IMG/VR virus record: IMGVR_UViG_3300026097_000020
Location: 1 to 64,000 of that record
DNA length: 64,000 bases
Source: a virus
Direction: 5' to 3' (one strand)
Each line of letters begins with the position of its first letter. Position 1 is the first letter of the stretch. Positions 1-64,000 of this stretch are shown here, one piece after another. The notes under the pieces are model-generated. The model made no database searches, was not told where the DNA came from, and saw only the letters and a list, made by a program, of their open reading frames with translations. The position numbers were made by a program, and so were the translations under genes.

Positions 1-113
1 GAGATAACATCTTCCCCGATGGCCCAGATATTTTGACGGTAGCAGTATCACGACTTACTGGAAATGACACCAGAACTTCTGCTAAGCTAACATGGACAGA
101 AGCTCAGGCCTAA
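1..113 (+). CDS. C-terminal end of a virion structural protein (truncated by window edge)
   Basis: An open frame enters from before base 1 (codons from base 3) and stops at TAA 111-113. About 36 residues are visible, ending in TWTEAQA. The Thr/Asp-rich segment with a strand-like stretch ILTVAVSRLTG looks like the last strands of a beta-sandwich. It lies just upstream of a large LamG-like gene and the head genes, so a tail or other virion protein is likely. No family can be named from this fragment. Confidence 0.6.
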   Translation, partial: DNIFPDGPDILTVAVSRLTGNDTRTSAKLTWTEAQA

Positions 114-127
114 TATAGTTTTAACTG

Positions 128-136
128 TGATAAAAT
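128..136 (+). promoter_or_regulatory. Extended -10 promoter, leaderless geometry
   Basis: TGA followed by TAAAAT at 131-136, then a 7-nt gap to the ATG at 144. Transcription would begin at or next to the start codon, and no Shine-Dalgarno sequence precedes the ATG. This matches the arrangement at many other operon starts in the window. Confidence 0.6.
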
Positions 137-143
137 TATATAT

Positions 144-3100
144 ATGGTCAATCCACTCAATCTCTATGCTACCAAAGTTTTTGCAGAGCAACCGTTAGCG
201 GTTTGGGCACTAGATGATGCGGCAGATTATATATCCTTTCTGTCAGAGTCTGATCAAGATTTAAGTACCTGGACTTCTATAGGGGTGTCCAGTATTGTGG
301 ATGCTACTGATGAAAACGTGTTTACTATTGCTCCCCCAACAGCACCCCTGCCATCTGTTGAATCAAACGGTATTATAGCGGCATCAGATAACAGTGGTCT
401 TGTTACTTTTACAAGTCCTTTTCAAATAAATCCTGCAGATATTTCTCCAGACATTAAGACCTTTGCTTTTAACATGTATCTGTATTCTTATTCAAAAATT
501 ATTGATTTTAGGATTGGGTATAGATATACTAATCCTTCAGACTCTCAAGTATACGAAGTTATTAAAGCAGCAACCACTAGCACCACTCTGGCTTGGGTTT
601 CTGCATCAGAAACTTTTGAAATACCCGACAACTTTTCAAACCTCGAATTAATTATTGAAGTTTATTATATAGATGAAGGTGCAGAGTATGAGTTTGTTAT
701 TAATGGTCTTTCTGCAGGACAATGGGCAGAAGAGTTTCACTTAGATTCTTTTGGCATTAATCCTATCAATGTTCCAAGTTCTATAGATATTCTAGCCACA
801 GAGGGAGTAGAGGCCCCAGCATACGGATTAGCTGGGAATGTGGGATACTATATTGTAGATAACAATAAGTTAGTTGCAAAAAACGCGGGTATGCCGCTAG
901 TCTTTGGATCAGCAAACAGTACAGAGTTAACCCCCAAAGAAAACTCACCATCTTTGATTGTTCCAGGCTTCGGATTTATGAACCAAAAGGGAAGAAATAG
1001 ATCTTATACCGCAGAGTTTTGGATTAAAATTCAATCTAAGTCTACAGTACCTAGGAAAATCTTTGGTCCAATATCTTCAGCAGATGGTCTGTATGCTGAC
1101 GGACCGTTCTTAAAGCTTAAGGTGGGAAACCAGGTTGGCTCTCATTTCGTAATGGAATGGGAAAGACCAATGCTTGTAGATATTAGATTATCGGCAAAGT
1201 CTTCTAGCTTAATCATTAACGGTGAAGAGGTTGTGTCTCTAAACCTAGAGCTTCAGAATTATTCTTTTCCAGAACAAGCCTCTTCTGATAACAAAGAGCA
1301 AGACTGGCTTGCCTTCTATGCCTATGAGGATATTCCAAAGGTAATGATTGATTGTGTTGCAATATATCCTTATGAGACTGCAAACATTGTAGCAAAGAGA
1401 AGATGGGCTTATGGTCAGGCGGTAGAAGTGCCCACATCAATTAAGGGCATAGATACTACAAATGCCGTTGTTATAGACTACCCCTTTGCTGAGTACACAA
1501 AAAATTATTATTTCCCAAACTCTAGTGCATGGTCAAACGGTATTCTTGAAAACATAGTTCAAAACGAAGATGCCCTAATGCCACCAGATCATCCATTACC
1601 AAAGGTTGTTCATAATAACTTGTCAGAGCAAAGGTGGCTAGGTCTGCTTTCAGATGCTAATGTAGATACAAATGATACTTTTATTTCTTTACTTCCAGAT
1701 CTTTATACCTCTGAAGAAGACGAGATAGAGAATTTAAACGGATACCTTTATTTTGATAGGCTTAACTTCCTGGGTGAAACCGTAAAAGCTTTCTACGGCA
1801 TCTTTGAAACCATTTCTGACCCATCTGATAAAGAAATCTTGTTTAAGCTAATCAATGACACCACTGCCAACTATGTTGAGGTGTATCTTAAACAAGAAGA
1901 TTTTGACGGGGTACTAGAAAATATTATTTATTACACTTTTAATATTAAGCAGCCAGATGGAACAATGAAAGAAGACATTTTCTACAAGGCCAGAGGCCAA
2001 AGGGTCGGAGATCGGTTCTTAGTTGGTGTAGATATTGATAGATTTACAAGAGATCGTGGTCAAGAGATTGCTAGCTTTTTTGGAAACAGACAAAGTGTTA
2101 AACTTTTTCTTGGGGGAAATAAAGAATTTTCCAATACCTTTAGGGGTAAAATTAGAAGGTTTGCTTTTTCAAATGGAAGAAACCTTAGAAAAATACAACA
2201 CTTTTTTTCCGACAGGGGTGTTCCCGTAGACTACGAAAACGTCTTTGGTTTGTTTGGTGAGCAGGTCTACGATGCAGGAGCAGACTACTTTGGAAACGAT
2301 GAAGCCTACTGGTCCCTAATCCTTGATGGTGGAGATCCTTATGACTTTGTAACAATAGGCACAGAAGAGCACACGGCAACTTATACTCTTGTCCCCAAAA
2401 GAGTATTAGATAACTTTTATTTAGATATTGAGACAAATTCTTATTGGGAAGACTATGTACCTCTTTCATATTTTGCTAAAAACATGCCCGATGCTTTTGG
2501 TGTAGACAGAAGAAATCTTTCTTTTATCCAGTTAAACTTTGGGTATCCTAGAGCCGAAAGTTTTAACGGAGAAACGTACAATACAAATGGTTCATTACTT
2601 AAGGCTTATGTTTCTTTTCAGTATTTAGAAACAGGTTCAAACGCAACGACTTCTTATTTTTCTTCTACCGAAAAACTAAACAAAAGCAGAGTCGTAAAGC
2701 CAGGTCCAGAATGGATGACAACAAGATATGAGGTTGTCAACGGTACCGTAATCTATCCCCCAATGGGAATAGATATTGAAAGACTTTCTATAAACGTTCA
2801 TTTCGATATTGAGGTAGATGGAATACGCTCTAAGCCAATGAAGATAAGATCTATACAGCTATCCTCTCAGTCTTTTAATGATCAACCTAAAAAGATTGGC
2901 ACAAGGTTTGGTACCCCTATCGTTCCAGCAACTAAAGCCGGTAGCTACTTTAGCTACAGAAGGGTCCCCCCGTTCCTCATTGACAAGGGTAGCTCACCAT
3001 ACTTATACCAAACATCTAATACTGGAATGCAAATGCTAGGTGAATACAGGAACACAAACCCAGACATTCTAGATATGCCAGTTAACTCAAATGCCGCCAG

Positions 3101-3797
3101 CTTCTTTAAAATTGGCTCGATGCAGATGTTCTTAAGATATGACGAAGACACTATGCCAGACATTCCTACAAAAATATTTGAGTTAGATACCTTGGAAGGC
3201 AGAATTGACTTTTTCTTGCTGGGGGATAGCACAACAAATCAACGTGGTCAAATATATGCAGTTAACGCACAGACTAACAGAATTCAGTCGGGAGCTATAT
3301 TTTTTACAAATGGCAAAGCGGTAAAGAGACCAATACTTTATCCCAGGACTTGGTCTGTTGTTGGAATATCTTTTCCCAACTTTTTAGATCTCAGCGGTAC
3401 CGTAGGATCCTTGAGGATAACGAGCCCCATTAGGTTTGATAACATAAGCTACTATCAAACAACAATTAGGGATGACGATGAGAGGTTTGGATTTAGACAG
3501 TGGTTCTCTGTAAGAAATAGTCTTGGAGAAGACCTTGACTGGGGTTACTGGGCCGGTAAGGAAGTTGCTGGTGGAGAGGTTATTAATGATATCGATAACG
3601 AAGGCTTTACCTGGAGAGGCCTTTTGTTTAGATCTGCGATCCTTAGAGAAGAACTAGACGGGGAAACTATCTACAAAGTATATACAGGGACTAACAGGAT
3701 CGTAGCTGAAAGCGATAATAACTTTACGTTCCAAGATTACGAATACAATATTTATCGTAACAACAGGTGGCAACAAAATACCGTTACTGCGGTATAA
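144..3797 (+). CDS. Large virion protein with LamG/concanavalin-like jelly rolls
   Basis: This 1217-residue protein is rich in beta strand, aromatic residues, Asn and Asp and has no signal peptide. A LamG-like module is visible at about residues 285-430 (YTAEFWIKI, then a strand with GNQVGSHFVMEWE and the LIINGEEVVSL strand). Related pieces occur near residues 540-690 and 1020-1140 (FFTNGKAVKRP, WSVVGISFP). Such domains in phages usually sit on tail fibres, baseplates or capsid decorations and bind carbohydrate. The ATG is preceded by an extended -10 only 7 nt away and no ribosome binding site, so translation is probably leaderless. A virion role is inferred from fold and position before the portal; receptor binding is possible but unproven. 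Confidence 0.6.
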   Translation: MVNPLNLYATKVFAEQPLAVWALDDAADYISFLSESDQDLSTWTSIGVSSIVDATDENVFTIAPPTAPLPSVESNGIIAASDNSGLVTFTSPFQINPADISPDIKTFAFNMYLYSYSKIIDFRIGYRYTNPSDSQVYEVIKAATTSTTLAWVSASETFEIPDNFSNLELIIEVYYIDEGAEYEFVINGLSAGQWAEEFHLDSFGINPINVPSSIDILATEGVEAPAYGLAGNVGYYIVDNNKLVAKNAGMPLVFGSANSTELTPKENSPSLIVPGFGFMNQKGRNRSYTAEFWIKIQSKSTVPRKIFGPISSADGLYADGPFLKLKVGNQVGSHFVMEWERPMLVDIRLSAKSSSLIINGEEVVSLNLELQNYSFPEQASSDNKEQDWLAFYAYEDIPKVMIDCVAIYPYETANIVAKRRWAYGQAVEVPTSIKGIDTTNAVVIDYPFAEYTKNYYFPNSSAWSNGILENIVQNEDALMPPDHPLPKVVHNNLSEQRWLGLLSDANVDTNDTFISLLPDLYTSEEDEIENLNGYLYFDRLNFLGETVKAFYGIFETISDPSDKEILFKLINDTTANYVEVYLKQEDFDGVLENIIYYTFNIKQPDGTMKEDIFYKARGQRVGDRFLVGVDIDRFTRDRGQEIASFFGNRQSVKLFLGGNKEFSNTFRGKIRRFAFSNGRNLRKIQHFFSDRGVPVDYENVFGLFGEQVYDAGADYFGNDEAYWSLILDGGDPYDFVTIGTEEHTATYTLVPKRVLDNFYLDIETNSYWEDYVPLSYFAKNMPDAFGVDRRNLSFIQLNFGYPRAESFNGETYNTNGSLLKAYVSFQYLETGSNATTSYFSSTEKLNKSRVVKPGPEWMTTRYEVVNGTVIYPPMGIDIERLSINVHFDIEVDGIRSKPMKIRSIQLSSQSFNDQPKKIGTRFGTPIVPATKAGSYFSYRRVPPFLIDKGSSPYLYQTSNTGMQMLGEYRNTNPDILDMPVNSNAASFFKIGSMQMFLRYDEDTMPDIPTKIFELDTLEGRIDFFLLGDSTTNQRGQIYAVNAQTNRIQSGAIFFTNGKAVKRPILYPRTWSVVGISFPNFLDLSGTVGSLRITSPIRFDNISYYQTTIRDDDERFGFRQWFSVRNSLGEDLDWGYWAGKEVAGGEVINDIDNEGFTWRGLLFRSAILREELDGETIYKVYTGTNRIVAESDNNFTFQDYEYNIYRNNRWQQNTVTAV

Positions 3798-3799
3798 TG

Positions 3800-3808
3800 T
3801 GGTATACT
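3800..3808 (+). promoter_or_regulatory. Extended -10 promoter, leaderless geometry
   Basis: TGG plus TATACT (3803-3808), then 7 nt to ATG 3816. A second TATAAT-like hexamer (3793-3798) lies across the end of the preceding gene. The position would start the head operon at the small gene before the portal. Confidence 0.6.
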
Positions 3809-3815
3809 AGTGGTT

Positions 3816-4196
3816 ATGAATAGTGGAAAACCTCGTGCACCTGGTCAAATCGGTGACACAAAAATTCAAGTTGTAAACGAAAACTTTTCTAATCTAGGAA
3901 CTTATGTTTGGATTAAACCAAACGGTAAAGCATTTACTGATGGAAACGGCAATGCTCTTTCTATTGAATCAATGAGAGGCGATAAGAATAAAATTAAAGA
4001 ATTGCAAGATGCCGCTAAGTATTGGGGGCAGCCCGAGGGTAGAGCAGAATTCTATTCTAATGCACGAAAAATTTCAGACGAAGAGCATAGCGAACAGGTA
4101 GACAGAATGTCTCAGGGGATGTTGCCTAACCTTAATGACCTTGGTGCTGTTATTGCCGCAAAGAAAACTTTAGAAACCTACGGAGACGAGGGGTAA
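3816..4196 (+). CDS. Conserved small protein preceding the portal
   Basis: 126 residues, soluble, no recognised domain. It has a Gly/Asn-rich segment near residues 30-50 and a charged helical second half (EEHSEQVDRMSQG). ATG 3816 is preferred over the in-frame GTG at 3810 because the promoter -10 ends 7 nt before it. The stop overlaps the portal start in a TAATG junction, which implies translational coupling with the portal. A small head assembly protein is possible from position only; no function is assigned. Confidence 0.7.
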   Translation: MNSGKPRAPGQIGDTKIQVVNENFSNLGTYVWIKPNGKAFTDGNGNALSIESMRGDKNKIKELQDAAKYWGQPEGRAEFYSNARKISDEEHSEQVDRMSQGMLPNLNDLGAVIAAKKTLETYGDEG

Positions 4197-5794
4197 TGCA
4201 GCAAGAATGGACAGTCGGTGCACAAATCGACGAAGTTGCCGATAATGAAAATGAGTTTAAAAGACAGGATCCGTTTGTTAAATCTTGGGACGATATTAAA
4301 ACCCTAGATGGTCTTGGGCAAAACTTTAAGCGTAGAGCTTCGCGTCTTGCTAAAAATGCAGAGCCTTCTGAGTCTTATTTGGATAGTGCTTTATCTACAG
4401 CATCTGGTACTGATGGGGCAAAATCTAAAGAAATTAATCCAGGAACGGTTTTTCGTAATGGCTACGGAATGTTCGACGTGATTACCCCACCTTGGAATCT
4501 TTATGAGCTGGCAAACTACTACGACACTTCTTTTGCTAATCACGCAGCAATCGATGCCAAAGTAGAAAACATCGTTGGTCTAGGATATGACCTCGAAGTT
4601 GCTAAAAGCACTATGTTGAGAATGGAGTCCAATAGTGATGCTCAAGCAGTAGAAAGAGCAAGAAATAGAATTGAAAGACTCAAGATCTCGATGCGTGAAT
4701 GGTTGGAAAACCTTAACGATGATGATTCCTTTACCAGCACTATGATGAAATTTTATACAGATGTTCAGGCAACTGGAAACGGCTACCTTGAAGTTGGCAG
4801 AACCGTTAATGGTGAGATTGGATATCTTGGTCACATCCCGGCTACCACGATGCGTGTGCGTAGACTAAAGGATGGCTACGTTCAGATTATCGGACAAAAG
4901 GTCGTATACTTTAGAAACTTTGGGGCAAAGAATGCAAACCCCATCACAACTGATGCAAGGCCAAACGAAATTATTCATTTTAAAGAATATTCTCCGCTAA
5001 ACACATTCTATGGTATTCCAGACATCATGTCTGCAATTTCGTCGGTACATGGAGATCAGTTAGCATCACAGTACAACATTGACTACTTTAGCAACAAAGC
5101 AGTACCTAGATATGTCGTAACTCTAAAAGGTGCAAAGCTTTCAGCAGATGCAGAAGATAAAATGTTTAGGTTTTTGCAGACTAATCTTAAAGGTCAGTCT
5201 CACAGAACTCTTTACATTCCTTTGCCAGGAGATAGTGACAGCAACAAGGTAGAGTTTAAGATGGAGCCCATCGAAAACGGTATCCAAGAAGCTTCATTCC
5301 GTGAGTATTCAAAACAAAACAGAGACAACGTTTTGATGGCTCACCAAGTTCCTTTATCTAAAATTGGTGGATCAGATTCTGCAAACATTGCTGCTGCACT
5401 GGCTCAGGACAGAACGTTTAAAGAGCAGGTTGCTCGACCAGCACAGAAGAGTATTGAAAAAATTCTTAACAAGATTGTTCGGGAAAAAACAGATGTTTTA
5501 GACTTTAAGTTTAACGAGCTAACTCTAACTGATGAAATTGCACAGTCTCAGATTCTAGAAAGATATGTAAAGAATCAGATCATGGTGCCAAATGAGGCTA
5601 GAGAAGTTCTTGGTTTGCCACAAAGACGGGATGGGGACAGCCCAATGGAAATGAGCTCAAGGCAAGCCGCAGATGCCAGAGCTAACTCGGCTCAGGATAG
5701 AGAGCGGGACACAGAAAGATCAAACAATCAATCTGATAGCACTGCAACAATTAATGGAAGAAATGCCCAAGGAGAAGGCAGATCTTCTGAATAG
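4196..5794 (+). CDS. Portal protein
   Basis: The 532-residue length is usual for siphovirus portals. The portal forms the dodecameric ring at the capsid vertex through which DNA is packaged and ejected. Characteristic segments are PWNLYELANYYDTS with HAAIDAKVENIVGLG near residues 98-130, the crown/wing region around YGIPDIMSAISSV (about residues 275-290), and a late region with SKIGGSDSANIAAALAQDRTF. The C-terminus is charged, Ser/Asn-rich and probably disordered. It follows its upstream neighbour by a TAATG overlap and is followed by the protease and capsid genes, the standard head order. Confidence 0.88.
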   Translation: MQQEWTVGAQIDEVADNENEFKRQDPFVKSWDDIKTLDGLGQNFKRRASRLAKNAEPSESYLDSALSTASGTDGAKSKEINPGTVFRNGYGMFDVITPPWNLYELANYYDTSFANHAAIDAKVENIVGLGYDLEVAKSTMLRMESNSDAQAVERARNRIERLKISMREWLENLNDDDSFTSTMMKFYTDVQATGNGYLEVGRTVNGEIGYLGHIPATTMRVRRLKDGYVQIIGQKVVYFRNFGAKNANPITTDARPNEIIHFKEYSPLNTFYGIPDIMSAISSVHGDQLASQYNIDYFSNKAVPRYVVTLKGAKLSADAEDKMFRFLQTNLKGQSHRTLYIPLPGDSDSNKVEFKMEPIENGIQEASFREYSKQNRDNVLMAHQVPLSKIGGSDSANIAAALAQDRTFKEQVARPAQKSIEKILNKIVREKTDVLDFKFNELTLTDEIAQSQILERYVKNQIMVPNEAREVLGLPQRRDGDSPMEMSSRQAADARANSAQDRERDTERSNNQSDSTATINGRNAQGEGRSSE

Positions 5795-5822
5795 TAACAT
5801 TTTTATAAAGTTTTCAAAAAGG

Positions 5823-5831
5823 TGCTATAAT
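5823..5831 (+). promoter_or_regulatory. Extended -10 promoter before the protease/scaffold gene
   Basis: TGC plus TATAAT (5826-5831) with 9 nt to ATG 5841. There is no good -35 at the usual distance (the region is T/A-rich) and no Shine-Dalgarno, so the transcript would be leaderless or carry about 2-3 nt of leader. It separates expression of protease, scaffold and capsid from the portal. Confidence 0.6.
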
Positions 5832-5840
5832 TAGGATAGT

Positions 5841-7178
5841 ATGACTATGTTTAAAGCACACTGGGATACGGAAGGCGACAGCGTTCGTCTTTCTATGCCA
5901 TTCAGTAAAGTTGACGAAGAGAGACGCACGGTCTCTGGTTTCGCTACCCTTGACAATGTAGATAAGCAAATGGACATTGTCACGCAAGACGCATCTGTAA
6001 AAGCTTTTGAAAAATTTCGGGGAAACATTCGTGAAATGCACCAGCCAACAGCGGTCGGCAAAATGGTCTCCTTTAAAGAGGACAAGTACTTTGATCCCGA
6101 TACCAAAAAATTCTACAGTGGTGTATACGTTTCTGCATATGTATCTAAAGGTGCTCAAAGCACTTGGGAAAAGGTTTTAGATGGAACCCTTTCTGGTTTT
6201 TCTATCGGCGGTAAAATGAACGACTGGGACGACGGCTATGATGAAAAAGCTGATTCCAAGATTCGTGTCATTAAAGATTATGATTTAGTTGAACTTTCTC
6301 TTGTAGACTCTCCTGCAAATCAGTTTGCTAGCATTCTTTCGGTAGAGAAAGTTGACGGAGTTGACGTCCTCAAAGGCGAGGGGGTTGACGTAGTTCTCGA
6401 AAATGTATTTTGGGATCAAGAAAGTGGCCTCGTAATGTTGTCAGAAAATGAGACTGAAAAAAGTCCTACATCTGGCAAAGCGATGGACAATATCGGATTC
6501 GTTGAGAAGAACGATGACGACAAACAAGATATGGTAAAGCTCTTAATTGATAGTGCTAAAGGCATTAATACAATTGAGATGAAAAAGGAGGTAAGTCCTA
6601 TGACTGATGAAACCACTAACCTCGAAGAGGTTGTAGAAAAATCAGATGAGGTCGCTCCAGAGGCAGATGCCGCAGCTGAAAGCGTTGAGGCTGCTGAACC
6701 AGCCGAAGCCGTAGAGGCTGAAGTTGAAAAGGCAGACGATGCTGAAGCAGAGGTTGAGGTTGAAAAAGCTGAAACCGCTGAGACCGAGGAAGTTGAAAAA
6801 GCTGACGAGGTTATCGAAGAAGCTGCTGAAGTATCCAAGTCTGATGACGAAGCTGTAGATGCAGTTGCCGACATCAAGGATACTATTACATCAGCCTTTA
6901 GCGATCTAGCAGAGACCGTAAAAGCACTACACGCCGAGGTCGATGCTCTAAAGAAATCAATTACTGGAGTTTCGGAAGAAGTTGCTGCTACCAAGCAGGA
7001 AGTTACCGAAGCAAAGGGACAGTTTGATGAGTTTGGAAAGCGTGTTGACGCAGTTGAGCAAGACACTGCTTTCCGCAAATCTGGCGATCTAGGCGAGATC
7101 GTGCAGGATGAACCAGAAATGGTTCAAAAATCCCTATGGGGCGGTCGTTTCCTCAAAACTGCCGACTTATTTAGATAA
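5841..7178 (+). CDS. Prohead maturation protease (XkdF-like) fused in frame to scaffold
   Basis: 445 residues in two parts. Residues about 17-170 match the XkdF-like/HK97-type head maturation serine protease: FSKVDEERRTVSGFATLDN, a candidate catalytic His67 in REMHQP and Ser121 in GFSIGG, then VELSLVDSPAN. Residues about 254-420 are very rich in Glu, Ala, Val and Lys with a predicted coiled coil, as in scaffolds. The protein ends SLWGGRFLKTADLFR, resembling a capsid-binding tail. The family role is to organise the shell and then cleave scaffold and capsid N-termini. A strong internal ribosome binding site inside this frame suggests that the scaffold is also made alone. The major capsid gene follows. 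Confidence 0.85.
   Translation: MTMFKAHWDTEGDSVRLSMPFSKVDEERRTVSGFATLDNVDKQMDIVTQDASVKAFEKFRGNIREMHQPTAVGKMVSFKEDKYFDPDTKKFYSGVYVSAYVSKGAQSTWEKVLDGTLSGFSIGGKMNDWDDGYDEKADSKIRVIKDYDLVELSLVDSPANQFASILSVEKVDGVDVLKGEGVDVVLENVFWDQESGLVMLSENETEKSPTSGKAMDNIGFVEKNDDDKQDMVKLLIDSAKGINTIEMKKEVSPMTDETTNLEEVVEKSDEVAPEADAAAESVEAAEPAEAVEAEVEKADDAEAEVEVEKAETAETEEVEKADEVIEEAAEVSKSDDEAVDAVADIKDTITSAFSDLAETVKALHAEVDALKKSITGVSEEVAATKQEVTEAKGQFDEFGKRVDAVEQDTAFRKSGDLGEIVQDEPEMVQKSLWGGRFLKTADLFR
6585..6592 (+). promoter_or_regulatory. Internal ribosome binding site for nested scaffold start
   Basis: AAGGAGGT lies inside the protease/scaffold frame, 7 nt upstream of an in-frame ATG at 6600. It is one of the strongest Shine-Dalgarno sequences in the window and would be surprising by chance in mid-gene. 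The bases encode only a Lys-Lys-Glu-Val linker. Confidence 0.75.
6600..7178 (+). CDS. Nested in-frame scaffold protein
   Basis: Starting at ATG 6600 within the protease gene and sharing its stop, this frame gives a 192-residue acidic, Ala/Glu-rich protein with a coiled coil (around FSDLAETVKALHAEVDALKK) and the same C-terminus as the long form. This is the arrangement of lambda C/Nu3, where free scaffold is made in excess over the protease fusion by internal initiation. The evidence is the AAGGAGGT at optimal spacing and the exact placement at the boundary between protease domain and scaffold region. Separate synthesis is inferred, not shown. Confidence 0.65.
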   Translation: MTDETTNLEEVVEKSDEVAPEADAAAESVEAAEPAEAVEAEVEKADDAEAEVEVEKAETAETEEVEKADEVIEEAAEVSKSDDEAVDAVADIKDTITSAFSDLAETVKALHAEVDALKKSITGVSEEVAATKQEVTEAKGQFDEFGKRVDAVEQDTAFRKSGDLGEIVQDEPEMVQKSLWGGRFLKTADLFR

Positions 7179-7201
7179 GTAAATCACTTAGGAGGTGACA
7201 A

Positions 7202-8335
7202 ATGTCGGAAGAGATCAAGAAAAATCAGCCAGGTGAAAGTGGCGAACTAGGAGGAACTACTCCTGGTAATTTCCAAGGCCAAGGTGCTTTTGCATCTGGT
7301 GGAATTGGTGGCGTTACAGACCCTGGTGCTGACACACTTGGTAACATTCCTAATGCCGAGTTCGGTCTTACTACTGGCCCAAACGCAGTTAATCCTTCGG
7401 GTGATGCAGCTAGTGGTATTCTCCGTCCCGAGCAAGCACGTCGTTTTATCGACTATGTTTGGGATGGCACTGTTCTCGCCAAGGATGGTCGCCGCGTAAC
7501 TATGCGGGCCAACACAATGGAACTAGAGAAGGTCAATGTCGGGGAGCGCGTTATTCGTGCTGCTAGCCAGGGCATTGGTGACTACACCAACACTGGTGCA
7601 ACCTTCTCAAAGGTTGAACTAACCACTAAAAAGATCCGTCTGGACTGGGAAGTTTCTGCAGAGGCACTCGAAGATAACATCGAGGGTGCAGCTCTAGAAG
7701 ATCACCTAGTTCGTTTGATGACAAATGCATTTGCAAATGACATCGAGGATCTAGCCATTAATGGTGACGGTTCTACTGGTAACTTCTTGTCCATCATGGA
7801 TGGGTTTGTTAACAGAGAAAAGACTGGTGGCGACGCCCACGAGTCTGTTGTAACTGTAACTAACGATGAGTGGACTCCAACCGTAATGCAGGACATTATT
7901 CTTGCCATGCCCCGCAAGTACCGCGCACTTAAGAACAACCTTAAGTTCTACGCTGGTACCGATGCATTCCAGGGCATTGTAAAGAACAATGGTACTCTCG
8001 CTGATGCAGTTGCCGAGGCTATTGCTGGACAGGTTCCAGGTAGCACACAGGCTAACCGTCAGAATTACCTCGATGGCGTTGGCCAGACATTTGGTGGTGC
8101 TCGCACCACTCGTGTTCTCGGTATCGACGTTCAGGAAGTTCCTTACTACCCAGATGGTTTCGTGGACCTCACATTCCCCGCAAACCGTATTTGGGGCTTC
8201 CAGCGCGACATCGTTGTAAACCGTGAGTATGTTGCAAAGAAAGACACTATTGAGTACACCGTATTCGTACGTTTCGGTATTCAGTGGGAGGAAGAAGACG
8301 CTATTGCATTTGCCGATGCAGCAGCAGACTCCTAA
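7202..8335 (+). CDS. Major capsid protein (HK97 fold)
   Basis: 377 residues, preceded by a strong AGGAGGTGA ribosome binding site. The first ~75 residues are Gly-rich and of low complexity and may be removed by the upstream protease. The body starts at LRPEQARRFIDYVWDGT and continues with RVIRAASQGIGDYT, a conserved pattern of actinophage capsid proteins, then IRLDWEVSAEALEDNIEG. Codon use is more optimised (C/G-ending codons) than in most neighbours, as expected for the most abundant virion protein. A strong terminator follows directly. Confidence 0.9.
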   Translation: MSEEIKKNQPGESGELGGTTPGNFQGQGAFASGGIGGVTDPGADTLGNIPNAEFGLTTGPNAVNPSGDAASGILRPEQARRFIDYVWDGTVLAKDGRRVTMRANTMELEKVNVGERVIRAASQGIGDYTNTGATFSKVELTTKKIRLDWEVSAEALEDNIEGAALEDHLVRLMTNAFANDIEDLAINGDGSTGNFLSIMDGFVNREKTGGDAHESVVTVTNDEWTPTVMQDIILAMPRKYRALKNNLKFYAGTDAFQGIVKNNGTLADAVAEAIAGQVPGSTQANRQNYLDGVGQTFGGARTTRVLGIDVQEVPYYPDGFVDLTFPANRIWGFQRDIVVNREYVAKKDTIEYTVFVRFGIQWEEEDAIAFADAAADS

Positions 8336-8354
8336 TCCTTAAAGTCACACAATT

Positions 8355-8390
8355 GAGGGGGCAGGGTTTATACTCTGCCCCCTTAATTAT
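8355..8390 (+). terminator. Rho-independent-type terminator after the capsid gene
   Basis: A perfect 8-bp stem GGGGGCAG (8357-8364) and CTGCCCCC (8375-8382) with a 10-nt loop, followed by TTAATTATT. It lies 20 nt after the capsid stop and just before a new promoter, so it probably isolates abundant capsid mRNA from the head-tail genes. Confidence 0.85.
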
Positions 8391-8392
8391 TC

Positions 8393-8401
8393 TGTTATAA
8401 T
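8393..8401 (+). promoter_or_regulatory. Extended -10 promoter for head-tail connector genes
   Basis: TGT plus TATAAT (8396-8401) directly after the capsid terminator. The expected start near 8408 would give a leader of about 15 nt containing GGGAGGAAG, so this transcript is Shine-Dalgarno-led. Confidence 0.65.
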
Positions 8402-8422
8402 ATTATGAGGGAGGAAGATTAT

Positions 8423-8863
8423 ATGACATCAAAAAAAGAAACTTCTACAGCTAAGCTAGCAGACGGCGAAGCCGTTATTACAGAAGAGATGGCAGAGAAA
8501 TACAAAAAGGCAGTAAAAAAACAACAGACTAAACTTGACGAGACGGCAGAAGACAAAGGAGTAATTACTGCACCAAACAAACCTGGTGCTGGTGGTAAGA
8601 AAAAGTCTTCGCTTGGTGGGGCGACCGATACCGATGTTATCGGTTCTGCAGGTGCTAAAACTCCTGCAAAGCCAACCGCAAAAGCGGGGCAGAAGAAAGC
8701 AACCGTTGCCCTTTATTCTGATCGTAATGTTTCTTGGAACGGTGTTGGTAAACTTGAAAAAGGATACAACATTGTTTCTAAAGAACAGGCAGCCAGATGG
8801 CTGACACGTAATCATGTAAGAGAGGCTACGCCAGAAGAGGTTGCTTCAGAATACGGAGCATAG
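8423..8863 (+). CDS. Conserved protein downstream of the capsid gene
   Basis: 146 residues. The N-terminal two thirds are Lys/Ala/Gly/Thr-rich and probably disordered. A compact C-terminal domain (about residues 93-146) contains ALYSDRNVSWNGVGKLEKGY and ends in a helix with EEVASEYGA. Start ATG 8423 is chosen for the GGAGG 6-8 nt upstream; an in-frame ATG at 8405 would overlap the probable transcription start. Similar small proteins often sit between capsid and connector genes in actinophages, so a minor head role is plausible. Function unknown. Confidence 0.7.
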   Translation: MTSKKETSTAKLADGEAVITEEMAEKYKKAVKKQQTKLDETAEDKGVITAPNKPGAGGKKKSSLGGATDTDVIGSAGAKTPAKPTAKAGQKKATVALYSDRNVSWNGVGKLEKGYNIVSKEQAARWLTRNHVREATPEEVASEYGA

Positions 8864-8864
8864 T

Positions 8865-9743
8865 ATGGAAATTTTGAGGCTTACCTCAACAACACCACAA
8901 GTAACCATTGAAGTTACAGATCCAAATACGGAGTACGGATATTCTGTTTTGGATATGTCGGATGCCTCAACAGTTAGCGGTAACGTTACCTCAGATAATA
9001 GCTCCGAAGTTGTAATATCTTTTAGCAAAGACTACGACTCCGAATATCGAGTAACAATCGATGGCACTGAATATTTCTATACTGTAGTTAGGCCATATGT
9101 TGATCCCAATACTCTTGGCAGCACATCAACAGAAGTAGCCGAATATACTCAACATGAAGAGCTGGCCAGGGCAATAATTGATTCTGTTGTAATTGAAGGT
9201 TTTTATTATCAAAAGAAAGTTATTCAAACAGTGGGCTTGGGGGCAGACTACCTACCCCTTTGGGCTAATGTAAAGAAACTTAATAAACTTTACGAAAACA
9301 ATACCCTAGTTTATGATGCTTCAGATCCAGACTCTTACGAAATGAGTTATAAGCTAACAGATGACAAAACTGCAATTACTATAGATTATGACGGAATGAT
9401 TAACAGGGCAGAAGGAGCAAATCTTGTTCTGCCTCAGGCAATGTCAGATCTTTGGGACATGCATTTTGGATACAGAGGTTTTGCAAAAACATTTGATTAC
9501 ACATTAAACGTTGAAGTTGGCTATAAGAGAATACCCTCAGAAATTTCTAGAGCGGCGACACTCCTTGTAGAAGATATTAAATGCAACAAGCTAGAGTATG
9601 TTGAAAGATACGTCAAAGATTACAATACAGATCAGTTTAAAATCAAGTTTGATGATCGAGTTTTCGAGGGTACCGGCAACATGATCGTAGATAAAATTCT
9701 TTCTAAATATGCCAAGTCTATTAGGACAATCGGAGTTCTGTAA
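8865..9743 (+). CDS. Probable head-tail connector/adaptor protein
   Basis: 292 residues. The N-terminal ~90 residues look like a beta-sandwich (TTPQVTIEVTDPNT). The rest is mainly helical with EELARAIIDSVVIEGFYYQKK and a second helical block near the C-terminus (AATLLVEDIKCNKLEYVERY), like adaptor proteins that bind beneath the portal. ATG 8865 directly follows the preceding stop; an in-frame TTG at 8841 is less likely. The assignment rests on helical pattern and on position third after the capsid; no motif is decisive. Confidence 0.6.
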   Translation: MEILRLTSTTPQVTIEVTDPNTEYGYSVLDMSDASTVSGNVTSDNSSEVVISFSKDYDSEYRVTIDGTEYFYTVVRPYVDPNTLGSTSTEVAEYTQHEELARAIIDSVVIEGFYYQKKVIQTVGLGADYLPLWANVKKLNKLYENNTLVYDASDPDSYEMSYKLTDDKTAITIDYDGMINRAEGANLVLPQAMSDLWDMHFGYRGFAKTFDYTLNVEVGYKRIPSEISRAATLLVEDIKCNKLEYVERYVKDYNTDQFKIKFDDRVFEGTGNMIVDKILSKYAKSIRTIGVL

Positions 9744-10192
9744 TGGTTGCCTGTGAAGACACAGACTTCATGTTTCCCATGCTAGCTGATATATATCACC
9801 CCACTATGGAACAAAGTTCTTATGGTGGCGTTGCTAAGACCTGGATGTTAGATAGAACAATTGCGGGTAACTTTTCTCCAGCAGGAGCAGAAACGAAAGA
9901 AGAACTTGTTGTAAATGTAGACCTAACTCAAGACTCTTTGATCCTCGGCAGAATACGTTCAGACCTCAGAATTTCTGACAGAGAAGACTCAAATTCTTTA
10001 ACTAGCATCTTAATAACTAATATTAGAAGTGCTTCGGGGGACACTATTTATTCTGAAACAGCTGGCCCCAGGGCAAACAAGGCCACAATCTATGAGGTAG
10101 CAACCCAACAGCCATTCGTAAATCCTTTTGGAAAAATCGAACACTACAGGGTTATTCTGAGAAGATCAGAAAATCAGGGGGTCATCTCTTGA
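9743..10192 (+). CDS. Probable head-closure (stopper) protein
   Basis: 149 residues, beta-rich, starting in a TAATG overlap with the adaptor gene. The sequence includes KTWMLDRTIAGNFSPAG and EHYRVILRRS near the end, similar in organisation to small beta-barrel head-closure proteins. The place between the adaptor and a gp10-like protein is the standard place for the stopper. Identification is by synteny and secondary structure pattern only. Confidence 0.55.
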   Translation: MVACEDTDFMFPMLADIYHPTMEQSSYGGVAKTWMLDRTIAGNFSPAGAETKEELVVNVDLTQDSLILGRIRSDLRISDREDSNSLTSILITNIRSASGDTIYSETAGPRANKATIYEVATQQPFVNPFGKIEHYRVILRRSENQGVIS

Positions 10193-10866
10193 TAAGGGTT
10201 ACCTTTCATGCAAACGAGTTTGCAAAAGATATGAAGAATATAATTGGCTATGCAGAGGGATTTTTGCAGGGGGCAGAGTCAGGCAAGACAGCAATGATAG
10301 ATAGTCTAGGCAAAGAGGCTATAGAAGAATTAAAAAACTATATTGATATTAACGCAAGAGTCAGTCCAATGACCTTGCACCATGTTTATGAATGGTATCA
10401 AACAGGTAGTCCGGCAGCCAGACTATTTGATATTGATTACAGAACCATTGCTGGATCTGGCTTAACAGTTAATTCTACTTTTCGCCAGTCCATGACCGTA
10501 AGCAGTGGCTCTAAAGTTCCATTTTATAATAAAGCAAGAATTATGGAAGAAGGCGTTCCAGTTGTTATCAGACCTAAAAGATCAGAAGTTTTGGTTTTTG
10601 AAAAAGATGGAGAGAAAATCTTTACAAGAAAGCCAGTAACTGTTGTAGATCCTGGTGGAGAGGCGGTACAGGGAGGGTATGAAAGAGTTTTTGATGCATT
10701 TTTTAATCAGTACTTTACGCAATCATTCTTAAGACACAGCGGGATTATGAGAAATTTGGATAACCCAACTCCATTTTCTGCTAACTTTGGAAAAGCAAAA
10801 CGAGGCGGCAAATCTGCGGGAATGTCTGTGGGATATAGATGGATGACACAAGGAGATATCGCATGA
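10189..10866 (+). CDS. HK97 gp10-like neck/tail-completion protein
   Basis: 225 residues with a TTG start overlapping the previous stop (TTGA) and preceded by a G-rich AGGGGG sequence. Early helical segments with EAIEELKNYIDINARV followed by MTLHHVYEWYQTGSPAARLF fit the gp10-like family at the head-tail interface. The C-terminal Gly/Arg-rich end is probably flexible. It is translationally coupled on both sides by 4-nt overlaps. Confidence 0.6.
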   Translation: MIRVTFHANEFAKDMKNIIGYAEGFLQGAESGKTAMIDSLGKEAIEELKNYIDINARVSPMTLHHVYEWYQTGSPAARLFDIDYRTIAGSGLTVNSTFRQSMTVSSGSKVPFYNKARIMEEGVPVVIRPKRSEVLVFEKDGEKIFTRKPVTVVDPGGEAVQGGYERVFDAFFNQYFTQSFLRHSGIMRNLDNPTPFSANFGKAKRGGKSAGMSVGYRWMTQGDIA

Positions 10867-11663
10867 GTCCGGTAACCAATCCAGCAGTAATGATTAATCA
10901 TTATTTAGCTTATCAAGTAAAAGAGATACTTGGCAACTATTTTGGTATGCCAATGTTTTTTCTTCCCTCTACACCAACAGACATTCAGTCTTTATATGAA
11001 GGATTTCCTGCAGCCAGCGAAGATCAGCCTTTTGCTGTTTATGAAAGAATGTTTAAGATGCGTAAGGGATCATTTCCTCACTGTAAGTGCGAACAGCTTC
11101 TGTACTATATTTATAAAAATGGTTCACTTTCTGATGCAGAACAGGCAGCGGTACTTTTTGAAACAACACAGCTAATTTATGATCTTATGGATCGTGGAGA
11201 CGAATCAGCTCAAGAAGTAAATGCTTGGCAAATCGCTAGCCTTAACTCAAACGGAAAGTATCAGCCAGTAGAAAACGGAACAGAATTCAATCCAGTCTTT
11301 TTTCACGAAACTAAAGTCTTTCAATTAGAAGAGACCAGAGATATTATTGATTTTGCTACAGCTAAAACCTACTTTGGAAATAAGATTATTGTTGACTACG
11401 AGTATCACGCTCAAGATTTCAATAATGCAAAGCCGACAACAAAAAATATTTTAGATGCAGTGTGGGCTGGGGCGTGGAATTCATCAGCCACATACGATTT
11501 ACTAGACGTGGTAAGTTATTCTAATAACAATTGGTTGGCCGTAGAAGAAAATACAAATCAGGCACCGCCAGACAGTCTTTCTTGGAGAAAGATTGTTACA
11601 GAATTTAACACAAATAATATACCAAGATCTATAACAGTACAAAACGTGCCACCAATAGACTGA
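10863..11663 (+). CDS. Probable tail terminator with C-terminal carbohydrate-binding-like module
   Basis: 266 residues from an ATGA overlap with the upstream gene. The N-terminal ~190 residues are a mixed alpha/beta domain starting NPAVMINHYLAYQVKEIL, in the place where the tail terminator gene lies before the major tail gene. Residues about 205-255 contain WNSSATYDLLDVVSYSNNNW, then NTNQAPPDSLSW, which has the aromatic spacing of the short CBM5/12 chitin-binding-type module. That module is unusual on a terminator. It could face outward on the virion. Terminator assignment is by position; the module is by pattern. Confidence 0.55.
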   Translation: MSPVTNPAVMINHYLAYQVKEILGNYFGMPMFFLPSTPTDIQSLYEGFPAASEDQPFAVYERMFKMRKGSFPHCKCEQLLYYIYKNGSLSDAEQAAVLFETTQLIYDLMDRGDESAQEVNAWQIASLNSNGKYQPVENGTEFNPVFFHETKVFQLEETRDIIDFATAKTYFGNKIIVDYEYHAQDFNNAKPTTKNILDAVWAGAWNSSATYDLLDVVSYSNNNWLAVEENTNQAPPDSLSWRKIVTEFNTNNIPRSITVQNVPPID

Positions 11664-11685
11664 ATTAATTATTCTATAAAACGGC

Positions 11686-11694
11686 TGTTATACT
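11686..11694 (+). promoter_or_regulatory. Extended -10 promoter for the major tail gene
   Basis: TGT plus TATACT (11689-11694). The transcript would begin near 11701 and carry about 45 nt of leader, the longest seen here, ending in AGAAGAGG before ATG 11747. A longer leader may help high expression of the tail tube protein. Confidence 0.6.
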
Positions 11695-11746
11695 TATAAC
11701 GAGGAAACGCGCCTACTACTTCAAAACGAAAGAAGAGGTGAAAAAT

Positions 11747-12403
11747 ATGGCATATTCACGCGGTTCAAGTGCAAACATCATTGTTGGTGCAGCTGCACTT
11801 TTCACGTATGAGCCAGCTAGCGGTGCAAGCCTGCTTAGCGATGCCGACCTACCCGACGTTGTAGAAGACGTTACCTACAAAGACACTTTGCAGGATGACG
11901 CCGAATACCGTAACGTTGGATACACCATGAACGGTTTGGAAGTTGTCTTCCAGCCCGACTTTGGTGAGGTTCAGGTCGATCAGCTACTTGACGTAGCTCG
12001 ACTCTACAAGCAGGGAATGCAGGTTAACCTTAACACTGCCTTTGCTGAGTCAACACTTGAGAACCTTCTGTTTGCTATTGCTGGTAAGGACGAAGACCTT
12101 GCTACCGCTGGCTCCGGAGAGTTCGCAGAGGGCAACCCAGTTATGAATCTTTCTGCTGGTGACATTGGAGAATGTCCCGTAGAGCGCGGTCTCGTAGCTG
12201 TTGGTCCAGGTACTGGTGACTGTGAAATCGGTCAGGGCATTGAGCGCATTTATGCTGCTTACCGTGCTCTATCAATCGAAAACGTAACAGTTTCCGCTAA
12301 GCGTGACGAGCCTACAATGTACGAAGTTTCTTTCCGTTTGCTACCAAACGACAGTGCTTCTTACGGTAAAATTGTAGACCGTACGCTAAACCTAGTATCA
12401 TAA
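11747..12403 (+). CDS. Major tail (tube) protein
   Basis: 218 residues, highly optimised codons and a strong ribosome binding site, flanked by its own promoter and terminator, as expected for an abundant protein. It opens MAYSRGSSANIIVGAAALFT and contains the repeated beta pattern EYRNVGYTMNGLEVVFQPD and a conserved end YEVSFRLLPNDSASYGKIVDRT. ATG 11747 is preferred to the in-frame GTG 11738, which overlaps the ribosome binding site. Tail tube proteins stack as hexamers around the tape measure; the tape measure and chaperone genes follow directly. Confidence 0.82.
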   Translation: MAYSRGSSANIIVGAAALFTYEPASGASLLSDADLPDVVEDVTYKDTLQDDAEYRNVGYTMNGLEVVFQPDFGEVQVDQLLDVARLYKQGMQVNLNTAFAESTLENLLFAIAGKDEDLATAGSGEFAEGNPVMNLSAGDIGECPVERGLVAVGPGTGDCEIGQGIERIYAAYRALSIENVTVSAKRDEPTMYEVSFRLLPNDSASYGKIVDRTLNLVS

Positions 12404-12430
12404 TAATTTAATATAATTTAATAGCTTAAC

Positions 12431-12458
12431 TGCCCAGGCATTTTGTCTGGGCAGTTTT
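12431..12458 (+). terminator. Terminator after the major tail gene
   Basis: TGCCCAG (12431-12437) and CTGGGCA (12447-12453) form a perfect 7-bp stem with a 9-nt loop, followed by GTTTT. The T run merges into the next promoter's extended -10, so termination and re-initiation are a few bases apart. Confidence 0.85.
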
Positions 12459-12466
12459 GCTATAAT
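12458..12466 (+). promoter_or_regulatory. Extended -10 promoter, leaderless geometry
   Basis: TGC plus TATAAT (12461-12466), then 6 nt to ATG 12473. There is no room for a ribosome binding site, so the chaperone mRNA is almost certainly leaderless. Confidence 0.7.
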
Positions 12467-12472
12467 ATATAG

Positions 12473-13156
12473 ATGGCTACTAAAATTTATGAAACTGCAA
12501 CAATACATCTAGTTGACGGAACAGAACTTTACATTATTCCCTTAAAGCTAAAATATCTTAGAGAGTTTATGGAAACCTTTGAGTTTGTCAAAAAGGCAGA
12601 AGATGACTTTGAGGCAATGACTTATCTTGCAGATTGTGCAAGAGTAGCCATGAAGCAATATTATCCATCTATCAAAACTTTAGAAGATGTGGAAGATAAT
12701 ATAGATATGCCAACAGTTTATTCTATTATAGATATTGCTGCGGGAATTAAAATAAAAAATCAAGAATCGGAAATTAAAGAGCAAGCGACTGATAGTGGAT
12801 CTACATGGGATGATCTAGATCTTGCAAAGATTGAGGCAGAAGTTTTTCTTCTTGGTATTTGGAAAGACTATGAAGATCTAGAAACTTCAATGTCTATGCC
12901 AGAAATTATATCTACCCTCGGATCTAAAAGAGATCTTGACTATGAAGAAAAAAAGTTTTTGGCAGCAATTCAGGGCGTTGATCTGGATAAAAATGGCGGC
13001 AACTCAGAACAAAATAAATGGGAAGAGATGAAGGCCAGGGTATTTAGTGGTGGACAAACCAATGATCCTAATGATATAGTATCTTATCAGGGTACTAAGG
13101 CTCAACAGAATGGCTTTGGGATAGGCCTGGGGCTTAATTATGAAAAAATTAGTTAA
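12473..13156 (+). CDS. Tail assembly chaperone, long form
   Basis: 227 residues. The N-terminal ~100 residues (HLVDGTELYIIPLKLKYLREF through IDMPTVYSIIDIAAG) are clearly paralogous to the shorter downstream gene, while residues ~105-227 are a unique acidic extension with a Gly/Asn-rich end. This mimics the G and GT pair of lambda, in which a common N-domain occurs with and without an extension, but here as two separate genes. Chaperones of this type recruit the tail tube protein to the tape measure. A heptamer A AAA AAT (12754-12760) sits at the domain boundary; a -1 slip there would stop at 12775-12777. Confidence 0.75.
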   Translation: MATKIYETATIHLVDGTELYIIPLKLKYLREFMETFEFVKKAEDDFEAMTYLADCARVAMKQYYPSIKTLEDVEDNIDMPTVYSIIDIAAGIKIKNQESEIKEQATDSGSTWDDLDLAKIEAEVFLLGIWKDYEDLETSMSMPEIISTLGSKRDLDYEEKKFLAAIQGVDLDKNGGNSEQNKWEEMKARVFSGGQTNDPNDIVSYQGTKAQQNGFGIGLGLNYEKIS

Positions 13157-13163
13157 GTGATTG

Positions 13164-13172
13164 TGTTATAAT
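13164..13172 (+). promoter_or_regulatory. Extended -10 promoter for the short chaperone
   Basis: TGT plus TATAAT (13167-13172). Transcription from about 13179 would give a 26-nt leader with AGAAAGGAAAA before ATG 13205. This gives the short chaperone and tape measure a supply independent of the long chaperone. Confidence 0.6.
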
Positions 13173-13204
13173 TAATAGTGCCTTTAGAAAGGAAAACACA
13201 AAAA

Positions 13205-13522
13205 ATGGCAACTACTGTAAATGAACAAAAAACCGTTAGTCTAATTGACGGTACACAAATCAATGTGCGTCCACTTAAAATCTCACTACTTCGTGAATTT
13301 ATGAAAAAATTTGAAGGGATTGCCGAGGTAGCCGACAGCAATGATAAGTCAATGAATATTCTTATGGAGTGTGTGCAAATCGCCATGAGACAGTACAGTC
13401 CAGAGCTTGCAGAAAACAAAGAGCAGCTTGAGGAAAATCTAGATTTGCCAACCGTATATAAAATTGTTGAAGAGGCTTCGGGGGTCAACATGTCTTCGAT
13501 TAACGATATCGTTAATCCATAA
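13205..13522 (+). CDS. Tail assembly chaperone, short form
   Basis: 105 residues, aligned along nearly its whole length with the first ~100 residues of the upstream chaperone. Shared features are MAT at the start, L.DGT, PLK, LREFM, FE, AM.QY.P and N.D.PTVY.I. It lacks the acidic extension. ATG 13205 is chosen because it aligns with the paralog start; an upstream in-frame GTG (13178) falls at the predicted transcription start and would add nine unmatched residues. The gene lies directly before the tape measure, the usual chaperone position. Confidence 0.75.
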   Translation: MATTVNEQKTVSLIDGTQINVRPLKISLLREFMKKFEGIAEVADSNDKSMNILMECVQIAMRQYSPELAENKEQLEENLDLPTVYKIVEEASGVNMSSINDIVNP

Positions 13523-13543
13523 TACATGAGAGGGTTCTGATGA

Positions 13544-16500
13544 ATGGCTGATGCCAATGCCAACATTCGGATAGGCGTTGATACGTCTGCTGCTTTAGCA
13601 GAAATTAAAAACCTGCAAAGGCAGATTTCTCTATTCCATAGCTCTATGGCCGCAAGCGGTAAAGCCGCTGCTGATCAGTCTGCTCGTATGCAGGCAAACC
13701 TTATGAATAGCATTAATGCTACTCGTGGGTTTACTGCTCGAATGACGACAATCTCTACAACTACAGATTCTTTTACTAATGCCCTTGAAAAGAACAAGCT
13801 TTCTATGGGGCAATACTTTCGGTATGCTGGAGGGGCTACAAAAAGTTTTGGTAGCCTCTTTAAGTCTGAGTTTAATACAATATCTAAGGTTGCCAGAGAA
13901 AGAGTAAAGGATTTACAGACTCAATATATCAAGATGGGTCGTGATGCCGACGGCGCCATGAAGGCTATTGCTGTTAGGCCAACCACCCTAGATATGAAAA
14001 ATCTGGGAACGCAAACAGCGATTGCAGCTCAGAAACAGCAACTATTTAATCAGCTAATTCGTCAAGGCTCTACCAACCTTCTTAACTGGGGTAAAAATAC
14101 ACAGTGGGCTGGTCGTCAGCTTATGGTTGGCTTTACTATCCCTCTTACAATCTTTGGCACCGTCGCCGCAAAAACCTTTATGGACCTCGAGGAACAGGCT
14201 ATTAGATTTAAGCGTGTTTATGGTGACATGTTTACAACTGATACTGAAGTTGATGAAGCACTTGCTGGAGTAAAAGAATTAGCTAGCGAGTTTACAAAAT
14301 TTGGTGTTGCGGTAGAGGATACTATCGACCTAGCAGCTAGCGTTGCACAAATGGGTGCTATGGGGGCCGATCTAACCAATCAGGTTACACAGGCTACGCG
14401 GCTTGCCGTTCTAGGTGGAATTGAGCAACAAGATGCACTAGATACTACGATTTCACTAACTAACGCTTTTGGTTTGGCAACTGAAGAGCTTGCTGGTAAA
14501 ATTGCATTCTTAAACGCAGCTGAAAACCAAACAATTCTTTCTATTGAAGATTTTAACGAGGCCATTCCTAAAGCTGGTTCTGTTGTTAAGCAGCTCGGTG
14601 GAGATGTGGAAGATCTTGCCTTCTTCTTAACAGCCATGCGTGAGGGCGGCATTAATGCTAGCCAGTCAGCAAACGCACTCAAATCATCGCTTGCTAGATT
14701 AATCAATCCTACCGAAGTTGCTAAAGAAAAAATGGCGGGATTTGGAATTGACATTCTTGGCATCGTAAACGACAATGCCGGAAATCTTAGAGAAACAATT
14801 CAGGTACTTGCGGTAGAACTAGACAAGCTAGATCCATTAGATAAGTCTCGTGCCATTGAGCAATTGTTTGGAAAATTTCAGTTTGCAAGAATGTCTACTC
14901 TTTTTGAAAACATTGTTAAGGAGGGTAGTCAGGCAAACAAGATTTTAGAGCTGACAACAAACAGCACTGAAGAACTTGCAATTATTGCAGAAAGAGAGCT
15001 GGGGAGGGTATCAGAATCTCCAGCATATAAATTTAAAAAAGCTCTTGAAGAAATTCAAGTGGCCCTAGCTCCAATTGGAGAGGCCTTCCTTAAACTGGCT
15101 ACTCCAATTATTGAATTTGGTACCAGAGTAATGGATCAATTTAATAATTTGAGCGATGGTGCAAAAACTTTTGTGGTAGGTCTTACCGCTGTTCTTGGTG
15201 TTGTTGCTCCAGCAGTACTTATGGTCATTGGTCTTGTTGCTAACGGTATTGCAAACCTGGTTAAATTTGGCCAGCTTGTTGCAAGAGCCTTTGGGTCCTC
15301 TAGAACTTCTAGCAACAATCTGACAGAGCAGCTAAACTACATGAATGCTGAACAGGTTGAGTCAGCTGCAATAGCTGCTTCTTTGGAGCAGGCACATTCA
15401 AGACTAACTCAAGAATTTACTGCCGAGGCTGGTGCAGTAAATAAATTAACAGCAGCATACACTAGAGCAATTGAAAAACAAAAATTAATGATGATGTCTG
15501 GTCCTGGTGCTGCAAGGACTGGTGGACGAGTCGGAGCAAAGGTTAAAGGATACAACAAGGGCGTTGTTTCTGTACCAGGAAGCGGTAATAAAGATACTGT
15601 ACCAGCTATGCTTACTCCCGGCGAATCAGTAATCCCCGCCGAAATGACTAAGCGGTACGCACCCTTAATTGAAGCAATGGTTGCGGGTGCAATTCCCGGA
15701 TATAACAGGGGTAGAAATCCTTATCAAAGATCTCACATTACTGGGCAACTAGATCCTAACGATCCTAACGTGTTTAGTCAATTGCAGGCTATGTATCCAG
15801 GCACTTCTGCGGCACAGCTTCAAAACTTTGAAGTTCTTTCAGACCTAACAATGGACCTTCCTGAATGGATGAACCAAGATCTAAGGCCAAAATCTGGAGG
15901 CATTGCCCCAGACCAGTTTGATTTTTCTTCTAAGCAAACTAAAAATAAGCTTCTAGCTACTTCTAAATCAGCCGCCCAAGATATGGGTCTTGAGCTTGGA
16001 GATGAATATCTTTCTGGACTTTCTCAGGGTTTTGAGGATGAGATTACAGACAGGGCATCAAGTCTTGCTAGACAGAGGGGCGTAAATGTAACAGACCCAA
16101 TTCTTAGTGAGGCCAGAGAAGAAGTTCTAGAAAAAGCTAGAAAACAAGGCGGAAGCAGAGGCCTGTTGGCAGAAGGTCTTCAGCGTAAAGCAACAACTGT
16201 AGGAAGCACAAGGGCAGCTCTCGGAGGGCAGGAAGACGCCAAGCTTAGGAAAATGCTCGAGCGAGGAGAAGCTAAGGTAGTTCGCGGAACGGGTGGAGGA
16301 CTTTCTGTATTTTCCGCCAATGCTGACGGCAGCCAGGGGCCAAAGATCGGAAGATTTTCTGGTGGCTCTAGTGATCCAGAATTGCAAAAATGGTTTAACG
16401 AAGGTGCCGACCCCAAGAAACTTCCACCTAAATATAAAATGCGAGGATCTAGCTCCACGCCTAGAGCGGGCACATACGAGACTCGTACCAGAATGGCAAA

Positions 16501-19500
16501 CACGCCTGGTGGAATTTCCTCCAGAGCTACAGAGCAAAGACAGCAAGCCAGAAAAGACTTTAACGATCAGGCAGCAAAGAGTGCTCAGACTAATTCAGAA
16601 TCAAAACGCACAAAAAGAATTGCAAAAGATACAGTTGATGGATACGCTAATGAACTAAAGCGTGGAAAGAAAAAGGTACAGCAAACAGCTAAGGAAAAGG
16701 CTAAGCTAGAGCAGCAAAGCAAGGATCGTTTATATGGTGGGGCACAGCCAACACCACAAGAAAAAGCCGCTAGAAGACAAGCTGAGAAAAGAGCAAAGCA
16801 AGACGCTGCTCAGCAAAGAAGGACTGATCGTTTACGCAGAGAACAAAACCAACGAATGTATGGTACTCAAAACGTTACACCTGAAATGCGGGCCGCCAGG
16901 AAACAACAGGAAAATCTTGAAAAACAACGCAGGGCTACGCTTAAGCAGCAGCAGAAAAATAATCAGACTCAAACGAGAATTGTTAATCAGGAACAAGTAA
17001 ATACAAAGAAGCTTAGTGTTGTAGAAAGACTTAAAGAAAGAGCTTTGCGTCGTCAACAGGCAAGACTTACTAGAGAGCAAGCAGTATCAGCACGAGCAGC
17101 CGCTGGAGGTGGGATGGGTGCTGGAAGAATGATGGGTGTTGGCATGGCCGCATCTTCTGCTGTAATGATGGGCTCGATGGCACCAGGAAAAGTTGGAGAG
17201 GTTGCCGGTAGTTTGATGGGGCCTGTCATGGCCTTGAGCATGGCTCTGCCAATGTTGACTAGCCCTATAGGCGTTGTGGTGGCTGCCCTTGGAGCATTGG
17301 GTGGTTCTCTTTGGTTCTTGAATAGTTCATTTAACAAGGGGGCCGAAGAGGGTATGAAGATGGCAGAGGCTTTTGGCGTGGGCTCCAAAGCGATAAAGTC
17401 GTTTGCTGAAAATGCAGGAAATGTTTCTGCTGGCGAAATTATGGATAAACGTAGAGAAGAAGCCGGTCAGATACTTAATATTCAGCCTGGCAAGTCTACC
17501 TTTGGAGAAACATTCTTACAGGGCGATCCTGGAAAGGAAATGGTTGAAAACCTAAGAAAGACCTTTGAGAGTGGTCAATCTATGGGGGATGTCAGATCAG
17601 CTCTTATAAATCAAATGGGTACTGCAATTGCTACAGGTGCATTGTCCGCTGGTCAAGCCAGAAGCATTGTTGCAGAGTTGGCAGAAGAGATGGGGGACTA
17701 TAACTTAGGCATTCAGGTAAACGGAGAATTACTTTCAATGTTTGGCCCCGACGGAGAAGATCTTTTAGAAAATCCCCTCGAGCTTAGAGTTAGACTTGTT
17801 GAAGAAAGCAGAGAGAATATAAGAAGGATGGGTCAGCTTGTTTCCGAGCAGGGTCCAAGAACAGCTGGCAGAATAGGTGGAAACGTTGCTATTGGTGGTG
17901 GGGTTGGGGCAGCAGCTGGAGGGTTGGCTGCAACTCAAACAGGAATTGGAAATAGGATTGCCACTCAGCTTGCTGGAGGAATTGCCAAAATAGCTGCAAA
18001 GGCTGGTGCCCGAACAGCGGCCACAGCTGCCGCCGGAACTGCGGCTGGACCAATTGGAACAGCTATTGGTGCTGTTGCGGGAATTGGTTTGGGTATAGCA
18101 GACGCAGCAAAGTACATGAAAGACTTGGGTGTACTCACAGGAGGATTTGTCGCTAGTGGAGCCATGGCACTACAGCAACAGCAAGAGCTTTTAGACTCGT
18201 TGCAACTTGACTATGAAAAGAGAATTCAAATTGCAGATGCTGCTGGCGACACGGCAGAGGCAGAAAGATTGCAAAATCAATATATAGAAGATCGAGCAGC
18301 ACTGTTAGAAGAAAATGCAAAAACGACTCAGGCATTCTTAGACACCTACTCAGAGTTTGACATTCTTTCAAAACGAGCTACTTCCGATAGTCTTTCAAAA
18401 CAGCTTTCTTCACTTTACGAAGATCAACCATTGATGCAGGCCCAATTAGATTCTCTGGTCCAACAAATCGAGGGACTCGACTTTAACTTCTTTGCAGATT
18501 CCGAAAAAGAAATACAATTAAAGATGTCTCTTCTTTCTGGAGACTTAAGTCCAGGAGCTCTTTCAAGTCTTCTTAATTTAGATGACGACACGATTGACGT
18601 TGGCGTTAACCTGCTTGCCAAACTTGGTCAGGCTGAAGGCAATAGGGCTCTTTCATTAATGAGTATGTTTGTTGACAATGAGGGAAACCCAATAACAGAA
18701 CAACAAACAAAATTCTTAGCTACAGTAGACGCAGCTCCATCAGGAGCGGAAGCTACCAAGTATCTAGACTTATTCCAGGAAATTCAAGAAATTGGTAACG
18801 TAGCCAATATGCAGATAGTTTTGGATTATTATTTAAATGATCCAAATGCAGCTTCACGGTTATCTGGTCAATTAAATGAAATTAGAAATATTGCAGCTCA
18901 AAACGAGGGTAGCTTAAGCATAGACGTTTTCTCTAACGTTTTCGATGATCCAGAAGCGAGAGAAGCTTTGATGGATTATGCTGATGAATTTGATGCCCTT
19001 CCAGATTCTATGAAAATAGAGTTTATAGAGTCGTTTACAAAGCTTTACAATGTTGATGGTGATCCAGATGAGTTAGCGGCTTTTCGTGCAGAGGAGGGGT
19101 CAGATGCAACACGAGGAGAGTTTGATGTTTCTCGGGCAGATAGGCTGGTTAGAGGTGCTATGGCCGAGGGGGCGGCCTCCGATTTTGATGAGGAAACCGA
19201 CACCGGCGGTGGAGGAGGCGGAGGACCACAGGCTTCTGAGCTAGATGACATTATCAAAAAACTAAGAGATGTAAGACTCGCTACTATCGATATGACAAAA
19301 GGATGGGAAGCATCTAGGGATAAACTAGAAGAGCTTTTCGGAGACGGCAAAGACATCGATGTGTTTGATGGCCTAAAACAAAGAATGCGTGGCATGGGGC
19401 TAGGCGAAAATCTTATCGATGTCATCGCCGGTATGCCAGCCGAAGAGTACGAAAGAAGAAAGAATCAACTATTTACATTTGACGAAGCTGGGAACATTAC

Positions 19501-22500
19501 AGGTATTACAAAGACATTAGGCAATATGCAAAGAGCAATGAATGCCGTTGCATTAGGAGAATTCCACAATGAACAGCAGGCTGTATTAGCTGGATTAAAT
19601 GATCAAATAGTTGCACATCGTAAACTTACTGCTGCTGGTTTAAGCAATGCTCAAGCATACGAAGCGGTAAAGAATAAAGCATTTGCAGCAGCAATAGCTA
19701 GAGAGCAAGACAATTCAAAGATTAAAGAGTCTATCAGGCTTATGGAAAAAGCTACAGAGGTTTCCAGAGCATACCAGGCAGCACAAGCTCTTGCTAGAAA
19801 AAATGAAGAAGTTGGAGATTTGCGTGGGGTGGCAAGCTTTATACAAAAGAATGCAAAGTCTTTAAGCGAAGCACAAAAAGAAGCTATATTAAACGACAAA
19901 GATCTTCAAACTCTTGTTATGAATCCAGAAGTAGATCCAAAGACTCTAAGACAAGCTTTAAAAAATGCAGAAAACCAGGCAGACCTAGATCTTAAAATCA
20001 AGAAGTTAACCTTTGATGGTTTGGTAGACGTTTTTAATGATGGATTTAATAATGCCATGGAAGCTTTTTCTGTAAAAGAAAAAGAAATTGAGCTAGATTT
20101 TGCTGTTAAAGAAGAGCCTTTCTTAGAAGCCATTAAAGATGCGGAAAGAGAAATTGCCGACATCAGAAATAGTGCTGGAGGTTTGGACGATCTTCAAGCG
20201 TCACTTGAAAGAATTTCTTGGCAAGAAGAAGAAATTAACGAAAAGTATGATCTTAGAACAGAAGCACTTGAAAAAGTTAAAGACATTAATAAAACAATTT
20301 CAGATCAACAAAAGTCTCAACTAGACATTGCTGAAGCGTTGTCTCGTGGAGATATTGCAGCTGCCGCAAAGGCTGTTCAAGAATCTAGAAAACAAAGAGC
20401 TCAAGCAAGTCAGGCTAAGCAAGAAAAACAATTAGACATTGTTAGAGAAAAAGAGTTAGCTGCCCTAGTTGATGCAAGCGGTAGAAGTAGGCTAGAAATA
20501 GAAAAAGAAATTGAAAGACTTAATCGAACAATTTTTGAAATTGAAGAACAAAGAATTGAACCTGCTCAAAGACAACTGGATATTCTTAATAGGCAAAAGC
20601 AGGACCTCATTGAGGGCCTTACTGTTTTGGGTAAAACAAGAGAAGAATGGGAGAGAGTAAAGAATAACGTTGACCTTGCCAGAATTAGTACTGACAAGTT
20701 TATTAAGTCAATGGAAGATGCTTTAGATGTTGTTACAGACATTGTCGATTATTGGGACAACTTCCCCACAGAAAAACATGTTGACATTTTCCAAAATGTT
20801 AAGAGAATGGGCGAAGAAGAAGATGACTTGCCAGAAGCAGACGATGGACTGCTGGGTTCTAAAGATGGTCCAGGCGGAGGAACAGAAGAGGAAAAAGACA
20901 AAAAACTTTCAGTCGATGACTCAAGGGCAAAGTTTAGAAGGCAAGAGTCTCTCGACATGGCTCGCTGGGAAGCTCAGCAAAGAGAACAGGAAGAAGACGC
21001 TACTCCACAATGGTTTGATAAATTATTTACAGATTTTTCAATATTCCAACCAAAAGATGAAGACGGTAACAGAAGAACCGACTTAGAACCAAGAATCGGG
21101 TTTGATGTGGGGCAAGGCCCAACGTATGATGCAATTAAACCACTATTCACCAGGTTTGATGGTAAGGACGAACCAAGCTGGACAGAGAAAGCTCTCGATT
21201 GGTTAACCACCCCTCTTTGGGGCCCAGGTTCAAAAAATAGAGGATCTGGCTCACCAGTAGAAGAAACTTCAGCTTCCTCAAGACCACAAGTTCCCAGAAC
21301 CTCAGATGGAAAAATTGATTACGATCGACTGCCAGAACCTCAAACAGCCGGGTTTTCTTTGCCGGGACTTTCTCTGCCAGGATTTGGTAGCCCCTCCTCA
21401 AGTGCTATGCGTGGCTCAGGATCTCCAGCAGGTGGTGCACTCGGACCGATTAGAGGAGAAATAACCAAGCTTAATAGTGATATCCCAATGCTGCTTGCTG
21501 GGGTAGATAATCATTTTAGAACTCTACCAGAAAGAACTAATCAGCCCATTGTTGGGGGCGTAGGAAATAACTTTAGAACTTTGGGTTCAAGAACTCCCGA
21601 AAACCTATCTGGCATACCCAATTATCTCAAAGGTCCCCTAGCCTCTCAGGCTCAAGAGGGAATTAATTCTGGTATCAGGAATCCTCTACGTAGAACTGGC
21701 GACGAGTCTCCTTCTTACTTTACTCCACTTTCTCGATTCTTTACAACAGACTTGGTTAATTCTTCTAGCGAAGCAACTGGTAAAATTTTGCCGGACCATC
21801 TTAGTAGTCTGGGTAGAGAGGCCCCAGGTCGTCTAAATCCAATTACAGGATTCTTTGATAAGCTACCCGGTAAAGCGAAGCCCAGTATTGAAGGAGATTT
21901 AGTTGCCGCCTTTGAGGCACTAGGAAATAACGCCCCCCTTGTGCTTGCTAAGATTACGCGGTATCTAACAGAGATGCCTTCTTTGCCATCTATTAGAGGA
22001 GCCATTGGTGTTCGACTTCCTCTACTCTTCCTTCAGGCAGGTCTTTCCTCTATTAGATTGTTTAAGATAATTGAGACTTACTTCAGGAGCCTACCCACAA
22101 TCGTAAGAGGTCTTATTAACGGAATTTCCTTTATGTTTTATTTAGAAGGGCGAGAGTCTGCAACAGCATTTATAAACGAGGTAAAGAGACAATTTAATAA
22201 CTTTAAACCCGAAGTTACCATTACCAGAAAAATCATAACAGTTTATGAGACTCAGACCAATGCTGGAGGATTGATTGGTAGCTACAACACTGGTGGTGCT
22301 GTTGCTGGCTTTAATAACGGTGGGGGGTATAGAGGTTTGCCAATGAGCAGAAAAGTTTCTGGTTCTGGAAACTACGATAAAGTAAAAACTCTTTTAACTC
22401 CAGGAGAATTTGTTATTAGAAAAGAAGCTGTAGAAAAATATGGTGACGGCCTGATGGCAGTGATTAATAGTGCCAAGTTACCAAGAGAAAGCTTTATGAT

Positions 22501-22705
22501 GCCAACGTTTGAAAACGGTAGCTCCTCTTCGACCTCTTACAGAAACAATGTGGATGCACAAAAGAGCGGTGTCATGTATAATAGTAATAACTACGCAATT
22601 AATGTTAACGTAAGGTCTGAAGCCAATCCAGATCAAATTGCTAAAACAGTTATGAATAATATTAAGCGAGTCGATTCGCAAAGAATTAGGAGCAATAGGC
22701 TATAA
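13544..22705 (+). CDS. Tape measure protein, exceptionally long
   Basis: 3053 residues. At the usual ~1.5 angstrom per residue this predicts a tail near 450 nm. A PhageMin_Tail-type region spans about residues 175-560 (WAGRQLMVGFTIPLTIFG, then MREGGINASQSANALKSSL). Hydrophobic stretches occur at about 541-572, 1184-1262 and 1446-1540, and a long coiled coil at about 2160-2380. Residues ~1040-1170 are Arg/Lys/Gln-rich with a duplicated motif (RLYGGAQPTPQEKAARRQ, RMYGTQNVTPEMRAARKQ). A segment with LTPGExVI appears twice, near residue 695 and near residue 2950. The protein sets tail length, fills the tube and may aid DNA entry. No lysozyme or peptidase motif was recognised. Confidence 0.92.
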   Translation: MADANANIRIGVDTSAALAEIKNLQRQISLFHSSMAASGKAAADQSARMQANLMNSINATRGFTARMTTISTTTDSFTNALEKNKLSMGQYFRYAGGATKSFGSLFKSEFNTISKVARERVKDLQTQYIKMGRDADGAMKAIAVRPTTLDMKNLGTQTAIAAQKQQLFNQLIRQGSTNLLNWGKNTQWAGRQLMVGFTIPLTIFGTVAAKTFMDLEEQAIRFKRVYGDMFTTDTEVDEALAGVKELASEFTKFGVAVEDTIDLAASVAQMGAMGADLTNQVTQATRLAVLGGIEQQDALDTTISLTNAFGLATEELAGKIAFLNAAENQTILSIEDFNEAIPKAGSVVKQLGGDVEDLAFFLTAMREGGINASQSANALKSSLARLINPTEVAKEKMAGFGIDILGIVNDNAGNLRETIQVLAVELDKLDPLDKSRAIEQLFGKFQFARMSTLFENIVKEGSQANKILELTTNSTEELAIIAERELGRVSESPAYKFKKALEEIQVALAPIGEAFLKLATPIIEFGTRVMDQFNNLSDGAKTFVVGLTAVLGVVAPAVLMVIGLVANGIANLVKFGQLVARAFGSSRTSSNNLTEQLNYMNAEQVESAAIAASLEQAHSRLTQEFTAEAGAVNKLTAAYTRAIEKQKLMMMSGPGAARTGGRVGAKVKGYNKGVVSVPGSGNKDTVPAMLTPGESVIPAEMTKRYAPLIEAMVAGAIPGYNRGRNPYQRSHITGQLDPNDPNVFSQLQAMYPGTSAAQLQNFEVLSDLTMDLPEWMNQDLRPKSGGIAPDQFDFSSKQTKNKLLATSKSAAQDMGLELGDEYLSGLSQGFEDEITDRASSLARQRGVNVTDPILSEAREEVLEKARKQGGSRGLLAEGLQRKATTVGSTRAALGGQEDAKLRKMLERGEAKVVRGTGGGLSVFSANADGSQGPKIGRFSGGSSDPELQKWFNEGADPKKLPPKYKMRGSSSTPRAGTYETRTRMANTPGGISSRATEQRQQARKDFNDQAAKSAQTNSESKRTKRIAKDTVDGYANELKRGKKKVQQTAKEKAKLEQQSKDRLYGGAQPTPQEKAARRQAEKRAKQDAAQQRRTDRLRREQNQRMYGTQNVTPEMRAARKQQENLEKQRRATLKQQQKNNQTQTRIVNQEQVNTKKLSVVERLKERALRRQQARLTREQAVSARAAAGGGMGAGRMMGVGMAASSAVMMGSMAPGKVGEVAGSLMGPVMALSMALPMLTSPIGVVVAALGALGGSLWFLNSSFNKGAEEGMKMAEAFGVGSKAIKSFAENAGNVSAGEIMDKRREEAGQILNIQPGKSTFGETFLQGDPGKEMVENLRKTFESGQSMGDVRSALINQMGTAIATGALSAGQARSIVAELAEEMGDYNLGIQVNGELLSMFGPDGEDLLENPLELRVRLVEESRENIRRMGQLVSEQGPRTAGRIGGNVAIGGGVGAAAGGLAATQTGIGNRIATQLAGGIAKIAAKAGARTAATAAAGTAAGPIGTAIGAVAGIGLGIADAAKYMKDLGVLTGGFVASGAMALQQQQELLDSLQLDYEKRIQIADAAGDTAEAERLQNQYIEDRAALLEENAKTTQAFLDTYSEFDILSKRATSDSLSKQLSSLYEDQPLMQAQLDSLVQQIEGLDFNFFADSEKEIQLKMSLLSGDLSPGALSSLLNLDDDTIDVGVNLLAKLGQAEGNRALSLMSMFVDNEGNPITEQQTKFLATVDAAPSGAEATKYLDLFQEIQEIGNVANMQIVLDYYLNDPNAASRLSGQLNEIRNIAAQNEGSLSIDVFSNVFDDPEAREALMDYADEFDALPDSMKIEFIESFTKLYNVDGDPDELAAFRAEEGSDATRGEFDVSRADRLVRGAMAEGAASDFDEETDTGGGGGGGPQASELDDIIKKLRDVRLATIDMTKGWEASRDKLEELFGDGKDIDVFDGLKQRMRGMGLGENLIDVIAGMPAEEYERRKNQLFTFDEAGNITGITKTLGNMQRAMNAVALGEFHNEQQAVLAGLNDQIVAHRKLTAAGLSNAQAYEAVKNKAFAAAIAREQDNSKIKESIRLMEKATEVSRAYQAAQALARKNEEVGDLRGVASFIQKNAKSLSEAQKEAILNDKDLQTLVMNPEVDPKTLRQALKNAENQADLDLKIKKLTFDGLVDVFNDGFNNAMEAFSVKEKEIELDFAVKEEPFLEAIKDAEREIADIRNSAGGLDDLQASLERISWQEEEINEKYDLRTEALEKVKDINKTISDQQKSQLDIAEALSRGDIAAAAKAVQESRKQRAQASQAKQEKQLDIVREKELAALVDASGRSRLEIEKEIERLNRTIFEIEEQRIEPAQRQLDILNRQKQDLIEGLTVLGKTREEWERVKNNVDLARISTDKFIKSMEDALDVVTDIVDYWDNFPTEKHVDIFQNVKRMGEEEDDLPEADDGLLGSKDGPGGGTEEEKDKKLSVDDSRAKFRRQESLDMARWEAQQREQEEDATPQWFDKLFTDFSIFQPKDEDGNRRTDLEPRIGFDVGQGPTYDAIKPLFTRFDGKDEPSWTEKALDWLTTPLWGPGSKNRGSGSPVEETSASSRPQVPRTSDGKIDYDRLPEPQTAGFSLPGLSLPGFGSPSSSAMRGSGSPAGGALGPIRGEITKLNSDIPMLLAGVDNHFRTLPERTNQPIVGGVGNNFRTLGSRTPENLSGIPNYLKGPLASQAQEGINSGIRNPLRRTGDESPSYFTPLSRFFTTDLVNSSSEATGKILPDHLSSLGREAPGRLNPITGFFDKLPGKAKPSIEGDLVAAFEALGNNAPLVLAKITRYLTEMPSLPSIRGAIGVRLPLLFLQAGLSSIRLFKIIETYFRSLPTIVRGLINGISFMFYLEGRESATAFINEVKRQFNNFKPEVTITRKIITVYETQTNAGGLIGSYNTGGAVAGFNNGGGYRGLPMSRKVSGSGNYDKVKTLLTPGEFVIRKEAVEKYGDGLMAVINSAKLPRESFMMPTFENGSSSSTSYRNNVDAQKSGVMYNSNNYAINVNVRSEANPDQIAKTVMNNIKRVDSQRIRSNRL

Positions 22706-23367
22706 TGGCAGAACTAAGCTACATGGTTGGAAGAAAAGCCTATGCCAGACCTCAGGGTATTTTGCTAGCAAATAATTCTGGCTATATTTCACAAGGCAAA
22801 AGAATTCCAGAAGGTAATGAATTTGAAGATTTTATTATTCTTTCTGATGATAATCGAGGACCAATTAATTTTGCTATAAACAGACTTGAACGTAGAGAAA
22901 GAACTGTCAATGGAAGAATGAGATCTTATCATATTGCAGACAAGCTTGACATCTCTGTAAGCTGGGAAATGCTTCCTTCTAGAGGATTTTCTGTTCAACC
23001 TAATTTTCAAGATGCTCTCCAAGCAAGTCCCGGTAGCGTAACAAATCTTGTAGAAACAACTGTAATAGAGGGCACCACTAGGCCAGTAAGTCCTTTTGGA
23101 TCACCTTATTACCAAGATCAACAATACACTTCGGACGGCGGTGTAGGCGGTGTAGAGATACTTGATTGGTATGAGACTTATACAGGATCTTTTTGGGCTT
23201 TTTTATCGTACGACAATTATAAAGATTTGGATGGAGATAGAAACAGGTTGTCAGAATATTCTGAAGTGGTAGAGGTTTTCTTTTCCTCATTTGACTATTC
23301 TGTTGAAAAAAGAGGCGGTTCTAATTTTGACTTTTGGAATATTAGTTTTAGCTTGGAAGAGGTTTAA
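22705..23367 (+). CDS. Distal tail (Dit-like) protein
   Basis: 220 residues starting in a TAATGG overlap with the tape measure stop, the canonical Dit position. It is beta-rich with several aromatic strands (YHIADKLDISVSWEMLPSRG, EILDWYETYTGSFWAFL) and ends in FDFWNISFSLEEV, like a strand closing a barrel. Dit-like proteins form the ring joining tube to tip. The call rests on position, size and strand pattern. Confidence 0.65.
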   Translation: MAELSYMVGRKAYARPQGILLANNSGYISQGKRIPEGNEFEDFIILSDDNRGPINFAINRLERRERTVNGRMRSYHIADKLDISVSWEMLPSRGFSVQPNFQDALQASPGSVTNLVETTVIEGTTRPVSPFGSPYYQDQQYTSDGGVGGVEILDWYETYTGSFWAFLSYDNYKDLDGDRNRLSEYSEVVEVFFSSFDYSVEKRGGSNFDFWNISFSLEEV

Positions 23368-26300
23368 TGTTTGTTAATGAAGAGCTACAGGAGCACTTAG
23401 AGACATCATCCAGAATCAAAAGCCGTTCTGCAATTGTCGCAGAGTGGAATATGAACATGTCAAAAAATATTTTTTATGCTGGTAATTATCGATACCGTCC
23501 AAATGATCCAGACTTTCCAGAGTATAATTTTATTGCTCAATCCTTTAGCACGCTAGACGAAACAAACAGGTTTTATACAGATGCTACTGACGCAGACATA
23601 TTGATTGATGGCGGATTAGAAGATAACGAAATCCCCACAGCTTTCGCTTCTGATCAGGAAAAAGAAAGAATGCTTTATTCTTTAGAAGATTGTTTCGGCA
23701 GATTTCGTCCACGTTCTGGTATTAATAAGTTGAGATGGTTTGAAAACAGATATACTCATTTTTCAAATATTGACATGGTCAGCAGACCAAGATATTACAT
23801 GTCTGATAAATTAGATAATTTTAAGTATTGGACCTCTTACAGAAAAGAAAACGGGGTAGAGCGAGGTATTGCAAACAATAATTTAAATGGTCAAAACTTC
23901 ATTCAGGATGCTGCACCATTCGTAGTTTACAAAGATCCTGTACCAGCAAACAGAGTAGTAGTAAAAATGCAGACTCATGTCGGCAATATTGATTTAGGAC
24001 CTTTTGTTAAAGATGACAACCTTGTATCGGACCCATTCTTCGGAGAAGAAAATCAAGCAACTCCCGTGAGTTGGAAAATTCAAAAAATGGATATTTCTAG
24101 AAACTGGGTAGACATTGCTTCGTTTGATGAAAACTCTGAAAGATCTGATGGGTCTTCAGTAATTGGTCCAGATGGATATGTGGAGCTTGTTTATGGACTT
24201 ATTATTCCTCCGGCTTATAAGCCAGGATTTGAATTGGTAAAAGAGTATTCTTCTGCAAGCTTGTTACCATCTCCAATTAGTCTTCCAAATAATACCGCTT
24301 ACTTAATTAGAGAAAACACAGACGATGCAGGAATTGTTTATGTCGTTCGTAATAACTCTCAAAAAACTCAAGGAGTATTTGTAACCTTTAATGCAGAGTA
24401 CGGATGGACATTAATAGAAGAGCTTGGATCAGATACAGGTTTTGTAACAGAGCTCACCAATCCTCCAGCATTTAGAGATTTATCCAACGGGCTAACCAGA
24501 TACAGAGAGTTTGAATACATTTACGGTTTAAGAGTTGTTGTGGAAACAATGAATGTCTTTGATTCAACTTTTGATTTAATAGAACTTTCTCCCAGACTTT
24601 CTTCTAATATTTCAAACATGGTTAGAACTTTTAACATTACAAAAACTGCTTCAGATTTAGGCAATGCCGGACTACCAGTTGGACAACTTTTAGCGTCAGT
24701 TGGATCCCTGGACATCTTTGACACAGAACAAGCATTCTTTCCAGAAAATACTAACAGCATCATAAAAGATTATACTGATCAAAATATTCAAATTAAAATT
24801 TATGAAGTTATTGAAGAGGTAAATAATAATTCTTATTTTGTACCTATTAAAACAATGTATTCAGAAGGCTTCCCAACTATTCAGTCAGATCAAAAAAATA
24901 TTTCGCTTCAGCTTAGAGACTTGTTTTTCTACATGGAATCAATTATGGCTCCACAGATCTTAATACAAAATGCATCACTTAGTTATGCTGTTTCGTTATT
25001 GTTAGACTCTGTTGGATTTAGCAACTATACTTTTCAAAGACTTCGCAATGAGGATGAAGAGATCATTCCTCATTTTTATGTTCCGCCAGATATTTCGGTA
25101 GCAGAGGTATTAAACAATATTGCAGTCTCTACACAATCGGCAATGTTCTTTGACGAGTTCAATAATCTTGTCGTAATGAGTAGAGACTATTATTTGCCTA
25201 CCAATAACGAAAGACCTTCAGATATTACCCTTAGAGGTTCTGTAGATTTTCAGCAAACTGATGTTTTAAAAAATGAAAAGACAAAAAGTAAGCTAGCTAA
25301 CATTGTAGATATTTCATTTAGAAACAATCAGGTTTTTAATGACGGAGTAATCAAGTATCAAACAAGAGCTATTCAAAGATCTTATAGTTCAATTAGACAG
25401 GCATCTTTGTTAGATAAAGACAAAACTTGGATCTATAAGCCAGCATTGCTTTGGGAGGTTAGCGGTACGGAAGCAACAAAATCTGTAAACGAAGAGGGAT
25501 CCAATCAATCTTCATATGTTTTATCGGCAATACCCTTAAACTCAAATTTAAGCACAAGGGTACCATCGGTTATTAATCATCGTTTAGCAAACAATACAAT
25601 TGATTTTGGCGACGGAGTCTACTGGATCGCTCGATACGAAGGGTACTTTTATGCAAATGGAGAAATGATAAAGTATGATGCCGTACAATATAATATTCCA
25701 GGCATTAGTGCTATAGAAAGAGAAGACCCTAACGTAATAGATGACAATGTGTGGATTTCAAGTGTTGAAGAGTATCAGAAATATTTTGCTAAAATTCCTT
25801 TTAATGGAAAAATGTACCCAACTGGATTAGTAAGAATCTATGCGGAACCAAACTACGAGATCGTAGGTGGGCAAACAAGGATGGTAAATGGCCCTGTCGC
25901 CAAACATGGAAGAGCTCAGTTTGGAACAAATGTCGTAGAGCATCAGGCAGGGGTATCTAGCTATTGGACAGATAGAGACAACATTCGGGGATGCTCTATG
26001 GAATCTAAATACATTTTTGACGAGTCAATCAGAAGACTAGTTTATACGAGAAGCTCCTTAATTTCTAACGACGAAAACGCTGTAATTGAAGTTGCCGATG
26101 CAACCACTGCTCGTGTAGGAGATTATGTAGAAAAATTCTTTAATCCATCTTTTTCTTTTTTGGAAGAGGATCAGGAAACTAACATTAATCTAATACCGGA
26201 AAACACCAGAATTATTTCGGTAGATGTTGATGATAATACGATCACATTAGATAAAACAATCTCTGCAGTTTCGGATGAGGATTTTGTAGAAATAGTAGAA

Positions 26301-28289
26301 CTTAACAATTGCACCTTAATATCTAATGGAAGCAATGCAGTTATCGAAGTTCAGGACACCGCAGATCTAGAGGTCGGCCTCTACATTAAAAATTCTTTTT
26401 CAGATCCTAACGACAACATCGTTCCAGAAAATACGCAAATTGTTTCTATTGACTCTGGAAATAACAGAGTAACCATAAGTAATTCTCTTGAGTCGCCAAA
26501 TACCGAGTTTTCAGAAAATATCAATCTTTCAGCGGGAAGGATAATTTTTAACTCTTTGATACTTATTGAAAAAGCACCAGACTCTGTAGTTGGAAAAGCG
26601 GGAATTGAAAATAGTGTAGTTCAAAATACTTCGGTAACCGGATTAATAAAAAATATTTTTAGTGATACTTATACAGAAGAGGTTTCAAAAGACCCATACT
26701 ACCCAGGAAGCCTGCAAGCCTCAGCTTTGGTAATGAAAGGTAATACGGTCAATACCTCAGAAGATCCAAAAAACTTTTTGTCATACGTTTATAAACCCCT
26801 AGACGGTCGATTTAAGCATTTTGGGACAAGAGCTAGAATTATTGGCAGAATAGAAAACAGTGAGACTAGGGGGCAGACCCCAGACGGAAGTTCTGTTTAT
26901 TATATTCCAGAACAAACAGAAACGGGTCAGTCTTCTTCAATTTCTGGTGGATCTGGTGGGCTGGCTGTAATGGTCAATCCAGAAACAAATGCTGGGTATT
27001 ACTTTGAAATAGCCGCATTGACTGAAAACAATTTATCAGCATACACGGTTGATGGAGAAATCTATAATGTTTATTTTTATAGAGTAGATAGAAACGCAAA
27101 TGCAACCAATGATGTTGAAAAAGCAATTCCTAAAAGATTGTTTGGCGGTATCGCAGAAATAAACGTAGATGATGGAAGCTTCGTGGGGCAGTCAAGAATG
27201 ACAAACGAAGACACTACTACCGTTTATGACTTAGCTGTTGAATATGAAGATGTGGATAACATTAGAAGATTCTATTTGTACTTAAACAATCAGATAGTAG
27301 GAATTGTAGATGATGAAAATCCTTTACCAATATACAACAACATGTCTCTTTTTGTCAGAGGTAATGCAAAGATTATGTTTGAAAATGTCTACGCACTTTC
27401 AGAAAACTATAGCCAAAACACGACATTTGATCTTCCAAGAGAAGAAGGGCTGGCAAATCAACTAAGAGAATCCATTTTTGGAGTGGAAGACTTGACTGCA
27501 AATAATGCCTTCCGAAAGTATGTTGTTAGTGGATTTATCCAATCATCATATTTAAGAGGGATAAGCTCATCCGAACCACCTAAATACAATATTTATTATG
27601 AAGAGTTCGGCACCATTATGAGAGAAGCTTCCTACTTCGATATTAGATACAATAAGGCGTATCCAGCTCTAGCCGCTCAGATATCTCCAACAGTCAATAG
27701 GATTAAAGGCTACACAGTGTCCGGATTTTTGGCTGGGGCTTACGGGGCAGAGTTTTTAATATTTAATCATACAGATACAGCGTTAAGTCTGGATTCTTCT
27801 AGCGGCAACTATTTAAGAATTCAAGGGGTTACCTTTACTCAACAAGCAAATCATGAGCTCACTGTTGACCAGTACTTTCAAAAAAAATCTAACTTTGCAG
27901 ATCCTAAATTTATCTCGAACTCATTTGTGGAATCTCCAGTAGATGCTAAAAAAGAATATCAGGATATTAAGTTGACCAGAATTAGCGAAGGTAAAAAAGA
28001 CTTTTCTGTAGAGGCACCTTACATTCAAACTCAAGCACATGCAGAAAGATTGATGGATTGGTTAACTGATAAAATTATGAAACCCAGAAAGTCTGTTGGA
28101 GTAAGAATTTTTCCAATGCCAACTCTTCAGTTGGGGGATATCGTGCAAATTGATTATCTTAATAAAAATAATTTTTATGAAGTTTCTAATCCAGAGGACA
28201 AGTTCGTGATCTATAGCATTTCGTATTCTAAAGATTCTAGCGGTCCCAGTATGGAATTGTTTTTAAGTGAGGTGAGCGATGGTATCTGA
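23367..28289 (+). CDS. Large tail-tip (minor tail/hub) protein
   Basis: 1640 residues, start overlapping the Dit stop by one base. A hub-like region includes YTFQRLRNEDEEIIPHFYVPP (near 550-575) with DISVAEVLNNIAVSTQSAMF, a fold seen in tail-associated proteins. Residues about 893-1050 hold a tandem repeat of ~80 residues (LISNDENAVIEV with ENTRIISVD, then LISNGSNAVIEV with ENTQIVSID). A LamG-like or jelly-roll part follows (FYLYLNNQIVGIVDDENP), and the C-terminal module resembles actinophage minor tail proteins (PTLQLGDIVQIDYL). No clear peptidoglycan hydrolase motif is visible. Confidence 0.75.
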   Translation: MFVNEELQEHLETSSRIKSRSAIVAEWNMNMSKNIFYAGNYRYRPNDPDFPEYNFIAQSFSTLDETNRFYTDATDADILIDGGLEDNEIPTAFASDQEKERMLYSLEDCFGRFRPRSGINKLRWFENRYTHFSNIDMVSRPRYYMSDKLDNFKYWTSYRKENGVERGIANNNLNGQNFIQDAAPFVVYKDPVPANRVVVKMQTHVGNIDLGPFVKDDNLVSDPFFGEENQATPVSWKIQKMDISRNWVDIASFDENSERSDGSSVIGPDGYVELVYGLIIPPAYKPGFELVKEYSSASLLPSPISLPNNTAYLIRENTDDAGIVYVVRNNSQKTQGVFVTFNAEYGWTLIEELGSDTGFVTELTNPPAFRDLSNGLTRYREFEYIYGLRVVVETMNVFDSTFDLIELSPRLSSNISNMVRTFNITKTASDLGNAGLPVGQLLASVGSLDIFDTEQAFFPENTNSIIKDYTDQNIQIKIYEVIEEVNNNSYFVPIKTMYSEGFPTIQSDQKNISLQLRDLFFYMESIMAPQILIQNASLSYAVSLLLDSVGFSNYTFQRLRNEDEEIIPHFYVPPDISVAEVLNNIAVSTQSAMFFDEFNNLVVMSRDYYLPTNNERPSDITLRGSVDFQQTDVLKNEKTKSKLANIVDISFRNNQVFNDGVIKYQTRAIQRSYSSIRQASLLDKDKTWIYKPALLWEVSGTEATKSVNEEGSNQSSYVLSAIPLNSNLSTRVPSVINHRLANNTIDFGDGVYWIARYEGYFYANGEMIKYDAVQYNIPGISAIEREDPNVIDDNVWISSVEEYQKYFAKIPFNGKMYPTGLVRIYAEPNYEIVGGQTRMVNGPVAKHGRAQFGTNVVEHQAGVSSYWTDRDNIRGCSMESKYIFDESIRRLVYTRSSLISNDENAVIEVADATTARVGDYVEKFFNPSFSFLEEDQETNINLIPENTRIISVDVDDNTITLDKTISAVSDEDFVEIVELNNCTLISNGSNAVIEVQDTADLEVGLYIKNSFSDPNDNIVPENTQIVSIDSGNNRVTISNSLESPNTEFSENINLSAGRIIFNSLILIEKAPDSVVGKAGIENSVVQNTSVTGLIKNIFSDTYTEEVSKDPYYPGSLQASALVMKGNTVNTSEDPKNFLSYVYKPLDGRFKHFGTRARIIGRIENSETRGQTPDGSSVYYIPEQTETGQSSSISGGSGGLAVMVNPETNAGYYFEIAALTENNLSAYTVDGEIYNVYFYRVDRNANATNDVEKAIPKRLFGGIAEINVDDGSFVGQSRMTNEDTTTVYDLAVEYEDVDNIRRFYLYLNNQIVGIVDDENPLPIYNNMSLFVRGNAKIMFENVYALSENYSQNTTFDLPREEGLANQLRESIFGVEDLTANNAFRKYVVSGFIQSSYLRGISSSEPPKYNIYYEEFGTIMREASYFDIRYNKAYPALAAQISPTVNRIKGYTVSGFLAGAYGAEFLIFNHTDTALSLDSSSGNYLRIQGVTFTQQANHELTVDQYFQKKSNFADPKFISNSFVESPVDAKKEYQDIKLTRISEGKKDFSVEAPYIQTQAHAERLMDWLTDKIMKPRKSVGVRIFPMPTLQLGDIVQIDYLNKNNFYEVSNPEDKFVIYSISYSKDSSGPSMELFLSEVSDGI

Positions 28290-28923
28290 TTTCAACAAAC
28301 CAGCGGTAGAACCAGTTCCAGACGTACCGGAGTATAGAACGCCGGACGATGTCTATCGAGGAACACAAGAAGCAGACCCCGATCTAATTATCTTTGATGA
28401 AGACAGCCTTCCAGTAGATATTATGACGGATCTTCTTTTTGAAAATCTTGGCGGCAGAGAAATTATAAACATTTCTCGTAATGATATTCTGAACGGTCAA
28501 AATGTTAGATATAATATTATTGCAAATCTCGGGTTGCTTGCTCAAGAATATAATAGTAGAAACATTTTCAGGGTTTCGGGAAATCTTTCTGATTTTTTCG
28601 ACAATTTTTCCATTCCTCTTGCTCCAAGGATTCCAAGAAACGGAACAGGGCCAGCTTTGTTTTATGTCGGAACCGAAAACTCAAATGGCTGTACTGGGTT
28701 TCCAGTTTTAAACAGATATAATGACACCGTAATCGCGTGCCTTGGAACGCTGTCCGAAGCAAGAAATGCTATAGATAAAGATCTTGCACCCTATAGAGAC
28801 ATCGTGTATAGTAATCCAGAAAACGGAGACGTCGTGGTCGATGTAACCAATCTAACCAACAACGAAAAGGTAGATATAGAAATTCTCTCCTTGTCTGATT
28901 TGGAAAATGATACAATATATTAG
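28279..28923 (+). CDS. Minor tail protein with Cys-Gly module
   Basis: 214 residues, overlapping the hub gene by 11 nt. An N-terminal Pro/Asp-rich segment precedes a middle domain with NGCTGFPVLNRYNDTVIACL, whose GCxG(F/Y)PV plus later Cys is shared with the N-terminus of the protein encoded at 60284-61606. The end is beta-rich (VVVDVTNLTNNEKVDIEIL). A tail-tip or fibre-assembly role is inferred from position only. Confidence 0.55.
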   Translation: MVSDFNKPAVEPVPDVPEYRTPDDVYRGTQEADPDLIIFDEDSLPVDIMTDLLFENLGGREIINISRNDILNGQNVRYNIIANLGLLAQEYNSRNIFRVSGNLSDFFDNFSIPLAPRIPRNGTGPALFYVGTENSNGCTGFPVLNRYNDTVIACLGTLSEARNAIDKDLAPYRDIVYSNPENGDVVVDVTNLTNNEKVDIEILSLSDLENDTIY

Positions 28924-28932
28924 GAGATTTTT

Positions 28933-30105
28933 ATGATTACAGATACTGGAAGAAACATTTTGTCCAAATACCTTGTTGGACAGGCACAATCGTACGCTTC
29001 ATATATTGCAATTGGCGTAGGTCCCAAGCCACTGGCTGTTGGCGAAACTTTTCCAAACTTTTCAGACAAAGAAAGTTTAGATTTTGAAGTTTTAAGAATG
29101 CCTATTAGTAGTCGTGGATATGTGTATGATGAGTCGGGAAATCCTCAGATTGTTTTTGCTGCAGAAATTCCTACAGATCAAAGATATGAGATTAGTGAGG
29201 TAGGGGTTTATCCAGGAAGAACAAATCCCGTTGCTGGTAGTCTAGAAAGCAAAATTCTTTATTCTTTTTCAGAATCTGAAAATTGGGAGTATCACACTGA
29301 AAATACTGCGGCCTCTATCCCACTTATAGTGGAACCACTTAATGGAGATCAAGAAGGTGGTGTAATTAATCCTGAAGATGAATTCGGCAATGATCTAGTA
29401 GTCTTCAGAACAAACTCAAACAATACTGTTTTTAGTGGTCCTATTAGACAAACCCTTCAGGAAAGACCAAGATTTTTAAATAGAGCATTGTTTTTAAGAG
29501 GAGACATGTCTCATCTTGTCAACAACGTAACAACAGGAGAGTTGGAAATTTTTACGGGCGACTCAAATTATAATGCTTCTCATATTCACTATAATGGTAT
29601 TAGCGTTAATCTAGACCCGACATCAGCAGATGATGAAATTAGGCTAGCCTTCTCCCTTCTGAGCAAAGATGAAACTCAGGCAGAAGACCCTCAGGTGGTA
29701 CGACTCCTTATTGAGTTCTCCGAGGCAGACATTGCTCAACCAGCAAACTTTGCCAGGTTTGAAGTTGATCTAACTCAGGGTTCTTCAGGAATCGACTTTG
29801 CAGGAAACAGATACTTTGTAATTAAGAAAAAACTTTCAGAGCTAATCAAAAGTCCTGGTTTTACCTGGAATGCTGTTAACTCCGTAAGAATATACTCAAC
29901 AGTGCTCGAATTTGCGAGCTCTGTGCCATCCCCTAATTTTTATATTTCTTTGGACGGTATAAGATTTGAAAACACCACCTCCCAAAGCCCTCTTTACGGA
30001 TTAACCGGATATTCGCTAATAAAAACAGCAAACGGTTTTCCTGTAGTTAAAGAATCAAACACCTCAAATCTTATAGAATTTAGATTTGGATTGGAAATTG
30101 CTTAA
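28933..30105 (+). CDS. Tail fibre-type minor tail protein
   Basis: 390 residues with an AGGAGA ribosome binding site. The N-terminus, TDTGRNILSKYLVGQAQSYA followed by IAIGVGPKPL and ISEVGVYPG, is the pattern of phage tail-collar/fibre attachment proteins. Residues ~150-340 form a beta-rich jelly-roll-like region with FTGDSNYNASHIHYNG and a YFVIKKKLSELI strand. It is probably part of the adsorption apparatus. Receptor unknown. Confidence 0.65.
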   Translation: MITDTGRNILSKYLVGQAQSYASYIAIGVGPKPLAVGETFPNFSDKESLDFEVLRMPISSRGYVYDESGNPQIVFAAEIPTDQRYEISEVGVYPGRTNPVAGSLESKILYSFSESENWEYHTENTAASIPLIVEPLNGDQEGGVINPEDEFGNDLVVFRTNSNNTVFSGPIRQTLQERPRFLNRALFLRGDMSHLVNNVTTGELEIFTGDSNYNASHIHYNGISVNLDPTSADDEIRLAFSLLSKDETQAEDPQVVRLLIEFSEADIAQPANFARFEVDLTQGSSGIDFAGNRYFVIKKKLSELIKSPGFTWNAVNSVRIYSTVLEFASSVPSPNFYISLDGIRFENTTSQSPLYGLTGYSLIKTANGFPVVKESNTSNLIEFRFGLEIA

Positions 30106-30671
30106 TGACAATTCGAGGTCCACAAAAAGCGATTTTATCAGAAGATCAATTGCCCCCCTTAACAGTTTTTGATGATGGAGGATTCGGATATATTGTTAGA
30201 TATCGAATTGTTTCTGAAGATAGGAACAGGTTTTCTGCTTACTCACCTAATTTTTATGTAAGACCAAACTATGTTTTTGAAAGGCCAGGAGGCCTAGCAT
30301 TAGATGCTGTTGGCGTTATTCGTCAAGGTCCTTATGTAAATGTTGTCTGGGATCCAATTTTTGTAAAAGACAGAGTAAGTGCTTTAGAGATTAAGGCAGA
30401 GTCTAGATACGACCTATATGTTAGTTGGACCCAAGAAGAGGAGGAAAGGCTTTACCTTCCCGCAGAAAGATTTGACGGAAATATCCAGGGTTTTATTGTT
30501 CCATCTTCTTATACTTTAAGTAACGGAACAACCGTTGATTCGGAGCCCACACATCTTTCTGTAGAAATTTATGTTAGATCAACAAATAGAAGCAGAGGCA
30601 ATTCCGAGCTTTTAGTGTATAAGATTGAAGATGTTAACATTGAACCACCGCTACCAGACCCGGCAACTTAA
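30105..30671 (+). CDS. Minor tail protein, fibronectin-like
   Basis: 188 residues, start overlapping the previous stop (TAATGA). It contains IVRYRIVSEDRNRFSAYSP near residues 30-48 and VNVVWDPI with ESRYDLYVSW later, a pattern of fibronectin type III or related Ig-like strands. The neighbours are tail proteins, so a virion location is likely. Exact role unknown. Confidence 0.6.
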   Translation: MTIRGPQKAILSEDQLPPLTVFDDGGFGYIVRYRIVSEDRNRFSAYSPNFYVRPNYVFERPGGLALDAVGVIRQGPYVNVVWDPIFVKDRVSALEIKAESRYDLYVSWTQEEEERLYLPAERFDGNIQGFIVPSSYTLSNGTTVDSEPTHLSVEIYVRSTNRSRGNSELLVYKIEDVNIEPPLPDPAT

Positions 30672-30680
30672 TGCTATACT
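30672..30680 (+). promoter_or_regulatory. Extended -10 promoter, SD-led
   Basis: TGC plus TATACT (30675-30680). Start near 30687 gives a ~10-nt leader with AGGAG before ATG 30697. Confidence 0.55.
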
Positions 30681-30696
30681 ATTATAGGAGAAAAAA

Positions 30697-31143
30697 ATGA
30701 CCAGAGTACCGACACCAGCCAGAGGCCAGCCGCTAGACTTGTCTTATATCTATCAGTTAGCGGAAGCGGTTAATGATCTGTCTAAACAAGTCTCTTCTAC
30801 ATCCAGCAGATACACCAGTATTGACACTGTTTCTGCAGGTACTCAAAGAGTAAAAACATCAGATGCAAGAGTTGTTGGTGGATACTTAGTTGTTAACAAT
30901 AACACAAGCACCTCTTCCGATTCCGAAACTTCTTTTTCATATAATTTTGAAGATTTCGCATTTGTTCCTGTAATTACAGCAACTCCTATCTTAATTGGAG
31001 ATGCAGCGACAGAGTCCGGAAAAGATGTTAATGTAATGCTGACGAAGATTACAACGAATCGTGTTGAGGGAGTCGTACGTTTTAACACTATCGGTGTGGC
31101 ATCGGTAGGAATAAACCTTCTTGCTGTCGGCATTCCAGTTTAG
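30697..31143 (+). CDS. Small virion-associated protein at the end of the tail module
   Basis: 148 residues. The N-terminal helix (LSYIYQLAEAVNDLSKQV) is followed by Ser/Thr-rich beta sequence (NNNTSTSSDSETSFSYNF) and an end with VEGVVRFNTIGVASVGINLL. A short helix plus beta-sandwich with a trimer-like pattern is common in phage fibres and decoration proteins. Function inferred weakly from position and composition. Confidence 0.6.
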   Translation: MTRVPTPARGQPLDLSYIYQLAEAVNDLSKQVSSTSSRYTSIDTVSAGTQRVKTSDARVVGGYLVVNNNTSTSSDSETSFSYNFEDFAFVPVITATPILIGDAATESGKDVNVMLTKITTNRVEGVVRFNTIGVASVGINLLAVGIPV

Positions 31144-31151
31144 GGAGCGAC

Positions 31152-31673
31152 GTGGATAGAGAGAGATACAATTCTGAGCCACCAATTGTCGGCAATAAAA
31201 GTGTTTGGTTTCTTAATGGAGATCTTGTAAGAAAACATCACATTAGTAAATCTAATGGAATAATTTCTCTATACAACATTAACAAAGATAGAATAGAAAG
31301 TTGCTTTGTTTCCGATTTTAAAAAGAATCGAGAAAAGGCTTACACCGTAAAGGAAACCGCTGAGCTAGTGAACAGGCATAGAAAATATTTGCCCAGACTT
31401 ATGCAGTCTGGCAAAATTCCATATCCCATTGGTGCAACGAAAGATGGAAAAACCGCCTTTCGTATTAGATCTTACTACTCTGAATCAATGGTTCATGAGA
31501 TCAGAGACATCCTGGCAACGTTTCACAAGGGCAGACCAAGAAAAGATGGTCTAATTACAAACGACATGACCCCCACAAAACAAGAGTTGACAAGGCGTAT
31601 GGGGGATGGTATCCTTACATATATGAGAACGGCAAATGGTGACTTTGTTCCAACTTGGACAGAGTCTATTTAG
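31152..31673 (+). CDS. DNA-binding protein with helix-turn-helix
   Basis: 173 residues from a GTG start preceded by GGGAG. Residues about 55-95 (YTVKETAELVNRHRKYLPRL, then MQSGKIPYPIG) form an excisionase/MerR-type helix-turn-helix. A basic middle segment includes HKGRPRKDG. It sits between the tail and replication modules, a suitable place for a transcription regulator or a replication-origin binding factor. Neither target nor sign of regulation can be read from the sequence. Confidence 0.65.
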   Translation: MDRERYNSEPPIVGNKSVWFLNGDLVRKHHISKSNGIISLYNINKDRIESCFVSDFKKNREKAYTVKETAELVNRHRKYLPRLMQSGKIPYPIGATKDGKTAFRIRSYYSESMVHEIRDILATFHKGRPRKDGLITNDMTPTKQELTRRMGDGILTYMRTANGDFVPTWTESI

Positions 31674-31686
31674 AGAGGTATGAGAG

Positions 31687-31893
31687 ATGGAAAATAAAGA
31701 GACTAAGGTTAATGTAGCACTAGGCTACACTTTAAATCTGGGTAACTTTCAATCCTTACGCATCGATATTGGTGTAGAGGATAGCCTGCGTAATGAAGAG
31801 CACGTAGATGAAGCTTTTAACAGGGTCTACGGTTTTGTAGAACAAAAGCTTATTGAGAAAATTCAGGAAGCCAAGACCGAAGTGGAGGAGTAG
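31687..31893 (+). CDS. Hypothetical protein
   Basis: 68 residues, ribosome binding site GAGAGG before the ATG. A beta hairpin-like start (KVNVALGYTLNLGNFQSLRI) is followed by a helix rich in Glu and Lys. It ends in a TAGTG overlap with the next gene. Not recognised beyond being a conserved-looking small protein in the replication operon. Confidence 0.6.
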   Translation: MENKETKVNVALGYTLNLGNFQSLRIDIGVEDSLRNEEHVDEAFNRVYGFVEQKLIEKIQEAKTEVEE

Positions 31894-32201
31894 TGGCAGA
31901 TCGCAAAGACCGAATGGCTTTGCTCAGTCGCTATGCTAAGTTACACACAGTACGCTATGGGTCTAGGCCAGATCACAATTTAAACAAAGAGCAGTGGGCC
32001 GCAGATAATCTTGTGGAGTCTTATTCGCTGCCGATGTGCTACGATCTTTTAGATTATTACTTTGAGACAGCACATACACCAAGCTGGAAATATTTTGCCA
32101 ACTATGCAGACGCCATAGTGCAGGCAAAGAGGCAGCTTGAGCAAGACAAGAGGGAACGAGCAGAGCGTCGCAAAATGGCAAAGGAATGGTTGAGTGAATA
32201 A
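31893..32201 (+). CDS. Hypothetical protein upstream of the helicase
   Basis: 102 residues with a GTG start overlapping the previous stop. Mostly helical; it contains HTVRYGSRPDHNLNKEQWAA and an aromatic segment LLDYYFETAHTPSWKYF, with a basic C-terminal helix (KRERAERRKMAKEW). Its overlap with the DnaB-like gene and its helical character would fit a helicase loader or accessory factor, but this is only a suggestion. Confidence 0.6.
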   Translation: MADRKDRMALLSRYAKLHTVRYGSRPDHNLNKEQWAADNLVESYSLPMCYDLLDYYFETAHTPSWKYFANYADAIVQAKRQLEQDKRERAERRKMAKEWLSE

Positions 32202-33414
32202 TACAGAGTCCAAGGTTATATCTGCAGTACTAGAAGACAAGCAGGTGCACGTACTTCTTCAAGCAAATGTTGACGGCATCATGCGAACACACGGAGACAT
32301 CTGGGAATTTATTCGTAACTATTTTGAAAAGAATGGTATCGCTCCCCCTCCATCTTTGGTGGTGGAAAAATTTAGAGACTTCACACTTGTTGATGGAATA
32401 GGGTCAACCAAACATCACCTGGAGGAGCTGCAGACAGAGTATCTTAACGATAGCCTTAAAGATATCCTAAGGGAAGCAGCCACAGATGTTCAGCTTGGCA
32501 TGGGGGCAGATGTTCTAGAAGGCCTTATTACAAAAACATCAGAGCTTAAAAAGAATACCTCTGCAATTAGAGATATTGATGCAACGGATATTGATTCTGC
32601 CGTAGCATATTTTCAAAAGCTTAAGGAGCAGCAAGAGTCTGGTGCTTTAGGAATTAAAACTGGCTTACCTGGATTTGACAACTACCTTCCTTCTGGAATT
32701 ATGCCTGGTCAGCTAGGTGTCTTTTTGGCATATCCTGGAATTGGTAAGTCTTGGCTATCGCTGTACTTTGCAGTACAAGCTTGGAAGCAGGGCAGATCGC
32801 CAATGGTAATCAGCCTTGAGATGTCAGAGACAGAGGTTCGTAATCGTGCTTTTACAATTATGGGGGAGGGTCTATTCTCTCATCGCAAGCTTAGCAACGG
32901 TGAGGTAGATCTAGAAGACTTAAAGCGTTGGCATAAAGGTAAGATAGAGGGCAAGCCAGAGTTTAAGATTATCTCTAATGACACTGGCGGCGAGATTACT
33001 CCTTCGGTTTTGCGAGGAAAGATTGACCAGTATAAGCCAGACTTTGTAATCGTTGACTATCTTCAGCTTATGAGTCCCAACCAAAAGTCAGACAACGAGA
33101 CGGTACGCATGAAGAACCTGTCTCGTGAACTCAAACTTATGGCTATTTCAGAGGAGGTGCCAATCATGGCTATATCCTCAGCAACTCCAGATGACGTTAC
33201 CAAGCTAGAAACAGTTCCTACCCTTGGTCAAACTGCCTGGTCTCGCCAAATTGCTTACGATGCCGACTGGGTGCTTGCACTTGGTCGAGGTAGCAATAGT
33301 GATGTTATCGAGTGTGTCTTCCGAAAGAATCGTAATGGGTTCATGGGAGAGTTTATGGTCCAGGTAGACTTTGACAAGGGCTGGTACAAGTATAAGGATC
33401 TTGAAGATATGTAG
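32194..33414 (+). CDS. dnaB: Replicative DNA helicase, DnaB-like
   Basis: 406 residues, GTG start overlapping the upstream gene by 8 nt. A short N-terminal helical domain precedes a RecA-fold core: Walker A YPGIGKSW near residue 180, the DnaB-type ISLEMSETEVRNR (about 208-220), and Walker B FVIVDYLQLMSP (about 286-297). An arginine-finger-type end (WSRQIAYDADWVLAL) follows. Hexameric helicases of this family unwind DNA ahead of the polymerase; the primase gene follows, as is usual. Confidence 0.88.
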   Translation: MNNTESKVISAVLEDKQVHVLLQANVDGIMRTHGDIWEFIRNYFEKNGIAPPPSLVVEKFRDFTLVDGIGSTKHHLEELQTEYLNDSLKDILREAATDVQLGMGADVLEGLITKTSELKKNTSAIRDIDATDIDSAVAYFQKLKEQQESGALGIKTGLPGFDNYLPSGIMPGQLGVFLAYPGIGKSWLSLYFAVQAWKQGRSPMVISLEMSETEVRNRAFTIMGEGLFSHRKLSNGEVDLEDLKRWHKGKIEGKPEFKIISNDTGGEITPSVLRGKIDQYKPDFVIVDYLQLMSPNQKSDNETVRMKNLSRELKLMAISEEVPIMAISSATPDDVTKLETVPTLGQTAWSRQIAYDADWVLALGRGSNSDVIECVFRKNRNGFMGEFMVQVDFDKGWYKYKDLEDM

Positions 33415-33415
33415 G

Positions 33416-33421
33416 TATAAT
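33416..33421 (+). promoter_or_regulatory. -10 element near the start of a small gene
   Basis: TATAAT, then 5 nt to ATG 33427. It lacks the TGN extension and a -35, so it is weaker than the others, but the spacing repeats the leaderless pattern. Confidence 0.35.
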
Positions 33422-33426
33422 TGGTT

Positions 33427-33771
33427 ATGGAAAAAATACACCATAAACCTATTAAAAAATTTGGACTAGATGGTAAGATACATAACGATGCCGACCTTCC
33501 AAGACTTAAAACGGAATATGTAAAACTAGTTTTGACACAGATGAGAATGGCTGGGTATGTACCAAAATTTGATATTGAAACAGATTATACGCTATCATAT
33601 AATTACACAAAAAACTATTTTGAATTTGAATTATCAATATACGGAGTATACGTAGGAAAGAAAAAAAGCAATTGGATAATAGGAATATACAAAAATCGCG
33701 TGCTGTACTATCACCAGAGCAAACAAAGAGAATGCTCATCGGTGTCGGGGTCGATATCGAAGGAGAAGTAG
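33427..33771 (+). CDS. Hypothetical protein overlapping the primase start
   Basis: 114 residues, no known domain. Lys- and Tyr-rich; it contains YVKLVLTQMRMAGYVPKF and a strand pair FELSIYGVYVGKKKSNWIIG, a compact alpha-beta pattern. The last ~100 nt overlap the primase frame, so either the primase starts later than annotated or the C-terminus of this protein is read from overlapping DNA. The reading is credible up to about residue 90. Confidence 0.5.
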   Translation: MEKIHHKPIKKFGLDGKIHNDADLPRLKTEYVKLVLTQMRMAGYVPKFDIETDYTLSYNYTKNYFEFELSIYGVYVGKKKSNWIIGIYKNRVLYYHQSKQRECSSVSGSISKEK

Positions 33772-34616
33772 ATACAGACTATATAATTTTCTGCCCCTAC
33801 CACGGCAATCACAGAACCCCCGCCGGTGAAATAGATAAGTATAGTGGTTTCTTTTATTGCTTTTCCTGTCATGAGGTTGCAGACCCCTATGAGTTTATTA
33901 TGCATGTCTCTAATCGTAGCTATTTTGAGGCAGCCAGGTACATCAAAAGCAAAGAACAAGAGGGAAGCATCGCTCAGGAAGTTGCCAACAAGTTAACGGA
34001 AAAGCCCGACTATGTACCCTTTGATGAATTGCTTATTCAGAGACTTAACAGGCAAGCTACAGACTCGGCAAAGGCTATGACGTACTACAACGGTCGTCGG
34101 ATTACAGAGTCCTCGATTAAAAAGTTTGGCCTAGGATACTCTACTAACAGAGATATGGTTACTATACCTGTGCATTCTCCAGATGGTGTAGCCGTAGGTT
34201 TTGTGGGGCGATCCATTGAGGGCAAAGAGTTTAAGAACACACCAAAGCTACCCAAAAGTAAAGTGCTTTTTAACTTGCACAGGGTAAAAAATTCTAGTAA
34301 GGTATATGTAGTAGAGTCTTCTTTTGACGCTATTCGCCTAGATCAAGTTGGATTTCCAGCGGTAGCAACATTGGGAGCTAATGTGTCAAACATCCAAATA
34401 GAACTTCTTCGTAAATACTTTAATAACATTTATGTTATTGCAGACAATGACGAAGCAGGCGGGAACATGAAAGAGAGAGTGGTCGAAAGACTAGGGTCTC
34501 GTGTTTCCGTAATAACACTAGATAAAAAATATAAAGATATTGGCGAAATGGAGGACGAAGCTATTACATCGTTAGAGTTTAGCTTTGACAAATCCATTGC
34601 AGCTATGCTAAGCTAA
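33672..34616 (+). CDS. dnaG: DNA primase, DnaG-like
   Basis: 314 residues, shorter than cellular DnaG because the C-terminal helicase-binding domain is missing. A CHC2 zinc motif is present (Cys41, His44, Cys63, Cys66 in CPYHGNH and YCFSCHE). It is followed by an RNA polymerase-like region (YYNGRRITESSIKKFGLGYS) and a TOPRIM fold with VVESSFDAIRL (near 216) and IADNDEAG (near 256). It makes RNA primers at the fork with the adjacent helicase. TTG 33672 is used as start; ATG 33732 is too close to the zinc motif to rule out but would remove the N-terminal helix. Confidence 0.85.
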   Translation: MDNRNIQKSRAVLSPEQTKRMLIGVGVDIEGEVDTDYIIFCPYHGNHRTPAGEIDKYSGFFYCFSCHEVADPYEFIMHVSNRSYFEAARYIKSKEQEGSIAQEVANKLTEKPDYVPFDELLIQRLNRQATDSAKAMTYYNGRRITESSIKKFGLGYSTNRDMVTIPVHSPDGVAVGFVGRSIEGKEFKNTPKLPKSKVLFNLHRVKNSSKVYVVESSFDAIRLDQVGFPAVATLGANVSNIQIELLRKYFNNIYVIADNDEAGGNMKERVVERLGSRVSVITLDKKYKDIGEMEDEAITSLEFSFDKSIAAMLS

Positions 34617-34645
34617 TACACACAATAAATAATAAGGAGAAAAAT

Positions 34646-35305
34646 ATGAGCGTAACAAAGGGACTCGCAAACATTAATGCCCTGCTCGACAAACCAAAAT
34701 ACGATGAAAACAAGCCAAAGGTACGCTGGCTAAAGCTTGCCGATGGACAGTCAGTCAGAATTCGATTTATCGAAGAGCTCGATGAAGATTCTGCAAACTA
34801 CTCAGAAGATCGTGGTTTAGCTCTAGTCGTAAAAGAGCACACTAACCCTAAAGACTTTCGTCGCAGGGCAGTTGACACTATGGAGACTGAGGGTCGAGAC
34901 TGGGCAGAGGAAATGCACCGCAAGGATCCCAAGGCTGGATGGCGTGGACGTCTTCGCTTCTACTGCAATGTTTTAGTAGACGATGGACTAGAAGACCCCT
35001 ATGTCGCTATTTGGTCTATGGGCGTAAGCAAGATGTCTGTATTCAACACAATTCGTGAATACGCCATTGAGACTGGAAGCATTTCCAACATGGAATGGAA
35101 GCTAAAGAGAACTGGTCAGGGTACTGAGACCAGCTACACTTTGATTCCCTCGGCTCCAGATACGGAGCCTTACGACTGGAAGTCTGTTGAGCCATTCCCA
35201 ATTGAAATGGCACTCAACAAGATTCCTTATGCAGAGCAGGAGGCCTTTTACCTAGGCTTTGACCAACCTGCCGCAGCCACCACTACCTCTAACCTCGACT
35301 GGTAA
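34646..35305 (+). CDS. Probable single-stranded DNA-binding protein
   Basis: 219 residues with a strong AAGGAG site and optimised codons, suggesting abundance. The KVRWLKLADGQSVRIRFIEEL pattern near residues 25-45 and the basic HRKDPKAGWRGRLRFYCNVL region, followed by strands, fit phage gp32-like or OB-fold ssDNA-binding proteins. The flexible end TTTSNLDW has the small, partly acidic tip seen in such proteins. It sits between primase and polymerase. Assignment by pattern and context. Confidence 0.55.
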   Translation: MSVTKGLANINALLDKPKYDENKPKVRWLKLADGQSVRIRFIEELDEDSANYSEDRGLALVVKEHTNPKDFRRRAVDTMETEGRDWAEEMHRKDPKAGWRGRLRFYCNVLVDDGLEDPYVAIWSMGVSKMSVFNTIREYAIETGSISNMEWKLKRTGQGTETSYTLIPSAPDTEPYDWKSVEPFPIEMALNKIPYAEQEAFYLGFDQPAAATTTSNLDW

Positions 35306-35313
35306 GCGGTAGT

Positions 35314-38300
35314 ATGTCATACGTTGGCTTGCATGTTCACACTCACTACTCACTCTTTGACGGTGTCGCTACCCCACAAGAGTATGTAGATCGAGCAGCT
35401 GAACTGGGAATGACCGCTCTAGCGATTACAGACCACGGTTCTCTTTCTGGACACAGAGAGATGCATAGGGCTGCCGTAGAGAAAGGCATCAAGCCAATAC
35501 TTGGTGTGGAGGGCTATATAACCGAAGATCGGTTCGATCAAAGAGATCGGGATAGTAGAGAGGGTCCTCTGGACCTAGTCTATAACCATATAGTCCTCCT
35601 AGCCAAGAACCAGAAGGGTCTAGAAAATCTAAACAAGCTTAACGAAATTGCTTGGACAGAAGGTTTTTACAAGAAGCCTCGTATCGACTATGAGGTTCTT
35701 GAAAAATACAAAGAGGGCATTATTGTTACATCTGGCTGTCTAAGCGGAACAATTGCTAAGGCAATTGAAGCGGGAGAGTTGGGCGAGGCCAAGCGACAGA
35801 TTGAATGGCACAAGAATGTTTTTGGAGAAGACTATTACATTGAAGTAATGCCACACAATCCAGCAGAGATGAATCTGCAGCTACTGGAATTAGCTGATGA
35901 ATTTGGAGTTAAGCCTGTCGTAACTCCAGATTGTCACCATGCTGACGTAGGTCAAAAAGACATTCAAGAACTTAAGCTAATTCTTAATACTTATAGCAAT
36001 AAGATTCAAAAAGATGCAACCTTTGAAAAGTCTAAAAAGTTTGACAACCTTAAAGACAGGCTAAACTATCTTTATGGCGAGAGACAGATTAGCTTTGACA
36101 ATTTCGATATTCACCTACTTTCTGATGAAGAGATGCGTACTCAGATGAGCTCTCAGGGTATCGATAGAGAAGACATTTACTCTAACTCGCTTGAGATTGC
36201 AGATAAAGTTAAAAAGTATAGAATTCAGGATCATCTAGACTTGCTACCCGCTCAGTATCAAAATCCGAATGAAGAGTTAACCAATCTAGCCATAGAAGGG
36301 CTAAAACAGCGTGGTGTGTACGACAGCGAAGAATATATTCAAAGGCTTGAAGAAGAGCTAGAGATTATTAAGTCTAAGAATTTTGGGCCATACTTCTTGG
36401 TTGTACGCAATATGATTAACTGGGCTAAGAAGCAGGGGATTGTCGTTGGACCAGGTCGAGGCTCTTCTGCTGGCTCTCTTCTGTGCTATTCTCTTGGCAT
36501 TACAGACATTGATCCCATTGAACACGGTCTGTTGTTTTTCAGGTTTATTAACCCTGATCGTAATGATTTTCCAGATATTGATACCGATATTCAAGACACT
36601 CGTCGTGAAGAAGTAAAAGATTATTTGGTTAAACAATATCGACATGTGGCTTCTATCGCAACCTTCTTACAGTTTAAAGATAAGGGTGTTGTTAGAGACA
36701 TCGCCAGGGTATTACACATACCGCTGACTGATGTAAACAAAGTTCTCAAAATGGTTGACACTTGGGATGAATATTGCACTTCTCGTCAAACATCTTGGTT
36801 TCGTGAGAAGTACCCAGAGGTTCTAGAGTATGGCGAGCAGCTTCGTGGAAGAATCAGAGGAACTGGTATTCACGCTGCTGGAGTTGTTACAAGTAAAGAG
36901 CCTATCTTCAGGCACGCACCAATGGAAACTAGAAACTCTCCGGGATCCGGTGACAGAATTCCAGTCGTTGCAGTAGACATGGAAGAAGCAGAGCGGATTG
37001 GTCTTATTAAGATTGACGCTTTGGGCCTTAAAACTTTAAGCGTTCTGAAAGACGTGCTCGATATCGTAGAAGAAAGACACAAGAGATCAATCAACCTTTT
37101 AGATATTGATATGAATGACTCCAAAGTATACGAAATGCTTTCTAGTGGTTATACCAAGGGTGTGTTCCAGTGTGAAGCAACACCGTATACCAATCTTTTG
37201 ATTAAGATGGGGGTAAAGAACTTTGCAGAGTTGGCTGCCTCTAATGCCTTGGTTAGGCCAGGTGCAATGAATACAATTGGGAAAGATTATATTGAGAGAA
37301 AGCATAGTCGTCAAAAAATTACGTATCACCACGAAGTAATGAAAGAGTTTACTTCTGAAACATTTGGATGCATCCTGTATCAGGAACAGGTTATGCAATC
37401 CTGTGTGAACCTGGGCGGCATGACAATGGTAGAGGCAGATAAGGTACGTAAGATTATTGGTAAGAAGAAGGACGCTAAAGAGTTTGATGTCTTTAAGGAA
37501 AAGTTCGTAGAGGGTGCTTCAAGATACATGACTCCCAATGCAGCCAAAGAGCTCTGGCATGACTTCGAGGCTCACGCGGGGTACTCGTTTAACAAGTCTC
37601 ACGCTGTAGCATATTCTACATTGTCATACTGGACGGCTTGGTTGAAGTATTACTATCCTATCGAGTTTATGTTTGCATTGCTTAAGAATGAAAAAGATAA
37701 GGACACTCGTACCGATTATCTCATCGAGGCTAAGCGTATGAACATTCCTATTAGACTACCTCACGTTAACGATTCAGATATGGACTTTAAAATTGAAGGC
37801 AAAGGCATTAGGTTTGGATTATCTGGAATAAAATTCATTTCAGACAACATTGCTTCCAAGTATATTGAGGCTAGACCTTTTAGCTCTTATGCAGAGCTGG
37901 AAGAGTTTACCTCTAGAAAGGGCACAGGAGTCAACACACGCTCGCTACAGGCTCTTAGAACCGTAGGTGCCGCAACATTTCCCGACAATCCTCGTAATGA
38001 TGAGGAGATTAGGCAAAACCTTTATGAGTATTTAAACTTGCCAGAGTTTAATATTACTGTTCCTTCACACTACTATGCCTTCATTTCCGAGGTAGATGAG
38101 TTTGAAGAAAAGGGATCATTTGTCTTAATGGGTATGGTAAAGGCTATCAAGAGAGGAAAGGGGTGGTCTCGAATTGAAATTTTGGACAAGACAGGTTCGG
38201 TTGGCATCTTTGATGAAGAGCAAACAAGCATTGAGAGCGGCAAGACCTATATACTTCTGGCTAGTGATAACAGGATTGTTGCTGCTATTCCTGCTGACGA

Positions 38301-38586
38301 GGCAAGAAATTCAGATAACGCACTAATCAAATTCTTAAACTATAAACAATTGCCATTTGCAGATGAGGAGATGTTTGTTGTTTCTTTCAAGCCAAGAATT
38401 ACCAAGTCTGGAAAAAAGATGGCGACTCTCACATTGGCAGATGCCTCTAGAGATCTTCATCCCGTTGTGGTATTTCCAACAGCGTTTGCCTCAGCTTACA
38501 TGAAGATTAAAGAAGGCAATGCATACAAACTAAAACTAGGAAAAACAAAAGATGGGACAGTGATACTAGATGACATATTATCTTGA
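35314..38586 (+). CDS. dnaE: DNA polymerase III alpha subunit (DnaE type)
   Basis: 1090 residues, near the usual DnaE length. An intact-looking PHP domain opens the protein (HVHTHYSLFDG, AITDHGSLSG, TPDCHH). The palm has GRGSSAGSLLCYSLGI and the catalytic PDIDTD at residues 420-425, with a further Asp in LIKIDALG near 568. A helix-hairpin-helix-like segment and a C-terminal OB region (near 935-1010) follow. This C-family replicative polymerase makes the phage independent of the host alpha subunit. Host clamp use is likely, as no clamp gene was seen. It overlaps the next gene by 17 nt. Confidence 0.92.
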   Translation: MSYVGLHVHTHYSLFDGVATPQEYVDRAAELGMTALAITDHGSLSGHREMHRAAVEKGIKPILGVEGYITEDRFDQRDRDSREGPLDLVYNHIVLLAKNQKGLENLNKLNEIAWTEGFYKKPRIDYEVLEKYKEGIIVTSGCLSGTIAKAIEAGELGEAKRQIEWHKNVFGEDYYIEVMPHNPAEMNLQLLELADEFGVKPVVTPDCHHADVGQKDIQELKLILNTYSNKIQKDATFEKSKKFDNLKDRLNYLYGERQISFDNFDIHLLSDEEMRTQMSSQGIDREDIYSNSLEIADKVKKYRIQDHLDLLPAQYQNPNEELTNLAIEGLKQRGVYDSEEYIQRLEEELEIIKSKNFGPYFLVVRNMINWAKKQGIVVGPGRGSSAGSLLCYSLGITDIDPIEHGLLFFRFINPDRNDFPDIDTDIQDTRREEVKDYLVKQYRHVASIATFLQFKDKGVVRDIARVLHIPLTDVNKVLKMVDTWDEYCTSRQTSWFREKYPEVLEYGEQLRGRIRGTGIHAAGVVTSKEPIFRHAPMETRNSPGSGDRIPVVAVDMEEAERIGLIKIDALGLKTLSVLKDVLDIVEERHKRSINLLDIDMNDSKVYEMLSSGYTKGVFQCEATPYTNLLIKMGVKNFAELAASNALVRPGAMNTIGKDYIERKHSRQKITYHHEVMKEFTSETFGCILYQEQVMQSCVNLGGMTMVEADKVRKIIGKKKDAKEFDVFKEKFVEGASRYMTPNAAKELWHDFEAHAGYSFNKSHAVAYSTLSYWTAWLKYYYPIEFMFALLKNEKDKDTRTDYLIEAKRMNIPIRLPHVNDSDMDFKIEGKGIRFGLSGIKFISDNIASKYIEARPFSSYAELEEFTSRKGTGVNTRSLQALRTVGAATFPDNPRNDEEIRQNLYEYLNLPEFNITVPSHYYAFISEVDEFEEKGSFVLMGMVKAIKRGKGWSRIEILDKTGSVGIFDEEQTSIESGKTYILLASDNRIVAAIPADEARNSDNALIKFLNYKQLPFADEEMFVVSFKPRITKSGKKMATLTLADASRDLHPVVVFPTAFASAYMKIKEGNAYKLKLGKTKDGTVILDDILS

Positions 38587-38896
38587 CAACCTTGCCAAAG
38601 ACCTGCATGAGGTTGCAGTAGCTAAAGGCTTTTGGCCAGAAGAGGTGGATGATATTTTTGTTACTAAGCAGCTCATGATGATTGTGTCAGAAGCTGTGGA
38701 AGTAATGGAGGCTATTCGTAAGGACAAGGGGTCGGCAGAAGTAGTCGATGAAATGGCAGACATCCTCATTCGCACACTTGACTTATACGAAGGCTTAGTG
38801 GAGAATGGTTATACAGATATTTCACTAGATGATGCACTCTACAACAAAGTGGAGTTTAACAAGGAGAGACCAGAAAGGCACGGTGTACGGTTTTGA
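38570..38896 (+). CDS. MazG-like nucleotide pyrophosphohydrolase
   Basis: 108 residues, one all-helical MazG domain. The metal-binding pattern is visible: IVSEAVEVMEAI (Glu-x-x-x-x-Glu) and VVDEMADILIRTLDL (Glu-x-x-Asp). Such enzymes hydrolyse NTPs or dNTPs to monophosphates, or lower host (p)ppGpp indirectly. In phages they often accompany DNA precursor genes. It is coupled to the polymerase by overlap and to RecA by TTGA. Confidence 0.8.
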   Translation: MTYYLDNLAKDLHEVAVAKGFWPEEVDDIFVTKQLMMIVSEAVEVMEAIRKDKGSAEVVDEMADILIRTLDLYEGLVENGYTDISLDDALYNKVEFNKERPERHGVRF

Positions 38897-39903
38897 CAGT
38901 AACATTAGAAGAGGCTATGTCTCAGCTAGATCCAAAAATTAGGAAGAGCTTGGCCAATGGTGTCGGGGTGACCATTGAAAAACAGCCCACACCAAGTTTC
39001 GGATTAAACAGAGCTCTCGATGGAGGCCTTCCTTATGGTAGGCAGGTTTTGGTCTGGGGCAGCAAATCAAGTGCTAAGTCTTCTCTATGTCTTCAAACAA
39101 TTGGCATGGCACAGAAAGACGGAAAGTTGTGTGCTTGGATCGATGCAGAGATGTCTTATTCAGAAGAGTGGGCTGTTGGGTTGGGGGTAGATCCAGAACA
39201 GCTAATCTACTCTCAGGCTCGTACAATTAACGAAATGGTAGATGTTACCGTCGCCTTGATGGAGGCTGGGGTAGACCTAATTGTAGTAGATAGTATTACA
39301 TCGCTTTTACCCGCAATCTACTTTGACAAGGGCACAGAAGACCTTAAGCAACTAGAAAATACCAAGCAAATTGGTGCTGAGTCTAGAGACTTTAGTAATG
39401 CCTGGAAGATGATTAACTATGCTAATAACAAAGTCAAGCCTACTTTGCTTTTGCTTATTTCTCAGTCAAGAAATAATATTAATGCGATGTATACAAGCCA
39501 GCAACCATCTGGAGGTCAATCAACCAAGTTTTATTCTTCAACCATTATCAAGCTGTTTTCTTCAGAGTCTGACAACCAGGCTATTAAAGGAAAGATTGCC
39601 GTAGGCGATAAGTTAATCGAAGAAAAGATTGGTCGCAAAATTAACTGGCAGCTACAGTTTTCCAAAACATCTCCAGGATTTCAAGCCGGAGAGTATGACT
39701 TCTATTTCCGTGGCGACCAGGTAGGTCTAGATGAAATTGCAGATCTGGTTGACACAGCAGAGCTTGCTGGAATTGTTTCTCGCACTGGAGCCTGGTATTT
39801 ACTGCCAGATGGCAACAAGGTGCAGGGCAGAGAGGGATTCATCAGCAAGGTTCGTGAAGATGTAGAAATGGAAAACATGTTAAGGGAGCAGCTAAATGGC
39901 TGA
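38893..39903 (+). CDS. recA: RecA-like recombinase
   Basis: 336 residues with a TTG start overlapping the upstream stop. The Walker A is GSKSSAKSS at 56-64, with Ala in place of the usual Gly before Lys. Also present are AWIDAEMSYSEEWA with the RecA catalytic Glu region and LIVVDSITSLLP as Walker B. The DNA-binding L2 region appears as SRNNINAMYTSQQPSGGQ followed by KFYSSTIIKLF. The family drives strand exchange in repair and recombination-dependent replication. The unusual Walker A is common in phage RecA/UvsX relatives. Confidence 0.88.
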   Translation: MTVTLEEAMSQLDPKIRKSLANGVGVTIEKQPTPSFGLNRALDGGLPYGRQVLVWGSKSSAKSSLCLQTIGMAQKDGKLCAWIDAEMSYSEEWAVGLGVDPEQLIYSQARTINEMVDVTVALMEAGVDLIVVDSITSLLPAIYFDKGTEDLKQLENTKQIGAESRDFSNAWKMINYANNKVKPTLLLLISQSRNNINAMYTSQQPSGGQSTKFYSSTIIKLFSSESDNQAIKGKIAVGDKLIEEKIGRKINWQLQFSKTSPGFQAGEYDFYFRGDQVGLDEIADLVDTAELAGIVSRTGAWYLLPDGNKVQGREGFISKVREDVEMENMLREQLNG

Positions 39904-40081
39904 TCGCTACAACGTATATAAAGGCAAGTTCGTATGTCATACATGCAAAAAAGATGTTCCAAATATGAGATATTATTTTGCATCTAAAGAGATGACCTGG
40001 GTCTGTGCTGATAATCACATGACTAAGGTTAGCTTAGAGACTAGAAAGAAAAAGAAAAGAGACTATGACAGAGAAATCTGA
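39896..40081 (+). CDS. Small zinc-ribbon protein
   Basis: 61 residues, overlapping recA by 8 nt. CHTC near residue 14 and a later Cys plus His (VCADNH) could bind one zinc ion; the C-terminus is strongly basic (RKKKKRDYDRE). It may bind nucleic acid. Function unknown. Confidence 0.6.
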   Translation: MADRYNVYKGKFVCHTCKKDVPNMRYYFASKEMTWVCADNHMTKVSLETRKKKKRDYDREI

Positions 40082-40355
40082 GGGTAAAAGAATTGGTGCA
40101 AAGCTACACAAAAACAGTGGCCGTAACACCAAAAAGGGAGATGCCTCCTGGCATGATTTCGTAATCGATTTTAAAGAAGTTGGCAAAAGCTTTACCCTAA
40201 ATAAAGAAGTATGGGCAAAGGCAGTGACCGATGCCTTGAAGTCTAATGCAGATCCTGCTATAGTTGTAGTTATAGGAGAAACACAAAAAACAAGACTAGC
40301 TGTCATTGAGTTGTCGCTGCTAGAACAAATGTTAGAAGAGAGAGATAACAAATGA
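40065..40355 (+). CDS. PD-(D/E)XK nuclease-like protein, possible Holliday junction resolvase
   Basis: 96 residues. KRIGAKLHKNSGRNTKKGDA is followed by FVIDFKEVGKSFTL, then a helix with VWAKAVTDALK and IVVVIGE. The acidic GD, then IDFK, gives the core of a PD-(D/E)XK nuclease as in Hjc/VRR-type resolvases. Overlaps on both sides place it in the recombination operon between RecA and a DnaQ-like exonuclease. A separate RuvC-like gene lies at 42314-42889, so this may act on other branched DNA. Confidence 0.5.
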   Translation: MTEKSEGKRIGAKLHKNSGRNTKKGDASWHDFVIDFKEVGKSFTLNKEVWAKAVTDALKSNADPAIVVVIGETQKTRLAVIELSLLEQMLEERDNK

Positions 40356-40960
40356 AAATCCTAATGTTGGATATTGAAACAACCCCAATGCAGGTATATA
40401 CATGGGGACTTTGGGACCAGAATATTGGTATCAATCAAATAATTAAGCCTACAGAGATGATGTGCTTTGGTGCAAAGTGGCAGGGTAAGAAAAAGGTTAC
40501 CTTCAAGTCCGTCCACCATGATGGCAAGAAAGCTATGCTGGAAGAGCTACATGCCATGATGGAAGAAGCAGATGCACTTGTTGGCTGGAACTCAGCAGCA
40601 TTTGACCACAAGCATATCAAAAGGGAGTTTCTTGAAAACGGAATGACCCCACCATCTGTAGTAAAAGACCTTGACCTAATGAGTGTTGTAAAGGCTAACT
40701 TTAAGTTTCCCTCTAACAAGCTTGACTATGTCGCTCAGGCTTTGGGGGTAGGGGCCAAGGTAAAGCATTCAGGATTCGATCTTTGGATTGATTGTATGGC
40801 AGGAAACGATAAGGCCTGGAAAGAGATGAAGCGGTATCAGATTCAGGATGTCGTATTGCTTGAAGAATTGTATCAAGTTCTCCTTCCCTGGCTTCCGGGG
40901 GCTAGTAGTGTAACTGTTAAAGAGAAGCGAGAAATCGCTGGACCTGAGAAAGTGCTATAA
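40352..40960 (+). CDS. DnaQ-like 3'-5' exonuclease
   Basis: 202 residues, ATGA overlap with the upstream gene. The three exonuclease motifs are visible: Exo I LDIETT (Asp7, Glu9), Exo II VGWNSAAFDHKHI (near 80-90) and Exo III YQIQDVVLLEEL (near 170-180). This DEDDy-type domain could proofread for the DnaE polymerase, which lacks its own exonuclease, or process recombination ends. The stop codon lies inside the next promoter's -10. Confidence 0.8.
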   Translation: MKILMLDIETTPMQVYTWGLWDQNIGINQIIKPTEMMCFGAKWQGKKKVTFKSVHHDGKKAMLEELHAMMEEADALVGWNSAAFDHKHIKREFLENGMTPPSVVKDLDLMSVVKANFKFPSNKLDYVAQALGVGAKVKHSGFDLWIDCMAGNDKAWKEMKRYQIQDVVLLEELYQVLLPWLPGASSVTVKEKREIAGPEKVL

Positions 40961-40961
40961 T
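40953..40961 (+). promoter_or_regulatory. Extended -10 element overlapping a gene junction
   Basis: TGC plus TATAAT (40956-40961) with only 3 nt to ATG 40965. The predicted start is just inside the coding sequence, so either initiation is slightly upstream or the element serves a shortened product. It reads as part of the same promoter family. Confidence 0.45.
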
Positions 40962-40964
40962 AGT

Positions 40965-41270
40965 ATGACAGAAAACAGAACAACCATTGATCTTGTTAAT
41001 GGTCTAGCTGAGATAAATGAATATATGGAAGACGAAGAGCTTAATCATGCACTAGTAATGATATCTAAGCTAATCGTAAAGCCAGATATTCCTATTCAGG
41101 TAGCTACCATGGAAATAGTTAGACTGCAAGCAATTGCAGCAAAGCTTTCTCTAAGAGCAACCTGGATGGCAAATGTAGATAAAGGAGATAGGCCGAAAAA
41201 GAACTTATACTATACAGCAGCAGAGGCAGTAAACAATTTAGTCTCAGCTCTCAAGTATATTACTCGGTAA
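40965..41270 (+). CDS. Hypothetical helical protein
   Basis: 101 residues, all-helical by composition, acidic N-terminal half (NEYMEDEELNHALVMISKLI) and basic C-terminal half (KGDRPKKNLYYTAAEAVNN). No known motif. It lies between the exonuclease and the Cas4-like gene in the recombination cluster and may be an accessory factor. Confidence 0.65.
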   Translation: MTENRTTIDLVNGLAEINEYMEDEELNHALVMISKLIVKPDIPIQVATMEIVRLQAIAAKLSLRATWMANVDKGDRPKKNLYYTAAEAVNNLVSALKYITR

Positions 41271-41276
41271 ATAAAT

Positions 41277-42065
41277 ATGTCAAAAAACTTATTGCAACAA
41301 GTTATGGGTAGCCAGTCTCCCAAGAATAACGGTCTTAGTGGCCTTGTGGAAAAGATTAACTCTGGATATATTGCCAAGCGTGGGCCACGGCATCAGCAAA
41401 AGAAAACCTTTGCCCCTTCTACAATTGCTTACGGTCACGGAGAATGTCCACGCTATTGGTACCTAGCTTTTGAGGGTGGTACCTTCGAAGACTATGCAGA
41501 TCCATTTGCAGGTGCCAACATGACCAATGGCACAAAGTCTCACGAGCGTATTCAGCAAGCCATTGAAGATGCTGGAATTATGGTGAAGTCAGAGTTTAAG
41601 ATTACTCACGAAGACCCTCCAATTTTTGGATACGGTGATTCAATTGTCGAGTGGGAGGGCGAAGAGCTCCTTATTGAGATTAAGACAGCTATGCAAGAAG
41701 GCTTTGAGTATAGAAAGAAAAGCAGAAAAGCAAAGCTAGGGCATTTGGTTCAGCTTCTTATCTATATGAAAATACTTAAAAAGCCTAGAGGTGTTATACT
41801 ATATGAGAACAAGAATAATCATGAACTCTTGGCGATACCTGTCGAGGTAAATGATTATTATATTAAGTGGGTAGATCAGACATTTGAATGGATGAGGACA
41901 GTTAGGAAAGCGTGGGAAGACAAAACCATGCCAACCAAAAACTATCGATCTAATTCAAAGATTTGCAAGACATGTCCTCTTCGGGCAGTTTGCGATCAGG
42001 CTGGTGAGGGAGAAATTAAAATTAACTCGCTGGAGCCTATCGATGAAGCACTGTCAATGGTGTGA
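41277..42065 (+). CDS. Cas4-like PD-(D/E)XK exonuclease with Cys cluster
   Basis: 262 residues. An early Cys in GHGECPRYWYL and three late Cys in SKICKTCPLRAVCDQ can hold a 4Fe-4S cluster as in Cas4/AddB-type nucleases. The nuclease core has YGDSIVEWEGEELLIEIKTA (Asp, then Glu-x-Lys) and a motif with GHLVQLLIYMKIL. Phage Cas4-like proteins are 5'-3' exonucleases in recombination. No CRISPR array or other cas gene is present, so recombination is the likely role. Confidence 0.8.
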   Translation: MSKNLLQQVMGSQSPKNNGLSGLVEKINSGYIAKRGPRHQQKKTFAPSTIAYGHGECPRYWYLAFEGGTFEDYADPFAGANMTNGTKSHERIQQAIEDAGIMVKSEFKITHEDPPIFGYGDSIVEWEGEELLIEIKTAMQEGFEYRKKSRKAKLGHLVQLLIYMKILKKPRGVILYENKNNHELLAIPVEVNDYYIKWVDQTFEWMRTVRKAWEDKTMPTKNYRSNSKICKTCPLRAVCDQAGEGEIKINSLEPIDEALSMV

Positions 42066-42342
42066 TGCCGCATTTCAATCTAAAGTATCTTATCAGATAT
42101 ATTGCACACCGCAATGTCGAGAAGAAGCGACAAAAGAAAAGATCGCTGACAGATACGCTATTACTCGTCGTCATAAAATGATGTCGCAAAACAGAAAGTG
42201 CAAGCAGTGCGGCAAGAAGTTATCTGCATACAATGATGATGTACTTTGTCACAGCTGCTTAATAAATCCCAAAGAAGTAAACAGAACATTAAAAGAAATT
42301 AAGGGGATGGCTGATGGTAAAGATCAATCAGATCAATCCTAA
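42043..42342 (+). CDS. Double zinc-ribbon small protein
   Basis: 99 residues from ATG 42043, overlapping the Cas4-like gene by 23 nt. Two Cys pairs are visible at the start (CQWCDAAFQ, then YCTPQC) and two later (CKQCGKKLSA, then CHSC). Basic residues separate them. The protein resembles small phage zinc-finger proteins near recombination genes. Function unknown; nucleic acid binding is likely. Confidence 0.65.
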   Translation: MKHCQWCDAAFQSKVSYQIYCTPQCREEATKEKIADRYAITRRHKMMSQNRKCKQCGKKLSAYNDDVLCHSCLINPKEVNRTLKEIKGMADGKDQSDQS

Positions 42343-42889
42343 ACCTGCAAGTATATGTGCAATTGATGCCAGCACAAACAGCCTGGCATTTGCATCATTC
42401 AATCGTAATGACCTAGAGGCTATGGGAAAAATTGAATTTAGAGGAGCCAGTACCTATGAAAAAGTCGCTGATGCAGCAGCTAAGACACAAGCTTTCTTCG
42501 ACTCTTATGGAGTTCCAGACGCGATTGTCATTGAACACACTGTTTTTATCAATAGTCCAAAAACTGCAGCAGATCTTGCCTTAGTGCAGGGAGCAATGCT
42601 GGGGGCTATGAGCGTAGCGGGGGTAAAGAAAATTAAATCTATCAACCCTATTGCTTGGCAAACCTTTATTGGCAATGGCAGGCTGAGCAAAGAAGAAAAG
42701 AAAATGATTAGAGATGAGACTCCTGGCAAAAGTGATTCTTGGTACAAGGCTCAAGAAAGAGAATGGCGTAAGCAAAGGACTATACATTTTGTTGAGATAC
42801 AATATGACAAGTTTATTTTAGACAATGATGTTGCTGATGCCATTGGAATTGGGCACTATGCTTTGCATAATTGGGACAAGCTAAATTGA
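42314..42889 (+). CDS. RuvC-like Holliday junction resolvase
   Basis: 191 residues. RNase H-fold acidic residues are seen in ICAIDASTNSLAFASF (first Asp), AIVIEHTVF (Glu) and NDVADAIGIGHYAL near the end (Asp pair). This matches the RuvC superfamily. Such enzymes resolve recombination junctions and debranch DNA before packaging. It overlaps the upstream gene by 29 nt. Confidence 0.8.
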   Translation: MVKINQINPKPASICAIDASTNSLAFASFNRNDLEAMGKIEFRGASTYEKVADAAAKTQAFFDSYGVPDAIVIEHTVFINSPKTAADLALVQGAMLGAMSVAGVKKIKSINPIAWQTFIGNGRLSKEEKKMIRDETPGKSDSWYKAQEREWRKQRTIHFVEIQYDKFILDNDVADAIGIGHYALHNWDKLN

Positions 42890-42898
42890 CAGGAGGTC

Positions 42899-43057
42899 AT
42901 GGTGGCTGCTAAACTATACTTAAATGAAAATTGGTTGCGTAAGAGGTATCAGCTCGAACGTAAAACTCCTCAAGAAATTGCAACAGAGTGTGGAGTAAGT
43001 TTAAAAACAATTTATATATATTTAGACAAATTTGGATTAAGGAAATCAAAGCGTTGA
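42899..43057 (+). CDS. Small helix-turn-helix protein
   Basis: 52 residues, with AGGAGG directly upstream; GTG 42902 has better spacing (5 nt) and may be the real start. A helix-turn-helix is clear: TPQEIATECGVSLKTIYIYL at residues ~26-45, then a basic tail (GLRKSKR). It is too short for an effector domain and may act as a dimeric DNA-binding factor or origin/pac-site protein. The stop overlaps the next TTG start. Confidence 0.65.
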   Translation: MVAAKLYLNENWLRKRYQLERKTPQEIATECGVSLKTIYIYLDKFGLRKSKR

Positions 43058-43233
43058 GAGTTATTAAACATTTTGCCAAGGTAGCAAAGATGCAATTCGT
43101 AAGGCTCACCTGCAAGCACGAAGAGTCTCACGAAGCATCGTGCCCATTCACTGGCATGACATATATTAACTGCATTAAGTGTTGGAAGAGACTAGGGGTA
43201 GTACCAACTGATGAGCAAACAAACAGAGAATAA
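43054..43233 (+). CDS. Small Cys/His-rich protein
   Basis: 59 residues from TTG 43054 (TTGA overlap). The Cys and His pattern LTCKHEESHEASCPFTG then YINCIKCWKRLG suggests a zinc-binding fold. It may start later at ATG 43090. Small proteins of this type are common in actinophages. Function unknown. Confidence 0.55.
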   Translation: MRVIKHFAKVAKMQFVRLTCKHEESHEASCPFTGMTYINCIKCWKRLGVVPTDEQTNRE

Positions 43234-43483
43234 GATTACAGAAGTTATGCGAGGCATCGAGAAGATGCTGATCGACAAGAACAGGGCATACGGAGACTCG
43301 GCCCTCGAGCCCGTAAGGATTTTTTCTAAAACAGAAACAATCGAGCAGCTATATGTCCGCATTGATGACAAACTTTCCAGGGTACAAAGAGGTCACGAGT
43401 ATCCAGGAGACGACACAATCTTTGACCTCGTAGGGTATTTAGTATTGCTTTTAATCGCTAAGGAGAGAGATGAAAGAGTATAG
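43211..43483 (+). CDS. DUF1599/DUF6378-like nucleotide-associated protein
   Basis: 90 residues, helical. KNRAYGDSALEPVRIF near 24-40, IDDKLSRVQRG and DDTIFDLVGYLVLLL follow the conserved order of a small phage family (DUF1599-like) loosely related to MazG-type pyrophosphohydrolases. It lies directly before the GuaB-family gene, which fits a nucleotide metabolism role. The enzyme reaction is not known. Confidence 0.55.
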   Translation: MSKQTENKITEVMRGIEKMLIDKNRAYGDSALEPVRIFSKTETIEQLYVRIDDKLSRVQRGHEYPGDDTIFDLVGYLVLLLIAKERDERV

Positions 43484-44495
43484 TAACAAGGAGCAATTGT
43501 CCTTTGATGATATTTTGCTGGTGCCTCAACACTCAGATGTTGGAAGCAGAAAGAACGTTTCTCTTTCTGTTAATCTAAAAAACAATCTAGAATTTAAACT
43601 TCCAGTGATTGCTGCTCCTATGGATACCGTTTGCGAGTGGCAAATGGTAGAGTCAATGGACAGGGCTGGCGGTATGGGAATTCTGCATAGATACATGACC
43701 ATAGACGAGCAAGCCACAATGGTAAGAATGTCTAGGGGGCAGCCAGGATCGATTAATATTGGGGGGTCTATCGGAGCTCGTAACTCCTTTCTGGAGGATG
43801 CGAAAAAGCTTTTGTCCGCTGGAGCAAACCTAATTTTAATAGATGTTGCTAATGGCCACAACGAAAATGCTATTGAAGCAGTAAGGTCTCTCCGCAAAGA
43901 GGTAGGCGAAGAGGTTCACATCATGGCGGGTAACGTCGCTACATGGGATGGCTTTGCCAGGCTTGGCGATGCTGGAGCAGACTCTATTCGAGTTGGTATT
44001 GGTGGGGGTTCTGCTTGCACCACACGAGTTGTCAGTGCTCATGGTGTGCCTACCCTAGCTTCCATTTTAGATATTAGGGATAGGGTTTCTTATGAGGAGG
44101 GGCCAAGCCTGATTGCAGACGGTGGAATTCGTAATTCTGGAGATGCCGCCAAAGCTTTGGCTGCTGGTGCCCACGCTGTGATGATCGGAAGAATGCTTGC
44201 TGGCACAGAAGAGTCTCCCGGAGAGGTTGTAGATGGGCACAAGATCTTCCGTGGAATGGCGTCTAGGGAGGCACAGGAGGCTGGTAGGGGGGCCGTATCT
44301 GGGGTAGAGGGTATCTCAACTAGGGTTCCTTTTGTGGGTAGCGTAGTCGATATTCTTAATGATTTTAGCAACGGGCTAAGGAGTGCACTATCCTACACAG
44401 GGGTAGACAATCTTATTGACTTCCACTACGAGAGCATGTATAATAGAGTATCAGGTAATTCACTACATGAAACTAAACCACATGCCAAGGAGTAA
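43470..44495 (+). CDS. guaB: IMP dehydrogenase/GMP reductase family enzyme without CBS domains
   Basis: 341 residues, TIM barrel. The N-terminal [10 protein letters not shown], the phosphate loop [11 protein letters not shown] (about 215-225) and the catalytic loop [11 protein letters not shown] with Cys183 are all present. The CBS pair is absent, giving a length like GuaC. The end ([10 protein letters not shown]) resembles the SG-ES-H tail of IMPDH. The family either oxidises IMP to XMP toward GTP or reduces GMP to IMP. In a phage it probably adjusts guanine pools for DNA synthesis. Which reaction occurs cannot be fixed from the sequence. Confidence 0.8.
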
Positions 44496-44497
44496 AA

Positions 44498-44788
44498 TTG
44501 CGTAGTCGTAAAAAAGTACCCGCCAAAGAAAGCCCCTTTACCATGGAGCCTTATATGGAGGCAGATGGTTTCGCCATCAATGCTGGAGATCTAATAAAGA
44601 TTAAGGGTGAGTACGGTACCAAGTTTATGTTTAGGGGAGTTACCACAAACCCTGCTAATGGTGCAACCTGGGTAGACTGCTTTCAAATGTTTAGGGGTAA
44701 GCCTCAACAGTTTCGTGCCTTCAAGCGGGACAGGGTAAAAAGAATTCCTCAGAAGGGTAAGAGGGCTAAGCGTGTCAACAAATCCTGA
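44498..44788 (+). CDS. Hypothetical basic protein
   Basis: 96 residues from TTG 44498, preceded by AAGGAG. It begins and ends with basic residues (RSRKKVP; KGKRAKRVNKS) around a beta-rich core (YGTKFMFRGVTTNPANGATW). It resembles small SH3-like or OB-like proteins of actinophages. It overlaps the terminase small subunit gene by 17 nt. Function unknown. Confidence 0.6.
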   Translation: MRSRKKVPAKESPFTMEPYMEADGFAINAGDLIKIKGEYGTKFMFRGVTTNPANGATWVDCFQMFRGKPQQFRAFKRDRVKRIPQKGKRAKRVNKS

Positions 44789-45311
44789 AACTGAGCTTGT
44801 TCAGCATCTAGATAAAGTAAACAAGGTTGTTGGAGAATATCTTAAGGGAAGTGATCCCACCAAGATATCTAAAGAGCTAAGCATTCCACGCAAACAGGTC
44901 GTCGAATACTTAACTGAGTGGAAACAGATGGCATCAGCGAATGATGCAATTCGATCTAGAGCTAGAGAAGCACTGACCGCTGCTGACGAACATTACAGTA
45001 GATTAATCTCTAAATCTTATGAGGTTATTGATGATGCAGATACTAATGGAGATCTTAGATCTAAGTCTGGTGCTATCAAGCTGGTAATGGACATCGAGTC
45101 CAAACGTATTGAGATGCTTCAAAAAGCTGGTTTGCTAGAGAATAAAGAGCTGGCCGAAGAAATGATGGAGATTGAACGCAAGCAGGATATCTTAAAGCAA
45201 ATTCTTATGGATATTGCTAGTGAGCATCCAGAAATTAGAGACAAAATTATGGCTAGACTTTCTGAAGTAGCCAAGGATGGTGAAACCATTACGGTGGTCC
45301 ACGATGTTTGA
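44772..45311 (+). CDS. Terminase small subunit (probable)
   Basis: 179 residues, GTG start. An N-terminal helix-turn-helix (DPTKISKELSIPRKQVVEYL, about 27-46) is followed by long helices (RAREALTAADEHYSRLI, AIKLVMDIESKRIEML) and an acidic end. This is the layout of small terminase subunits, which recognise the packaging site and form a ring. It lies directly upstream of the large subunit and overlaps it by 8 nt. Confidence 0.7.
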   Translation: MSTNPETELVQHLDKVNKVVGEYLKGSDPTKISKELSIPRKQVVEYLTEWKQMASANDAIRSRAREALTAADEHYSRLISKSYEVIDDADTNGDLRSKSGAIKLVMDIESKRIEMLQKAGLLENKELAEEMMEIERKQDILKQILMDIASEHPEIRDKIMARLSEVAKDGETITVVHDV

Positions 45312-47085
45312 TGAGTTTCTTGAGGTACTGCAAGACAGTCCGTTTGAAGAAACTCCTGTAGATGTTAAGACATTCGTTCAGGGAGAAGATTTTCTTAATC
45401 AGCCACCACTATCGGATATTCAGTATGACATTGTTCGGGCTATGAGTCAAATCTACAAAAAGGAAGATTTGATTCAACTAGAAGGTTTTGAAGAAGGATC
45501 TCAGTATTATAAAAAATATACTAAAAATGAAATCATTCTACAGCTTGGCAAGGGTAGCGGTAAAGATTACGTTTCCACAGTAGCTGTAGCTTTTATTGTC
45601 TATAAGCTACTCTGCTTAAAAGATCCAGCAAGATATTATGGTAAACCATCTGGTGACGCCATTGACATTATCAACGTAGCTATCAACGCCCAGCAGGCTA
45701 AAAACGTTTTCTTTAAGGGATTAAAGACTAAGATTGAAAAGTCCCCCTGGTTTGCTGGCAGATACTATGCCAAAATGGACTCGATTGAATTTGATAAATC
45801 TATCACTGTTTATTCTGGTCACTCAGAACGTGAATCTCATGAGGGTCTCAACCTTTTAGTTGCCGTTCTAGATGAGATTTCTGGTTTTGCTAATGAGGTG
45901 GGTACTGGAAATGAGCAAGGTAAAACAGCAGACAATATTTACAAAGCATTCCGTGGTACCGTAGACTCTCGATTTCCCGATCTTGGCAAGGTAGCTCTAC
46001 TGTCCTTCCCAAGGTATCCTGGTGATTTTATTTCAAGCAAATACGAAGATTGTATTTTGGAAAAAGAAGTGATCACCAGAGATCATACTTATATAATGAA
46101 TCCAGATCTGGCAGAGGACTCTCCGGGTAACTCATTAGACATTAGTTGGGATGAAGATCATATCATTTCTTACAAATATCCCAACACCTTTGCTCTCAAG
46201 AGACCCACCTGGGAAGTCAATCCTACACGTTCTATTGATGATTTTAAATTAGCTTTCTTTACAGACATGGGTGATGCGATGATGAGGTTTGCCTGTGTTC
46301 CCACCTATGCTTCAGATGCATTCTTTAAGCAGCATGAAAAAGTGAGAGATGCAATGACCATGCGTAATCCCCTAGATAACTTTAGAAGATTTGACGAGAG
46401 CTTTAAGCCAGACTCAGAAACAAAATATTTTGTTCATGCTGACTTGGCTCAGCAGCACGACAAATGTGCTGTAGCAATAGCTCACGTTGACAAGTGGGTG
46501 GAGATGCAGGTTCTTAAAGACTACAACCAGGTAGTTCCTATTGTGGTGGTGGATGCGGTGGCATACTGGGAGCCAAAGGTAGAGGGGCCAGTAAATCTAT
46601 CAGAAGTAAAGCAATGGATTCAAAACCTAAGAAGGCTGGGCTTTGATCTAGGCATGGTCAGCTTTGACCGCTGGCAGTCATTTGATATTCAAAATGAATT
46701 AAAGTCTGTTGGAATTAGAACAGAAACAGTTTCTGTAGCCAAAAAGCATTACGAGGATATGGCTATGCTTATTTATGAAGACAGGCTAGTCATGCCTTCG
46801 ATCGAGTTACTGTTTGACGAGCTTACACAGCTTAAAATTATGAAAAATAATAGGGTAGACCACCCTCGTAAGAAGTCTAAAGACTTGGCAGATGCTGTGT
46901 GCGGTGCTGTGTTCGGTGCCATCTCTTACACACCTCGTGATAATTTTGGCGAGGTAGAGATTCATACCTTTAGGGACAGACCAAAGCGTGACCTTGCAGA
47001 CCTACCCGATAATGTGATAAACTATAAGCCCAAAGAGATGACGGACGACGTGCGAGATTATCTTGATCAATTTAAGATGATCTAA
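45304..47085 (+). CDS. Terminase large subunit
   Basis: 593 residues. The ATPase has Walker A LGKGSGKD at 81-88 and Walker B VAVLDEI with Asp190/Glu191. The C-terminal RNase H-like nuclease has VHADLAQQHD (near 383) and PRKKSKDLADAV (near 535). It is the motor that cuts concatemers and pumps DNA through the portal. ATG 45304 is preferred over the upstream in-frame start because it overlaps the small subunit stop. The location after replication genes, about 40 kb from the portal gene, is unusual for siphoviruses. Confidence 0.9.
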   Translation: MFDEFLEVLQDSPFEETPVDVKTFVQGEDFLNQPPLSDIQYDIVRAMSQIYKKEDLIQLEGFEEGSQYYKKYTKNEIILQLGKGSGKDYVSTVAVAFIVYKLLCLKDPARYYGKPSGDAIDIINVAINAQQAKNVFFKGLKTKIEKSPWFAGRYYAKMDSIEFDKSITVYSGHSERESHEGLNLLVAVLDEISGFANEVGTGNEQGKTADNIYKAFRGTVDSRFPDLGKVALLSFPRYPGDFISSKYEDCILEKEVITRDHTYIMNPDLAEDSPGNSLDISWDEDHIISYKYPNTFALKRPTWEVNPTRSIDDFKLAFFTDMGDAMMRFACVPTYASDAFFKQHEKVRDAMTMRNPLDNFRRFDESFKPDSETKYFVHADLAQQHDKCAVAIAHVDKWVEMQVLKDYNQVVPIVVVDAVAYWEPKVEGPVNLSEVKQWIQNLRRLGFDLGMVSFDRWQSFDIQNELKSVGIRTETVSVAKKHYEDMAMLIYEDRLVMPSIELLFDELTQLKIMKNNRVDHPRKKSKDLADAVCGAVFGAISYTPRDNFGEVEIHTFRDRPKRDLADLPDNVINYKPKEMTDDVRDYLDQFKMI

Positions 47086-47141
47086 ATGTTGGGTTTATTC
47101 CAAGGTTTTGCCACTAGATTTTGTGTAAAGGGAGAGTATAA

Positions 47142-47541
47142 TTGTTGTTACCCATTGACATTGTCTACTTTTCTAACTACTCAGGCAACACTAAAAAATT
47201 CGTAGAAAGATTAGAAGCAAATGAAGCTATTAGGATTCCTATTGATCGGGGTAGTAGTACTATTACCGTTGATCAGCCTTTTGTCCTTTTGGTGCCTACT
47301 TACGGCGGTGGCGAAGGAAGAGCAGCAATCCCCAGACAAGTACGATCTTTTTTAAACGTAAAAGAAAATCGTAATTTACTTAGGGGGGTTGTGGGTTTTG
47401 GTAATACAAACTTTGGTGAGCATTATTGCAAGGCCGCAGATTTAATTAGTGCAAAGACAGGTGTGCCAGTCATTGCCAGGGTAGAGGTATTTGGCACACA
47501 AGATGACGTAAACAAAATAAAAGAAAGGTTACAGCTGCTTT

Positions 47542-47558
<17 letters not shown>
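47142..47558 (+). CDS. nrdI: NrdI flavodoxin
   Basis: 138 residues from TTG 47142 or 47145, with AGGGAG upstream. The N-terminal [16 protein letters not shown] gives the FMN phosphate loop, and [14 protein letters not shown] and [12 protein letters not shown] are NrdI hallmarks. NrdI reduces or oxidises FMN to assemble the dimanganese-tyrosyl radical cofactor of NrdF. It starts an nrdI-nrdE-nrdF operon and overlaps nrdE by 17 nt. Confidence 0.88.
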
Positions 47559-50720
<3,162 letters not shown>

Positions 50721-50724
<4 letters not shown>

Positions 50725-50897
50725 TTATGGATGAAGAGAGGTTCGGCAAGTGGCTTCGCCAGGGCATTGAAGAGGGTTGGGTAACAGAACCTTTTTGCAA
50801 CACTCATGATATCGATCCTGGTATGGGTGAAGACGAACAGCAAGAGTGGGAAGATGGGGGAGATCCCTGTCAGCACGTAGTTAGAATAATGGTTTAA
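50721..50897 (+). CDS. Small Cys/His phage protein
   Basis: 58 residues, ATG overlapping the upstream stop. It contains RFGKWLRQGIEEGWVTEPF, CNTHD, an acidic stretch (GMGEDEQQEWEDGGD) and CQHVVRIMV. The CxxHD plus CxH arrangement is recurrent in small actinophage proteins and may bind a metal. Function unknown. Confidence 0.6.
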
Positions 50898-50904
50898 ATT
50901 TAAT

Positions 50905-50930
50905 GGAATGTAGCTCAGTTGGCAGAGCAG
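50905..50930 (+). pseudogene. 5' remnant of a tRNA gene
   Basis: A 7-nt acceptor-like strand, a complete D arm (AGCTC AGTTGGCA GAGC) and the following base look like the first 26 nt of a tRNA. The anticodon arm and 3' half are missing. The sequence passes directly into the promoter of the HNH gene. It is best read as a tRNA truncated by insertion of the HNH cassette. Confidence 0.6.
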
Positions 50931-50934
50931 AGTG

Positions 50935-50943
50935 TGTTATAAT
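50935..50943 (+). promoter_or_regulatory. Extended -10 promoter of the HNH gene, leaderless geometry
   Basis: TGT plus TATAAT (50938-50943), 6 nt before ATG 50950. It lies immediately after the tRNA remnant. Confidence 0.6.
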
Positions 50944-50949
50944 TAATAC

Positions 50950-51384
50950 ATGAAGTCTGAAAACATGGCAGAATACATGAAAGCCAGAAGGTTAAAGAGA
51001 AGGCAAGAGCTTCTTGTTTTGGCGGGTAGCAAGTGTAATATATGCAAAGCCACAGATAACCTAGAGTTTAATCACATAGATAGATCAACAAAGCTAATAA
51101 CCTTAAGCGGTAAAGGCTTAGATGGCAAATGGGATAAAATTCTTGAGGAGCTTGACAAGTGCGAGCTTTTGTGCAATAATTGTCACTTAGAAAAAACCAA
51201 AGAGCAGTATAAAAATAAAGAAATAAGACCTTGGAATGACAAAAAACATTTGCCATACTTGCACGGCACAACAAGGTCTTATGAAGAAATAGCTTGTAGG
51301 TGTAAAGATTGTAGATATGCTAAAAAATTATATAGAGACAAAGTTGTTGGCTATTCAGAAATAGTTAATAATAGTGGAGCGTAA
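50950..51384 (+). CDS. HNH endonuclease
   Basis: 144 residues. The HNH core is KCNICKATDNLEFNHIDR and ELLCNNCHLEKTK (about residues 28-80), with a zinc-binding Cys pair on each side. The C-terminal region has a further Cys cluster (CRCKDC). Such free-standing HNH genes in phages are often homing endonucleases near tRNAs. The 3' end overlaps the first 10 nt of tRNA-Asn, and the 5' side abuts a tRNA remnant. Confidence 0.85.
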   Translation: MKSENMAEYMKARRLKRRQELLVLAGSKCNICKATDNLEFNHIDRSTKLITLSGKGLDGKWDKILEELDKCELLCNNCHLEKTKEQYKNKEIRPWNDKKHLPYLHGTTRSYEEIACRCKDCRYAKKLYRDKVVGYSEIVNNSGA

Positions 51385-51446
51385 CTCAGCGGTAGAGTGG
51401 GATGCTGTTAACATCTTGGTCGCAAGTTCGAATCTTGCCGCTCCAG
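51375..51446 (+). tRNA. tRNA-Asn(GTT)
   Basis: Full cloverleaf: acceptor TGGAGCG/CGCTCCA, D stem ACTC/GAGT, anticodon stem GGATG/CATCT with loop CTGTTAA, T arm GCAAG TTCGAAT CTTGC, discriminator G. No encoded CCA. Its 5' end lies within the end of the HNH gene. Confidence 0.92.
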
Positions 51447-51447
51447 C

Positions 51448-51518
51448 GGGGATATAGTTTAATGGTAAAACGAGAGTCTTCCAAACTTTCGATGGGAGTT
51501 CGATTCTCCCTATCCCCT
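51448..51518 (+). tRNA. tRNA-Gly(TCC)
   Basis: Acceptor GGGGATA/TATCCCC, anticodon stem AGAGT/ACTTT with loop CTTCCAA, T arm GGGAG TTCGATT CTCCC, discriminator T. Reads GGA and GGG, frequent codons in this phage. Confidence 0.92.
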
Positions 51519-51519
51519 C

Positions 51520-51687
51520 TCGGATTAGCATTCTGAACAAATGCTATGAAGATTGTGTATCCGAAAGATTGTTCCAGCGGTAGAGAGAAGATGTTCAGAT
51601 CGATGAACTCTATGACTATGCGAGAACTAGGATATACAGCTAGTGGTAGGTAATCCGTAATCAAACGGCGATACACGACTGGCACAA
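51520..51687 (+). other. Structured non-coding segment between tRNAs
   Basis: No gene is readable. TCGGAT (51520-51525) pairs with ATCCGA (51559-51564), enclosing TAGCAT/ATGCTA (51526-51531 and 51541-51546). Farther on, GTTCA-GATCGA-TGAAC and two D-arm-like strings (CAGCGGTAGAGAG and CAGCTAGTGGTAGG) occur. It may hold decayed tRNAs or a small RNA. Confidence 0.45.
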
Positions 51688-51760
51688 GGCCCGTTAGCTT
51701 AGCGGTTAAAGCACCTGCCTGTCGAGCAGGGGATCGTCGGTTCAAATCCGATACGGGTCG
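51688..51760 (+). tRNA. tRNA-Asp(GTC)
   Basis: Acceptor GGCCCGT/ACGGGTC with one G-T pair, D stem GCTT/AAGC, anticodon stem CCTGC/GCAGG with loop CTGTCGA, T arm GTCGG TTCAAAT CCGAT, discriminator G. Confidence 0.92.
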
Positions 51761-51804
51761 CAAATTATTAAAAAATGTGATAGACTATACTTATGAGGGC
51801 AAAC

Positions 51805-51855
51805 ATGAAAAACACCAATGCACGCTTTAGCCTTTTCTTTTATTGGCGATATTAA
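51805..51855 (+). CDS. Possible 16-residue peptide before a tRNA
   Basis: ATG preceded by GAGGGC and a TATACT (51786-51791) encodes a short Phe/Tyr/Arg-rich peptide (RFSLFFYWRY at the end). A 14-nt perfect palindrome (51847-51860) overlaps its stop. It could be a leader peptide or chance; there is no other gene in this ~135-nt gap between tRNAs. Confidence 0.3.
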   Translation: MKNTNARFSLFFYWRY

Positions 51856-51897
51856 TATCGTAGAGCATTCGCTCATTTAAACAATAAAATTAAACAT

Positions 51898-51968
51898 GTA
51901 GCATTGGTGTAATGGTAGCACAAGAGCTTCCAAACCTCTTGGTGTGGGTTCGATTCCTACATGCCGCG
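51898..51968 (+). tRNA. tRNA, best read as Trp(CCA)
   Basis: Canonical numbering gives anticodon stem AGAGC/CCTCT (with a C-C mismatch at the loop) and loop TTCCAAA, anticodon CCA. The acceptor GTAGCAT/ATGCCGC has an A-C mismatch. T arm is GTGGG TTCGATT CCTAC, and CCA follows. A shift of one base would give TCC (Gly), so the identity is uncertain and the gene may be partly degenerate. Confidence 0.5.
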
Positions 51969-51972
51969 CCAC

Positions 51973-52049
51973 CCCACGGCTGCTGGGACAGAGACGGGAC
52001 TGTAAATCCTGTGCCGTTGGCTAGCGAGGTTCGATTCCTCGACGTGGGA
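51973..52049 (+). tRNA. tRNA-Tyr(GTA)
   Basis: Class II tRNA with acceptor CCCACGG/ACGTGGG (last pair mismatched), anticodon stem CGGGA/TCCTG with loop CTGTAAA, a long variable arm (GCC GTT GGC), T arm CGAGG TTCGATT CCTCG and discriminator A. Confidence 0.85.
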
Positions 52050-52053
52050 CAAC

Positions 52054-52082
52054 TTGACTGACAGACATTGATCGGCTATACT
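52054..52082 (+). promoter_or_regulatory. Consensus sigma70-type promoter for tRNA-Thr
   Basis: TTGACT (52054-52059), 17-nt spacer, TATACT (52077-52082). The predicted start at about 52089 is 2 nt from the mature tRNA-Thr 5' end. Confidence 0.75.
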
Positions 52083-52090
52083 TGTCTAGT

Positions 52091-52164
52091 GCCTCCTTAG
52101 CTCAGTTGGCCAGAGCACCGCTCTTGTAAAGCGGGGGTCGTCAGTTCGAATCTGACAGGGGGCC
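52091..52164 (+). tRNA. tRNA-Thr(TGT)
   Basis: Acceptor GCCTCCT/AGGGGGC, D stem GCTC/GAGC, anticodon stem CCGCT/AGCGG with loop CTTGTAA, T arm GTCAG TTCGAAT CTGAC. Reads ACA, common here. Confidence 0.92.
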
Positions 52165-52179
52165 CGAAGAAAGGAAGGC

Positions 52180-52422
52180 ATGGAAATAAATTTATTTAAT
52201 TACTACGGACTTGATTGGCTATCTATGCTTCTTGGCTTTTTGGGTATGTGGCTACTTGGCAAGCGGCATAAGGTAGGGTTTATCTTTACAGGCCTAGGTA
52301 TGATTTCTGCTCTTATCGTTGCCCTATTGGCAAGTCAGTATGGGTTCATGGTGGCCAACTTTATTATGATTATTCTTTCAGCAAGAAACTATATACTGTG
52401 GAAGGTTGAAGAAAACATATAA
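52180..52422 (+). CDS. Small membrane protein, PnuC-like fragment
   Basis: 80 residues with AAAGGAAGG upstream. Three hydrophobic helices are visible (WLSMLLGFLGMWLLG, GFIFTGLGMISALIVALL, VANFIMIILSARNYILW). The final FIMIILSARNY..W resembles the C-terminal part of PnuC-type nicotinamide riboside transporters and of YgjV-like proteins. It is too short for a complete transporter, so a small membrane protein of unknown role is the safer call. It sits wholly between two tRNAs and its stop touches tRNA-Arg. Confidence 0.7.
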   Translation: MEINLFNYYGLDWLSMLLGFLGMWLLGKRHKVGFIFTGLGMISALIVALLASQYGFMVANFIMIILSARNYILWKVEENI

Positions 52423-52494
52423 GCCTCTGTAGCTCAGCGGAAGAGCAAAAGGTTTCTACCCTTTGTGTCGCAGGTTCGATTCCTGTCAGAGGCT
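52423..52494 (+). tRNA. tRNA-Arg(TCT)
   Basis: Acceptor GCCTCTG/CAGAGGC, D stem GCTC/GAGC, anticodon stem AAAGG/CCTTT with loop TTTCTAC, T arm GCAGG TTCGATT CCTGT, then CCA after one T. Reads AGA, heavily used by this phage. Confidence 0.9.
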
Positions 52495-52498
52495 CCAC

Positions 52499-52527
52499 TT
52501 GACAACTTTTATTGTAAAGGGTAAACT
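52499..52527 (+). promoter_or_regulatory. Promoter for tRNA-Ile and downstream gene
   Basis: TTGACA (52499-52504), 17-nt spacer, TAAACT (52522-52527). Start near 52534 leaves ~30 nt before the tRNA. Confidence 0.65.
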
Positions 52528-52564
52528 GTTTATGTACCAATTAATATTTAACTAGTGGGGACTG

Positions 52565-52637
52565 CCCCCATTAGCTCATTGGTTAGAGCAGCACTCTTAT
52601 AAAGTGTTGGCAACGGGTTCAATTCCCGTATGGGGGA
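52565..52637 (+). tRNA. tRNA-Ile(TAT)
   Basis: Acceptor CCCCCAT/ATGGGGG, anticodon stem GCACT/AGTGT with loop CTTATAA, T arm ACGGG TTCAATT CCCGT, discriminator A. Direct TAT anticodon for AUA, rare in high-GC hosts. Confidence 0.92.
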
Positions 52638-52650
52638 CAAAAGGAGAAAA

Positions 52651-53148
52651 ATGAAAACAGCATGTCTAATTGATCTTGCAAACAAAAATATCACAATTGA
52701 GGGTGAACACGAAGCAAAACGTTTAATTATTGATTTTATTGTTGTTGGTGAAGAGGGCGAGAAGTATGATTTTAAACAAGTTAATTTTGGATATCAGCTT
52801 CAAAAAAACAATGACGAAATTGTAGAAGAATCTTGGCCAATTCCCGGTATCAAGTTTGGAAAACTTGCTCCAGGTATTATAACTAGTGCAGATATCAAGC
52901 TAGAGGTTGATACAGATTATAAGCTGCTTGTGTGGTATACCCGTGATATTTATCGTCATAGTGATATTAAAATATTTAACAGCGGTCGGCCCTATAAGGC
53001 TTATGACTCTATGATTTGGAACGAAGAAGCTGAAGAATGGGACATGCTTAAGCCATACCCCGAGGGTTCCACAGAGCCAATGATTTGGAATGAAGACAAG
53101 CTAGAGTGGGAAGTTTTTAATTTTGGAGAGGATAGCAATGAAGATTGA
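52651..53148 (+). CDS. Hypothetical protein with C-terminal WNE repeats
   Basis: 165 residues with AAGGAG. An Ig-like or beta-barrel N-terminal part (YDFKQVNFGYQLQKNNDEIV) is followed by two near-repeats MIWNEEAEEWDMLKPYP and MIWNEDKLEWEVF. A start upstream at 52630 would lie inside the tRNA and is rejected. It overlaps thyX by 11 nt. Function unknown; the repeat end resembles phage fibre or surface proteins. Confidence 0.6.
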   Translation: MKTACLIDLANKNITIEGEHEAKRLIIDFIVVGEEGEKYDFKQVNFGYQLQKNNDEIVEESWPIPGIKFGKLAPGIITSADIKLEVDTDYKLLVWYTRDIYRHSDIKIFNSGRPYKAYDSMIWNEEAEEWDMLKPYPEGSTEPMIWNEDKLEWEVFNFGEDSNED

Positions 53149-53833
53149 TGTATTAGACAAGGGTTATGTTAGATTAGTCGATTGGATGGGCGAAGATCTG
53201 TCCGTAGTAAATGCAGCAAGGGTATCTTATGATAAAGAAATATCGGTAATGTCAGATCGTGACATTAAACTACTTAATTTCTTAATTAGGGAGAAGCATA
53301 CCTCTCCTTTTAGACATGCAGCTATGACCTTTGAAGTTTATGCCCCGCTTGTTGTGGCACGGCAATGGTGGAAGTATGCGGTCTCATCTACACATGTTGA
53401 TGACCAGAATGGATGGAATGAATCTTCTCGTAGATATATTACAGAAGATGAGGAGTTTTACATTCCTACCGCCACACAGTGGCGTAGCAAGCCAGAGAAC
53501 AGCAAGCAGGGCAGTGGCGAACCAATCAATGCAGAGGACGGACAAGAATACACAGACTATTTAATCAGTCATATTCAAAATGGTGAGAAGCTGTATCAGA
53601 AGGCTATGTCCGAGGGCATTGCTCCAGAGCTTGCTAGACTATTCCTGCCAGCATATTCAATGTATGTTCGTTGGCGTTGGACTACCTCTTTGCAGGGGGT
53701 GATGACATTCTTAGAACAACGTCTACCACATGACGCACAATCAGAGATTAGAGAATATGCTGACGCTGTTCTTAATCTATCTAAGGATATTTTCCCAGCA
53801 ACATTTAATAGTTATCTTAATCTAGATAGCTAA
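53138..53833 (+). CDS. thyX: Flavin-dependent thymidylate synthase
   Basis: 231 residues from ATG 53138. AARVSYDKEIS, NFLIREKHTSPFRHAAMTFE and YSMYVRWRWTTSLQGVMTFL are ThyX signature parts. The usual RHRxxS core is altered (RQWWKYAVSSTHVDD, then ESSRRY), a form seen from memory in some phage ThyX. The enzyme methylates dUMP to dTMP with FAD, folate and NADPH. It links with the RNR and deaminase genes for DNA precursor supply. Confidence 0.88.
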   Translation: MKIDVLDKGYVRLVDWMGEDLSVVNAARVSYDKEISVMSDRDIKLLNFLIREKHTSPFRHAAMTFEVYAPLVVARQWWKYAVSSTHVDDQNGWNESSRRYITEDEEFYIPTATQWRSKPENSKQGSGEPINAEDGQEYTDYLISHIQNGEKLYQKAMSEGIAPELARLFLPAYSMYVRWRWTTSLQGVMTFLEQRLPHDAQSEIREYADAVLNLSKDIFPATFNSYLNLDS

Positions 53834-53840
53834 ACACATG

Positions 53841-53846
53841 TATAAT
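53841..53846 (+). promoter_or_regulatory. -10 element before nrdH operon
   Basis: TATAAT preceded by TG with no spacer base. Start near 53853 gives a short leader with AAGGAGAG before ATG 53869. Confidence 0.45.
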
Positions 53847-53868
53847 AGATAAATATTAAGGAGAGATT

Positions 53869-53988
53869 ATGTTTTATTTTTGGCACGGACTAGCTATTGT
53901 GCTGTTGTCTGTATCATCATTCGGAATTGGGTACACCCTCGCAAAAGACGGGGTAAAGAATATTTTAACTAAAAAGGAGAACCAATGA
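53869..53988 (+). CDS. 39-residue single-pass membrane protein
   Basis: AAGGAGAG upstream. The hydrophobic helix (GLAIVLLSVSSFGIGYTLA) is followed by a Lys-rich tail. The stop overlaps the nrdH start (ATGA), showing coupling. Its role is unknown; small membrane proteins are common in such operons. Confidence 0.65.
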   Translation: MFYFWHGLAIVLLSVSSFGIGYTLAKDGVKNILTKKENQ

Positions 53989-54209
53989 CTACTGTTTATA
54001 CCAAAGACAACTGTGTCCAATGTGAAATGACTAAAAGACTTATGGATAAGATCGGGGTAGAGTATGAAACAATTAATATTTCTGAAAACCCCGCAGAATT
54101 AGACAAGCTTATTGAAATGGGATATCGTGCAGCTCCAGTAGTTGTTGCCTCAGACGGTACTTCCTTCGCTGGCTTCCAGCCTGAAAAGATTACAGCTTTA
54201 GCTGCTTAG
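53985..54209 (+). CDS. nrdH: NrdH glutaredoxin-like redoxin
   Basis: 74 residues, thioredoxin fold. Active site CVQC at 11-14 and the NrdH-type end VVASDGTSFAGFQPEKI. NrdH reduces the C-terminal disulfide of NrdE and takes electrons from thioredoxin reductase. It is about 3 kb downstream of nrdIEF, separated by the tRNAs and thyX. It overlaps the convergent minus-strand gene by 12 nt. Confidence 0.88.
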   Translation: MTTVYTKDNCVQCEMTKRLMDKIGVEYETINISENPAELDKLIEMGYRAAPVVVASDGTSFAGFQPEKITALAA

Positions 54210-54659
54210 ATCTGCTTCGTAGTTTCCCGCAATGTGAAAGTTGTCTGCGGCAACTAGAGTAAAAGGAACCTTGTCTGTAAAAGGAACCTGTCTGCCGTTA
54301 GAGGCGGTGCTGAGCAGAGTAACTATATCTGACCCAGCATTTACGTGACCAAGAAGTGCGTACTCGTCTCCTGTAGAAATATCATGTACACAGCCATCAG
54401 AAAATAGGTAGTTTGATTTTGCGGGGTAGGGAAGCTTTACATAATACTGACCAGTACCAAATGTTAATATATTGTCAAAGTCTATATCAATAGCAAAATG
54501 AATAAAGCTGTCAAACTTTTTCCATCTACCGGAAAATAAAGGATCTCCATCGAACGTAGGCTGAACAGCACCAGCACCAGTAGTTCCACCTTCGATTATC
54601 CAGGTGCTAGCCTCACTGCTTCCAGAAGATCCAATTGCTGGATGTGTAAACCTAGCCAT
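54198..54659 (-). CDS. Beta-rich hypothetical protein, possible virion decoration
   Basis: 153 residues on the minus strand. Gly/Ser-rich N-terminus (HPAIGSSGSSEASTW), then strands with FDNILTFGTGQYYVKLPYP and FTDKVPFTLVAADNFHIAG. A start codon overlaps the upstream gene's stop (TAATG). The pattern resembles phage structural or fibre-head proteins. It lies far from the head genes. No domain is named. Confidence 0.6.
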   Translation of the reverse strand: MARFTHPAIGSSGSSEASTWIIEGGTTGAGAVQPTFDGDPLFSGRWKKFDSFIHFAIDIDFDNILTFGTGQYYVKLPYPAKSNYLFSDGCVHDISTGDEYALLGHVNAGSDIVTLLSTASNGRQVPFTDKVPFTLVAADNFHIAGNYEADLSS

Positions 54660-54937
54660 TAATCTTGAGACTCCAAGTTAATATGAATAATTGCTGCTTT
54701 GCTGTCTGCATTATCTGCAATAAGGTACAGGGAATCTCTTGGCGGTAGCTCAAAAGAAATAGCGTGATTCGGCATAATCTTGTACCCATAATTAGTAGTA
54801 GAAACACCTTCTCCGCCTACGTAAATATTGCCAGAGGTTTCTACATTCTGAATGGTAATATCCATACCAGAGTGATTTCCATTGGGGGTAATTCTTTTTG
54901 CAACTGCCCCGATCAGCTCAATTCTGTGTGCTGTCAT
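54659..54937 (-). CDS. Small beta-sandwich hypothetical protein
   Basis: 92 residues on the minus strand. MTAHRIELIGAVAKRITPN then ITIQNVETSGNIYVGG and PPRDSLYLIADNADS form a likely eight-strand sandwich as in small capsid-decoration proteins. The first gene of a two-gene minus operon, with an extended -10 placed 6 nt before its ATG. Function inferred weakly. Confidence 0.6.
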   Translation of the reverse strand: MTAHRIELIGAVAKRITPNGNHSGMDITIQNVETSGNIYVGGEGVSTTNYGYKIMPNHAISFELPPRDSLYLIADNADSKAAIIHINLESQD

Positions 54938-54943
54938 AATACT

Positions 54944-54952
54944 ATTTTATCA
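54944..54952 (-). promoter_or_regulatory. Extended -10 promoter, minus strand, leaderless geometry
   Basis: On the minus strand, TGA plus TAAAAT, then 6 nt to the ATG whose first base is 54937. It lies back to back with the plus-strand promoter at 54957-54965. Confidence 0.6.
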
Positions 54953-54956
54953 CACA

Positions 54957-54965
54957 TGCTATAAT
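54957..54965 (+). promoter_or_regulatory. Extended -10 promoter of the lysis operon
   Basis: TGC plus TATAAT (54960-54965). The start predicted at 54972 coincides with the second of two tandem ATG codons. Confidence 0.6.
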
Positions 54966-54968
54966 AAT

Positions 54969-55040
54969 ATGATGAACTATTTACGATGGTTTATACAAGA
55001 GTTTAAAAGAGCATTTAGGAGGCATCTTGAAGATTTATAA
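54969..55040 (+). CDS. 23-residue leader peptide overlapping the endolysin start
   Basis: From tandem ATGs (54969, 54972) a basic amphipathic peptide (WFIQEFKRAFRRHL) is encoded, stopping 14 nt inside the endolysin gene. The endolysin's AGGAGG lies within this frame, so translation of the leader may control access to the ribosome binding site. It may be an untranslated leader instead. Confidence 0.4.
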   Translation: MMNYLRWFIQEFKRAFRRHLEDL

Positions 55041-55776
55041 TCCCGCACCAGGTAGACCAATAACAAGTCCTTATGGTCCCAGGAGACACCCCATCACAGG
55101 TGAGCGAGGTAAAATGCATCACGGCATTGATTACGGTGGCACCTTCAATGTACTAGCCGCACAAGATGGTATCGTTGTACACATTGGATGGAGTCGAAAC
55201 GGTGGAGGGCATGTCGTAATTATTAAACATGCTAACGATCTTTACACGGTATATTATCATGGAGCACATAGAACTCCCCTCAAAAAGAAAGATCGGGTTC
55301 GAGCTGGAGATTTTATCTATCGTTCGGGCTCAACCGGAGCCACCACGGGACCCCATCTCCACTTTGAAACCCGAGTCAGAAGGGGGTGGGGAGCCACAAG
55401 AGATCCAGAAATTTACCTAACAGGATCTATTCCAGACGTTGAAGAAGAAAACAATAACGGATACAAGGTATCTATTAGAGTCGATGGAAGAATCGGTCGT
55501 AATACCTGGAAGGCCTGGCAGACAGCACTTAAAGCTAATTGGAATTATCGTGGAATCCTCGACGGCAAACCAGGCAAAATGACCTGGACAGCAGTACAAG
55601 AGTCCACTGGAGATCACTACACAGGAAAGATTGATGGCATTCCAGGACCGCTTACTCGCAAGGCTGTACAGCTAAGGCTAAAAGATCTTGGAGAGTACAG
55701 AATGGCTATCGATGGAATTTGGGGTAGGGGAACTATTAGTGCCCTACAAAGAGCATTGAACAAGGGGACGTACTAA
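55027..55776 (+). CDS. Endolysin: M23 endopeptidase with two peptidoglycan-binding modules
   Basis: 249 residues from a TTG start with AGGAGG 4 nt upstream. The M23/LytM zinc site is visible: MHHGIDYG (His32, Asp35) and GPHLHFE (His110, His112), with His79 in YYHGA. Two C-terminal PG_binding_1-type repeats follow (GILDGKPGKMTWTAVQ; GKIDGIPGPLTRKAVQ and a third turn MAIDGIWGRGTISALQ). It cleaves cross-bridge or stem peptides in the host wall. There is no signal peptide, so holin-dependent release is expected; membrane-protein genes follow. Confidence 0.9.
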   Translation: MKIYNPAPGRPITSPYGPRRHPITGERGKMHHGIDYGGTFNVLAAQDGIVVHIGWSRNGGGHVVIIKHANDLYTVYYHGAHRTPLKKKDRVRAGDFIYRSGSTGATTGPHLHFETRVRRGWGATRDPEIYLTGSIPDVEEENNNGYKVSIRVDGRIGRNTWKAWQTALKANWNYRGILDGKPGKMTWTAVQESTGDHYTGKIDGIPGPLTRKAVQLRLKDLGEYRMAIDGIWGRGTISALQRALNKGTY

Positions 55777-56186
55777 TGTTGTCTAGCCTGTTTGTTGCAC
55801 TTACAAGAGCTATGGAGCGTAAACAAAAGAAACAAGACTTTAGGCAAAAACGTAAGGATCACGAAGAAGAGGTTTTGGCTACTGGCCCTTCTTGGAAGCA
55901 TCGGCGTAGACTGATTCACATTGCATTTGTAATGGGTGTTTCTATGATTTTGTTTGGTGCTGCCACGGTGTTGATGGAAAGTACTATTGGTGTAGAGATG
56001 ATAATTGGCGGGGTAGCCCTAATATCAATTATCATCACCGCCTACACTACCTCTGCTACATATGAAGATGTTCGCTTATGGAACGACACACCTCGTGTAA
56101 GATTCGGAGAAGGCAATCCTAATCAACAAAAAGATCAAAAAAATATGCACACAGAGTTTGACACAGACAATCCTGATGGGCTATAA
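55776..56186 (+). CDS. Two-helix membrane protein of the lysis operon
   Basis: 136 residues, start overlapping the endolysin stop. A basic N-terminus (RKQKKQDFRQKRKDHEE) precedes two hydrophobic helices (IAFVMGVSMILFGAATVLM and MIIGGVALISIIITAYTT) and a hydrophilic tail. It could be a second holin, a pinholin regulator or a lysis accessory. The stop codon overlaps the next -10. Confidence 0.6.
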   Translation: MLSSLFVALTRAMERKQKKQDFRQKRKDHEEEVLATGPSWKHRRRLIHIAFVMGVSMILFGAATVLMESTIGVEMIIGGVALISIIITAYTTSATYEDVRLWNDTPRVRFGEGNPNQQKDQKNMHTEFDTDNPDGL

Positions 56187-56187
56187 T
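56182..56187 (+). promoter_or_regulatory. -10 element before the holin gene
   Basis: TATAAT with no TGN. Start near 56194 leaves a short leader carrying AAAGGA before ATG 56219. Confidence 0.4.
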
Positions 56188-56218
56188 TAATAAGTCATAA
56201 CGAAAGGACATAAAACAT

Positions 56219-56557
56219 ATGATCATGACAAGTAACTTCTGGAAGTCAACAATTGAGGTTGCAATTAAAGCTGCGGCTGCTGCTGCTCTTGGTGTAATTG
56301 GTACTGATCAATTCATTACCGCCATGAGTGTGGACTGGTTGCAGGTAGGTGGCGTTGCTTTGCTTGCCGCTATCGTTTCTATCCTTACCGCTATTGTTGC
56401 ACCCAATCCAGACATTAGGGCAGCTCGTCGAGAAGCAGCACAGAAAGCTGCTCGACAGGCCGAGGAAGCAAGATTGGCCGAAGAAAAGGCTGCTGCTAAG
56501 GCAGAAGCCGCTAAGGTTGCTCCCAAGCGAACTCGTAAGGCTGCTCCAAAGAAATAA
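56219..56557 (+). CDS. Holin (r1t-like)
   Basis: 112 residues. Two hydrophobic helices (AIKAAAAAALGVIGTDQF and VGGVALLAAIVSILTAIVAP) joined by MSVDWLQ give the phage r1t/LL-H holin pattern, followed by a long Lys/Ala/Glu tail. Holins open the membrane at a set time to free the endolysin. Placed right after the endolysin and the second membrane protein. Confidence 0.78.
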   Translation: MIMTSNFWKSTIEVAIKAAAAAALGVIGTDQFITAMSVDWLQVGGVALLAAIVSILTAIVAPNPDIRAARREAAQKAARQAEEARLAEEKAAAKAEAAKVAPKRTRKAAPKK

Positions 56558-56559
56558 GT

Positions 56560-56565
56560 TATAAT
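56560..56565 (+). promoter_or_regulatory. -10 element, near-leaderless geometry
   Basis: TATAAT 5 nt before ATG 56571, no TGN extension. Same spacing class as the other leaderless promoters. Confidence 0.4.
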
Positions 56566-56570
56566 TAAAC

Positions 56571-56747
56571 ATGGCAACATATCAATATACTTGCAGGGTC
56601 TGTGATAAATCATTATCTATTAATCGATCTATTACAGACCCTGCGGGGCATTATAAGTGTGATGTTTGCAACGAACCACTAAAGAGAGTATACTCTAGTA
56701 TAGGTGTACAATTTAGTGGCAGTGGCTTTTATTCCACCGACAAATAG
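56571..56747 (+). CDS. FmdB-family zinc ribbon protein
   Basis: 58 residues. Two CxxC knuckles (CRVC at 8-11 and CDVC), then RVYSSIGVQFSGSGFYSTD, which is the FmdB-type C-terminal signature (F-x-G-S-G-F-Y-x-T-D). The family is a small regulatory or nucleic acid-associated protein of unclear role, common in actinobacteria and their phages. Confidence 0.8.
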   Translation: MATYQYTCRVCDKSLSINRSITDPAGHYKCDVCNEPLKRVYSSIGVQFSGSGFYSTDK

Positions 56748-56757
56748 GGGAGTCCGT

Positions 56758-57000
56758 ATGACCGAAGAAGTAGTTGACAAGGTAGAAGAGACTAGAAGCC
56801 TGGATGCTAACGACAGGTGTGATCAGTGTGGCTCCCAAGCCTACGTACTAGTTGTTGGCATAGCTGGAGAGCTAATGTTTTGTGGTCATGATTTTAATAA
56901 AATTGAAAAAAATTTAGAGGCATATCATAAGCTTCAGTCATTTTCTTATGTAATTTCAGATCAAAGGGATAAGCTGTCTACCGATAGGGCTGATGTCTAA
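56758..57000 (+). CDS. DUF7455-like zinc-binding protein
   Basis: 80 residues with GGGGAG upstream. RCDQCGSQAYVLVVG then ELMFCGHDFNKIE has the CxxC...CGH pattern of a small actinobacterial/phage family (DUF7455-like). Its role is unknown. It overlaps the next gene by one base. Confidence 0.7.
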   Translation: MTEEVVDKVEETRSLDANDRCDQCGSQAYVLVVGIAGELMFCGHDFNKIEKNLEAYHKLQSFSYVISDQRDKLSTDRADV

Positions 57001-57341
57001 TGATTTTACCAGAAGGAAATCAGGACCTAATCGACACCCTCATTCTTGAGGGTGCTTTGGTTATTAGCGGGATAGATTCAGACACAGGAGAAATAGTCTA
57101 CACTTTTACCGACAAGCTAAAAGAGATGGCTCCAGATCTTTATGCAAGCTTTCTTGAGATGATCCAGCAATCTGTTATGTCTCTTTGGGAGAAAGGTTTT
57201 GTCAACATGAACGTAACAGAACAAAATCCCAAGGTTTCTTTAACCGAAATGGCACTAAAACAAGAAGGCTGGGGCAGTCTAAACGATACAGAGGTTCAAA
57301 CAATGAAAGCTTTAATGAGAGCCTTGACTGAGGGGGAATAG
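57000..57341 (+). CDS. Hypothetical protein
   Basis: 113 residues, TAATG overlap. GDQDLIDTLILEG-like helical start, then GIDSDTGEIVYTFTDKL and helical MIQQSVMSLWEKGFVNMNV. Conserved-looking but no domain recognised. It belongs to an operon of short overlapping genes after the holin. Confidence 0.6.
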   Translation: MILPEGNQDLIDTLILEGALVISGIDSDTGEIVYTFTDKLKEMAPDLYASFLEMIQQSVMSLWEKGFVNMNVTEQNPKVSLTEMALKQEGWGSLNDTEVQTMKALMRALTEGE

Positions 57342-57757
57342 TGGAGTATTTAATTGGTGCCGCAATCACAATGATGGCTTATATTATTACAAACAGACTT
57401 GCTAAAAAACAATTTCCAGAAGAGGAAAGCTTAAAAATTACCTATAGTCAAAGTCATGTCTATGAACTAACAAAGCCATATCTAGATATGTTTGGCCCTA
57501 TAGAAGAAAGTGTTGTAACTCAATCTCAAAACTATATTAAAAATGTTTATATGAAAATTATGATCGTCAAAGACAAGGCTTATTGGATTAAAGACAACAA
57601 GTTTCTTGTAGCAGACATCGTAAACGGAGAGGTAAACAAAGAAAATGCCGCAGAAGTTGACACGATGAGTATGGATAAGGTAGAATTAGATGAAATGCTT
57701 TTTATTGTCGAACAACTAAGGGGAGATGAAAATGATAGTAGGGGTTCAGGGAAGTAA
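57341..57757 (+). CDS. Hypothetical membrane-anchored protein
   Basis: 138 residues, GTG start. One N-terminal hydrophobic segment (YLIGAAITMMAYIIT) followed by a soluble domain with YSQSHVYELTKPYLDMFG and strands YMKIMIVKDKAYWIKDN. It probably anchors to the inner face of the membrane. Function unknown. Confidence 0.6.
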   Translation: MEYLIGAAITMMAYIITNRLAKKQFPEEESLKITYSQSHVYELTKPYLDMFGPIEESVVTQSQNYIKNVYMKIMIVKDKAYWIKDNKFLVADIVNGEVNKENAAEVDTMSMDKVELDEMLFIVEQLRGDENDSRGSGK

Positions 57758-58082
57758 GTCTTTTGATGACTACAACATCTTTCTTAGGGCAATTGGTACA
57801 GCTTTATCTACAATTCCAGAAGATGATTCAGATTTTATAGTTTATTCGATTGGCCCCGCCAATGTAAACAAAATGGCCCTAGAGTTTTGCAATGTTACCG
57901 AGCGTAGCATGAAAGCTAAGGGTGTTAGAATTAAAATGTTTAGAATTCCCTTTACTTGGGCTAAAGAAAATGTTCAAGAACTAGACTACTTTATTTATTT
58001 AAGCAAGCCAAAGGAAAGAAACTCTGAGCTTGTAGATCTAGCTGATCGTAAAGACATTGAAGTGGGAGTTTATAGATATTAA
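57726..58082 (+). CDS. SLOG/YspA-like Rossmann-fold protein
   Basis: 118 residues from ATG 57726 (or 57732). It begins MIVGVQGSKSFDDYNIFLRA and has SDFIVYSIGPANVNKMALEF, the pattern of YspA/cpYpsA-like SLOG proteins that bind nucleotide-like ligands. In phages their role is unclear (sensing NAD- or nucleotide-derived molecules has been proposed for the superfamily). Overlap of 32 nt with the upstream gene. Confidence 0.5.
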   Translation: MKMIVGVQGSKSFDDYNIFLRAIGTALSTIPEDDSDFIVYSIGPANVNKMALEFCNVTERSMKAKGVRIKMFRIPFTWAKENVQELDYFIYLSKPKERNSELVDLADRKDIEVGVYRY

Positions 58083-58444
58083 TGCTAAGCAATAGAGAGA
58101 CGGCTTTTCTTTCAATGGCAAGGTATTTTGCTAAGAAATCTAAGGCCAAGAAAAGGCATGGTGCGGTTATTGTTAAGTCTGGTCGAGTTGTTGGAGTGGG
58201 CTATAACAAGAATCGCAACAACCCACTGTTTTGCTCCCCAGAGCATATAAAGCCACACGCTTCTCGTCATGCTGAAATTAATGCTATGAGAGAGGCTGGG
58301 GAAAACGTTGCTGGTGCTGTCCTTTATGTTGCGAGAGTCAACAATTTGGGTCAGGATCGTAACAGCAGGCCTTGCACCCTGTGCGAGGCGGCTATAAAAC
58401 AGGCAAACATCAAAAAGGTAATCTACACAAAGGATAAAAAATGA
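58082..58444 (+). CDS. Cytidine/deoxycytidylate deaminase family enzyme
   Basis: 120 residues. Zinc motif SRHAEINAM (His63, Glu65) and RPCTLCEAAI (Cys98, Cys101). The short chain and the GVGYNKNRNNP start fit a dCMP/deoxycytidine or related purine/pyrimidine deaminase. With ThyX it would feed dUMP to dTMP. The exact base is not fixed by the sequence. Confidence 0.8.
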   Translation: MLSNRETAFLSMARYFAKKSKAKKRHGAVIVKSGRVVGVGYNKNRNNPLFCSPEHIKPHASRHAEINAMREAGENVAGAVLYVARVNNLGQDRNSRPCTLCEAAIKQANIKKVIYTKDKK

Positions 58445-58653
58445 TTATCACATCTCTTGAAAAAATGGAAAACCTGGTGGAAAAGGCAAAGTATTTGTAT
58501 TGGGATGGATGGACTGTAATTAGTTCTTACCCTTCAAAAAAGGGCAGTACATCTAAGTATGGTGCTTATCGTGAAGGACAGTGGCACATCCAGAGAAGAT
58601 TTGAGCCTGGCGAAAAGGGCTGGGATATTCCAGAAAGGTTCTTAAAGAGTTAA
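58441..58653 (+). CDS. Hypothetical protein
   Basis: 70 residues, ATGA overlap with the deaminase gene. KAKYLYWDGWTVISSYPSKK and YREGQWHIQRRFEPG form an apparent beta core. This pattern is common in small actinophage proteins. Function unknown. Confidence 0.6.
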   Translation: MIITSLEKMENLVEKAKYLYWDGWTVISSYPSKKGSTSKYGAYREGQWHIQRRFEPGEKGWDIPERFLKS

Positions 58654-58943
58654 TGAATAAAAATGAGTGGAAGGATGAAGCTGCTTGTAAAGGCTACGAC
58701 ACCAACTTATTTTTTGACAAATATGAAGACGACCCTTCATTAAGACCAGCAGTTGATAAGATTTGTGCTTCGTGTCCGGTAGCACGAGAATGTTTTGCTG
58801 TTGGTGTTTCTCAAAAAGAATGGGGAGTTTGGGGCGGTATCTATGTTGAAAATGGTAAAATATCTAGAGAGTTTAACAGGCATCGCACAAAGGCAGACTG
58901 GGCAGACACATGGCAATATCTAACGATGGACAATAAAAAATGA
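58653..58943 (+). CDS. whiB: WhiB-family transcription factor
   Basis: 96 residues. The four iron-sulfur Cys are Cys12, Cys38, Cys41 and Cys47 (CPVARECF region), with the turn motif GVWGG at 58-62 and a basic C-terminal region (REFNRHRTKADW). WhiB-like proteins carry a 4Fe-4S cluster and bind host sigma factor region 4; phage copies can redirect or inhibit host WhiB functions. Its presence is the best single indicator of an actinobacterial host. Confidence 0.92.
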   Translation: MNKNEWKDEAACKGYDTNLFFDKYEDDPSLRPAVDKICASCPVARECFAVGVSQKEWGVWGGIYVENGKISREFNRHRTKADWADTWQYLTMDNKK

Positions 58944-59188
58944 CATATACAGATGAAATGGCAAGAGCATTCAGATCCCTCGATCACTTTGCACCTAAGG
59001 GATTTGGGTTACAGTTAATTGATAACGACACCTTTATTACAGTAAAGGCTTCAGAAAATCAATTTAATCAGCTTGATGACTTTAATAAAAGAAGGGCTGT
59101 GGAATACATGGCTAGGGTAAAAGATGCTTTAGAGCAGAACGGTGCTATTGTTCTTTTAGTAAGAGAGGGCGGTGAGGAAATCGTATGA
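58940..59188 (+). CDS. Hypothetical protein
   Basis: 82 residues, ATGA overlap with whiB. LDHFAPKGFGLQLIDNDTFI and RRAVEYMARVKDALEQNGAI show a mixed alpha/beta fold. Co-translation with WhiB could mean a partner, but no motif supports a function. Confidence 0.6.
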   Translation: MTYTDEMARAFRSLDHFAPKGFGLQLIDNDTFITVKASENQFNQLDDFNKRRAVEYMARVKDALEQNGAIVLLVREGGEEIV

Positions 59189-59604
59189 ATATCTTAGAAC
59201 TAATTATTTTTATTGTTTTTATTTTATTGTTCTTTACAATGACATCTTTGGCAGTAAAGTTTAAGATTGATACTGTAAAGCTTAGAAAAGATGTTGATCA
59301 GGGGATAGCAGACCAGCTCGCATTGATGCAAAAAATTGAAGATGCGTACAAGAATACTGATACAAAAAAGATTGAAGAAACAGAAGGTTTTTTAAAGTTT
59401 GTTTCACAGTCTAGGGACTGGGCATTTCAGTACATTGAGCGGGTACAGATTGTAATCAAAGACTTTCAGGATGTCTTTCATCCTTTGGCTGAAGAATATT
59501 ACAAAGATAAAGACAAGCCAATAAATCAAGAAGAATTTGGCAGACTATTCGAAGCTTATAAAAAGCTTATCGAGGAGCTGCCAGAAGAGGGCAAAAAGAA
59601 ATAG
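59185..59604 (+). CDS. Membrane-anchored coiled-coil protein
   Basis: 139 residues. A single N-terminal hydrophobic helix (LIIFIVFILLFFTMTSLAV) is followed by helical, acidic-basic sequence with DAYKNTDTKKIEETEGF and AEEYYKDKDKPINQEEF. Probably anchored with the helix in the membrane and the coil in the cytoplasm. Function unknown. Confidence 0.65.
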   Translation: MNILELIIFIVFILLFFTMTSLAVKFKIDTVKLRKDVDQGIADQLALMQKIEDAYKNTDTKKIEETEGFLKFVSQSRDWAFQYIERVQIVIKDFQDVFHPLAEEYYKDKDKPINQEEFGRLFEAYKKLIEELPEEGKKK

Positions 59605-59607
59605 GTC

Positions 59608-59636
59608 TTGACAAACACACAACCTTAAAATATACT
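59608..59636 (+). promoter_or_regulatory. Consensus promoter, leaderless geometry
   Basis: TTGACA (59608-59613), 17-nt spacer, TATACT (59631-59636), and exactly 6 nt to ATG 59643. This is the only leaderless start here with a full -35 as well; likely an early, strong promoter. Confidence 0.8.
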
Positions 59637-59642
59637 GTATAT

Positions 59643-60179
59643 ATGAACATATTCTATTTAGACAACGACACAGAGAAGTGTGCAGAGTATCACCTAGACA
59701 AGCATGTGGTAAAAATGATTCTAGAGTACTGTCAGCTATTGTCTACCGCTCATAGGCTCACAGACGGCCTACAGGAGCCAGGACTTTCTAAAACTGGTCG
59801 TAATGTAAAGCGTTGGAGATTGCTTGACGACAGAGACTCTGTGCTGTATCAGGCTACTCACATCAACCATCCTTCAGCCGTATGGGCAAGGGAAAGCAAA
59901 GAGAATTACGTCTGGCTGGCAGATCTACTTGTAAAGCTATGTAAAGAATACACCAGACGATACGGCAAGACACACAAGTGTGAGTCAGACGGTCTGGTCA
60001 AAACATTGCAGCAAGCTCCTGAGGGTATGAGTGCAAAGGGCTTCTCACAACCCACACCAGCTATGCCTGATGAATACAAGAGTGATGACTCCATTATGTC
60101 CTACAGAACATACTACATAAAAGATAAGTCTTACATTGCTTCTTGGAAGACAAGAAATGTTCCTTCGTGGTATAATTGA
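59643..60179 (+). CDS. Conserved phage protein of unknown function
   Basis: 178 residues. The N-terminus FYLDNDTEKCAEYHLDKHVV then KMILEYCQLLSTAHRL is a widespread phage pattern, found also in T4-like cyanophages by memory; it may bind nucleic acid or a metal through the His/Cys/Asp pattern. A WARESKENYVWLADLL helix and a C-terminal YRTYYIKDKSYIASWK follow. Its own strong promoter suggests early expression and a possible host-takeover role. No enzyme assignment. Confidence 0.7.
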   Translation: MNIFYLDNDTEKCAEYHLDKHVVKMILEYCQLLSTAHRLTDGLQEPGLSKTGRNVKRWRLLDDRDSVLYQATHINHPSAVWARESKENYVWLADLLVKLCKEYTRRYGKTHKCESDGLVKTLQQAPEGMSAKGFSQPTPAMPDEYKSDDSIMSYRTYYIKDKSYIASWKTRNVPSWYN

Positions 60180-60184
60180 TTTGT

Positions 60185-60253
60185 CCCCTACAGGACCTTG
60201 GGATGGATTAGTTACCTTACCCGTGGCCTTCGTGCTTGAATTTCCTGTAGGGG
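60185..60253 (+). other. Long inverted repeat, possible structured RNA
   Basis: Perfect 11-bp arms CCCCTACAGGA (60185-60195) and TCCTGTAGGGG (60243-60253) enclose 47 nt. The arm is followed by GGCCTTCTTATTTG, with only a weak T run, so it could be a terminator, an mRNA 3' end stabiliser or a small RNA. Confidence 0.55.
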
Positions 60254-60268
60254 GCCTTCTTATTTGTA

Positions 60269-60277
60269 TGATAGAAT
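60269..60277 (+). promoter_or_regulatory. Extended -10 promoter, leaderless geometry
   Basis: TGA plus TAGAAT (60272-60277), then 6 nt to ATG 60284. Confidence 0.6.
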
Positions 60278-60283
60278 GGTGTT

Positions 60284-61606
60284 ATGCCTTATAGTGTTGG
60301 AGAACGTGGATCATACGGGTGTTCTGGGTACCCCGTCGTAAAAGACTCAGACAAAGAAGTAATGGGTTGTCATGAAACCAGAGAAGCTGCTGTAGCTCAA
60401 ATTGCTGCGATTGAGTCTAGTGAATCAGAGGAAAAGGTGGGCATTAAAAATCCTCAGCCTTGGCCTGGTACAGCAATAAAGACTGACGGGGCAATGGGGC
60501 AACCCGAGCCAGCATCTAGAGCTGCTTCTGTTTTAAAGTATCCCAAAAAGAAAAAGAAAAGAACTGTTGGTGGTGTTGGCGGAGACTCTGCTGGTGCAGT
60601 AGCCACAACTGGTGGCGGTACTGGCATGGGAACTAAAGAGTATGACATCGAGACAGCTAATGCTATTAGTGAAGAAGTTGGCAAAGAGCACGGTGGGATC
60701 AAAGAGGGTGACTTCGTAATGGGTCAGACCACTGAAGGTATGGTGCATGGTGTTGTAGAGCACATCATGTGGGAAGGTGGCACGCTGGGCACTCCTGGAT
60801 CAGAGTACGCCATTGAATCTATGCCACCAGAAAATCCTGCAATGTCTATTAGAATTTATGAATACGAAGAAGACGAGGATATGTGGGAGCCAACCGCATA
60901 CAGTATCGGTATGCGATACATTGATGCACAGGTTGTAGACATGGAAGATCATAGCATGACTGAACAAGAGATGGAGTCTGTGTATAAAGCAGAAACCTAT
61001 TCACCCACATCCGGCATGAAGGCAGCAGCCAGACGTGCTCTTCAGTGGAAGGAGGATGGTGAAGCCAAGGGTGCTGGTACCGCAGTCGGTTGGGGTAGAG
61101 CAAGTGATATCGCAGCAGGCCGCTCGATGTCTCTTAGTGTAGTTAAAAGAATGTATTCCTTCTTCTCGCGTCATGAAAAATCTTCTAAGGGTGCCAAAGG
61201 TTTTAATTCCGGAGAAGAGGGGTACCCATCTAATGGTCGCATTATGTGGGACGCATGGGGCGGTGACGCTGGCTACAGCTGGTCTCGAAAGATAGCTGAA
61301 AGAGAAAGTGATAAGGCGTTGTTTGCAGATTTTGGAAAAGACTTTACAAGAGTAAATAGATTAACAGAGATCTTCAAGGCTGACTCTGTTCGCGTGGGGC
61401 AGATGGTGTCCTGGAATTCTTCTGGCGGCACTGCCAGGGGCAAGGTTCGAAGAGTTATTCGTAGCGGATCTTATGATGTACCTGGTACAGAAATTAGTAT
61501 TAATGGAACAGAAGAAGATCCTGCTGTTGTAATTACATTGTATCGTGATGGTGAAGCTACAGATACTACTGTTGCACACCGTATGAGTACTCTCAGAGCC
61601 TCCTAG
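60284..61606 (+). CDS. Multidomain protein: capsid-protease-associated module with two TUDOR/SH3-like domains
   Basis: 440 residues. An N-terminal module (YGCSGYPVVKDSDKEVMGCH, to about residue 45) is shared with the tail-region protein at 28279-28923. A basic linker (KKKKKRTVGG) is followed by a TUDOR/SH3-like domain (EGDFVMGQTTEGMVHGVVEHI). Residues about 240-340 match a module found in actinophage protease/scaffold proteins (AARRALQWKEDG, RMYSFFSRHE, GRIMWDAWGGDAGYSW). A C-terminal DUF2945-like TUDOR domain (GQMVSWNSSGGTARGKV, NGTEEDPAVVI) ends it. It may act in assembly or in modulating host proteins. The role is unresolved. Confidence 0.6.
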   Translation: MPYSVGERGSYGCSGYPVVKDSDKEVMGCHETREAAVAQIAAIESSESEEKVGIKNPQPWPGTAIKTDGAMGQPEPASRAASVLKYPKKKKKRTVGGVGGDSAGAVATTGGGTGMGTKEYDIETANAISEEVGKEHGGIKEGDFVMGQTTEGMVHGVVEHIMWEGGTLGTPGSEYAIESMPPENPAMSIRIYEYEEDEDMWEPTAYSIGMRYIDAQVVDMEDHSMTEQEMESVYKAETYSPTSGMKAAARRALQWKEDGEAKGAGTAVGWGRASDIAAGRSMSLSVVKRMYSFFSRHEKSSKGAKGFNSGEEGYPSNGRIMWDAWGGDAGYSWSRKIAERESDKALFADFGKDFTRVNRLTEIFKADSVRVGQMVSWNSSGGTARGKVRRVIRSGSYDVPGTEISINGTEEDPAVVITLYRDGEATDTTVAHRMSTLRAS

Positions 61607-61624
61607 GGGCTGTCTAAGACTTCT

Positions 61625-61646
61625 GGGGGTACTATTGTATACCCCT
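61625..61646. terminator. Hairpin between convergent units
   Basis: GGGGTA (61626-61631) and TACCCC (61640-61645) pair, with a further G-T. It lies 20 nt after the plus gene stop and just beyond the tmRNA 3' end on the minus strand, so it may serve either direction. Confidence 0.6.
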
Positions 61647-61659
61647 CAATTGCATTTAG

Positions 61660-61902
61660 TGGACGTGAGGGGAATCGAACCCCTGTCCAGATCTTTCTCC
61701 AATGAGCTTCTACATGTTTAGGTCTTCGACCAGATATTGCGATACTGCTATATAGTTATGGTATTGCTATTTTGCTATAAACTAAGCCGCTAGGGCAAAT
61801 TGATTTTGTTTTGCATTTATTAGTTTGCCACCGATTAAGGCACGGTAGCCCTACCACATGCTTCCTCATCATTGATACGACCTGTCGAAACCAGGCACGC
61901 CC
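61660..61902 (-). ncRNA. ssrA: tmRNA (SsrA)
   Basis: On the minus strand the 5' end GGGCGTG pairs with CACGTCC near the 3' end, and CTGGTTTCGACAGG and GGACAGGGGTTCGATTC are tmRNA hallmarks. The tag frame is complement 61814-61782: GCA resume codon, peptide AKQNQFALAA, stop TAG. The gene is about 243 nt, short for a tmRNA. No CCA is encoded (CTA follows the discriminator). A GGTC-GAA-GACC hairpin and stems near the tag suggest a reduced set of pseudoknots. It rescues stalled ribosomes and tags unfinished proteins for proteolysis. Confidence 0.93.
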
Positions 61903-61908
61903 AGATAT

Positions 61909-61917
61909 ATTATAACA
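61909..61917 (-). promoter_or_regulatory. Extended -10 promoter of the tmRNA
   Basis: On the minus strand TGT plus TATAAT, then 6 nt to the first base of the acceptor stem. It matches the geometry at protein-coding starts and lies immediately after the HNH stop codon. Confidence 0.7.
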
Positions 61918-61920
61918 CTA

Positions 61921-62178
61921 TTATGCTACATCGTCAAGCATACGATGATGAGTACGATGCTTGTGGCAGTTTGCACAGACGACGTCACACTTCTTAATCT
62001 CTTCCCAGGCCTTGTCAATACCGTACTTCTTAAGTACTCGGTAGACATTGTCTAGCTTTTTGTGCTCTGGTCTGTGATCAAACTCAAGCATATAGTGGGG
62101 GTAGCGATTGCGACAGTCAGCACAGCCTTTATCTTCTTTATACTTTCGAATTTTAGGTAGGTGCTCAGATACCGTCAT
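61921..62178 (-). CDS. HNH endonuclease beside the tmRNA
   Basis: 85 residues, minus strand. GCADCRNRYPHYMLEFDHRP then CDVVCANCHKHRTHHR hold the HNH residues and two zinc Cys pairs. A small free-standing HNH, of the homing type. It ends 7 nt before the tmRNA promoter. Function in the phage unknown; the adjacency to an RNA gene resembles the HNH near tRNA-Asn. Confidence 0.82.
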   Translation of the reverse strand: MTVSEHLPKIRKYKEDKGCADCRNRYPHYMLEFDHRPEHKKLDNVYRVLKKYGIDKAWEEIKKCDVVCANCHKHRTHHRMLDDVA

Positions 62179-62187
62179 CTTAATACT

Positions 62188-62196
62188 ATTGTAGCA
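62188..62196 (-). promoter_or_regulatory. Extended -10 promoter for the HNH gene
   Basis: On the minus strand TGC plus TACAAT, then 9 nt to the ATG beginning at 62178. Confidence 0.45.
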
Positions 62197-62204
62197 TTGT
62201 ATTC

Positions 62205-62831
62205 TTATCCGTAAGCATTTTTGGGACCCACAAGCGGCATCCTGGACATAATCTTCTTGGTAACTGGTCCGTGAACACCCTTTTGATAGAACATTGGGCT
62301 ATCGTTACAATAGATGTTCCAGTATTTCATTGTCTCTGCTCTAGCTTTATCCTGATTGGTTTCAACAGAGATATTAAATTCTGTAGCCATTGCTAAAAAG
62401 TTTACATAATCTTTATTTAAATATACAATGGCATGTGCTGCAAGCATGTTGTATACTCTGTATACATCTTCCTCGTATCTTTCTGCAGAAACTTTTCGGA
62501 TACCCCTGCCAGCGTAGAGCCCAAACATTGAGTTGCCCAAATAGAATGCATCAGCGTTTTCTGGTACTGAAATGATAGGTCTAAAACTAGAAACATCTAC
62601 GTCGTCTTCAAAAATGATAAAGGGGGTGTCTTGTGACGATAATTCTTTTAGCAGCTTATTGTGAGACTTTGCTACCCCAATTCTTTTAAGATCATCTCTA
62701 ATGGCATCAAATCTATTTACATTTTTAAAACCCAGGTCCTTCATGGTGACTTCAAAGTTTTTAGATTTTTCAACATCTTCTTTTAAATTAATGTAATAAA
62801 CGGGTAAATGGGTAAGATTTAAATTGTTCAT
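62205..62831 (-). CDS. Glycosyltransferase, family 25-like
   Basis: 208 residues, minus strand. PVYYINLKEDVEKSKNFEVT near the start and FIIFEDDVDVSS (about 70-85) match the GT25 (LPS/LgtB-type) pattern with a metal-binding Glu-Asp-Asp. A DXD-like and CNDSPMFYQKGVHG segment appears later. It may glycosylate phage DNA, virion proteins or host surface polymers. Target unknown. Confidence 0.75.
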   Translation of the reverse strand: MNNLNLTHLPVYYINLKEDVEKSKNFEVTMKDLGFKNVNRFDAIRDDLKRIGVAKSHNKLLKELSSQDTPFIIFEDDVDVSSFRPIISVPENADAFYLGNSMFGLYAGRGIRKVSAERYEEDVYRVYNMLAAHAIVYLNKDYVNFLAMATEFNISVETNQDKARAETMKYWNIYCNDSPMFYQKGVHGPVTKKIMSRMPLVGPKNAYG

Positions 62832-62837
62832 AATATA

Positions 62838-62846
62838 ATTCTATCA
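62838..62846 (-). promoter_or_regulatory. Extended -10 promoter, minus strand, leaderless geometry
   Basis: On the minus strand TGA plus TAGAAT, then 6 nt to the ATG beginning at 62831. Divergent with the next promoter, 8 nt between the elements. Confidence 0.6.
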
Positions 62847-62854
62847 GATATGGC

Positions 62855-62863
62855 TGATATAAT
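62855..62863 (+). promoter_or_regulatory. Extended -10 promoter for a glycosyltransferase
   Basis: TGA plus TATAAT (62858-62863). Start near 62870 gives a leader of about 8 nt with GGAG before ATG 62878. Confidence 0.55.
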
Positions 62864-62877
62864 TAAATGAGGAGAAA

Positions 62878-63597
62878 ATGAAAATAGCTGTTGTCCTACT
62901 TACTTGGCAAAGATTAAACAATCTAGCATCCACCCTAAACAAGCTTCATAAGCAAAGCTTTAGGGGTTTTGATGTTGTTATCTCTAACGGAAACTTAAAG
63001 GATTCAGCAATAGAGCGTATAGAATCATATTATAATCATTTTTCTGCCAAGGGTTTATCTATCCAAGTAAGGCACGATGGCAATGAAGAGCAAACATTTA
63101 GAAGATTTTATGTTGGTAGAGATCTTGCTAAAGAAGGATATGACATCGTCATGTTTTTAGACGATGATGTTACTATTCCCACAACATACATAAAGAGATG
63201 CCTGGTTCAGTATCAGCCTCAGACGTATCAGTCTGGTTTTGCCTGGGTATTCCACAATAGAGGCAAAAACTATTATAAGTTTAGAAGCAGGGTATCTAAT
63301 AACGATAAAGGGGTACACTATTGTGGCACAGGATTCTCTATGATAGATGCCTCTATATTTTTAGATGATGCTTTAATTAATGATGCACCTAAAGCGGCAC
63401 GTACCATTGAAGACCTTTGGCTTTCTTACTATGTAGCAAATAAAAAAGGTTGGAGTTTGAGATACATGGACACACCAGGAGTCGTTTTGGCTGGTGGCGA
63501 CAGGGTAGCCCTTTATCGACAAGTGCAAAGAGCCGAGATAAACAAATCTGACTTTTTATTACAACTCGTCGAGATGGGCTGGGATCTTCCAGCTTAA
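62878..63597 (+). CDS. Glycosyltransferase, family 2-like
   Basis: 239 residues. GT-A pattern: VVLLTWQRLNNLASTLNKL at the start, FDVVISNGNLKD, then IVMFLDDDVTIPTTYIKR with the metal Asp cluster (near 94-100). A late segment CGTGFSMIDASIF and IEDLWLSYYV matches acceptor-region features of this family. It is divergently paired with the GT25-like gene. Together they may decorate DNA, virion or host surface. Confidence 0.75.
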   Translation: MKIAVVLLTWQRLNNLASTLNKLHKQSFRGFDVVISNGNLKDSAIERIESYYNHFSAKGLSIQVRHDGNEEQTFRRFYVGRDLAKEGYDIVMFLDDDVTIPTTYIKRCLVQYQPQTYQSGFAWVFHNRGKNYYKFRSRVSNNDKGVHYCGTGFSMIDASIFLDDALINDAPKAARTIEDLWLSYYVANKKGWSLRYMDTPGVVLAGGDRVALYRQVQRAEINKSDFLLQLVEMGWDLPA

Positions 63598-64000
63598 ACT
63601 GGCTTGATTGCCTTAGCGAATACAATCCTAGAAGCCATCTTCGATGCACTAATGATAGCAATTGGTGCGGCAATGCTTAGCACCATACCGCCCCACATGC
63701 GTGGCTCTGTCCATGCCCACTGCCAGAAATCGAAGGTATGGAATGCGTTAGCAAGCACAGCAATACCACCAAAAGCAATAGTTCCAAAAAGGGCACCATT
63801 AGTTTTTTCTGGCTTGCCATCAATGTCTACCCTAGATCCTAAGATTAAATAAGCAATTAAAAATAGTAGGTACATCAACTCAATAAAGAAGAAGAATAGC
63901 CATGACATCCATGTTTGAGAAAGACCAACAAAGACAGCTACAGAGGTGATCCCGTTAAAGGAAACAACAGCGGAAGCAATAAAAGCAATAGCGATGCCTA
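63594..64000 (-). CDS. Multi-pass membrane protein (truncated by window edge)
   Basis: The open frame on the minus strand continues past base 64000, so the apparent start at 63908 is internal. About 135 residues are visible with four hydrophobic segments: IAIAFIASAVVSF, SWLFFFFIELMYLLFLIAYLI, LFGTIAFGGIAVLANAF and MVLSIAAPIAIISAS. It loosely resembles DUF2637/SpdB-type actinobacterial membrane proteins. Its stop overlaps the end of the convergent glycosyltransferase gene by 4 nt. Confidence 0.6.
   Translation of the reverse strand, partial: GIAIAFIASAVVSFNGITSVAVFVGLSQTWMSWLFFFFIELMYLLFLIAYLILGSRVDIDGKPEKTNGALFGTIAFGGIAVLANAFHTFDFWQWAWTEPRMWGGMVLSIAAPIAIISASKMASRIVFAKAIKPV

Follow-up and report, generated by a model that had tools for sequence, protein, structure and literature searches.

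A predicted scaffold gene nested in frame within the S78-type prohead protease gene of a phage contig and its relatives

The protease locus and its candidate internal start

IMGVR_UViG_3300026097_000020 is a viral contig of 67.5 kb, and the stretch analyzed here, its positions 1 to 64,000, is referred to as the window. A gene at 5841-7178 has a portal gene (4196-5794) on its upstream side and a major capsid gene (7202-8335) downstream. Its product is identified as a prohead protease by a match to Peptidase_S78 (PF04586; E = 3.3e-6, 27.8 bits vs. a curated cut-off of 21) and by one to PHROG 9427, head maturation protease (E = 4.7e-116). H67 and S121, which we take to be the conserved catalytic His and Ser of an S78 protease, are invariant in 26 relatives. 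The features of the locus, all on the plus strand, are as follows (SD, Shine-Dalgarno sequence).

4196-5794, +: portal protein gene (Pfam and PHROG matches)
5826-5831, +: TATAAT -10 box, 9 nt ahead of the protease ATG; the predicted mRNA would have little or no leader
5841-7178, +: capsid maturation protease-scaffold fusion, 445 aa (Peptidase_S78 at 3e-6; PHROG 9427); start without SD, anti-SD energy -3.3
5841-6572, +: protease part, aa 1-244; a beta-rich domain with the invariant H67 and S121, then helix 226-244
6541-6579, +: conserved RNA stem-loop; outer stem 6541-6546/6574-6579, inner stem 6551-6557/6561-6567
6585-6592, +: internal SD, AAGGAGGT
6600-6602, +: internal in-frame start ATG (M254), the same throughout the clade; Streptomyces and Rhodococcus phages have ATG or GTG
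6600-7178, +: nested scaffold gene with a predicted product of 192 aa; the C-terminal part is matched in Streptomyces phages
6843-7079, +: scaffold coiled-coil helices, aa 335-374 and 379-413 (model, pLDDT about 50-66)
7116-7157, +: second stretch under synonymous constraint, coding for the conserved WGGRFL motif at the C-terminus, ahead of the major capsid gene
7190-7196, +: major capsid gene SD, which serves as a yardstick
7202-8335, +: major capsid protein (PHROG 1623, match from residue 66 onward)

Among cultured phages, the closest are Streptomyces phages of the Stanwilliamsviridae, whose protease parts are 48-56% identical to that of the window; Rhodococcus phages come next. The order portal, (membrane protein), protease, capsid is kept in the relatives, the window’s clade differing from the otherwise similarly ordered Stanwilliamsviridae in having no membrane-protein gene between portal and protease. 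The corresponding gap (5794-5841), devoid of the small membrane-protein gene of the Streptomyces phages, is AT-rich. In several relatives this gap holds an imperfect inverted repeat, a different one in each.

A preliminary description of this DNA, made from the sequence alone, had drawn attention to an SD lying 7 nt before an in-frame ATG at 6600. This arrangement is confirmed: AAGGAGGT occupies 6585-6592, the spacer 6593-6599, and the ATG is codon 254. The same description had put the signal exactly at the transition from the protease domain to an Ala/Glu-rich scaffold. The placement is approximately right, but “exactly” is too strong: the S78 Pfam match stops at residue 167, a segment of strands and helices then runs to about residue 244, and the disordered Ala/Glu-rich part begins at about 245. 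An AlphaFold model of the full-length product, of low confidence, is beta-rich to about residue 200; a helix spans 226-244, residues up to about 334 are disordered, and two long helices cover 335-413. A fold search of the PDB with this low-confidence model returned nothing significant. The region past the internal start is thus an Ala/Glu-rich linker followed by a coiled coil, directly ahead of the capsid gene. Initiation at 6600 would therefore remove the protease part and retain the disordered linker, the coiled coil and the WGGRFL motif, a scaffold-like combination. From position, composition and analogy, we infer a scaffold role for this C-terminal part. On inspection, the capsid protein’s own N-terminus is glycine-rich, with no obvious coiled coil resembling a delta domain.

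AAGGAGGT followed by seven nucleotides and ATG is found at one place in the 64-kb window; the number expected from shuffles is 0.06. When synonymous codons were shuffled within the gene, 4% of the shuffles yielded an internal site equally strong (window genome only). The support from this single genome that the site exceeds chance is moderate, and relatives were collected for that reason. An out-of-frame gene served by the same SD was considered and rejected, as the +1 ATG at 6607 opens only 9 codons.

Conservation and nucleotide-level selection at the internal site

The comparison covered 63 environmental relatives and 15 named Streptomyces and Rhodococcus phages. In every distinct homologue having the region, the strongest in-frame SD and start inside the gene is the one at the protease/scaffold boundary. 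The anti-SD energy of this site lies between about -9 and -16 kcal/mol across the homologues, with weaker sites (-8.6 and -8.7) in two Rhodococcus phages. In all of the homologues compared (54/54), the main start has a weaker SD than the internal one. Mean anti-SD energies are -13.3 (internal site), -13.0 (major capsid gene) and -1.3 (protease start). The internal SD matches the capsid gene's in strength and greatly exceeds the protease start's; these signals fit a prediction of free scaffold at about the level of the capsid protein and in clear excess over the protease, an excess that the preliminary description had also proposed. Codon usage seemed to shift toward that of the capsid gene at the internal start in 42/42 cases; after amino-acid centring this falls to 29/42 with a small effect, and it is weak support for higher expression of the scaffold part.

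The codons that carry the signal differ among the groups. The environmental clade has AAG GAG GTA/GTT/GAT/GAA ahead of ATG, the Streptomyces phages GGA GGT ahead of GTG or ATG, and most Rhodococcus phages GGA GGT/GAT ahead of ATG. Thus, both the codon phase of the SD and the residues that it encodes (K-E-V vs. G-G) vary, and protein-level selection therefore does not account for the SD; its differing phases, together with a start that is either ATG or GTG, point to selection on the nucleotides. Within the clade, M254 is invariant and the neighboring M247 is variable. Codon 254 is ATG in 30/30 clade members, and E250 is GAG in all 30, though GAA is the commoner codon across the gene as a whole. 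For the predicted internal start, this conservation is the decisive evidence. Hence the preliminary description’s proposed check, conservation of the internal ribosome binding site in relatives, was borne out across three phage groups. Its remark that annotation easily misses such a second start also proved apt: 14 of the 15 named phages are annotated (one record is not), and all 14 carry a single CDS at this place.

Synonymous change, computed over 30 non-redundant clade members, is suppressed from about 6540 to 6602, i.e., from about 60 nt upstream up to the internal start. The ratio of observed to expected change falls as low as 0.06 (permutation p = 0.0015 for the minimum), is about 0.2 across the codons of the SD, and has recovered to 1 by a few codons past the internal ATG. 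For the clade’s portal and capsid genes, the ratio is never below 0.46. The Streptomyces group has a separate constrained patch over its own SD and GTG/start. Further short patches occur in the scaffold half (6642-6674 and 6885-6911); there are none in the protease half.

These results bear on the alternative that scaffold exists only as the C-terminal domain of a protease fusion, in the style of phage P2 gpO, with the SD and ATG being incidental to a Lys-Glu-Val...Met coding stretch. There is precedent for protease and scaffold in one gene (PMC8508860), and for individual clade members about 2-25% of synonymous shuffles yield an equally strong site. We nevertheless consider a fusion-only arrangement improbable, because the boundary holds the best internal site in all relatives despite differing SD phases and residues, and because the strong synonymous constraint stops at the internal start. 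That the SD-like stretch, situated at a domain boundary, serves only as an elongation pause allowing the protease domain to fold before scaffold synthesis is scarcely credible, as a pause would need no start codon and all relatives have one at the correct spacing, in some of them GTG, a valine codon.

The gene’s strongest synonymous constraint lies over a predicted RNA stem-loop at 6541-6579. In the window’s clade, this element consists of two stacked helices and ends 5 nt ahead of the internal SD. Pairing is kept in 99.4% of cells, compared with 31-52% for slid controls, and the window’s own sequence folds with z = -3.0. The stems show compensatory changes, with one pair alternating among G-C, A-U and G-U. 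On a tree made from the other columns, its two positions change 6 and 7 times; the changes have the same direction in about 3/3 independent supported comparisons, which are too few for significance alone. Constraint upstream at the position of the stem-loop is not evident in the Streptomyces group. The element could keep the SD accessible, impede ribosomes arriving from upstream, or serve as a mark for RNA processing.

The constrained stretch might instead house an internal promoter, from which a separate, shorter scaffold mRNA would be made, as is the case for UL26.5 within UL26 of HSV-1 (PMC2949831). The window alone has TACAAT at 6569-6574. However, no -10 hexamer is conserved ahead of the internal start (3/29 clade members, 0/15 named phages). 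Further, the stretch 6540-6579 varies by 3 nt in its spacing among relatives and folds as a covarying stem-loop, and the element is not repeated elsewhere in the 64-kb window. An internal promoter is accordingly about as improbable as a fusion-only product, though one read by a phage-specific sigma factor is conceivable.

The second constrained patch, 7116-7157 (TCCCTATGGGGCGGTCGTTTCCTC), shows strong constraint at the very end of the gene, and the Streptomyces phages are constrained at the corresponding place. It might be a candidate for coupling capsid translation to scaffold translation. Base pairing between the C-terminal TTCCTC and the capsid SD was rejected: it appears in one predicted fold of the window and is missing both from a second fold, of a slightly different stretch, and from the relatives that were folded.

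The outer start

The outer start of the protease gene has the features of leaderless initiation, namely a TAnnnT -10 box about 10 nt upstream and no SD. Leaderless genes, for which this signature has been published, account for roughly one in five genes of Actinobacteria (PMC3160421), and mycobacteria translate leaderless mRNAs robustly (PMC4633059). A strict -10 box is found 5-11 nt ahead of the protease start in 29/29 non-redundant clade members, against a background of 0.9%. Among the named phages, TAnnnT stands 6, 9 or 10 nt ahead of the start in 15/15, four of the starts having been corrected, and a -35-like hexamer lies 17-18 nt farther upstream in most. The corrections moved the starts of Trina, Grayson, LukeCage and Tomas downstream by 2-4 codons. 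As annotated, these starts (2971, 2977, 2995 and 2995, positions in the compared sequences) overlap or abut the -10 box, and the true starts are probably those 2-4 codons downstream. Given the -10 box 9 nt upstream and the absence of an SD, the mRNA for the protease-scaffold fusion probably has no leader or almost none. The 9-nt gap between box and ATG predicts a leader of 0-4 nt, and the mRNA may have about 3 nt rather than none.

A search for a consensus hairpin upstream of the protease -10 box found dyads in several relatives that could not be aligned, and the candidate was dropped.

The same -10 signal without an SD is present at the heads of other transcription units in the window and in phage Wakanda. 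In the window, the gene starts at 144, 3816, 12473, 59643 and 60284 have a TATAAT-like box 6-7 nt upstream and no SD; they are probable leaderless transcripts heading transcription units. At 12430-12475, a G+C-rich, terminator-like hairpin is followed by TTTTGC and then by TATAAT and the ATG at 12473, such that terminator, promoter and leaderless start all fall within about 45 nt. The ORF listed from 8405 has an SD-like GGAGG just ahead of 8423 and TATAAT just ahead of 8405; its true start is probably 8423.

A proposed nested gene and its relation to known systems

Taken together, the signals make it very likely that an in-frame scaffold gene of the lambda C/Nu3 or Mu type is nested in an S78 protease gene, with two modes of initiation. 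In this proposal, the outer ATG at 5841 would yield the protease-scaffold fusion from an mRNA beginning at, or within a few bases of, that ATG. Ribosomes would start independently at the ATG at 6600 by means of its strong SD, giving a free scaffold of 192 residues whose C-terminus is common with the fusion. Free scaffold would co-assemble with the major capsid protein, which is encoded by the following gene behind an SD of equal strength. The common C-terminal part would carry a minority of protease fusions into the prohead, from which the protease would later clear the scaffold. One gene thus probably sets the ratio of two assembly proteins.

A more specific proposal, which we advance tentatively and would place somewhat short of even, is that the protease-to-scaffold ratio is set by the leaderless protease start acting together with an SD-led scaffold start guarded by the upstream stem-loop. 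If so, the condition of the ribosomes and initiation factors would influence the ratio; the stem-loop may in addition designate a processing site or protect the internal start from ribosomes arriving from upstream. The relatives compared belong to a large group of actinobacterial phages and have no annotated scaffold proteins. The analysis locates a candidate scaffold with a predicted N-terminus across the environmental clade and two groups of cultured phages.

The preliminary description had likened the arrangement to lambda C/Nu3; the probably leaderless outer start and the stem-loop did not figure in it. The likeness holds for the layout and does not extend to homology, the present protease being S78-type. 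Lambda C belongs to another peptidase family than S78. Among the Pfam matches of the window’s protein, there is none to a lambda-C-type family, only S78 types (PF04586, with PF14550 just under the cut-off). As described in a paper cited in PMC8508860, lambda likewise has its scaffold gene in the same frame as the 3' part of its protease gene, the two products sharing a C-terminus, and the pair is flanked by the portal and capsid genes. Here, unlike lambda, the outer start is apparently leaderless, and a stem-loop precedes the internal SD in the window’s clade.

The protease genes of Mu and of Mu-like Pseudomonas phages (PaMx73) have an SD-led, in-frame internal start at the same relative position (PMC4378225), although we detected no sequence relation to them. 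For the Mu-like phages, the proposal concerned a single phage group, whereas the present site has been tested across divergent relatives. In herpesviruses, the UL26/UL26.5 pair is also an in-frame nested protease and scaffold, the latter in large excess (PMC2949831). UL26.5 has its own promoter, whereas the signals here indicate a second translation start on one mRNA. HK97 gp4 is, like the present protease, of the S78 type and adjoins the capsid gene, but the HK97 scaffold is the N-terminal delta domain of gp5 (PMC8508860, PMC10275583); in the window, the coiled coil is C-terminal in the protease gene. Homologous counterparts are the proteases of the Stanwilliamsviridae and of Rhodococcus phages of the Trina/Grayson type (PHROG 9427). 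These share a homologous gene, the gene order, the internal SD and start, and TAnnnT before the outer start, and they differ from the window in the codon phase of the SD (GGA GGT) and in often using GTG.

Among the open-access papers searched, we found no report of a nested scaffold for this phage group, and the named records carry a single annotated CDS; we therefore place the arrangement as a variation on a known layout. It would extend the nested scaffold layout of lambda and Mu to S78-type proteases, and it suggests that leaderless and SD-led initiation can be combined within one gene to set assembly stoichiometry. We thus rate the locus as a known nested layout built on an S78 protease, distinguished by its apparently leaderless outer start and by a clade-specific RNA element before the inner one.
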